Assembly (NCBI GenBank): GCA_028717725.1
Contig: JAQUNG010000005.1
Span: 1 to 37,671, forward strand
Direction: 5' to 3'
Source of the DNA: a bacterium
GTDB lineage: Bacteria; Auribacterota; UBA6266
Length of the DNA: 37,671 bases
Made by a program: the position numbers and the translations under genes. How positions within the stretch are numbered: the stretch's first letter is position 1; each line of letters begins with the position of its first letter. Positions 1 through 37,671 of the stretch are shown piece by piece. The notes beneath the pieces were generated by a model. The model saw nothing but the letters and a program-made list of their open reading frames with translations, was not told the origin of the DNA and did not search any database.

Positions 1-245
1 AGCGCGGCGTCGCCGTCTTCTTTAATTCTTCGGATAACATAGTCGGTTTTCTCCCGTTCATTCCCTTCAAAAAAACTTATGATGTTTTTCTTGGGTATCC
101 GGCATTTTTCCAGCAATACCCTGGCTTTTCTCGTATCTTCCGCGATGATAAAATGGGAAGTCCTGAAGATTTCCGCCGCGCGGGGAGAGATATCATCCAG
201 ATTGCCGAGGGGCGTTGCCACAACATATAAAACGGGCGTTTTCAA
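1..245 (-). CDS. rsmI: 16S rRNA (cytidine-2'-O)-methyltransferase RsmI, N-terminal part
   Basis: Translating the minus strand from a TTG at 245 gives a protein beginning MKTPVLYVVATPLGNLDDIS, then an AEDTRKAR segment. The P-L-G-N-L-x-D-I-S motif is the N-terminal signature of RsmI, the SAM-dependent enzyme that 2'-O-methylates C1402 of 16S rRNA with RsmH. Only about 81 codons are present; the rest lies beyond base 1. The TTG overlaps the stop of the upstream M48 gene by 4 bases, which suggests translational coupling at the end of the ATPase operon. A GTG codon eight codons further in is an alternative but would cut into the conserved first strand. Identification is firm; the start codon is inferred. 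Confidence 0.85.
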   Translation of the reverse strand, partial: MKTPVLYVVATPLGNLDDISPRAAEIFRTSHFIIAEDTRKARVLLEKCRIPKKNIISFFEGNEREKTDYVIRRIKEDGDAA

Positions 246-1402
246 ATGTTTTGTCGTCCCGGCGAAATATTTTTCTTATATTCTTCGGCCACCTTGATTC
301 TTTTGGAAATCGCGGGGTGGCTGTAAAGTAAAAACTCGATTATCCTGTTAGGCTCTTTGTTGGCCAGGTTCTGTTCCGCCAGCTTTGTCATTCCCGATAT
401 AAACGCGTCCGGGTTCCCTGTTTTCTCCAAGGCAAACCTGTCGGACTGCCTCTCGAAAAACCGTGAAAGCGCGTTAAACGTGGGCATAGCCACAAGCTGG
501 ATGACATATATCAGCAAAGCGATAAGCGGGAAAGTAGCTATATTATAAAATTCAATATAACCGTGATATCTTATATCGACCAGCCCTTTAAAAATCATAT
601 TTATCAAAGCGAAACTGACAATATAAAAAAAGGCGCCCGCGTATAAAAATTTATATATATGCCTGAACCGATGGTGCCCGAACTCATGGGCCACAATGGT
701 CTCAATCTCATCCTCCGAATAATTTTTCAGAAGCGTGTCTCCGAGTATTACTTTCTTGGTGTTACCCATTCCGGCAAAAGCCGCATTTGCTTTTTTTGTT
801 TTCTCGCTCAATATCCATTCATAAACACCGAGAAGCCTGCCGCCCTCCTTTTCAATGAACCCTTTTATCCGTTTTTCGAGGCTTTCATTCTCAATCGGCT
901 TCAACTTATAAAAAAGCGGGAGTATAAGCGACGGATATACCTTGCTCATAATTACGCTGAATATTATCCATATGACAGCCGTCCATATCCACCAGCTTCC
1001 CGGCTGTTTCCACAAAAGAAGATACAAAGCCTCCATAAGGATAAGTTTCATCAAAACTCCGATAACAAGTTTCTTTGCCTCATCCTTGAACCAATTAAAC
1101 CGGTTAAGGTTGGAAAGGGCGTATTTATGCTCTATATGATAAGAACCGTAATAATGAAGGGGAAGGAATATTACCCAGTTGATGACGGCAAAAGCTATCA
1201 GATATACCGCGTTCAGAGAAATAAAATGGACTACCCGCCCGTAACTTTCGGGTATGTTTTTCTCCGCTATTTTCATAAGGTTCAGCGAAAGGGGCGTCAT
1301 AAAGAAACAGAGCAATACGGTAACGGTCAGGACAATGTCCGCGAGAAAAAGCAGGTTGTTGATTTTTTCGTATCTTTTAGCGTCTCTTTTTATTTCAGCC
1401 AT
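242..1402 (-). CDS. M48 family membrane metallopeptidase (CAAX protease 1 / Ste24-like)
   Basis: A 386-residue integral membrane protein. Hydrophobic segments lie near residues 18-38, 60-82, 117-131, 138-165, 252-272 and 287-305. The zinc-binding HEFGH motif is at 239-243, and the third ligand glutamate is in the downstream FFERQSD segment (E317). This layout matches the CAAX prenyl protease 1 (Ste24) branch of M48, which cleaves peptides inside or next to the membrane. Bacterial members are usually linked to membrane-protein quality control, because prenylated CAAX substrates are not expected. The gene follows atpK after a 143-bp gap that holds small hairpins, and overlaps rsmI by 4 bases. 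The family assignment is secure; the substrate is unknown. Confidence 0.9.
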   Translation of the reverse strand: MAEIKRDAKRYEKINNLLFLADIVLTVTVLLCFFMTPLSLNLMKIAEKNIPESYGRVVHFISLNAVYLIAFAVINWVIFLPLHYYGSYHIEHKYALSNLNRFNWFKDEAKKLVIGVLMKLILMEALYLLLWKQPGSWWIWTAVIWIIFSVIMSKVYPSLILPLFYKLKPIENESLEKRIKGFIEKEGGRLLGVYEWILSEKTKKANAAFAGMGNTKKVILGDTLLKNYSEDEIETIVAHEFGHHRFRHIYKFLYAGAFFYIVSFALINMIFKGLVDIRYHGYIEFYNIATFPLIALLIYVIQLVAMPTFNALSRFFERQSDRFALEKTGNPDAFISGMTKLAEQNLANKEPNRIIEFLLYSHPAISKRIKVAEEYKKNISPGRQNI

Positions 1403-1427
1403 TATTTTTTCGCCTTTAACACTTCCT

Positions 1428-1461
1428 GCTTACGAAGTAAGCGCGTCCGCGGAACGCGGAC
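1428..1461. repeat. Two adjacent perfect mini-hairpins with GAA loops
   Basis: GCTTAC-GAA-GTAAGC (1428-1442) is followed two bases later by GTCCGCG-GAA-CGCGGAC (1445-1461). Both stems are perfect and both loops are GAA, which reads TTC on the other strand. They lie in the atpK to M48 spacer. The same stem-TTC-stem layout occurs with different stems near 30.6 kb, so this looks like a family of small palindromic repeats. They could also act as mRNA stability or attenuation structures between the two genes. Confidence 0.7.
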
Positions 1462-1463
1462 AA

Positions 1464-1535
1464 TTAAACAGTTAAATGATTCAATGCTTTAAAAGTTCAA
1501 TAGTTGAACAATCCGGCGGTTCTGACTACTAAACT
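1464..1535. repeat. AT-rich repeat tract shared with 30458-30522
   Basis: The tract contains TTAAACAGTT (1464-1473), TTCAATAGTT (1496-1505) and ACTACTAAACT (1525-1535). All three words recur at 30458-30522 in a different order. Both places are intergenic and next to stem-TTC/GAA-stem hairpins. This is best read as a degenerate dispersed repeat of the genome; no coding potential is visible. Confidence 0.6.
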
Positions 1536-1545
1536 TAATTTCTAA

Positions 1546-1998
1546 CTATTTCACATTCGCGACGCCCATCATAATAAATACCATCACAAAAAGGGCCACT
1601 GTTTCGATTACTCCAAGTACCATGATATAGTTGCCGAAACCTTTACCCGTTTCCGCCATCGCATCGGAAGCAGCCGCGCCGGCCCTGCCCTGCATAAGAG
1701 CGCTCATTCCCAAAGCAATGCCCGCAAGAATCCCGGCCGCCCAAAGATATACGCCCGTGCCGGCTTTAGCCGACAGGGTGTTCATAACGATAAAACCGTA
1801 AATCGTCTGCGACAAAGGCGCGCCGACAAAAACCGTGAGAATAAAAGGAGCCGCTTTGCTCTGCGCAAAACATTTTTTCCATGCTCCGACGGCCGCCATC
1901 CCTGCGGCGCCTGTCCCCAATGCCGATCCCACGGCCGCCAAAGTCAAGGCCGCGGAAAACCCCAAATCCTGAAACTGCGATAAAATATTTCCGGTCAT
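1546..1998 (-). CDS. atpK: V-type ATPase subunit K (membrane c-ring subunit)
   Basis: A 150-residue proteolipid with four hydrophobic helices arranged as two hairpins, as in V-type ring subunits (about twice the size of an F-type c subunit). The ion-carrying carboxylate is E132 in the last helix. Residues aligning with the sodium ligands of Enterococcus hirae NtpK are present: S63 and Q64 in the PLSQTIYGF segment, and Q103, 29 residues before E132 exactly as in NtpK. The ring carries ions past subunit I as it turns. The ATG overlaps the atpI stop by one base (TAATG). Subunit identity is certain; Na+ coupling is inferred from these residues. Confidence 0.95.
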   Translation of the reverse strand: MTGNILSQFQDLGFSAALTLAAVGSALGTGAAGMAAVGAWKKCFAQSKAAPFILTVFVGAPLSQTIYGFIVMNTLSAKAGTGVYLWAAGILAGIALGMSALMQGRAGAAASDAMAETGKGFGNYIMVLGVIETVALFVMVFIMMGVANVK

Positions 1999-3797
1999 TA
2001 TTCCCTTCCTCCTATTTCAATTCTATCATTTACCAAGTCCGCCCGCTGTCCTTTAAACGGGCTATACTCCACTCCCGACCATTCCATGTTCAAATGGTTT
2101 GAAAACTCCAACACATTGAGTCTCACGCCGTGCACGAGAACAGCCATGGCGCCCAATACAATATTCAGTCCGTGCCCTATCAGAAGAATCAACGCCGTAG
2201 CCAGTCCCGCCGCCGCGGACGACCAGCCGAAGCCTTCCGCGATCTGGTTAAAGGCATCCGCTATAGCGACGGATGCCATCCCCACGGCAAAAAGCCTTAT
2301 ATAAGAAACCACGTCGGAAAAACTGCCTATGATGCTTAAAAAGGTCGTAATGAGCCGCGGGAAAAGATCTTTGAAAAAACTTTTGAACGGGACGCTGAAA
2401 AACAGCACCGCGGAAATACCGCACACGAAAAGCCAGACGGCAAAGGCGGGAAAGTCGGCGCCGACAATAAATGTCCTCGCGAGAAAAAACGCTCCCCATA
2501 TCACGGCAATCCATCCTAAATCCGCGGCAAAAATAACCGAAGGCATCTTTCTCACAGCCAGCCAAACATGCGCTATCGTAAGCTGTAAGGCTCCTATAAT
2601 AAAACACAGCTCTTTCATATTGGAATCAACCGTCAGCCACGGCATCAGCGGCTTGAATGCCTGTTTTATCCAGACCTGCCCGAAAACAGTGCCGGTTAAA
2701 ACACCCCATACAATCGTCGCGACACTCAAAACATACATAAGGAACAAAGGTCTTTTGTCTTTAATCTTATCGCGCAGTTTGAGATTTACGAAAATCACGG
2801 CGGCCAGTATTAAAGCGCCGTAACCCGCGTCACCGATAAGCATCGCAAAGAAAACCGAGAAAAACAGGAGAAAAACCAGGCTTATATCCACTTCCCTGTA
2901 TCCGGGCACTGTTTTTATTATATTAAAAACCGGCCTGATAAGCTCCACCCATCCCGGATTTCTCACAAGTGTAGGGACATTATCCCCGTCCGAGGGTTCT
3001 TCTATTAAAACCGCCCATTGATTTTTCTCAGCCGCTTTTTCCAGGTCCCCGGCCTTATCGAAGGGACAGTATCCTTTCAGATAAGCAAGTTCCCCCTTTT
3101 TCCCCATCCCTGAACGGGCTTTTTCAAATTCCATTTCTTTTTCCATGTGTCCGAGCATAGCTTTCAACTCGTCCCTATATTGCGCGTAATTTTCAAGGGT
3201 TTTGTTTATTTCCCCGACCTTATCATCGATTCCTTTTTTCTCCGCCCTGATTTCAGCAAGCCTTGTTTCGGGAAACTCAAGTGTTTTAAAAGAAAACTCC
3301 CGCTCTTCGCCGGAGACAAGCACACACCGCACTACACCGCCGCTTTTTGAAATTATCTCCCCAAAAACATCCGATGGCACGGAATTAAACTCTTTAACCG
3401 GCAGTTCGGCAAGATAAACATATAATCCTTTCGTTCTGATTCTCTTTACGAGGGAAACGTCGAAATCCCCCCAGTCGTCCCATTTGTCTATATGCCTTTG
3501 CAGTTTGGCGGATTTTTCCGAAAGCCTGTTCCTGTAATCCCTGATATCCAGAATCTCGTTTATTATTTTTCCCCAGTTCTCGATTTTTTTGACGGTTAAA
3601 TCTTTTGCCGACGGAGAAAGTATTTCCAGCGCTCTTGATATCATATAAATGTCTTTCTGAACCTCGTCGACCGCGTGGCTGTGCGGAGATTCAATATTCT
3701 CAACGTGGACGAGTCCCAGAGAGGAAAGTTCGTCCAGGGCGTCCGACGCGTCTTTGCCCTGCACGACAATATTAATTTTCTTCATGGGCACTATCAT
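1998..3797 (-). CDS. atpI: V-type ATPase subunit I (a-subunit, ion channel and stator)
   Basis: A 599-residue protein with the two-part structure of V-type subunit I/a. The N-terminal half (about 1-290) is soluble with coiled-coil stretches and acts as a peripheral stator arm. The C-terminal half (about 300-580) has roughly seven membrane segments forming the half-channels beside the K ring. The N-terminus MIVPMKKINIVV is typical of the family; a second Met at residue 5 is an alternative start, but AGGA lies at suitable spacing before the first. It sits between atpD and atpK in the conserved order. Confidence 0.95.
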   Translation of the reverse strand: MIVPMKKINIVVQGKDASDALDELSSLGLVHVENIESPHSHAVDEVQKDIYMISRALEILSPSAKDLTVKKIENWGKIINEILDIRDYRNRLSEKSAKLQRHIDKWDDWGDFDVSLVKRIRTKGLYVYLAELPVKEFNSVPSDVFGEIISKSGGVVRCVLVSGEEREFSFKTLEFPETRLAEIRAEKKGIDDKVGEINKTLENYAQYRDELKAMLGHMEKEMEFEKARSGMGKKGELAYLKGYCPFDKAGDLEKAAEKNQWAVLIEEPSDGDNVPTLVRNPGWVELIRPVFNIIKTVPGYREVDISLVFLLFFSVFFAMLIGDAGYGALILAAVIFVNLKLRDKIKDKRPLFLMYVLSVATIVWGVLTGTVFGQVWIKQAFKPLMPWLTVDSNMKELCFIIGALQLTIAHVWLAVRKMPSVIFAADLGWIAVIWGAFFLARTFIVGADFPAFAVWLFVCGISAVLFFSVPFKSFFKDLFPRLITTFLSIIGSFSDVVSYIRLFAVGMASVAIADAFNQIAEGFGWSSAAAGLATALILLIGHGLNIVLGAMAVLVHGVRLNVLEFSNHLNMEWSGVEYSPFKGQRADLVNDRIEIGGRE

Positions 3798-3820
3798 ATA
3801 ATAATCCTGTCGCGATAATA

Positions 3821-4441
3821 TCAGGCGGCGGCAAGTTCCAGCACTTTTTCTATTTTTTTCTTTGCTATCTTGCTCCTGCCCACCGCGTTGGTTTCCTGAT
3901 CCCCTATATATATCCTTATCGTTTTTATGTTTTCTTTACACTCGGGTATCTTAACTTTTTCAAAAAGATTTACCCTTTGCATCGTGGTCTTCAATTCCTT
4001 GTTTAAAAGTTCGTGCTGTTTCTCCACGATTTTATTTCTCGCAAGCACCTCCGCCAGTTTCCTTATTTCCTCAATGGCGTAATCCACCCACAGGGGCATA
4101 ACAAAAAGGTCGTAATCGGGATCGGGAAAATCAACTCTTCTAAAAACGGGAATGTTTACCCCTGCAATATTATCTGAGGAAGTAACAATATCTTTAGGCT
4201 TTACCCATTTGGCAAGGTCTATGCCCGGTTCCGCGAGAATTCCTATCCAGCTTACCATATTTTTTTTAATTTCCTCTACCTCCCCGCGGTGTTTTTTGAG
4301 CTGGGCTTCGGTCTTGCGCACTTCTATCTGCAGTTGTTGCTGCTTAAGCTGAAGAGTGGGCAGATATCTCTGAAACTGCCCGAGAGAATCCCTCTGGCTT
4401 TTCAATTCGCCTTTTGTAAATTTAATTTTTTTTCTTGCCAT
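3821..4441 (-). CDS. atpD: V-type ATPase subunit D (central rotor shaft)
   Basis: A 206-residue, mostly helical protein. The N-terminal helix carries KFTKGELKSQRDSLGQF, the usual beginning of V/A-type subunit D. Both ends form long coiled coils that pass through the A3B3 head as the rotor shaft. It starts only 3 bases after the atpB stop, and atpI follows after about 23 bases, so it is an operon member. No separate subunit F gene is visible; F is likewise missing from the compact bacterial V-ATPase operons of chlamydiae and treponemes. Confidence 0.93.
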   Translation of the reverse strand: MARKKIKFTKGELKSQRDSLGQFQRYLPTLQLKQQQLQIEVRKTEAQLKKHRGEVEEIKKNMVSWIGILAEPGIDLAKWVKPKDIVTSSDNIAGVNIPVFRRVDFPDPDYDLFVMPLWVDYAIEEIRKLAEVLARNKIVEKQHELLNKELKTTMQRVNLFEKVKIPECKENIKTIRIYIGDQETNAVGRSKIAKKKIEKVLELAAA

Positions 4442-4444
4442 CTG

Positions 4445-5869
4445 TCAGTTTTTCTTTCCTGCCGCCGAATTATTATTCCCATCTCCGGCGCTCAATTCTT
4501 CGACTGTTCTCGGGCCTTCTTCTATTCCTTCTCCCTCTTCTTCTCCGGCGCGCGGCTCCTGCTCAACAGGGGTTTTTGATTTGGGCCAGAACTTGTTTGT
4601 CATCTCTGTTTTTATCCCGGTTTCTTCGGGAGAAAAACATTCCGCCATTATCTCCCAGCCCCTATCAAGGGCTTTTTCAAGAGGCACATTCACTTTAAGC
4701 GACATAAGTTTTTCTTCGAACAGGGCACCGTATTTGAGCAGTTTTTCATCCCACTTGCTCACCTGAAAACCCATAGCGAGTTTCTCTTTTGTCTCTTTAA
4801 AATCGGCATACAGCTGTATCATTGTATCCATAACCGTTCTGTGGTCTTCTCTCGTTTTCCCGTTAACCTGCTGTTTTAACCTGCTCAGCGAACCAAAGGG
4901 TTCAATTCTTCCATTCCTCAGATAAAACTGCCCCTCGGTAATGTACCCGGTGTTGTCCGGCACGGGATGGGTTACATCGTCGCCCGGCATAGTGGTAACC
5001 GCAAGCACGGTTATAGAACCCTGATCGGAAAAATCAACCGCTTTTTCGTATCTCGCCGCGAGCTGGCTGTATAAATCCCCCGGATACCCTCTGTTGGACG
5101 GAATCTGCTCCATCGTAACGGCGACTTCTTTCAGGGCGTCGGCAAAATTCGTCATATCCGTCAGCAGAACCAGGACGTCCTTGCCTTTAATCGCGAACTG
5201 TTCCGCGACCGCGAGACACATATCGGGCACCATGATACATTCCACCGTCGGATCAGACGCCGTATGGACAAACAGTATGGAACGCGATAACGCTCCGTGT
5301 TCTTCAAGCGTATCCCTGAAAAACAGGAAATCGTCGTATTTTAATCCCAGGCCGCCAAGTATTATCACGTCGACTTCCGCCTGCATCGCTATTCTGGCGA
5401 GAAGTTCGTTGTAAGGTTCGCCGGCAACGGAAAAAATCGGGAGTTTCTGCGACACTACAAGGGAATTAAAAACATCTATCATCGGGATGCCGGTCCTGAC
5501 CATCCTGTTGGGAATGATCCTCTTCGCAGGATTGACGGAAGGGCCGCCTATTTCCACCATATTATCCGCAAGAGAAGGTCCGTTGTCCCTCGGTATTCCG
5601 CTGCCGTTAAAAATTCTGCCCATCAGGTTATCCGAGAAAGAAACCTGCATCCTGTGTCCTAAAAACCTTACTTCATCGCCGGTGGAAATCCCTCTGCTTC
5701 CCGCAAATACCTGGAGAGAAACCTTGCTCCCGTCGAGTTTTATCACCTGGGCAAGCGATTTTCCCCTCGAAGTATTTATTTCAGCAAGCTCCTGGTTGCC
5801 CACTCCCTCGGCCTCAACGGCTATAACATCCCCGACTATCTGAAGTATTCTGCTGTACACTTTACGCAT
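4445..5869 (-). CDS. atpB: V-type ATPase subunit B (non-catalytic nucleotide-binding subunit)
   Basis: A 474-residue member of the RecA-fold ATPase family that alternates with subunit A in the head. As expected for B there is no P-loop; the equivalent region reads [15 protein letters not shown]. The body includes [13 protein letters not shown] and [17 protein letters not shown], both hallmark B-subunit segments. The last 45 or so residues, after KFWPKSK, form an acidic low-complexity tail (many E, G, D, N) beyond the usual end of the family. The gene lies 4 bases after atpA and 3 before atpD. Confidence 0.95.
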
Positions 5870-5873
5870 AAAT

Positions 5874-7610
5874 TTATCCTTTGTCTTTTACATTCTTTTC
5901 AACTTTTTCTTTCAAAGATTTTTGCCGTTCTCCGAATTTGCCGCTTCCCCACGGATCCGAATTCCAGTTTTTGAATTCCTGCCTTATTTCGTGGAAAAAA
6001 TGTCTTGCCTCATCTTTTGTCCCGAAGGTGAAATCCGATTTCAGGATCTCATACAAAATACCGAAAACGTATTTCTGCCTTTCGGCCGGGGTTGCGCCGT
6101 CGACTTCGTCGAACGCGTTCTGCTGGAGATAAACATCGTCGACAAATTCCCCTTTCAGGTATTCGATGAAATCACTCATAGCAGTCCCTTCTTCGCCGAC
6201 AACCTTCATCATCTGTCCGACTTCGGAACTTTTGCGCAAAATATACCTTACGTATTCGACCTGTTCCCGCTCCACAACACTTTCATATTTGCTCCAGGAA
6301 TCAAGAGGGTCTATCGCGGGGTATTTGCGCGCATCCGACCTCGCGCGGGACAAACCGAGAAACGCCCCGACGACTTTAAGTGTCGCCTGAGTCACCGGCT
6401 CTTCAAAATTGCCGCCCGCGGGACTGACGGTTCCTCCTATTGTAACAGAACCGATTTTACCGTTATTAAGCCGGACAATACCCGCCCTTTCATAAAAAGA
6501 CGCTATGCGCGATTCGAGATAAGCGGGGAAAGCTTCCTCGCCGGGAATCTCTTCAAGCCTTCCCGACATCTCTCTCATGGCCTGCGCCCACCGTGAAGTG
6601 GAATCAGGCAGAAGAAGAACATTCAATCCCATTTGCCTGTAATATTCAGCGATCGTAACCGCGGTATAAACGCTTGATTCCCTCGCGGCAACGGGCATTG
6701 AACTTGTGTTGCATATGATGATTGTCCTTTCCATCAAAGATTTGCCTGTTCTCGGATCTTTGAGTTCCGGGAATTCGAGGAGAGTCTCCACTACTTCGCC
6801 CGCTCTTTCTCCGCACGCGGCGATAATCACTATATCGACTTCCGCATGTCTGCTCGTAATCTGCTGGAGTACGGTTTTCCCCGCTCCGAAAGGCCCCGGA
6901 ATGCAATAAGTGCCGCCGAGCGCCACAGGTACAAGCGTATCGATGATTCTGACTTTGGTAATAAGAGGGTCCGCGGGTTTTATCTTTTCGGCGTAAGCCC
7001 TGATAGGCAGTTTGACCGGCCAGAGCTGCACCATTGAAACTTTTTCCGTGTTCCCTTTTTTATCTTTGATTTCCGCTATCGTATCTTTTATCTTATAATT
7101 GCCCTTCGGAGCAACCGAAGAGACTTCATATTCTTCGCGGAAAGAAAAGGGGACCGTTATATAATGCTTGAAAATTCCTTCGGGAACCGATCCCAGGAAA
7201 TCACCCGCTTTCACCTTGTCTCCCTTTTTCGCCTCCGGAGTAAATTCCCATTCCTGCTCGTAAGAAAGCGCATTTAAATAAACACCCCTTTTGAGAAAAT
7301 ATCCACACTCTTTCGCAATCTGCGGAAGCGGATTCTGAAGCCCGTCATAAATCTGCGTCAAGAGCCCCGGCCCAAGCTCAACGGACAAAAGTTCCCCGGA
7401 AAATTCCACTTTATCACCGACTTTCAGGCTCTCGGTATTTTCATACACCTGGAGGTCCGCTTTCCTTCCTCTTATCCGTATCACTTCAGATTTTAACTTT
7501 TCGTTTCCCGCAACGGCATACGCGACCTCGTTCTGGAGGACATAATTTTCAAATTCGGCTACTATCATATTGCCGTTTATGGCTGATATTTTTCCTGTTC
7601 TTTCGCTCAT
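5874..7610 (-). CDS. atpA: V-type ATPase catalytic subunit A
   Basis: A 578-residue catalytic subunit that hydrolyses or makes ATP in the A3B3 head. The P-loop GPFGAGKT is at 239-246, followed by the [11 protein letters not shown] segment that carries the catalytic glutamate. The A-type bulge domain (about 110-200, with [13 protein letters not shown]) is present and separates it from F-type beta. Length is normal. The ATG overlaps the end of the DUF2764 gene by 4 bases, indicating coupled translation. Confidence 0.97.
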
Positions 7611-8152
7611 TCCTTAAGCTCCTTCTCGGGCTGTAAAAGTCCTATCGCTATTTTTCTGCCTTCTTCGGTCCTGATATTATCCCATTTATTCAGGATTTGA
7701 AGTTTCAAAAAATAAACAACCAGAAAATGTAAATCAAAAAAATGCTGATTTTCTATTTCTTCAAGCTTTTCCCATCTTGCCGTATCGATTTTTCTCTCGA
7801 CCTCCAGCGGCGTTTCCTCGCCCGAAGCCTCCGTAACCGCCGCGGCGAGAAACGGGTCGGGGACATATTCTCCCCGGAAATAATCCGCGCCGTCTCTGCC
7901 TAATTTTTTCGCTCTCGTGTTCACAAGTTCGTTTCTAAGGGACGTCTCGAATTTTTCCCATGCTTCAAGCGCGCTTTGGGTGACATGCCCGGGCTCGGAC
8001 GGAACAAGTAAAGAGTTTTTAAGAACCGAAAAATCTTTTTGAGGCAAGTGTTCGGAGCAATAGGTTAAAAACCCTTCATTGGGCATAGGCGGTTTCGACC
8101 CGAAAGAGAGCATCGGCAAAGAAGCGCACAGATAATAATAACTGCGGTTCAC
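7607..8152 (-). CDS. DUF2764 family protein of the V-ATPase operon (possible subunit C stand-in)
   Basis: A 181-residue protein starting MNRSYYYLCASLPMLSFG, the typical opening of DUF2764 proteins found between atpE and atpA in bacterial V-ATPase operons. It is soluble and helical with no catalytic motif. The C-terminal half (LEEIENQHFFDLHFLVVYFLKLQ) resembles the helical bundles of V/A-type subunit C, the cap linking the rotor to the membrane ring. No other subunit C candidate is present, so it probably takes that place; this is inference from position. Start and stop are tightly linked to atpE (12-base gap) and atpA (4-base overlap). Confidence 0.85.
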   Translation of the reverse strand: MNRSYYYLCASLPMLSFGSKPPMPNEGFLTYCSEHLPQKDFSVLKNSLLVPSEPGHVTQSALEAWEKFETSLRNELVNTRAKKLGRDGADYFRGEYVPDPFLAAAVTEASGEETPLEVERKIDTARWEKLEEIENQHFFDLHFLVVYFLKLQILNKWDNIRTEEGRKIAIGLLQPEKELKE

Positions 8153-8164
8153 AATATTCCCCGT

Positions 8165-8785
8165 TTATTTTTTCTTCTCTTTCTTCTCTATGATTTCCCT
8201 TATTTGCGGACTTATATAAGCCGAGAGGCATTCGGCGACGCTTTCATCCGAAAAATCAAAGCGGGATTGTCCGCCGTCAAAACTTACCGTAAAACCGGCA
8301 TCCAAATTTTTAACAGGCTTTATTTCCACTTTTTGCTTCAATTTATTTTTAAAAAACTCTATCAACCCTTTCCCCATGCTTTCCGCTTCTTTTTCATTCA
8401 GGCAAACCTGCGCGCCGGATATTTCCCCGCCGCTCTTCATAAAAGACATGGCCGCATCCGTTATTATTTTCTGCATTATATCTTTGCTCATCGCTTTAGA
8501 TACCTCTTCTTTCAATATCCCCTCGAAAAGGTTTATTATTTCGTCTTTCATCGAAAGCATTACGCTGCGGAACGCCTGGTTTATCGCTTTTTTTGAATTT
8601 TCGGTTATGCGGGCGGCGTCTTTCTCGGCGGTTTTTTTTATTTCCTCGGCTTTTTGTTTGGCCGCAAGCAGCACCTGCTTTGCTTCTCCCTCGGCGTCGG
8701 AGATAATTCTGTCGGCTTTTTCCTGCGCGGATTTGACGCCTTCGCGGTTAATCTTGTCTAAAAGACTTTGAAGTTTTTCTGTCAT
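8165..8785 (-). CDS. atpE: V-type ATPase subunit E (peripheral stalk)
   Basis: A 206-residue protein. The N-terminal 90 residues form one long charged helix rich in A, E and K (EGEAKQVLLAAKQKAEEIKK), followed by a small globular domain, the classic E-subunit build. It holds the A3B3 head still against subunit I. First gene of the ATPase operon. The 40-base gap from parB shows no clear terminator, so transcription from the parAB unit may continue into it. A partner subunit G/H gene is not visible. Confidence 0.9.
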   Translation of the reverse strand: MTEKLQSLLDKINREGVKSAQEKADRIISDAEGEAKQVLLAAKQKAEEIKKTAEKDAARITENSKKAINQAFRSVMLSMKDEIINLFEGILKEEVSKAMSKDIMQKIITDAAMSFMKSGGEISGAQVCLNEKEAESMGKGLIEFFKNKLKQKVEIKPVKNLDAGFTVSFDGGQSRFDFSDESVAECLSAYISPQIREIIEKKEKKK

Positions 8786-8825
8786 ACCGGATACTCCTGT
8801 TCATGTAATAAGTGAAATATCTATA

Positions 8826-9674
8826 TTACTTTTCAATCCCGAAAAATTCAAGTATTCTGTCTAGTTCATCCAGCGAATAATATTCTATTTCTATCCTGCC
8901 CTTGCTTTTTCTGTCTTTGATTTTTACTTTTGTTTTCAATACTTCCCGAAGTTTGTTTTCCAGATGTTTTATATGGGAAGGGATTTCTTTCTGTGTTTTT
9001 TGCCCGGCGGCATCCCGCGCCTGCGATTTCGCGTTTATAAATTCTTCCAGTTGCCTGACAGACATCCCCCCCCTGACTGCTTTTTCCCCCGTTTCAATTT
9101 GTCTCTGCGGGTTTTTAATGCCCAAAATTACTTTAGCATGCCCTAAAGTCAATTCTCCGTTTTCAAGATATTTTCTTAATTTCGAGGGCAAAGAAAGCAG
9201 TCTCAGAATATTAGCCACCGTGGCTCTGTTTTTCCCAACCTTTTGCGCCACAAGCTCTTGTGTCAACCCAAAGCTGTCCATAAGTTTTTTATATCCATCG
9301 GCTTCATCAATCGGATTCAAATCTTCTCTCTGGAGATTTTCTATCAGCGCCAGTTCAAGGGATTCTTCGTTATTAGCCGTTTTAATGATAGCGAATATTT
9401 TGTCCATTTTGAGCTGTTTCGCGGCCCTATATCTTCTTTCCCCCGCTATCAGTTCATATCCGTCACCGGCTTTCCTCACGGTTATAGGATTAAGGATACC
9501 CTTTTCCTTTACGGAATCCACAAGCTCTTCGAATCTTTCGCGGTCAAATTTTCTTCTCGGTTGATACACATTGGCTTTGATTTTTTCCACAGGGATATTC
9601 ACAACCTGTTCCAGGGTTTCTACGGGGTGTTGTATTATAGCTCCCAGCCCTTTACCCAACGCTCTCTTGGTCAA
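8826..9674 (-). CDS. parB: Chromosome-partitioning protein ParB
   Basis: A member of the ParB/Spo0J family, about 282 residues. It starts MTKRALGKGLGAII, then has the CTPase/ParB-N domain with the GERRYRAAK motif near residue 80, a helix-turn-helix (about 132-160, GLTQELVAQKVGKNRATVAN) that reads parS, and a C-terminal dimerisation region. I chose the TTG at 9674 because GGAGG lies six bases upstream of it; another TTG two codons earlier touches that ribosome site and is unlikely. The gene overlaps parA by about 23 bases. It loads on the two parS sites about 0.8-0.9 kb upstream and promotes origin segregation. Confidence 0.95.
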   Translation of the reverse strand: MTKRALGKGLGAIIQHPVETLEQVVNIPVEKIKANVYQPRRKFDRERFEELVDSVKEKGILNPITVRKAGDGYELIAGERRYRAAKQLKMDKIFAIIKTANNEESLELALIENLQREDLNPIDEADGYKKLMDSFGLTQELVAQKVGKNRATVANILRLLSLPSKLRKYLENGELTLGHAKVILGIKNPQRQIETGEKAVRGGMSVRQLEEFINAKSQARDAAGQKTQKEIPSHIKHLENKLREVLKTKVKIKDRKSKGRIEIEYYSLDELDRILEFFGIEK

Positions 9675-10446
9675 GCTCAACCTCCTTGTTTTGTGTAACT
9701 ATCTCTTGCGCAAGGGATAAGTAATTTTCTGCCCCTGCTGAATTTATATCATAATAGACAATCGGCTTTCCGAAACCGGGCGCTTCACTAAGGCGGATAT
9801 TTCTGAAAATTATAGTTTTAAACACTTTATCCCCAAAATGGTTTTTGACTTCATCAACCACCTGTTTTGCCAGATTTGTCCTGAGATCTCCCATTGTCAT
9901 TACAAGTCCTTCCACCTTTAAGTTTGTATTCATCTGTTTTTGGACAAGTTCAACTGTTTTCATTAACTGTATCAGCCCCTCCAACGCATAATAATCACAT
10001 TGGATGGGAATCAGGACTGAATCTGCGGCACAAAGAGCATTCATTGTAAGTTGACCGAGAGACGGAGGGCAATCGATAATAATATAATTGTAGTTGTGTT
10101 TCAACGGGACAAGCTCGTCTTTAAGCTGATAATGCCTGTTTTCCAGTTCAAGAAGTTCGACTTCGGCTCCCGCAAGATCGGGTGTTGAAGGAATCACATC
10201 AAGATTTCCAAATTCCGTATGCATTATAACACCTATAAGCGGCCTGTGCCCTATAATAGCTTTGTAGATTCCTTCGCTTATCTGTGATTTGTCTATACCT
10301 ACACCGCTGGTGGCATTGCTTTGTGGGTCTAAATCTATGAGAAGAACTTTTTGCCCTAATTTGCCTAGGCATGCGCTTAGATTTACTGCTGTGGTCGTTT
10401 TCCCGACACCGCCTTTTTGGTTGACAACTGCTATTATTTTGCCCAT
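9652..10446 (-). CDS. parA: Chromosome-partitioning ATPase ParA (Soj)
   Basis: A 264-residue Walker-type ATPase from the ATG at 10446, preceded by AAAGGA. An in-frame ATG 14 codons upstream (10488) extends into a parS site and lacks this ribosome site, so it is rejected. The deviant Walker A KGGVGKTT is at 11-18, followed by LLIDLDPQ and IIIDCPPSLG. ParA binds DNA non-specifically as ATP dimers and moves ParB-parS complexes apart. One parS site lies 35 bases upstream of the start, so ParB may also influence parAB transcription. Confidence 0.96.
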   Translation of the reverse strand: MGKIIAVVNQKGGVGKTTTAVNLSACLGKLGQKVLLIDLDPQSNATSGVGIDKSQISEGIYKAIIGHRPLIGVIMHTEFGNLDVIPSTPDLAGAEVELLELENRHYQLKDELVPLKHNYNYIIIDCPPSLGQLTMNALCAADSVLIPIQCDYYALEGLIQLMKTVELVQKQMNTNLKVEGLVMTMGDLRTNLAKQVVDEVKNHFGDKVFKTIIFRNIRLSEAPGFGKPIVYYDINSAGAENYLSLAQEIVTQNKEVELDQESVG

Positions 10447-10480
10447 AAATCTGTCCTTTGTATTCTGTGAAAAACCGGTA

Positions 10481-10496
10481 TGTTCCACGTAGAACA
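10481..10496. promoter_or_regulatory. parS site, one mismatch
   Basis: TGTTCCACGTAGAACA is a 16-bp near-palindrome that differs at one base from the perfect copy at 10563-10578. It matches the general parS form (TGTTNCACGTGNAACA) recognised by ParB. It lies just upstream of parA, where bound ParB could also affect transcription. Confidence 0.9.
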
Positions 10497-10556
10497 GAAA
10501 ATATCACAATTAAAAATGCATATCAACAGAAAAGTAGTTTATTAGCGGGGAAATGA

Positions 10557-11492
10557 TTAAATTGTTCCACGTGGAACAATTATATGTTTTGATTTTTTGC
10601 CCTGCCACGAATGCCTGCCGGCAAGCTCTTTGTTTATTTTTCGCGCCACATCCGACTTTTGAAGAGTCCATTCAGGGGCAACAAGTCTGTCTTTTCTGCA
10701 ATCTCCCATTAACCTGTGAATAACTATGTCAGGCCTTATTCGCTCTAAAAAATTGGCCGCCTCCTGTATATACTCATCCCGGCTCATTAAGATTATCTCG
10801 TTCTTGGCATACATTTCTTCTATTGTTGTATTTTTTGCTATATACAAGTGATGAATTTTCACACCTTTAACAGGCAGCGATGATATAAAATCGGCGGTGC
10901 GGACATAGTCTTCGGCGTTTTCCCCCGGCAAACCCAATATTATGTGCGCGCAGATTTTAACCCCGGCCTTATCAGATGCCATAACAGCCGCTTCAAAGTC
11001 TTTTTTGCTGTGTCCTCTGTTTATTCTTCTCAATGTAACATCGTTTGAACTTTGCAATCCCAATTCAAGCCATACTTCCTTGTTGTCGGATATTTCCGCT
11101 ATTAACTGCAGTTTCCCTGAATCCAGACAATCAGGCCGGGTGCCTATGGAAATACCTATTATTCTTTTGTCTAAAAACACGCTTTTATAAAGTGAGTCTA
11201 ATATTTTTATGTTGGCATATGTATTCGTAAAGGGCTGGAAATAAACAAGATAGTATTCATTGTCTTTTGCTTTTGCTCTTATATAGTCGCCGACCTGATC
11301 CCAAACAGGAAGCTGTCTGGAAATACTGTCGGAACCGGACCCTTTTTCATCACAAAAAAGACACCCCGCTTTTGAAAGCTTCCCATCCCTGTTAGGACAG
11401 GTAAAACCCGCATCGACACATATTTTTCTGACTTTTCTGCCGTAAAGCCCCTTAAAATATGTGTTGAGAGAATAATATCTTTCACTTATCAT
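10557..11492 (-). CDS. TIGR01212/YhcC family radical SAM protein
   Basis: A 311-residue radical SAM enzyme. It opens with [19 protein letters not shown] and has cysteines C32, C44 and C47 ([16 protein letters not shown]) to hold the [4Fe-4S] cluster. The wide first spacing is the mark of the YhcC/Elp3-like TIGR01212 group. Later segments ([27 protein letters not shown]) complete the TIM-barrel core. The reaction of this group is not established; a tRNA or metabolite modification is often guessed. It overlaps mnmG by 11 bases, and its last codons contain a perfect parS site. Confidence 0.92.
10563..10578. promoter_or_regulatory. parS site, perfect palindrome inside a coding end
   Basis: TGTTCCACGTGGAACA is a perfect 16-bp palindrome of parS type. 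On the minus strand it is read as codons for V-P-R-G-T, so it forms part of the C-terminal codons of the radical SAM gene, which ends ...IIVPRGTI. It lies 66 bases from the second parS and within 0.15 kb of parA, about 7 kb from dnaA, as expected for an origin-proximal centromere. Confidence 0.95.
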
Positions 11493-13326
11493 TTTGTTGT
11501 AAGCCCTTATTTGTCTTATTAATACCTTCTTTTTTCAAATATATCATAAGTATTGAGATATCCGCGGGGCTTACCCCTGATATTCTTGATGCCTGTCCTA
11601 TCGTCGCGGGCGCAATGCCGGAAAGTTTCTCTATGCTTTCCTTTTTTAGGGCCGTGATTTTCCCATAATCGAATCCGCACGGTATCTTAAAATCTTCCAT
11701 TTTTTTAAACATTTCTATCTGTTTCAACTGTTTCTGGATATACCCCTCATATTTTAAATCTATAATTACTTGAAAAAGAACATCTTGAGTAATATAAGAT
11801 GCGCTATTTTCCTTCGCTTCGCGAAGAGTGTCAAAATAATCCTGGCCGCTCCTGATTTTCGCCAAAAGAGATCTGTCTTTTCTAACCCTGCTTTTTTCTT
11901 CTTCGATGAGTTTCTTTTTTCCCCTTAATAAAGATATTTCCCCGTCTGTTATCGTCCCCGCGTTATATCCGTGTTCCATCAATCTTAAATCGGCATTATC
12001 CTGACGTAAAATCAACCTGTATTCGGCCCGGGAAGTAAACATTCTATAAGGTTCTGTGGTGCCCTTAGTTACAATATCATCAATCAGCACGCCTATATAA
12101 GCGTCGGATCTTTTTAACGCGAAGGGGGTTTTGCCCTGAAGGTTTAATGCCGCGTTTATTCCGGCAATCAAACCCTGAGCCGCAGCTTCTTCATATCCGG
12201 ATGTCCCGTTTATCTGTCCGGCAAGAAACAGGTTTTTTATTTTTTTTGTTTCAAGCGTGGGATAAAGCTGTGTGGGATATACGAAATCATATTCTATGGC
12301 GTAAGCGGGACGGATTATAACGGCCCCTTCCAATCCCGGAATTGAATGAACCATATCGGCTTGCAAACTCTCCGGCAGACTTGTCGAAATCCCGTTAAGA
12401 TACACTTCTTCTGTATTTAAACCTTCGGGCTCTATAAAAACCTGATGCGATTCTTTATCCGGGAACCTGATAAATTTATCTTCTATTGAAGGACAATATC
12501 TCACGCCTCTGCCTGTTATTTTGCCGGAATACATAGCCGTTTTCTTTATGTTTTCCATCATAATTTTTTTTGTTTGCGCCGTTGTTTTTGTTATATAACA
12601 ATTTGTGGTGAAATAAGTTATAAATGGTTTTCTGAAAGAAAACGCCTGTGGAGTTTCGCTCGGCTCAACAACGCATTTGCTGTAATCAATAGTATCTCTT
12701 TTAACGCGCGGAGGTGTACCTGTTTTCAACCTCCCCAGTTCGAACCCAGCTTCTTTCAGGCTTTCTGACAGTCCGACGGAGGAATCTTCCCCGGCTCTGC
12801 CGCCGGGAAACGATCTGTCTCCGATATGAATCATACCGTTTAAAAATGTTCCTGTGGTTACAATTACCGCACCCGCAAGATAATTATCACCTTTCTTCGT
12901 CCTTATGCCTTTAACACTTCCATTTTCTATTACTAACTCCTCCGCAATATCTTCCGCCAATATTACTTTTTTATTATCTTCAAGCATTTTTCCCATTAAG
13001 GCTGAATATTTCTGTTTGTCAATCTGCGCCCTCGGGGACCAGACAGAAGGCCCTTTCGTTCTGTTAAGCATTTTGTAATGTATCGCGCTTTGGTCTGTAA
13101 CAATACCCATTATTCCACCTAAACTGTCTATTTCTCTTACCAAATGTCCTTTTGCCAATCCCCCTATAGCGGGATTGCACGACATCCCGGCAATATTTTT
13201 GACGGACATTGTAAGCAAAATTACGTTTTTCCCCATTTGGGCAACAATATTGGCGGCTTCGCATCCGGCATGACCGGCGCCTATCACGATTACATCACTT
13301 TCCAATGTTTTAGTTGTTTTATCCAT
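11482..13326 (-). CDS. mnmG: tRNA uridine-5-carboxymethylaminomethyl modification enzyme MnmG (GidA)
   Basis: A 614-residue FAD enzyme that works with MnmE to add (carboxymethyl)aminomethyl groups to wobble U34 of several tRNAs. The FAD dinucleotide-binding motif [12 protein letters not shown] lies at 14-25, and the conserved [17 protein letters not shown] segment follows. The C-terminal helical domain (EGYIQKQ and IPCGFDY...[10 protein letters not shown]) that contacts MnmE is complete. Its partner mnmE lies just upstream on the same strand after a 250-bp AT-rich spacer. Confidence 0.97.
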
Positions 13327-13576
13327 AGATTATTCAAATTAACCCTGTATTTTTATAATATTACCCTATATTTTTTGTATTTTATGCGCAGTTTTAAGGT
13401 TTTTATACCTATTATTAACCGCCATAACAAACAGAGTTTTTCCGCGGATTCATAATAACATTACACAAAACTACTGTTTTTGCCACAATGTTCAATGTTT
13501 TCTTATAAAATAGCTTTGTTTTTTACAATATTTTAATGATTTTCGAGAAAAATTTCGTGTTTTTCTAAAAATACAC
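13327..13576 (-). other. AT-rich spacer between mnmE and mnmG, probable promoter region
   Basis: No gene is visible in these 250 bases, which are much more AT-rich than the genes on either side. Read in the direction of mnmG there are several TATAAT-like words (for example near 13350-13370), but I could not pick a convincing -35/-10 pair. It is the longest gap in the minus-strand series from rnpA to rsmI apart from the origin, so it is the likely place for a promoter driving mnmG through parB. Confidence 0.35.
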
Positions 13577-14956
13577 TTATTTGCCTATGCAAAACTTTGA
13601 AAAAACTTTATCAAGAACGGCTTCGTCCGTCTGCGCGCCCGTAATCCGGTCTATGGATTTTAAGGCATCGTTTAAATCTATAGATATAATATCTTCCGGC
13701 AGGCTGTGCTTAAGCGCGGTAATCGCGCCGGACAGGCTTTTTAACACATCTTCCAGCAGGCTGATTTGTCTTGAATTCGAGATAAAAACTTCTTCAAGGT
13801 CAAAATCGGGGTCTTCTACTAAAAATCGGTATATTTTCTCTTTCAATGCTTCCGTGTTTTGCTGTTTTTTCGCCGATATTTTTATAAACGGCCAACCGGG
13901 CAGTTTCTCCGTTACTTTATGCATATCCATCCTTTGCTTCAAATCGCTTTTGTTGAAAAGTATTATCCCTCTCTTGTTTTTTATGTATTTTACGGTTTTT
14001 TCGTCGTCCGGACTGAACCTCCTCGCCAGATCGAAAACCGCAAGCACAACATCGGTTGTTCTGACTTTTTCTCTCGTCATTTTCCGCCCGAGCTCCTCTA
14101 TTTTGCCGGCGCAAACCCTTATCCCCGCCGTATCCGCCATAACAACCGGTATACCGCAGATATTTATCACTTCCTCAATAACGTCTCTCGTTGTCCCCGG
14201 CACAGAGGTTACTATGATCTTCCTGTTGTTCATTAAAAGGTTTGCCAGGCTTGACTTTCCCGCGTTTGTCCTGCCCGTGATTGTAATATGGATTCCGTTT
14301 CTGAACATCCCGGCTTTTTTCGCGGTGGCAACTGTATCTTCTACGGTTTTCTTTGTTTTATAAAGCCTGTTCAATATTTTAGAGACAGGTTCTACCGGCA
14401 ACCCCTGATCCGAAAAGTCAAGTCCCGCCTCAATATTACACAGGCAATCCTCTATCATATTTCTGATGCTTAGTATCTTGCGCGCGCCCGATGGCTTTAG
14501 CTGGCGAACGGCGATTTGCGCGGCTTGCTCTGTTTTCGCCCGAATTAAATCAATAACTGCTTCGGCTTGAGATAGTTGCATCTTGCCGTTTAAAAAAGCC
14601 CTTTTTGTAAATTCTCCCGGTTCTGCCGGGCGGGCGCCTGATTCAAACACCATATCCAATATCTTGTTTAATATCAGCCAGCTTCCGTGGCAGTTTATCT
14701 CTATCACATCTTCTCCCGTATAAGTATGCGGCGCTTTCATAATAGAGACAATCACCTGGTCCAGCTCCTGGGACCGGAAAGACAGTGTTCCTAAATGCAA
14801 TGTGTGGGAATGCGCTTTCTTCCAGCTTTCGGGGTTAATGGGATTGAAGATGCCGGACACAATCCCGCGGGCATCGGGACCGCTCAGCCTTACTATTCCT
14901 ATTGCTCCCTCTCCGGGTGAGGTTGAAATTGCCGCAATCGTATCGCTTTTATACAT
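13577..14956 (-). CDS. mnmE: tRNA modification GTPase MnmE (TrmE)
   Basis: A 459-residue GTPase, normal length. The N-terminal formyl-THF-binding domain is followed by a helical domain with an inserted G domain: G1 GRTNAGKSS (228-236), G2 PGTTRD (253-258), G3 DTAGI (275-279) and G4 NKSD (335-338). The protein ends FCIGK, the C-x-G-K terminus typical of active MnmE. The G1 loop has Thr where Pro is usual; this is unlikely to matter. Partner of MnmG in wobble-uridine modification. There is a gap of 88 bases to yidC with no jag gene in between. Confidence 0.97.
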   Translation of the reverse strand: MYKSDTIAAISTSPGEGAIGIVRLSGPDARGIVSGIFNPINPESWKKAHSHTLHLGTLSFRSQELDQVIVSIMKAPHTYTGEDVIEINCHGSWLILNKILDMVFESGARPAEPGEFTKRAFLNGKMQLSQAEAVIDLIRAKTEQAAQIAVRQLKPSGARKILSIRNMIEDCLCNIEAGLDFSDQGLPVEPVSKILNRLYKTKKTVEDTVATAKKAGMFRNGIHITITGRTNAGKSSLANLLMNNRKIIVTSVPGTTRDVIEEVINICGIPVVMADTAGIRVCAGKIEELGRKMTREKVRTTDVVLAVFDLARRFSPDDEKTVKYIKNKRGIILFNKSDLKQRMDMHKVTEKLPGWPFIKISAKKQQNTEALKEKIYRFLVEDPDFDLEEVFISNSRQISLLEDVLKSLSGAITALKHSLPEDIISIDLNDALKSIDRITGAQTDEAVLDKVFSKFCIGK

Positions 14957-15044
14957 ACTGCTTTAACTTCTATCGCTTATATTGCTTATTTTCCGACCGC
15001 AGACTTCACGGTTAAAGACACATAAAATGCCTTCGAACTGTCGA

Positions 15045-16736
15045 TTATGCGGCCGCGGATTTCTCTTTTCCGTCCCACATCTTCCCTTCTTCGACATTAT
15101 GATAGACCTGCTGAATAATCGAAAGCAAATTGCTGACCAACCAATACAACACTAATCCCGACGGGAAAGAAAGAAATATGAATGTAAATATCAGAGGCAT
15201 CAGCATCATCGCTTTTGCCTGCGCGGGGTCTATGCTTGCGCCGGAAAGCTTCTGCTGGAAAAACATCGTTGCGCCCATCAATATCGGAAGTACATATGTC
15301 GGATCCTTCAGCGATAAATCCGTTATCCATAAAGCGGCGCCCCCTAATGAGGCGGGCAGGTTCATATGAATATTTATAAAAGAAGCTCCTCTGAGCTCCA
15401 CAGCCCTGTAAATTACTATATAAAACGCTATAAAAATAGGCATCTGAGCAAGCATTGGCAGACATCCGCCCATCGGATTCACTTTATGCTTCTTGTAAAG
15501 TTCCATTGTTTCCTGGTTGAGTTTCGCGGCGTTGTCTTTGTGTCTGGCTTTTATCGCCTTGATTTTCGGCGCCAGGTCCTGCATTTTTCGCATAGATTTA
15601 AACTGCGCCCGTGTAGCCGGATACGTGATAACTTTGGTTAAAACCGTCACTATTATTATAGATATACCGTAATTATGAAAAATCCGGTTGAACATATTCA
15701 GCAATAAAAGCAGGGCGTTGCACATCCACGGGAACCATATATCAGCTCTCAAAAAGAATGTCCAGCCGGAAAATACCAGTTCTTCGGCGCCGACATTAAG
15801 CTTTTTTAAGGCGTTATACTCCTTCGCGCCCACATAAAGCTTCATCTTATAAGATCTTTTCTCGTTCGCCTGGAGTACCCCTCCCGTGTAAATAACACCC
15901 ACGTTACCCTGTCCCTCGTTTATTTTCTGGCTGATATAACCGCGGGATGTGGACTCCGGTATTATAACGGCAATAAAATACCGATCTTGGATCGCCGCAA
16001 AATTTACAAGCCCCTGTTTCACATCGACTCCCGTATCTTTGGTAAACAGCCTGCCGTCTATTCTGGCTATCCCGCCCCTTTTTATTCTTACGATTTTTTC
16101 CGCTTTCGGGTCGCTTGTGCTGTTAAGCCCTTTAGGCCAAATAACTGTGATATCGTCTATATTTACATCCTTTATACCTTCATTTTTCAGGGTGATTTCC
16201 ACATTAAGAACGTCAGAGTTCTCTTTATCCAGGCCGTACTTTTTCGTCAATATTATTCCGCCCCTGACCAATTTTTGAAATATAACTTCTTCCTTATCCT
16301 GCTTTAATATTTTCCACGCGCCGAAAGTTTCGTCATTATAGGCGCCGTCAAGCTTAAACCTCACTGCTAACGGGCTCTGGGAATTCCCGTCCGGGATAAC
16401 CAGATTCACGGGCGTTTTGTCGTCGGCATTAAGCGGGTCTAAAAGATAATTTTTTATATAGGCGGATTTAATAGATGCGCCGAAGGTGGAAACCGTAAGC
16501 TGAACATCTTCGTTATCCAACAGGGCGGTTTGCTCTTTCTCCCCCGAAAGATATTCATCCGGCTTGACTGGCAAAATATCTGCGGTTTCGACAACGCTTT
16601 TCTTCTCGGCTATAGTTTCCGCAGCTTCCATGTTTTCGGGAACAACCATTTCGCCCGTTTTCTTCGGCTGCATAAACTGAAAGATGAAAATCGCGGCCAT
16701 GCTCAAAAAAATCGCAAGAAACAGTCTTTTTTCCAT
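15045..16736 (-). CDS. yidC: Membrane protein insertase YidC
   Basis: A 563-residue protein of the long Gram-negative type. It has an N-terminal membrane anchor (about 5-24), a large periplasmic beta domain (about 60-330) and the conserved C-terminal insertase core with five membrane segments (about 345-545), including the positively charged loop AQFKSMRKMQDLAPKIKAIK. YidC inserts membrane proteins alone or with Sec; ATPase subunit K here is a plausible client. The ATG overlaps the rnpA stop (TAATG). The long periplasmic domain supports an organism with an outer membrane. Confidence 0.96.
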   Translation of the reverse strand: MEKRLFLAIFLSMAAIFIFQFMQPKKTGEMVVPENMEAAETIAEKKSVVETADILPVKPDEYLSGEKEQTALLDNEDVQLTVSTFGASIKSAYIKNYLLDPLNADDKTPVNLVIPDGNSQSPLAVRFKLDGAYNDETFGAWKILKQDKEEVIFQKLVRGGIILTKKYGLDKENSDVLNVEITLKNEGIKDVNIDDITVIWPKGLNSTSDPKAEKIVRIKRGGIARIDGRLFTKDTGVDVKQGLVNFAAIQDRYFIAVIIPESTSRGYISQKINEGQGNVGVIYTGGVLQANEKRSYKMKLYVGAKEYNALKKLNVGAEELVFSGWTFFLRADIWFPWMCNALLLLLNMFNRIFHNYGISIIIVTVLTKVITYPATRAQFKSMRKMQDLAPKIKAIKARHKDNAAKLNQETMELYKKHKVNPMGGCLPMLAQMPIFIAFYIVIYRAVELRGASFINIHMNLPASLGGAALWITDLSLKDPTYVLPILMGATMFFQQKLSGASIDPAQAKAMMLMPLIFTFIFLSFPSGLVLYWLVSNLLSIIQQVYHNVEEGKMWDGKEKSAAA

Positions 16737-17065
16737 TATTCTTCTCCGAATCTTTTTTCCATTGCACCCGCAAACTCAGCAAACCATCCGTCTTGCGCGT
16801 TGTGTATCCTTACTATTATATCCGTCCCGGCGTATTTGTCTTTGTTTCTCCGAAAAAATTCCCTGATTTGCCTTTTGCATTTATTTCTTAAGACGGCGTT
16901 CCCCGTCTTTGCCGGGATAATTATCCCCAGACGGGGAGTGTTCAAGTTGTTGCCGGCGAAATATATTTTTGCCGATGAGGTCGAAATAATATTGCCGTTT
17001 TTAAGAATAAACCTGAAGCGGCCGGCACCACTTAACCTGTTTTGCTTTTTGAAGTCCTGTTTCAT
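16736..17065 (-). CDS. rnpA: Ribonuclease P protein component
   Basis: A 109-residue basic protein. The RNR-type motif reads AVLRNKCKRQIREFFRR (about 58-74) and is preceded by the LGIIIPAKTGNAV strand, as in RnpA. It helps the RNase P RNA trim tRNA 5' ends. It sits 10 bases after rpmH in the classical rpmH-rnpA-yidC order. The yidD gene that often lies between rnpA and yidC is absent, since the two genes overlap by one base. Confidence 0.93.
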   Translation of the reverse strand: MKQDFKKQNRLSGAGRFRFILKNGNIISTSSAKIYFAGNNLNTPRLGIIIPAKTGNAVLRNKCKRQIREFFRRNKDKYAGTDIIVRIHNAQDGWFAEFAGAMEKRFGEE

Positions 17066-17075
17066 AATTTACCGC

Positions 17076-17210
17076 TTAAACAGAGACTTTTTTTCTTCCT
17101 TTTCTTCTCCTGTTTTTCAGGATCTGCTTTCCTTTTTTCGTGCTCATTCTTTTTCTGAAACCGTGTTTTCTTTTCTTTTTTATCCTTGAAGGCTGATAAG
17201 TTCTTTTCAT
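17076..17210 (-). CDS. rpmH: 50S ribosomal protein L34
   Basis: A 44-residue protein starting [20 protein letters not shown] and ending with a lysine/arginine-rich tail, the standard L34 sequence and length. The ATG at 17210 is chosen over an in-frame start 21 codons upstream because all L34 proteins begin here and AAGGGGG lies just upstream. First gene of the leftward series, directly beside the origin. Confidence 0.97.
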
Positions 17211-17273
17211 TAAATAACCCCCTTGTGGCAATAAGTTCTGCGAATTATACTTTCCGTATAGAGCGGGTGTCAA

Positions 17274-17848
17274 GAACTATAATATACATAGCCCGCAGCC
17301 GGCCTTTTGCCGGTATTACAGCGTAAACTTTATCAGCGTTTTATGAGGGGTTGGATAAGCTGCTCTGTTCCGGAGCTCTCTTTCCCGGAACAGGCCGCTA
17401 AATCCACTCAAAACGTGGCATGGTGATAACTGTCGTAAGTTATATTTTTTCGTCGGTAAAAAGAGCTCGCCCGTCGGTAATATTATCCGCATAACCACAT
17501 AATCCCGCGCTGTGCATACACTGTGGAAAACATGTTAATTTACGCTAATTTTCAATCTTTTTGCATTTTTTTTAACGCTCTGTTTTTATGACGAGAAACC
17601 CTGTTTCGCCAGAACACCCCAAAATTACTTATCCACAGGTTGTCTATATGTATAACATTTTCTTCAACAATGAGTTATGTAATATCGCACCTGTTTTTCC
17701 ACTTTTAACATCCGGAGAACTATAATCTTGACAAAACATAGTGATGTTGCCATAATCCCATAGTTTTTAAAAAAGTAACTGTCTATTTGTTTGGGGAAAT
17801 CTTGTGGATAACCGGTAATTATCAATCGTTACCAAAGGGTTACAAATA
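17274..17848. other. oriC region, rpmH-dnaA intergenic
   Basis: This 575-bp gap lies where leftward and rightward genes diverge and contains DnaA-box words: perfect TTATCCACA at 17629-17637, perfect reverse copy TGTGGATAA at 17803-17811, and one-mismatch copies TTATCCGCA (17483-17491) and TGTGGAAAA (17522-17530). The stretch 17531-17590 is T-rich. A perfect 9-bp stem CTGTTCCGG/CCGGAACAG (17365-17393) and a 9-bp direct repeat CGTCGGTAA (17451-17459 and 17472-17480) also lie here. Position, boxes and gene order (rpmH | dnaA) make this one half of the chromosome origin. Confidence 0.85.
17728..17756 (+). promoter_or_regulatory. dnaA promoter (sigma70-type)
   Basis: TTGACA (17728-17733), 17-base spacer, CATAAT (17751-17756). 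This is a perfect -35 and a five-of-six -10 at ideal spacing, about 90 bases before the dnaA ATG. The DnaA box at 17803-17811 falls in the transcribed leader, so DnaA may repress its own gene. Confidence 0.75.
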
Positions 17849-19189
17849 ATGGAAGCTTTATGGCGCAAAATCTGCAGGGAAATGGAACACGAGCTTCCGG
17901 AACATGCATATGACGATTGGATAAAACCACTCAAGCCGGTTTCATTGGATAATAAAAAACTCATACTTTCTTCTCCCATCAAATTTCACGCAAATTGGGT
18001 TAAAGACCATTATCTTCCTGTGTTGAAAGAGCTTGCGAAAAAGTTTTCCGGAGATGAACTTGAAATTGAATTTACGCTCTCAGACCGCAAAGACTCTTAT
18101 TTTAAAGAAAAAGACAGTAAAAAAAAGCTTGTCCCTCTGTTTGTAAGTAAAAACAGGGATTTTGAAACAAACATTCATGAGTTTTTTACTTTTGACAATT
18201 TTGTTGTGGGTGAAAGCAACCGGCTTGCCCATGCGGTCTGTACTGCTGTAGCCCAATCTCCGGGAACGGCTTATAATCCTCTTTTTATATACGGAACCGT
18301 GGGTCTCGGAAAAACACATCTTCTTCACGCAATAGGGAATGCTGTCCTTAAAAACAAAAAGCGCGCGCGCATATATTACACGCCCAGCGAAAATTTCGGT
18401 AATGAGATGATAGAAGCCATTCAGGGCAAAACTATGGATAAATTCAGGGATAAATACAGGAAAATAGATGTTTTACTGATAGATGATGTACAGTTTCTCG
18501 GCGGAAAAGAAATGATGCAGGAAGAATTCTTCCATACTTTTAACGCGCTTTACGACGCAAGCAAGCAGATAGTTATATCAAGCGACCGGCCCCCGACAGA
18601 AATACCGAATCTGGAGAACCGACTCGTAAATCGCTTTGAGATGGGCTTTCTCGGGGATATCCAGATACCAAATCTTGAAACCAGAATAGCCATTCTCCGG
18701 GAAAAAAGGAAAATATTTTCTATTAAAATAAGCGATGAGATAATAACTTTTATAGCCGAGAGAATTAAATCGAACGTAAGAAAACTCGAGGGAGCCCTAA
18801 AAAGAGTGGTCGCTTATCTTTCCCTTGAGGGTCATTCCGATCTTACCACGGATGTGGCTGAACAGCTTCTGGGAAATCTACTGACCGACATAGAAGAAAA
18901 AGCCGTTAACATCGAGTCTATACAGAAAAAAGTGGCGGAACATTACGATATCCGCGTTGCCGACATGCAAAGCAAAAAAAAGCCGAAACAGATAGCATTT
19001 CCACGGCAGGTAGCCATGTATCTTTCAAGACTTCTCACAAAAGCGTCTTTACCCGAGATAGGGAATTCTTTCGGTGGTAGAGATCATACGACGGTTATGT
19101 ATGCCGTAAGCCAGATTCAGAAAAAAATAGATAAAGACCGATCTTTCTCAAGAAATATAGATTTAATAACAAAAAAAATAAAAGAATAA
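17849..19189 (+). CDS. dnaA: Chromosomal replication initiator protein DnaA
   Basis: A 446-residue AAA+ initiator. Domain I is at about 1-75, with a short linker to 110. The AAA+ core has Walker A GTVGLGKTH (149-157) and Walker B LLIDDVQF (209-216). The C-terminal DNA-binding domain carries the signature GGRDHTTVM (409-417). DnaA binds the boxes on both sides of its own gene and opens the origin. Upstream is a strong promoter; downstream an inverted pair of DnaA-box-like sequences forms a hairpin. Confidence 0.98.
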   Translation: MEALWRKICREMEHELPEHAYDDWIKPLKPVSLDNKKLILSSPIKFHANWVKDHYLPVLKELAKKFSGDELEIEFTLSDRKDSYFKEKDSKKKLVPLFVSKNRDFETNIHEFFTFDNFVVGESNRLAHAVCTAVAQSPGTAYNPLFIYGTVGLGKTHLLHAIGNAVLKNKKRARIYYTPSENFGNEMIEAIQGKTMDKFRDKYRKIDVLLIDDVQFLGGKEMMQEEFFHTFNALYDASKQIVISSDRPPTEIPNLENRLVNRFEMGFLGDIQIPNLETRIAILREKRKIFSIKISDEIITFIAERIKSNVRKLEGALKRVVAYLSLEGHSDLTTDVAEQLLGNLLTDIEEKAVNIESIQKKVAEHYDIRVADMQSKKKPKQIAFPRQVAMYLSRLLTKASLPEIGNSFGGRDHTTVMYAVSQIQKKIDKDRSFSRNIDLITKKIKE

Positions 19190-19213
19190 TCTGTGAAACT
19201 GTTGTTAGTGTAT

Positions 19214-19268
19214 TGTTGATAAATGTGGATAAAAACGGAAACTGTTAATAACACCGGGGTTATCAACA
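19214..19268. other. DnaA-box cluster in the dnaA-dnaN spacer
   Basis: Three box-like sequences occur in 55 bases: TGTTGATAA (19214-19222, reverse, one mismatch), TGTGGATAA (19224-19232, reverse, perfect) and TTATCAACA (19260-19268, forward, one mismatch). With the boxes upstream of dnaA they give a two-part origin of the Bacillus type. Confidence 0.75.
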
Positions 19269-19275
19269 GTTTTTC
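19239..19275 (+). terminator. Hairpin after dnaA, possible terminator
   Basis: AAACTGTTAATAAC (19239-19252) pairs with GTTATCAACAGTTT (19259-19272) with one mismatch around a six-base loop, followed by a short T run. It can work as an intrinsic terminator for dnaA. The arms themselves resemble DnaA boxes, so the same sequence may have a role in the DNA as well. Confidence 0.5.
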
Positions 19276-19337
19276 CTTATGTTGTTAGAGGTGTTTTTTT
19301 ACTCTAAAAAAGAGGATTTATCTGATATACTAACAAT

Positions 19338-19391
19338 CTACTACTACGTATTATTTAATAACTATAATAATAAATTATTAATAGTATTGTG
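19338..19391. other. CTA-repeat and AT-rich stretch, candidate DNA unwinding element
   Basis: CTACTACTAC (19338-19347) is followed by about 40 bases made almost only of A and T. Repeated CTA on this strand matches the DnaA-trio arrangement of the Bacillus subtilis origin, also between dnaA and dnaN. The distance from the nearest box (about 70 bases) is longer than in Bacillus, which weakens the case. Confidence 0.45.
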
Positions 19392-19407
19392 GAAAAAGGA
19401 GGATGTA

Positions 19408-20502
19408 ATGAAAATATCATGCTCAAAGGATGCTCTTGTAAACGGGTTGCAGAGCGTTCAGAGCATTGTAAGCGCGAAAGGCGCGTTACCTATACTACTC
19501 AATGTCCTGATTGAAACGGAAGATGATGCTATTTTACTTTCAACAACAGATCTTGAAATAGGCATAAAAAGCAGGGTTGAAGCTAAAATTAAGAAAAAAG
19601 GCGGAACAACGCTGCCGGCAAAAAGGCTGTTCGGTATAGTAAGGGATTTTCCGGGTGATGTTATAGATATAGAAGTTACAGAGAATAATATCGCCACAAT
19701 AGCGTCTAAAAAAGACAATTTCAGAATTATGGGTTTGTCAAAAGAAGATTTTCCTAAAATCCCAGTTTTTAAGGACTCAAGCGTTATAAAGGTTAAAAAA
19801 AATTCAATAAAGGAACTTATTAAAAAGACGTCTTACGCCGCTTCTCAGGATGAGACAAGATACACACTGAACGGGATTTTTATCACGGTTAAAGACGGAT
19901 ATATGACGATGGTCGCCACAGACGGGAGAAGACTTGCTCTGGCGTCGACCATGACATCCGACGACAGCGAGAATAAAGACGGTGTGATAATACCTTCCAG
20001 GGCGGTGAATGAGATAATGAGGATATTGTCGGGGGATGGCGATATCAAAATAAAACTTTCCGAAAACCAGATTATGTTCGAGTTTGACAATATTGTTTTT
20101 GTTTCAAAGCTTATAGAGGGAAGATTTCCTGATTACGAGCAGGTGATACCGAAAAAATCAAAACAGCAGGTTAAAATATCGAGAGATGAAATACTATCCG
20201 TCATAAAAAGGGCTGCTTTGATAACCAGTGACAAATCAAAATCCGTGAAGCTGACTTTTGCCAAGGGTGTGCTTCTTGTTGAATCCAACGCCGCGGATGT
20301 AGGAGAATATAAAGGCGAAATACCGCTTAATTACAAGGAAGAAGAAGTTAAAATGGCTTTCAACCCTGATTTTTTGATCGACGTTCTTAAAAACATGGAA
20401 AACGACGAGATAATATTTGAATTTAATGATTCTTTAAACCCGGGAGTCGTAAAGTCCGGAAATAATTTTATATATGTGTTAATGCCAATGAGGGTTTCTT
20501 AA
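19408..20502 (+). CDS. dnaN: DNA polymerase III subunit beta (sliding clamp)
   Basis: A 364-residue clamp starting MKISCSKDALVNGLQSVQSI. The ATG at 19408 follows AAAGGAGG at good spacing; an in-frame start 43 codons earlier would run through the AT-rich origin element and is rejected. Three clamp folds are present and the protein ends YVLMPMRVS, like the conserved M-P-M-R-x terminus of DnaN. The stop overlaps the recF ATG by one base (TAATG). Confidence 0.97.
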   Translation: MKISCSKDALVNGLQSVQSIVSAKGALPILLNVLIETEDDAILLSTTDLEIGIKSRVEAKIKKKGGTTLPAKRLFGIVRDFPGDVIDIEVTENNIATIASKKDNFRIMGLSKEDFPKIPVFKDSSVIKVKKNSIKELIKKTSYAASQDETRYTLNGIFITVKDGYMTMVATDGRRLALASTMTSDDSENKDGVIIPSRAVNEIMRILSGDGDIKIKLSENQIMFEFDNIVFVSKLIEGRFPDYEQVIPKKSKQQVKISRDEILSVIKRAALITSDKSKSVKLTFAKGVLLVESNAADVGEYKGEIPLNYKEEEVKMAFNPDFLIDVLKNMENDEIIFEFNDSLNPGVVKSGNNFIYVLMPMRVS

Positions 20503-21587
20503 TGAGGGTAAAATCCCTCGAACTAAGGGATTTTAGAAATTATAAATCGCTTAAGATTGATTTTTCGGATAACGTTAATATTTTATGGGGAAAGAACGCC
20601 CAGGGTAAGACGAACATACTGGAAGCGATATATTTTCTTGCCACAGCAAGATCTTTTCGGACACTCGACAGAAAAAGTTTGATATCATGGGATGGCGATA
20701 ACTTCCTGCTGGGGTGTAGGATAGTTAACGGCTCTGAAAAAAAAATCAGGATACTTTTTTCAAAAAAGGACAGAAAAGCCGGATTAAACGGGAAAAAAGT
20801 CGGTAAACTTTCCGACCTGATAGGTATTTTGAGGGTTGTTATTTTTACCCCGGAAGATATATTTCTTTTAAAGGGAAATCCCTTTAAAAGAAGGAGATTT
20901 TTGGATATATGTATTTCACAGATAGATAAAAAATACGTTGTTGTCCTGCAAAAGTTCAGGCAGGCGCTGATAAGGCGGAATTTCGCGATAAGAAAATACG
21001 GCGGCAGAGACAATGCTTTTTTATGGGATGAACAGCTCGCAGAAAGCGCCGCTTTTATAATGAACAGAAGAAATAGCGTTGTATCGGAGCTCGCGGAAAA
21101 AGCGGTTGCGTATCACAGGGATATAACGAGCGGGACAGAGCGTCTGCGCATTGAATACAGGCCGTCTATAAAAGTGAAGGAAATCGGCAAAGCAGAAGTG
21201 CTCGACCATTACAAAAAAAACAGGAAAAAAGACTGCGAAGAATTGTGCACGACGACTGGACCGCACAGGGATGACATCGATTTTTTTATAAACGGCAAGG
21301 ATGTGAAACTGTTCGGTTCGGAAGGGCAGCAGAGAAGCGCTGTCCTGTCCCTCAAGAACGCGGAATTCATCCTGATGAAACGGGCTACCGGAGAAACACC
21401 CCTGATTTTGGCCGACGATGTTCTGCCGGTTCTGGACAGAGATAGAAAAAGGGCTTTCCTGCCGTCCTTAAAAGGGAGCGCGCAGATATTTATTACTTGC
21501 ACGGATAAAAAAGATATAGAATCTTTCGACGGTAAAGCGAAAATCTTCAGGGTGTTTAGTGGAAATATTGCGGAAGAGAGGGTATAA
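20502..21587 (+). CDS. recF: DNA replication and repair protein RecF
   Basis: A 361-residue SMC-like ATPase. Walker A GKNAQGKTN is at 30-38, the ABC-type signature is in GSEGQQRSAVLSLK, and Walker B is LILADDVLPVLD. RecF helps load RecA at gaps near stalled forks. It overlaps dnaN by one base and the DUF721 gene by 29 bases. Confidence 0.96.
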   Translation: MRVKSLELRDFRNYKSLKIDFSDNVNILWGKNAQGKTNILEAIYFLATARSFRTLDRKSLISWDGDNFLLGCRIVNGSEKKIRILFSKKDRKAGLNGKKVGKLSDLIGILRVVIFTPEDIFLLKGNPFKRRRFLDICISQIDKKYVVVLQKFRQALIRRNFAIRKYGGRDNAFLWDEQLAESAAFIMNRRNSVVSELAEKAVAYHRDITSGTERLRIEYRPSIKVKEIGKAEVLDHYKKNRKKDCEELCTTTGPHRDDIDFFINGKDVKLFGSEGQQRSAVLSLKNAEFILMKRATGETPLILADDVLPVLDRDRKRAFLPSLKGSAQIFITCTDKKDIESFDGKAKIFRVFSGNIAEERV

Positions 21588-21894
21588 ACCCATAAAAGAC
21601 ATCGTAAAAGATGTCTTAAAAAACCTTAATCTTGACAAAAGGCTTGATGAATCCAGGATATTTGAAAACTGGAATAATATCGTGGGCAAAGAAATATCCA
21701 AGCATGCTTTACCCGATAAAATTTATAAGAATGTGCTGTATGTTAAGGTTGAGAGCTCGGCATGGATGGCGGAATTAAACACCTTTTTCAAAACAAAACT
21801 GCTGGCATCGGTAAAAAGACATACGGGTTTAAAACAGATAAAAGATATAAAATTCAGAATCGGGGATTTAGGGACGGAAGAGGGTAAAAACTAG
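21559..21894 (+). CDS. DUF721 domain-containing protein
   Basis: A 111-residue protein. It matches the DciA-like/DUF721 family found beside recF and gyrB: a helical N-terminus (GYKPIKDIVKDVLKNLNLD), a W-x-x-I-V-G-K-E-I-x-x-H-A core (NWNNIVGKEISKHALPDK) and the L-Y-V-K-V-x-S-S-A-W strand. DciA relatives load the replicative helicase, which would suit the position, but this is by homology only. The start is a GTG inside recF with AGGG just upstream. The stop directly abuts the gyrB ATG. Confidence 0.82.
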   Translation: MEILRKRGYKPIKDIVKDVLKNLNLDKRLDESRIFENWNNIVGKEISKHALPDKIYKNVLYVKVESSAWMAELNTFFKTKLLASVKRHTGLKQIKDIKFRIGDLGTEEGKN

Positions 21895-24330
<2,436 letters not shown>

Positions 24331-24409
24331 AGACTGTGAATATTCGAAAAAACATTTAAAAGGTGCATTAAAATAGAAGCTTTACCGGATAGAAGGAGAT
24401 TGTATCGGC

Positions 24410-27016
24410 ATGTATACGGAGAATGAAAAAATTATTTCAAGATCGATAAGCCTGGAATTAAAGACATCATATCTTGATTATTCGATGAGCGTTATTGTGG
24501 GAAGGGCCCTGCCGGATGTGAGGGACGGGCTGAAACCCGTGCACAGAAGAATTCTTTTTGCGATGAAAGATCTTGGTATTACGCACAGGAGCGCTTATAA
24601 AAAATCGGCGAGGATAGTCGGAGAAGTGCTTGGGAAATATCATCCGCACGGTGATACCGCCGTGTACGACACGATGGTGCGCATGGTGCAGGACTTTTCG
24701 CTCAGGTATCCTCTTATAGACGGGCAGGGAAACTTCGGGTCTGTTGACGGCGACGCCGCGGCCGCCATGAGGTATACCGAAGTGAAAATGGAACAAATCG
24801 CGGAAGAATTGCTTGAGGATATTGACAAGGAAACGGTGGATTTTACCCCGAATTTTGACGAATCCCTTCTTGAGCCGACGATACTCCCGGCAAAGATACC
24901 GAACCTTCTGGTTAACGGTTCATCTGGGATTGCGGTAGGTATGGCGACAAACATCCCTCCGCATAACATTTCCGAGGTTATAGACGGTATAATCCATCTT
25001 ATAAATAATCCCGAAGCGACGATTAAAGAACTGTGCGATTTTGTCAAAGGCCCCGATTTTCCGACAGCGGGTATTATCTGCGGGAAAAGCCCTGTAAAAA
25101 GCATGTATGAAACGGGTTACGGAAAACTCAAGCTTAAAGCGCGCGCGGGTATCGAGCCGCTTAAAGGCGGGAAAGAAAGCATTGTAATAACGGAAATCCC
25201 GTATAACGTTAACAAGTCCAACCTGATAGAAGATATCGCGAGACTTGTGAACGACAAAAGAATTACTGGAATATCGGATATCAGAGACGAATCCGACAAA
25301 GACGGGATGAGGATAGTGGTGGAACTCAAACGCGGAGAAATATCAAGGGTGGTGTTAAACCAGCTCTACAGGCATACCCAGATGGAAACTACTTTCGGCG
25401 CTATACTTCTTGCCCTGGATAAAAACCGTCCCAGAGTTATGAACCTTAAAGAGATAATGGAGTGTTACATAGAGCACAGGAAAGAAGTTGCAATAAGGCG
25501 CACTAAATTCGAGTTGAGAAAAGCCGAAGAAAGGGCGCATATACTGGAAGGTTTTAAAATAGCTTTGGACCATATAGACGAGTTTGTGAAGATAATAAAG
25601 AAATCCAAAGACAAAGACGACGCCAAAAAAACGCTTATCGCCAGGTTCAAGCTTTCCGATATACAGGCGAACGCGATACTTGAACTGAGACTGTATCAGT
25701 TAACGGGACTTGAAAGGGAAAAAATAGACGGCGAATACAAGGAATTGATAAAAAGAATAGCCTATCTTAAAAATGTCCTGTCCAGCGAAAGAATGGTACT
25801 CAATATAATCGCGCAGGAACTCGGTGAAATGAAGGGCAAATACGGCGACAACAGAAGGACAGAGATCGTGGCGGAAGAGGGAGAAGTATCCATCGAGGAT
25901 ATGATAGCAAACGAGGGGTGCATTATAACGATATCCCATGCCGGCTATATTAAGAGGTGCCGTGTTGCCACATACAGGCAGCAGAGGCGCGGAGGAAAAG
26001 GCGTTACCGCAATGGAAATGAAAGACGAAGACTTTGTGGAAAGAGTTTTTACCGCGTCCACTCATGATTATATACTTTTTTTTACCTCAATGGGCAAATG
26101 TTACTGGAAAAAAGTCTACGATATACCCGAAGGAGGAAGGCTTTCAAAGGGGAAGGCGATTGTAAACCTCCTGGAGATCAGGGGCGATGAGACGGTAGCT
26201 GCGCTGATAAGGGTGGGCAAATTCGAAGAAGGTAAAAACCTGATGATGATTACGGAACAAGGAATAGTCAAGAAAACTTCATTGGCGGCTTTCAGCAACC
26301 CGCGAAAAGGCGGTATCATAGCGATTAACATAGATGAGGGAGACAACCTGAAAAGCGTCAATATAACGGAAGCAAACGATGAAATTATTGTTGTCACGAG
26401 GAATGGTATTTCCATCAGGTTTAAGGAAAGCGATATAAGAAGTATGGGCAGGGCGACAAGAGGCGTTAAGGGTATCAGCCTGAGGAAGGGAGACATTGTT
26501 GTCAGCGCCGAAGTAGTGGGCAGAGACAAGACAATACTGATAGTTTGCGAGAAAGGGCACGGGAAGCGAAGCGATTTCGACGAATACCGGCTTCAGAAGC
26601 GCGGAGGCAAAGGTATTATCGCCATAAAGGCGGGAGAGAGAAACGGGAAAGTAGTGGGTGTTCTTGTCGTTGTTGACGGCGACGAGATAATGCTTATGAC
26701 AAAAGTCGGCAAAATGGTGAGGACGCCGGTAAAGGGTATAAGGATTACGGGAAGGAATACACAGGGAGTCAGGGTGATAAATCTGAGTCCGGGAGACCTG
26801 CTTGTTGGGGTATCTAAGATTATTACACCCAAAGACGAAGAGGAAATCGAGAAACAGGCTGAGATAGAGGAAGAAAGAAGGAAAAGCGAGAGAAGGAGCG
26901 GTGAAGACAGACGCGTTTCCGCAAAAAAATATACCAAAACAGAGAGAAGAAACGGGAAAGAAAGAAGAGTCGGCGAAGACAGACGTAAAAATTCCGCGGA
27001 GTCAAACAAAGGGTAA
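24410..27016 (+). CDS. gyrA: DNA gyrase subunit A
   Basis: An 868-residue gyrase A. The winged-helix domain has the catalytic Tyr122 in AMRYTEVKM; the quinolone pocket reads HPHGDTAVYD (Thr83, Asp87 in E. coli numbering). The C-terminal DNA-wrapping domain has the GyrA box QRRGGKG, which marks gyrase rather than Topo IV, and a second similar KRGGKG. After the last blade comes a charged tail of about 55 residues with repeated ERR-(S/N)-G-x-(D/E)-RR units, unusual for GyrA. It lies 79 bases after gyrB and is preceded by AAGGAG. Confidence 0.97.
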   Translation: MYTENEKIISRSISLELKTSYLDYSMSVIVGRALPDVRDGLKPVHRRILFAMKDLGITHRSAYKKSARIVGEVLGKYHPHGDTAVYDTMVRMVQDFSLRYPLIDGQGNFGSVDGDAAAAMRYTEVKMEQIAEELLEDIDKETVDFTPNFDESLLEPTILPAKIPNLLVNGSSGIAVGMATNIPPHNISEVIDGIIHLINNPEATIKELCDFVKGPDFPTAGIICGKSPVKSMYETGYGKLKLKARAGIEPLKGGKESIVITEIPYNVNKSNLIEDIARLVNDKRITGISDIRDESDKDGMRIVVELKRGEISRVVLNQLYRHTQMETTFGAILLALDKNRPRVMNLKEIMECYIEHRKEVAIRRTKFELRKAEERAHILEGFKIALDHIDEFVKIIKKSKDKDDAKKTLIARFKLSDIQANAILELRLYQLTGLEREKIDGEYKELIKRIAYLKNVLSSERMVLNIIAQELGEMKGKYGDNRRTEIVAEEGEVSIEDMIANEGCIITISHAGYIKRCRVATYRQQRRGGKGVTAMEMKDEDFVERVFTASTHDYILFFTSMGKCYWKKVYDIPEGGRLSKGKAIVNLLEIRGDETVAALIRVGKFEEGKNLMMITEQGIVKKTSLAAFSNPRKGGIIAINIDEGDNLKSVNITEANDEIIVVTRNGISIRFKESDIRSMGRATRGVKGISLRKGDIVVSAEVVGRDKTILIVCEKGHGKRSDFDEYRLQKRGGKGIIAIKAGERNGKVVGVLVVVDGDEIMLMTKVGKMVRTPVKGIRITGRNTQGVRVINLSPGDLLVGVSKIITPKDEEEIEKQAEIEEERRKSERRSGEDRRVSAKKYTKTERRNGKERRVGEDRRKNSAESNKG

Positions 27017-27030
27017 GACAATATTATTTA

Positions 27031-27456
27031 ATGAAATTCAGAAGGAATCAGCGTTCCGGGAAACAGATAAAACCCGTTGAACACACGGCAGACGCGGGTT
27101 TCACGATAAAAGGCGGGAATATCGAAGAACTTTTCCTGAACGCTTTGAAAGCGCTTTATTTGCTTATAAGACCGCGCCCGAAGAACAAGAAATACGTTTT
27201 GAAAAAAATTTCACTTGAAGCTCCTTCGACAGAGGAGCTTCTTGTTTTATGGCTCAACGAAATTATTTTTCTGGCTGAACAGCGCAGGATGGCGGCCGGC
27301 GATATCGGGATTTCCGTGAAGGATAAAAAGCTTGAAGCCGTTTTAAGGCTGTCGGAAGCGGTTGACGGGGGAGAAGTCAAGGCCGCGACTTATCATAATC
27401 TGGACATAAAAAAGTGTAGGCGCGGCTATTCCACGAAAATATTCTTTGATTTATAA
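27031..27456 (+). CDS. Archease
   Basis: A 141-residue archease. The conserved opening is EHTADAGFTIKGGNIEELF (about 17-35), followed by the ELLVLWLNEIIFLAE segment; the C-terminus ends YSTKIFFDL. Archease speeds up guanylylation of the RNA ligase RtcB and lets it turn over. The rtcB gene starts 9 bases downstream, so the two form a pair. The ribosome site before 27031 is weak; a start a few codons later is possible. Confidence 0.93.
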   Translation: MKFRRNQRSGKQIKPVEHTADAGFTIKGGNIEELFLNALKALYLLIRPRPKNKKYVLKKISLEAPSTEELLVLWLNEIIFLAEQRRMAAGDIGISVKDKKLEAVLRLSEAVDGGEVKAATYHNLDIKKCRRGYSTKIFFDL

Positions 27457-27465
27457 GGTGAACGT

Positions 27466-28920
27466 GTGAGTTTTCGGGAACAGGAAATAAAAAATATAGA
27501 TGATTTTATATGGGAGGTTCCCCGCGAATATGATTCAGGGATGAACGTATCCGCCAGATTTTACGCTTCGCGGGAAATGCTGGCGCAGATTATCGGAGAT
27601 GACGCTTTAAAACAGCTTGTAAACGTGGCCTGCCTTCCCGGTATTGTGAAATACGCGCTCGGTATGCCCGATATACACTGGGGTTACGGCTTTCCCATAG
27701 GCGGTGTCGCCGCGTTCGATTCTGCGTCCGGGGTGGTTTCTCCCGGAGGCGTGGGTTTTGATATCAATTGTGGGGTCAGACTTGCCGTTACCGAGCTCGA
27801 AGCCAAAGATATCAAACCCATGGCCGAAGATATTGTGACAGCTCTTTATTCTAGTGTGCCTCTGGGTGTCGGCTCAGAAGGTTCGATAAAAACGCCCAAG
27901 GATGTTTTAAGCAAAGTTTTGAGCAAAGGCTCGGCATGGGCTGTTGAAAACGGCTATGGATGCGCCGAAGATCTTGACCGAACGGAGGAAAGAGGCGCGA
28001 TGCCGAACGCCATTCCGGAGATATTAAGCGAAAGGGCTTACGAAAGAGGAAAGTTCCAGCTCGGCACCCTTGGTTCGGGGAACCATTTTGTTGAGATTCA
28101 GGAAGTGACGGATATATATGATGCCGGTATTGCCGACGCATTCGAAGTTTTTAAAGGCCAGTTTGCCGTAATGATTCATTCGGGTTCCAGAGGACTTGGG
28201 TACCAGGTCTGCGATGATTTTATAAAGAAACTTTCGCGTTCTTTGGCCAAATACGATATAAAGGTGAGGGACAGACAGCTCGTTTCTGCCCCGGTGTCAA
28301 GTCCGGAAGGCCAAGAGTATCTTGCGGCAATGGCGTCTGCGGCCAACTATGCGTGGGCTAACAGGCAAATATTAATGAGCCTTTCCGGAAAGGCGATAGC
28401 GAAAAGCCTGCGTCTCGAGGAAAAGAAACTGGGCTTAAGATTGATATATGACGTGGCTCATAATATAGCAAAAATGGAAACACACGATGTCGGCGGGAAA
28501 AAAGTTGAACTTTGTATCCACAGGAAAGGAGCGACAAGAGCTTTTCCCGCAGGCCACGATTCTTTGCCGCAGATTTATAGAAAAACGGGGCAACCGGTTA
28601 TCATTCCGGGTTCCATGGGTACAAGCTCGTATCTTTTAGTAGGAACGCCGATGTCTATGGGGGAGAGTTTCGGTTCTGTTTGCCATGGTGCCGGCAGGAT
28701 GTTATCGCGCTCCCGGGCTCTGCAAACTATAGACGGCAGACAGCTTTACGATTCGCTTAAAAAAAGAGGAATAAGCATCAGGGCCAAAGGGATGAAAGTT
28801 TTATCCAAAGAGGCGCCGGAGGCGTATAAAGATATTGATAAAGTGGTTGAAGTTGTGGTAAAAGCAAAGTTAGCGAATAAAATTGCGAGATTGCAGCCGA
28901 TCGGGGTTATAAAAGGATAA
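27466..28920 (+). CDS. rtcB: RNA-splicing ligase RtcB
   Basis: A 484-residue RtcB. Conserved segments in order: GMPDIHWGYGFPIGG (66-80), GGVGFDINCGVRL with metal ligands D99 and C102, LGTLGSGNHFVE, MIHSGSRGLGYQVC, CIHRKGATRAFPAG and GSMGTSSYLLVG. The enzyme joins RNA 2',3'-cyclic phosphate ends to 5'-OH ends using GTP and Mn2+. It uses a GTG start with AAGGTG upstream. Together with archease this is a complete RNA repair pair. There is no RtcA or RtcR gene, so the regulated E. coli-type operon is not present here. Confidence 0.97.
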   Translation: MSFREQEIKNIDDFIWEVPREYDSGMNVSARFYASREMLAQIIGDDALKQLVNVACLPGIVKYALGMPDIHWGYGFPIGGVAAFDSASGVVSPGGVGFDINCGVRLAVTELEAKDIKPMAEDIVTALYSSVPLGVGSEGSIKTPKDVLSKVLSKGSAWAVENGYGCAEDLDRTEERGAMPNAIPEILSERAYERGKFQLGTLGSGNHFVEIQEVTDIYDAGIADAFEVFKGQFAVMIHSGSRGLGYQVCDDFIKKLSRSLAKYDIKVRDRQLVSAPVSSPEGQEYLAAMASAANYAWANRQILMSLSGKAIAKSLRLEEKKLGLRLIYDVAHNIAKMETHDVGGKKVELCIHRKGATRAFPAGHDSLPQIYRKTGQPVIIPGSMGTSSYLLVGTPMSMGESFGSVCHGAGRMLSRSRALQTIDGRQLYDSLKKRGISIRAKGMKVLSKEAPEAYKDIDKVVEVVVKAKLANKIARLQPIGVIKG

Positions 28921-28982
28921 ATCAAGAAATCCGGGTTGCTGATATCGGGATAAAAAACGGATGATAAAAGAAAAAAATGAGT

Positions 28983-29054
28983 TAAACCACAGATACACAC
29001 AGATAAAAAAACAAGTTATTAATGTAAAATCTTTGTCTGAAGGACCTGTGGTTA
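28983..29054. repeat. Dispersed ACCACAGAT-type repeat
   Basis: AACCACAG at 28985-28992, then the iterated words ACAGATACACACAGAT, and the reverse complement CTGTGGTT at 29046-29053. This type of intergenic repeat is common in genomes of uncultured bacteria, where its translation appears as false reading frames. It occupies most of the 205-bp gap between rtcB and serS. Confidence 0.5.
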
Positions 29055-29125
29055 GAAAGTTTTTATATGCTTTGTCATAAGAAAGCGGGATACGAAGTGC
29101 GGAATACAAAACGAAGGACGAGATT

Positions 29126-30391
29126 ATGCTGGATTTAAAATTTATCAGAGATAATGTCGGAAAAGTAAGAGAAGGCATTAAGAAGAAGAACTCACAAGCG
29201 GATCTTGACGAGATCCTTAAGCTGGATGAAACAAGAAGGAATTTGCTTAAAGAAGTTGAGGTTATGAAAGCGGAGAGAAATCGCGTGTCTAAGGAGTTGG
29301 GTGTGATTAAGTCCAGAGGGGAGGATATTTCTGGGAAATCGGCTGAAATGAAGATGTTTTCCCAAAAAATCAAAGATATAGACTCTGAAGTGGTGGATGT
29401 TACCCAAAAACTGGATTGTTTAATGCTTGCAATACCCAATATTCCCAATGAGGCTGTACCGGTTGGCTTGGAGACGGACAACAAAACAGTTAAAGAATGG
29501 GGCAAGAAAAAAGATTTCGGGTTTAAGCCTTTACCCCACTGGGAGTTATGCGAAAAACTGGATATAGCTGATTTTAAGCGCGCGTCTAAAGTATCGGGAA
29601 CGGGTTTTGTGGTTTTTAAAGGTAATGGGGCTTTATTGGAAAGGGCCTTGATAAACTTTATGCTTGATGTGCATATCAAGGAACACGGATATAAAGAAAT
29701 TATCCCGCCTTTTTTGGTGAACGAAGCTTCTATGACCGGCACGGGACAACTGCCCAATCTTAAGGAAGATATGTATTCCGTGGACAAAGAAGGACTTTAT
29801 TTAATTCCCACTGCGGAAGTTCCCGTAACGAACCTTTATGCCGGCGAAATATTCCCGGAAGCGGAGCTACCCCTTTATCATGCCGCATTTTCCGCGTGTT
29901 TCAGGAAAGAGGCGGGTTCATACGGGAAAGATACCCGCGGGATGAAAAGGATTCACCAGTTTGATAAGGTCGAACTGGTGAAATTTGTGGTGCCGGAAAG
30001 TTCTTATGAAGAACACGAAAAACTTTTATCTGACGCGGAAAAGATTCTCCAAAAACTCGGGCTCCATTACAGGGTAAGACTGCTGGCTTCCGGGGATATG
30101 AGTTTCGCCGCGGCCAAATGTTACGATATAGAGGTTTATTCACCCGGTTGCAATGAATATCTGGAAGTCTCCTCATGCAGCAACTTTGAAGATTTTCAGG
30201 CCCGCAGGGCAAATATACGCTACCGCGCTCAGAGCGGGAAAACAGCGTATGTCCATACGCTGAATGCTTCGGGCGTCGCCCTTCCCAGAACTTTTATCGC
30301 AGTGCTTGAGAACTTTCAGATGGAAGACGGCAGGATTGCCGTTCCGGAAGCGTTGAGGCCCTATATGGGCGGGATGGCATATATTGATTAA
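29126..30391 (+). CDS. serS: Serine--tRNA ligase
   Basis: A 421-residue class II synthetase. The N-terminal helical hairpin (about 1-110), which grips the long variable arm of tRNA-Ser, is followed by motif 2 (FSACFRKEAGSYGKDTRGMKR) and motif 3 (SGVALPRTFIAVLENFQ). The end EALRPYMGG is typical. Length is normal. A tRNA-Ser gene lies 360 bases downstream, an appropriate but possibly chance neighbour. A large reading frame on the opposite strand is a shadow. Confidence 0.97.
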   Translation: MLDLKFIRDNVGKVREGIKKKNSQADLDEILKLDETRRNLLKEVEVMKAERNRVSKELGVIKSRGEDISGKSAEMKMFSQKIKDIDSEVVDVTQKLDCLMLAIPNIPNEAVPVGLETDNKTVKEWGKKKDFGFKPLPHWELCEKLDIADFKRASKVSGTGFVVFKGNGALLERALINFMLDVHIKEHGYKEIIPPFLVNEASMTGTGQLPNLKEDMYSVDKEGLYLIPTAEVPVTNLYAGEIFPEAELPLYHAAFSACFRKEAGSYGKDTRGMKRIHQFDKVELVKFVVPESSYEEHEKLLSDAEKILQKLGLHYRVRLLASGDMSFAAAKCYDIEVYSPGCNEYLEVSSCSNFEDFQARRANIRYRAQSGKTAYVHTLNASGVALPRTFIAVLENFQMEDGRIAVPEALRPYMGGMAYID

Positions 30392-30457
30392 ACGCTCTTT
30401 GTTGACATGACGCCTGTTCTCGGATAACATATGCACTTTGATAAATAGTTAAGGCCG

Positions 30458-30522
30458 TTCAATAGTTCAGCAGTTAAACAGTTTTTGATTTCTTTATTTT
30501 TTATCTATTCAACTACTAAACT
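30458..30522. repeat. AT-rich repeat tract matching 1464-1535
   Basis: TTCAATAGTT (30458-30467), TTAAACAGTT (30474-30483) and ACTACTAAACT (30512-30522) are all shared with the atpK to M48 spacer, in a different order. There is no coding potential. The remaining part of the serS to tRNA gap before this tract (30392-30457) shows nothing I can name. Confidence 0.6.
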
Positions 30523-30581
30523 GCTTGACTTAATAAGTTACAGTTTCATGAAGCAAAAGGTTTTTTGATATATCAGGGCTC

Positions 30582-30698
30582 ATCCTACTGTTGATTTGTT
30601 TCACAAATCAAAACACTGAGGATACACCTGAATTGATATATAATTTTATTGGGGCTACCCCCTACTGATTTGCTTCGCAAATCAATACGTTGGGGGTA
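30582..30698. repeat. Tandem pair of related hairpin elements
   Basis: Copy 1 (30582-30623): outer ATCC/GGAT, inner TGATTTGT-TTC-ACAAATCA. Copy 2 (30656-30698): outer TACCCCC/GGGGGTA, inner TGATTTGC-TTC-GCAAATCA. Between the two copies the inner closing pair changes from T-A to C-G and the outer stem changes on both sides, so structure is kept while sequence varies. Both have a TTC loop. They lie just upstream of tRNA-Ser. Confidence 0.7.
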
Positions 30699-30710
30699 TG
30701 TTCAACTAAA

Positions 30711-30742
30711 TAACTTACGTTTACTTGCGTTCTGTAAGTTAT
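30711..30742. repeat. Inverted repeat directly upstream of tRNA-Ser
   Basis: TAACTTAC (30711-30718) and GTAAGTTA (30734-30741) form an 8-9 bp stem with a 15-base loop, 12 bases before the tRNA. The right arm belongs to TAAGTTATAGTTGCA (30735-30749), which nearly repeats TAAGTTACAGTTTCA at 30534-30548 (13 of 15), so the block between was perhaps inserted or duplicated. Confidence 0.45.
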
Positions 30743-30753
30743 AGTTGCACATA

Positions 30754-30847
30754 GGAGAGGTGGCCGAGTGGCCGAAGGCGACGGTTTGCTAAACCGTTGT
30801 ACGGGCTAATACCCGTACCGGGGGTTCAAATCCCCCCCTCTCCGCCA
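30754..30847 (+). tRNA. tRNA-Ser (anticodon GCT)
   Basis: The acceptor stem GGAGAGG pairs with CCTCTCC. The anticodon stem ACGGT/ACCGT encloses the loop TTGCTAA with anticodon GCT at 30788-30790. The long variable arm (TACGGGCTAATACCCGTA) is typical of class II tRNA-Ser, and the T-arm is GGGGGTTCAAATCCCCC. A discriminator G and encoded CCA end the gene. It reads AGC/AGU codons. Confidence 0.97.
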
Positions 30848-30853
30848 TAAAGA

Positions 30854-30878
30854 AAAACCTTTCTTGTGAGGGTTTTTT
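30854..30878 (+). terminator. Intrinsic terminator after tRNA-Ser
   Basis: AAAACCTT (30854-30861) pairs with AGGGTTTT (30869-30876), with one T-G wobble, around a seven-base loop, and a T run follows. It sits 6 bases after the tRNA CCA. Confidence 0.7.
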
Positions 30879-30960
30879 ATTTATGGCTTGGGTGTGGGTG
30901 AAGAAGCATCGCGATGGTTCCGGAAAAATCAGGAAATGGGAATAAGAAAGGGGGCTTTAA

Positions 30961-31392
30961 TTGAAACTGGAAGATATTATAGAAAAGAAAAGCGGTAATG
31001 TAGTCAGCATAGGAAGCCAAAATACGATTCATGAAGCCGCAAAACTTTTACGTCAGCATAAAATAGGGGCTTTACTTGTATTGGGTGATGACAGAAAACT
31101 TGCGGGGATAATAACGGAAAGAGACATTTTAAGGGAATGTGCCGAAAACGTGGAAAAGTTAACGAAAAAACTTGTGCAGGAAGCCATGTCCAAAGACCTG
31201 ATTATAGGACTTCTGGAAGATACAGTGCAATATTCCATGGGAATTATGACCAAGAACAAGATGAGACATCTGCCGGTGATGGAAAAAGAGAGGATAGTAG
31301 GCATTGTTTCTCTGGGAGATTTGGTTAAGTCACAGCTTGAGGATATTGAATTTGAAAACAGACATCTGAAAGAATATATTCACGGCGCCTGA
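30961..31392 (+). CDS. Two-CBS-domain protein
   Basis: A 143-residue protein made only of a CBS pair: CBS1 about 10-62 (TIHEAAKLLRQHKIGALLV then GIITERDILREC) and CBS2 about 74-130 (RHLPVMEKERIVGIVSLGDLV). Such proteins bind adenine nucleotides and act as sensors for partner proteins; the partner is unknown. The start is TTG, supported by AAAGGGGG six bases upstream. The stop touches the metY stop on the other strand with no base between. Confidence 0.88.
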   Translation: MKLEDIIEKKSGNVVSIGSQNTIHEAAKLLRQHKIGALLVLGDDRKLAGIITERDILRECAENVEKLTKKLVQEAMSKDLIIGLLEDTVQYSMGIMTKNKMRHLPVMEKERIVGIVSLGDLVKSQLEDIEFENRHLKEYIHGA

Positions 31393-32694
<1,302 letters not shown>

Positions 32695-33489
32695 TTATGC
32701 CTCCAAACCCTTGTCTGCGGGTTTGTTATCAACGACCATAATAAACCAGTATCCCAATATGGCGAATACCATTATGGCCGCCTCGGTTATCAATACGCCG
32801 TGTTTCATGAGCATTACGGCGCTAAAGTTTATTATAGTGTGGGTTAAAATTGCAAGCGCAATATATAAGAATTTTTTCCTTGAAACGGCGAGATACGCCA
32901 TAAGGGAAAAAGCAGTGTGAAATATGATGGCAAACAATCGCTCGGCAACCGCGCTTAACGCTACCCAGATAGTTACGTTTTGCAGCTGCGACTTGAATAT
33001 TTCAATTTGATTCATTATTAATTTCACATCGGCTTCGGGAATGCCCTGGCTCAATAATGTTTCCGCGCTTGTGCGGTAAACAAAAGGCAGGGAAAACAAG
33101 GTAATACCCACAATGCCGAGAACCATGATAATTTCGAGGCTTGCCCAGCCCAATCCGAAGGCAATAGCCTCATATCTCGATATTGAAGGATATTTTAATT
33201 TTACCATAGCGAATCTTGTTATTTCTTCGCATAATCCCGCCCATAAACCTATCACGACGGCGTAATACAGGGTCGGGCCGCGCATTAATTGAGCAAGAAT
33301 AGTTTGCCCCGGGGGGATGTGCATCAGCGGCAGGTGGATAATCTGGGATATTAAAAAACCGAGGACGCCGAAAAAGAAAAACTTCAGGGATACTTTCAGC
33401 TTTTTCCCGGCTACAAAAACGCATGCCGCTATAAGGCCCAAAAGAAGCAGCATTTCAATTGAAAGATATGATACAATTTTAGTATGCAT
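32695..33489 (-). CDS. YhfC family intramembrane metalloprotease-like protein
   Basis: A 264-residue membrane protein with about seven hydrophobic segments. Motif CEEITR (87-92) contains the E-E-x-x-R of the CPBP/YhfC glutamic intramembrane protease clan, and it is followed by GLGWASLE (112-119), AERLFAIIFHTAFS (182-195, H191) and ILTHTIINF (H217). These polar residues inside membrane helices match the YhfC family. The substrate is unknown. It is the first gene of a two-gene unit with the MetY-like gene, diverging from the gene at 33568. Confidence 0.82.
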   Translation of the reverse strand: MHTKIVSYLSIEMLLLLGLIAACVFVAGKKLKVSLKFFFFGVLGFLISQIIHLPLMHIPPGQTILAQLMRGPTLYYAVVIGLWAGLCEEITRFAMVKLKYPSISRYEAIAFGLGWASLEIIMVLGIVGITLFSLPFVYRTSAETLLSQGIPEADVKLIMNQIEIFKSQLQNVTIWVALSAVAERLFAIIFHTAFSLMAYLAVSRKKFLYIALAILTHTIINFSAVMLMKHGVLITEAAIMVFAILGYWFIMVVDNKPADKGLEA

Positions 33490-33567
33490 AAGTTAACTGA
33501 TTATAGCAGAACTCTTTTTTAAGTAAAACTTAAGTTTGGCCGGGAAATATTCCGGAGGCAACATAAT

Positions 33568-34230
33568 ATGTTAAAAAAAATTGTTGATACCCTTCGTTCC
33601 CAATTCAGAATACAGAATCCGGTAAATCCGCTACAATTCAATGACCCTCTGGCTGAAAAAACGGAGTGGGCTCCCTTAAAAAAGGGGGGAACAAACTTCT
33701 GCACGCACAGATTAGTGGAAGTTGAACCCTTCAGGTATGAATTCCGGGCGTCAGTCGGCGCAAAGCTTTTCTATGCGCTTTTTTTTCTTATAGGGACGGG
33801 AGTGTTTATAGGGTTTATCGCAGGTTTTATTATAAAAAAACAGTTTTGTCTTGGGGCTGAAACCATCCTGCCTGTGTTTATAGGATTGGTTTTTGCGGCA
33901 GTGGGCGCTATTATGCTGTATTTCGGCACCGCTCCAATAGTCTTTGACAAACAAATCGGGTATTTCTGGAAAGGCAGGAAAGACCCCCTGAAATTTTTTG
34001 ACTCCGAGTCCCCAAAGTGGTTCGCAAGCATCAAAGATATCCATTCATTCCAGCTGATTTCGGAATACTGCAGGGGTGATAAAAACTCATATTACAGCTA
34101 CGAACTGAACCTCGTTTTAGAAGACGGTTCCCGCCGGAACGTTATCGATCATGGCAACCTGAAACGCATCAGGGAAGATGCCGCCAAACTGTCGGCATTC
34201 CTCGGCAAACCCGTGTGGGAAGCTGTTTAA
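33568..34230 (+). CDS. Two-TM membrane protein of unknown function
   Basis: A 220-residue protein. An N-terminal soluble stretch with TEWAPLKKGGTNFCTHRLV (32-50) precedes two membrane helices (about 66-89 and 99-119) and a soluble C-terminal domain (about 123-220) of beta strands and a final helix, loosely like PH-type bPH domains. I have the impression that the E-W-x-P-x-x-x-G-G-x-N-F-x-T-H-x-L segment recurs in uncharacterised bacterial proteins, but no function is known to me. The ATG is preceded by GGAGG ten bases upstream. No operon partner. Confidence 0.8.
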   Translation: MLKKIVDTLRSQFRIQNPVNPLQFNDPLAEKTEWAPLKKGGTNFCTHRLVEVEPFRYEFRASVGAKLFYALFFLIGTGVFIGFIAGFIIKKQFCLGAETILPVFIGLVFAAVGAIMLYFGTAPIVFDKQIGYFWKGRKDPLKFFDSESPKWFASIKDIHSFQLISEYCRGDKNSYYSYELNLVLEDGSRRNVIDHGNLKRIREDAAKLSAFLGKPVWEAV

Positions 34231-34680
34231 CTCTCTTCGGGCTCTGACCCTGAACTAATATTCGAATAATAGAAAATACTTGTCCGCCTAGGGTGGAGAG
34301 ATTACCTGCCTGCCGGTAGGCGGGGACCGCAATCGATTCTCGAATTTCTATTATCAATTGCTCTGTATCCACCACAGGTGGATACTGGCGGGTCGTAGAT
34401 GTTTCTAGGCGAAGTTCGCAACCCCAAGAAATACAACTACTTGTGAAACTTTACAGAAAGCGTAGTATGGGCACCCTGATATCGTTAGGTAGGCCGATCG
34501 ACACTTCCCGCCCTTACGTCAAGGGTATTCTATCACGAAATCGCCTAAAATCCACCGAAACCGATGTTTTGTAGCCGAACAACCCCCACTTAAAAGTTTA
34601 TATAGCAAAATTTTTCTACAGATATTCCACCTAAAACCGAAACAAATCAACTCCTTAAATCTATACGATAGTTTAAGACC
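34231..34680. other. Gene-free convergent gap with dispersed repeats and an unexplained block
   Basis: The gap lies between two converging genes. Its left part holds GGGCTCTGACCCTGAA (34239-34254), a near-palindrome resembling those near REP-type elements, a 10-bp inverted repeat ATAATAGAAA/TTTCTATTAT (34266-34275 and 34345-34354), and between them CCTGCCTGCCGGTAGGCGG (34306-34324), a palindromic repeat of the kind common in uncultured lineages. The right part (34380-34620) has no credible reading frame but is not simple sequence; it may be a mobile-element remnant or a structured RNA on either strand. I cannot decide which. Confidence 0.5.
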
Positions 34681-36012
34681 CTATATCGCGAGATCCGTTT
34701 TTTCATCATCGAAAATAAGCTGTGGCTTCACATAAAGAGCCGTGCCAAATGTAAGAGGCCCTACACGTCCGATATACATCATCAGGATAATTACCAGCTT
34801 GCCAAAAGCGGTCAGTGTCCCGGTGATACCTAAACTCAGTCCTACTGTACCTACGGCTGAAGCTGCTTCAAAGAATATCTCTAAAAATGTCCCGTTTTCT
34901 GTCAGAGTAAGCAGATAAGTTCCTATAACCAAAACCGAGATATAAAAACTAAGTGTGGCCACTGCTGTCCTAACGCGATCTTCAGGTACCGCCGCGCCCC
35001 AGATACGCACATTTTTATCGCCTCGTACAGCACTTTTCATCAGGCCCCAAATAGCAGAAAAGGTAGTAGTCTTTAAACCGCCGCCGGTTCCTGAAGGTGA
35101 AGCGCCGATAATCATCAGTATACAAATGAGCATGATAGCCGACTTTGACATCGTACTGACAGTAACGGTATTGAAACCCACGGTAGTAAGCGAAGTCATC
35201 GCCTGAAAGAAGGAAAACAAAATTCTGTTCTCCGGACCAAATCCTCCACCGTAGGTTTCCGTCAAAAACATTAAAGCTCCTCCAATCACAAGAAGCCAAA
35301 ACGTCAGGGAAAGAATGACTTTTGTAGTCAGCGTTACATGTTTTTCTTTCCCCTGGATAAGCCGCCAGACATCCACACATACAATAAATCCCATGGCTCC
35401 TATAATGCTTAAGCCGGATATGATGGCATTGAGGCCAAAGTTATTTGCCATGCCCTCGAAGCTGTTTGGAAACAGGCTGAACCCTGCTGTACAAAAAGCG
35501 GATACGCTGTGGAATATCGCACTCCAGACCGGATTCTCCGTGCCTGAGCGCCAAAATACGAAGAACAGACCTATAGCACCTATTAACTCTACTATGGCGG
35601 AAAAGCTTATAACACTTACGATAAACTTTTCTATCTTGAAATTTTTCGGTATACTGAATACCGTTTCTGCCACATTCTTTGTCCTGTCATCCAGGCATTT
35701 TTTGGTGGATAAGATAACAAAAGAGCTCAAGGTCATGTACCCGATACCACCAAGCTGAATAAGTACAAGTATAACTAACTGTCCCCAGAAGTTATAGTCG
35801 TTAACCACCGTAACCGTTGTCAGCCCTGTTGTCGAAACAGCGGATGTGGCGGTGAAAAGATTATCGAGGACAGGAACACAGTTTTTATGCATAAACGGCA
35901 TGCACAGAAGGATAAAGCCTACAAAAATATAGGACATATATCCCATGAGTACCAACCTCACCGGATTGACGGTTCTTAATTTGTAAAGAAGGCTTTTAAA
36001 ATAATCCTTCAT
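34681..36012 (-). CDS. TrkH/KtrB family potassium uptake protein
   Basis: A 443-residue membrane protein with the fourfold M1-P-M2 repeat. The four filter segments read SAVSTTGLTT, SAFCTAGFS, SLTTVGFNT and SAVGTVGLS, each with the central glycine that coordinates K+. Length and the absence of extra N-terminal helices favour KtrB rather than TrkH. A regulatory KtrA/TrkA gene would be expected but is not in the window. Both flanks are long gene-free gaps, so it appears to be a single-gene unit. Confidence 0.92.
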   Translation of the reverse strand: MKDYFKSLLYKLRTVNPVRLVLMGYMSYIFVGFILLCMPFMHKNCVPVLDNLFTATSAVSTTGLTTVTVVNDYNFWGQLVILVLIQLGGIGYMTLSSFVILSTKKCLDDRTKNVAETVFSIPKNFKIEKFIVSVISFSAIVELIGAIGLFFVFWRSGTENPVWSAIFHSVSAFCTAGFSLFPNSFEGMANNFGLNAIISGLSIIGAMGFIVCVDVWRLIQGKEKHVTLTTKVILSLTFWLLVIGGALMFLTETYGGGFGPENRILFSFFQAMTSLTTVGFNTVTVSTMSKSAIMLICILMIIGASPSGTGGGLKTTTFSAIWGLMKSAVRGDKNVRIWGAAVPEDRVRTAVATLSFYISVLVIGTYLLTLTENGTFLEIFFEAASAVGTVGLSLGITGTLTAFGKLVIILMMYIGRVGPLTFGTALYVKPQLIFDDEKTDLAI

Positions 36013-36167
36013 AATAACTCCTAATGCCAGCCTTTATCGGGTCCTACACGCTTAACGTCAGTCAATAAACTGCTTCTTGTATTTTGCTACAAGTGCCGAG
36101 CGGTTTATGTCCGGATAGCAGTATATTTCGTTATTCATATTAAATGTTATCTCGTTCCTATTTTTGC

Positions 36168-36524
36168 CTTTGTTTTACGATTTCGCAAAAAGTCAAAACT
36201 GGCGGTGTGTTCTTTCCTTTGTTCGAACTTACTTCAGGGGAACCCCTGAAGTAACCGCCTAAAAATTGTCTCTAACGAATGACTCGGCACGGCCGCAGGC
36301 CGCCCGCACCCGGCCTGCGGCCGTGTGCGTCCTCGCCACACGTGTAGTAGAGAAAATGTATGTAAAACAGCTAAGGGCTCGTCCGCATCCCGCCTGCTAC
36401 ACCTAAAAACTCGTGGACGGCGGGATTGCCGAGCTATTCAACGCGAAAACGACTCACAAAAAGGCAAAATTTGCCCGCACCCAAATTTTGCCTTTTTGTG
36501 AAAGAACAAATAGATAAAACAAAG
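36168..36524. repeat. Hairpin-dense non-coding block bounded by inverted repeats
   Basis: Outer inverted repeat CTTTGTTTTA (36168-36177) and TAAAACAAAG (36515-36524), inner pair TGTTCTTTC (36208-36216) and GAAAGAACA (36500-36508). Inside: TTACTTCAGGGG/CCCCTGAAGTAA (36229-36254, two-base loop); CACGGCCGCAGGCCG/CGGCCTGCGGCCGTG (36288-36325); an imperfect stem around ATCCCGCC/GGCGGGAT (about 36379-36435); and a perfect 20-bp stem, arms 36454-36473 and 36482-36501. No reading frame is credible. It may be a small mobile element or structured RNA. The gap from trkH to the block (36013-36167) shows nothing I can name. Confidence 0.7.
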
Positions 36525-36560
36525 CGATGGACAAAGTTTTGCTTGAAAACAGTATCTTTA

Positions 36561-36617
36561 GTGGTACAATGTAAAAAAGTGGTAGCATTAGATTAAATAC
36601 TATTAAAATAATACCAT
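36561..36617. promoter_or_regulatory. Candidate operator cluster (RTGGTA words) upstream of the XRE gene
   Basis: GTGGTA at 36561-36566 and 36579-36584 (18 bases apart) and its inverse TACCAT at 36612-36617. TATAAT at 36618-36623 may be the -10 of the regulator, though no good -35 is seen. Two more copies lie downstream of the gene (36862-36867 and 36895-36900). Such repeats on both sides fit an autoregulated controller, but binding is not shown. Confidence 0.4.
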
Positions 36618-36644
36618 TATAATATTACATAGTCAAGAGAAAAT

Positions 36645-36842
36645 ATGTTGTCAAAAAAAGTAAAAGAATTCAGAAATAAGCAAGGCTGGTCTCAACAGAA
36701 ATTAGCAGAGAAAACTGGTTTATCATTTAATACGATTACTAAAATAGAACAGGGTACAGGAACTTCCCCGACCTTAAAAACGTTGCTTAAGCTAGCAGAT
36801 GCGTTTGGAGTTGGCGTAGATGAGTTAATAGGACGAAACTGA
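36645..36842 (+). CDS. XRE-family transcriptional regulator (possible restriction-modification controller)
   Basis: A 65-residue protein consisting of one Cro/CI-type helix-turn-helix. The HTH core QQKLAEKTGLSFNTITKIEQG spans about 18-38 (first 20 residues: QQKLAEKTGLSFNTITKIEQ), followed by PTLKTLLKLADAFGVGVDEL. Size and place next to a type II restriction endonuclease fit a C (controller) protein, which delays the endonuclease until methylation is established. It could also be an unrelated small repressor. RTGGTA words flank the gene. The region is more AT-rich than the chromosome core, in line with transfer. Confidence 0.85.
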   Translation: MLSKKVKEFRNKQGWSQQKLAEKTGLSFNTITKIEQGTGTSPTLKTLLKLADAFGVGVDELIGRN

Positions 36843-36871
36843 TTGACAAAAGAGGTTTTGCATGGTAAACT
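36843..36871 (+). promoter_or_regulatory. Promoter between the regulator and the restriction gene
   Basis: TTGACA (36843-36848), 17-base spacer, TAAACT (36866-36871): a perfect -35 with a four-of-six -10. It begins right after the XRE stop. One of the RTGGTA words overlaps its -10, so the regulator could control it. Confidence 0.55.
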
Positions 36872-36935
36872 TTGTGTCGACATTAAAATATTACGTGGTA
36901 TGTTTCGAAGGGGGAACTGCCACATTAAAACAACC

Positions 36936-36967
36936 AAAACCTTCGCTAAAAACAGCGAAGGTTTTTT
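36936..36967 (+). terminator. Strong intrinsic terminator in front of the restriction gene
   Basis: AAAACCTTCGCT (36936-36947) pairs perfectly with AGCGAAGGTTTT (36954-36965) around a six-base loop and is followed by T residues. It ends 36 bases before the restriction-gene ATG, with little room for another promoter, so the gene seems to be expressed by read-through. Confidence 0.8.
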
Positions 36968-37003
36968 GTTTAATGACAATTATTTATAAGGAGATATATT
37001 AAT

Positions 37004-37671
37004 ATGCCAGAAAATTTATTACCCAAATCAGATGCTATAAAATCACTTGTTTATACAGCGGTTGAATGTTATGCCGAAGGGTTTCAGGCACGACATGAAG
37101 GAGAAAAAGATGACCCCGATGGTACTTTAAATATGAAAATACACAATGTTTTTATTGCGGCCCTTGGCCCCGAACTACAATTTTATACAGCATTAGTTAG
37201 GTCTTTAGATAGTTCTTTAGGGAATATGTTAGAAAAACTTGCAATAAGCATAGCTAATTTTTCATATGAAGTTAATAAACGCGTTCAAGGACCGTTAGGA
37301 GTTGAACAAACGCGAGGTATTGCAGAATTGTTAGAAAAATATAAAAGAAGAGAGCTTAACCCACCAACAGTTGAAGATTATCAGTTTTTGAGGACAAAAC
37401 CAACGGACCAATCGTTACAGACTAAAAGGCATGAGAGTGACTATTATCTAATTGACAAAGAAACGAAGCAGCATTTTTTAATTGAGCTGAAAATCGGAGG
37501 TGATTTAGATAATAAGAAAGCTCGATCTGAAAAGGAAGCGCTTTTAGAGCAGTTCGCTATATTATCAAACACCCTACAAAGAGATACAGATATTAAAGTA
37601 TGCTTTGCTACCGCATACAATAGGTATGGTGAAGACAAGCCCTGGAAACAGGAACGTGTACGACAGTTTTT
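37004..37671 (+). CDS. TdeIII-family type II restriction endonuclease, N-terminal part
   Basis: The reading frame from ATG 37004 is open to the end of the window, giving 222 residues, so the C-terminus is missing. The region HESDYYLI...FLIELKIGGDLDNKKA contains a PD-(D/E)xK nuclease core: D146 and E161-L-K163. The segment GGDLDNKKARSEKEALLEQF closely matches TdeIII-type restriction enzymes, a family acting on GGNCC-type sites. AAGGAG lies ten bases upstream. The matching methyltransferase is expected beyond the window; none is visible here. Codon use is AT-rich compared with the core genes. Confidence 0.82.
   Translation, partial: MPENLLPKSDAIKSLVYTAVECYAEGFQARHEGEKDDPDGTLNMKIHNVFIAALGPELQFYTALVRSLDSSLGNMLEKLAISIANFSYEVNKRVQGPLGVEQTRGIAELLEKYKRRELNPPTVEDYQFLRTKPTDQSLQTKRHESDYYLIDKETKQHFLIELKIGGDLDNKKARSEKEALLEQFAILSNTLQRDTDIKVCFATAYNRYGEDKPWKQERVRQF

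What the first reader, a model, noticed from the sequence alone, without database searches (positions are those of the whole stretch)
36288..36501. Two hairpins with unrelated stems share an identical loop and closing pair
The stem at 36288-36325 is GC-rich (CACGGCCGCAGGCCG) and the one at 36454-36501 is AT-rich (TCACAAAAAGGCAAAATTTG), yet both enclose exactly CCCGCACC closed by G-C (GCCCGCACCC). Both are preceded by GACTC. Stems perfectly paired but different, with a fixed loop, imply selection for structure plus a loop-specific reader: a protein-binding site, a recombinase substrate or an RNA kissing loop. I know of no named element with this loop.
Basis: seen in the sequence. Interest (0 to 1): 0.75.

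Follow-up and report, generated by a model that had tools for sequence, protein, structure and literature searches.

The report
Constant-loop hairpins ending a defence cassette
Two DNA hairpins with different stems but the same loop mark the end of a mobile piece of DNA carrying an anti-phage restriction enzyme, and related mobile pieces in tiny bacteria (Patescibacteria) end in hairpins of the same design, with stems that change while staying paired and a C-rich loop that hardly changes, which suggests the folded DNA is itself a recognition signal.

Summary
GCCCGCACCC occurs only twice in the whole 1.75-Mb genome, both times here, each inside a perfect hairpin. Among 260 perfect hairpins surveyed over 1.27 Mb of that genome, no other loop of 6 nt or more is shared.

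The hairpins lie just inside a synteny break next to trkH. The break carries a large-serine-recombinase (LSR) attachment site and gene tail (36176-36266, ...NWRCVLSFVRTYF...*). A restriction cassette follows (XRE regulator plus TdeIII endonuclease, cut by the contig end).

Homologous LSR tails in Patescibacteria (and in one Dehalococcoidales-labelled MAG contig with the same XRE-TdeIII cargo) adjoin hairpins in the 53-356-bp terminal inverted repeats of cassettes. The cargo is mostly restriction-modification or CBASS genes. Their loops are nearly constant (Cn-N2-4-Cn, e.g. CCCCCCACACCCCCC; one copy contains CCCGCACCC). Their stems covary (9 of 15 pairs compensatory, 0/500 shuffles). The loop is present in 63 of 384 genomes of one class.

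So selection for structure with a loop signature is supported at family level. The window pair looks like a divergent member; its own right-hand repeat is missing. My preferred mechanism, a DNA-level hairpin signal for cassette movement, is inferred, not shown. Terminator and RNA roles remain open.

The parts
36288..36325 (+). Hairpin H1: 15-bp GC-rich stem, loop CCCGCACC (36303-36310); GACTCGG before the stem (36281-36287), TGCGTCCTCGC after it.
   Evidence: GACTCGG also follows the recombinase tail in L186; CTCGG...CTCGC flanks the family stems.
36454..36501 (+). Hairpin H2: 20-bp AT-rich stem, loop CCCGCACC (36474-36481); GACTC at 36451-36455 overlaps the stem.
36176..36266 (+). Attachment site and C-terminal tail of a large serine recombinase gene: YDFAKSQNWRCVLSFVRTYFRGTPEVTA*; core TTTCGCAAAAAGTCAAAACTGGCGG. 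The rest of the recombinase gene is not in the window.
   Evidence: 75% over 76 bp to L186, E 1e-7; peptide matches tails in L186, L270, L290, L292, L300, L301, L303; same DNA fused to tRNA 3' ends in L271, L274, L275.
36229..36254 (+). Perfect 12-bp inverted repeat (loop AA) inside the recombinase-tail codons.
36377..36434 (+). Imperfect hairpin between H1 and H2 (GCTCGTCCGCATCCCGCC ... GGCGGGATTGCCGAGC).
   Evidence: Folds; shares a 22-nt stretch (19 identical, one gap) with the H1 loop region.
36645..36842 (+). XRE-family regulator, 65 aa (putative controller of the restriction system).
   Evidence: Pfam HTH_3 E 2e-19; homologues just upstream of TdeIII in L186, L187, L197, L198, L206, L213.
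37004..37671 (+). TdeIII-type restriction endonuclease, 3' end cut by the contig end.
   Evidence: Pfam RE_TdeIII E 3e-28; contig length 37671.
34681..36012 (-). trkH, host flank of the insertion; synteny with G002 ends at about 36183, where G002 has a tRNA-Ser(CGA).

Best explanation
The two hairpins are structural elements in the end region of a mobile defence cassette. The cassette (hairpins, XRE regulator, TdeIII restriction-modification genes) entered the chromosome at an attachment site of a large serine recombinase (LSR) next to a tRNA-Ser locus. In related cassettes of Patescibacteria, both ends are near-identical inverted repeats of 53-356 bp. The longer of these start with the last codons of the LSR gene and hold one or more hairpins. 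There the loop is held nearly constant (C-tract, 2-4 nt, C-tract) and the stem may vary widely as long as it pairs. The window hairpins are a short-loop version (CCC-GCA-CCC). Most likely mechanism (inferred): the hairpins act as DNA structures, extruded cruciforms or single-strand hairpins. The constant loop would be read by the recombination machinery, or would pair the two ends with each other, so that one recombinase can move cassettes with unrelated cargo. Shown here: location, homology of the att/tail, cassette architecture in relatives, constant loop, covarying stems. Inferred: membership of the window pair, DNA rather than RNA level, and who reads the loop.
For: LSR tail and att core beside the hairpins. 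Same order att/tail - GACTCGG-hairpin - second hairpin - XRE - TdeIII in L186, whose cassette is bounded by >=98-bp perfect inverted repeats. 63 of 384 genomes of one Patescibacteria class carry the C-tract loop, about 22 times as convergent pairs (my count). Terminal repeats and cargo in 25 loci; defence cargo. Covariation: 96.5% paired against 83.5% shuffled, 9 of 15 pairs compensatory, 0/500 shuffles. One family loop, CCCCCCGCACCCCCC, contains the window 9-mer CCCGCACCC. H1 has the CTCGG/CTCGC flanks; C-tract loops and CTCG-based stems are rare in the own genome (6 and 17 of 972 hairpin readings). Polarity is set by the cassette end: C-strand reading towards the cargo in the main subtype and in the window.
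Against: The window loop is only 8 nt and lacks the inner GGAA/TTCC stem of the family. H2 has no CTCGG/CTCGC flanks. The right-hand inverted repeat of this cassette is not in the assembly, so two-ended structure is not shown here. The host is not a Patescibacterium. None of the other TdeIII loci has the exact loop and only a minority show inverted repeats. A second family subtype (L186, L292) has the opposite loop polarity. No experiment shows that the recombinase touches the hairpins.
Confidence: 0.6

Rival explanations
1. Transcription insulators: the hairpins are bidirectional intrinsic terminators that shield the cassette genes and the neighbouring chromosome from read-through; the loop is shared by descent only.
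For: H2 has the AAAAAGGC...GCCTTTTT form and is flagged as terminator-like on the - strand; hairpin B of L186 is followed by TTTTT; hairpins stand at both cassette ends.
Against: H1 and H2 have no U-tract directly after the stem on +, and the family consensus has none. Terminators do not need a constant loop or a conserved TC/TC internal loop. Polarity follows the cassette end, not gene direction.
Confidence: 0.2
2. A structured small RNA: the region is transcribed and the C-rich loops act by pairing with G-rich (Shine-Dalgarno-like) targets, as C-rich loops of some known sRNAs do.
For: Constant unpaired C-rich loop with variable stems is the picture of such sRNAs; the stems covary.
Against: No Rfam match in window or relatives. 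The loop core differs from an anti-SD CCTCC. The hairpins occur in inverted copies at both ends, so one copy would be antisense. The 8-nt complement GGTGCGGG in the own genome is mostly in ordinary sequence (by reading).
Confidence: 0.08
3. The likeness to the Patescibacteria hairpins is coincidental: the window holds two local hairpins that share a loop by a recent partial duplication, and hairpin-templated repair keeps the stems perfect.
For: Only two copies exist; flank similarity beyond GACTC is not above shuffles; the exact loop was found in no other hairpin.
Against: The position directly after an LSR att/tail and before the same XRE-TdeIII cargo as L186 is unlikely to be chance. C3-N-C3 loops and CTCG-based stems are rare in this genome. 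A partial duplication would have carried stem sequence along with the loop.
Confidence: 0.15

Closest known systems
Integron gene cassettes and attC sites
   Same: Small promoter-bearing or defence cargo, tandem cassettes, recombination sites rich in hairpins, structure kept while sequence varies.
   Different: Here a serine, not tyrosine, recombinase; inverted repeats at both ends rather than one attC per cassette; loop constant and stem variable (the reverse of attC); no R''/R' core pair seen around the hairpins.
Integrative elements of large serine recombinases at tRNA genes
   Same: The att site overlaps the 3' end of the recombinase gene and of tRNA genes; the recombinase has Resolvase, Recombinase and zinc-ribbon domains.
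   Different: Cargo cassettes without their own recombinase, bounded by long near-identical inverted repeats with hairpins; this is not a usual LSR element layout.
REP/BIME palindromes and their RAYT transposases
   Same: Short intergenic hairpins tied to a mobile-element enzyme.
   Different: REPs keep the stem sequence and a 5' tetranucleotide; here the stems differ and no RAYT gene was seen in the cassettes.
IS200/IS605 end hairpins
   Same: Subterminal hairpins at both ends of a mobile unit.
   Different: Those are not terminal inverted repeats of 53-356 bp and need a TnpA; none is present in the cassettes examined.
sRNAs with repeated C-rich loops (e.g. alphaproteobacterial cuckoo RNAs; from memory)
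   Same: Different stems display the same C-rich loop.
   Different: Different loop sequence; genomic setting at mobile cassette ends in inverted orientation; no Rfam match.

Membership tests
LSR-associated hairpin cassettes (as defined here) | LSR attachment site and recombinase tail at the outer edge | tested here: met
   36176-36266 matches L186 and other tails
LSR-associated hairpin cassettes (as defined here) | Hairpins with a C-tract, spacer, C-tract loop and unrelated stems | tested here: met
   CCC-GCA-CCC, counting the closing C, in H1 and H2; family loops. Loop is shorter than in the family.
LSR-associated hairpin cassettes (as defined here) | CTCGG before and CTCGC after the stem | tested here: inconclusive
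   H1 yes, H2 no
LSR-associated hairpin cassettes (as defined here) | Inverted copy of the end at the other side of the cargo | not testable with these tools
   Contig ends inside TdeIII at 37671; no second copy of the loop in the assembly
LSR-associated hairpin cassettes (as defined here) | Defence cargo without its own recombinase | tested here: inconclusive
   XRE and TdeIII present; rest of cargo beyond the contig end
Integron attC | Conserved R'' (RYYYAAC) and R' (GTTRRRY) boxes at the two ends of the folded site | tested here: not met
   By reading 36176-36645: TCTAAC stands left of H1 without a matching GTTRRRY to its right
Integron attC | IntI tyrosine integrase | not tested
   No search for IntI was made in the own genome
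Intrinsic terminator | GC-rich stem followed directly by a U-tract | tested here: inconclusive
   Not met on + for H1 and H2; H2 is flagged on - only
REP element | Many dispersed copies of one stem sequence in the genome | tested here: not met
   Stems differ; two copies only
Known structured RNA (Rfam) | Covariance-model score at or above gathering | tested here: not met
   Window: only a tRNA; nine relatives: none

The most novel reading that the evidence does not exclude
A previously unnamed class of mobile gene cassette in which one serine recombinase moves unrelated defence genes because it (or a partner) recognises folded DNA hairpins at both cassette ends by their constant loop while the stem sequence is free. 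The G-strand loops (Gn-N3-Gn, GGGTGCGGG here) could even join the two ends as a dimeric hairpin G-quadruplex. That would be a serine-recombinase counterpart of integron cassettes.
Probability: 0.25. Interest if true: 0.9.

Novelty: new variant of a known kind. Interest (0 to 1): 0.7.

Why it matters
Patescibacteria have very small genomes, and how defence genes move among them is little described. If cassettes with constant-loop, free-stem hairpin ends are mobile units, they give a sequence handle (att/tail plus hairpin) for finding defence genes across uncultured bacteria and a testable case of DNA structure, rather than sequence, serving as a recombination signal outside integrons. The presence of one in an unrelated host would show that the system crosses phyla.

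Tried and rejected
(1) Exact loop elsewhere: GACTC-N-GCCCGCACCC in 44 genomes of the phylum and AACG-N-GACTC-N-GCCCGCACCC in viral contigs: hits without stems, so chance. (2) DNA homology of the region in phages and plasmids: none. (3) Hairpins as a fixed part of the TdeIII system: not in the viral copy, and no CCCGCACC loop in 80 TdeIII loci. (4) Degenerate tRNA-Ser: only a 16-nt low-score match. (5) Rfam with permissive thresholds: only chance miRNA-like matches to a long perfect hairpin. (6) Direct repeat of the H1 and H2 left flanks: not above shuffles. (7) Tyrosine-recombinase core (arms around an 8-bp spacer) as in loxP/FRT: considered and rejected, because arms, not spacers, are conserved there. 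(8) Literature searches for the loop, the cassette or a similar system found nothing relevant; the library lacks most subscription journals.

Full report
WHAT IS THERE. The two hairpins are exactly as described: H1 36288-36325 (15-bp stem) and H2 36454-36501 (20-bp stem), loops CCCGCACC, closing pair G-C, C-strand on +. The 10-mer GCCCGCACCC occurs twice in the window (0.04 expected) and nowhere else in the 1.75-Mb genome. I read 1.27 Mb of that genome. Of 260 perfect hairpins there, this loop is the only one of 6 nt or more that two hairpins share. GACTC stands before both but overlaps the H2 stem. The same 270 bp hold two more inverted repeats, 36229-36254 and 36377-36434, and the block is GC-rich (up to 59%) in AT-rich surroundings.

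SURROUNDINGS. To the left lies trkH, whose neighbourhood is syntenic with a same-genus genome (G002) up to about 36183; there G002 has a tRNA-Ser gene instead. To the right lie a 65-aa XRE regulator and a TdeIII-type restriction endonuclease that runs off the contig. The other three genomes of the family lack the endonuclease. So the hairpins sit at the left edge of an acquired segment.

THE LINK. A scan of 85,000 species genomes for TdeIII relatives returned 80 loci, many in Patescibacteria. One of them, L186 (a contig in a Dehalococcoidales-labelled MAG), matches window 36175-36250 at 75% (E 1e-7) and has an XRE gene and TdeIII in the same order. Translated, the shared stretch is the C-terminus of a large serine recombinase: window YDFAKSQNWRCVLSFVRTYFRGTPEVTA*, L186 YDFTKSENWRCFLNEVRTFFEENPEN*. 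In other Patescibacteria the same DNA (TTACGATTTCACAAAAAGTGAAAATTGGCGG) is joined directly to tRNA 3' ends (L271, L274, L275), so I read it as the attachment site. The full-length enzyme (L303 8462-10072) has Resolvase, Recombinase and zinc-ribbon domains. In L186 the tail is followed by GACTCGG and two hairpins with different stems. In the window it is followed by GACTCGG-H1 and then H2.

THE FAMILY. The attachment motif led to further Patescibacteria loci (2 of 380 genomes in a phylum sample, 6 of 384 in one class). The hairpins after the tail have C-rich loops that hardly change and stems that do: GGGCGTGGCGGAA and AAAGAAAAAGCGGAA both carry TTCCCCCCAAACCCCCC; further loops are TTCCCCCCACACCCCCC, TTCCTTCCCCCCAACCCCCTTCC and TTCCTCCCCAGACCCCTCC. 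Searching for the loop (two mismatches allowed) found it in 63 of 384 genomes, in about 22 cases as convergent +/- pairs roughly 1.4-10 kb apart (my count). In the loci fetched, these pairs lie in inverted repeats of 53-356 bp, mostly 92-100% identical. Between them lie mostly defence genes: type I and II restriction-modification, CBASS cyclases, LexA-methylase fusions, CfrBI, EcoRI-type methylase with GmrSD, and TdeIII; one cassette carries redox genes instead. L206 holds two cassettes in tandem.

COVARIATION. On 21 distinct hairpins with a 15-pair model, 96.5% of cells are paired (shuffles 83.5%), 9 of 15 pairs show compensatory change, and no measure was reached by any of 500 shuffles or by slid partners. 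Pair 8 from the loop takes all four Watson-Crick forms. A TC/TC internal loop followed by a GC step near the base is conserved. The relatedness of the sequences inflates shuffle tests somewhat, but several different compensations are visible by eye. In L355 two neighbouring hairpins have unrelated stems and nearly the same loop, the same picture as in the window.

DOES THE WINDOW PAIR BELONG? For: position after the LSR tail; same cargo as L186; CTCGG before and CTCGC after the H1 stem; loop plus closing C is CCC-GCA-CCC, which occurs inside one family loop (CCCCCCGCACCCCCC, G481:C3); C-strand reading towards the cargo. In the own genome only 6 of 972 hairpin readings have a C3-N2-4-C3 loop, two of them these, and 17 have CTCG at the base. 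Against: shorter loop, no GGAA/TTCC inner stem, H2 without the flank motifs, other end unseen. I put membership at about 0.7.

HOW IT MAY WORK. Shown: structure kept by compensatory change, loop constant, hairpins at both cassette ends with polarity set by the cassette end rather than by the genes, LSR tail at the outer edge of the longer repeats. Inferred: the hairpin is read as DNA during cassette movement, by the LSR or a partner, or the constant loops pair the ends (the G strand Gn-N3-Gn is of a kind known to form dimeric hairpin quadruplexes; my own knowledge, untested here). Terminators or RNAs are not excluded, but the missing U-tracts, the inverted placement and the absence of Rfam matches speak against them as the main role.

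NOVELTY. I found no description of such cassettes or of this loop in the paper library, which lacks most subscription journals. It works somewhat like an integron cassette system but fails the attC box test. I file it as a new variant of a known kind (LSR-associated integrative cassettes with structured ends) and keep the categorically new reading as the novel case.

Noticed in passing
36936-36965: Bidirectional terminator-like hairpin (AAAACCTTCGCT...AGCGAAGGTTTT) between the XRE gene and the TdeIII gene.
   Followed up: no
L206 (Niyogibacteria) 544-3532 and 3552-7092: Two cassettes in tandem, each with its own inverted repeats; the first repeat has a hairpin whose stem is CCCGCACC, the same 8-mer as the window loop.
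   Followed up: partly
L303 8214-9964, also L304: The recombinase gene itself is flanked by 134-bp inverted copies of its own 3' end, one of them fused to a tRNA in L303, so the gene could flip between tRNA and cargo.
   Followed up: no
L186 1142-1180, L187 3637, L206 3629: A second hairpin type near the inner side of the repeats: different stems (TGTTGCCC, TCTTTTCC) around a similar loop TTGWCCCACCC, followed by AAGGAACT.
   Followed up: no
L184 4886-4936 and L212 6754-6790: Hairpins with unrelated stems sharing the loop TTCACCCCTWACCCCTC in two different organisms: another constant-loop, free-stem set.
   Followed up: partly
L162 15850-16310 (own genome, contig C2) and L088 4240-4770 (G002): A GIY-YIG-like reading frame between an intact tRNA-Ser and a partial tRNA-Ser copy broken up by several hairpins, present in both species.
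   Followed up: no
L359, L307, L348, L350, L362, L364: Small cassettes between inverted repeats with defence or unknown proteins (for example a 961-aa and a 468-aa protein without Pfam match), possible new defence systems.
   Followed up: no
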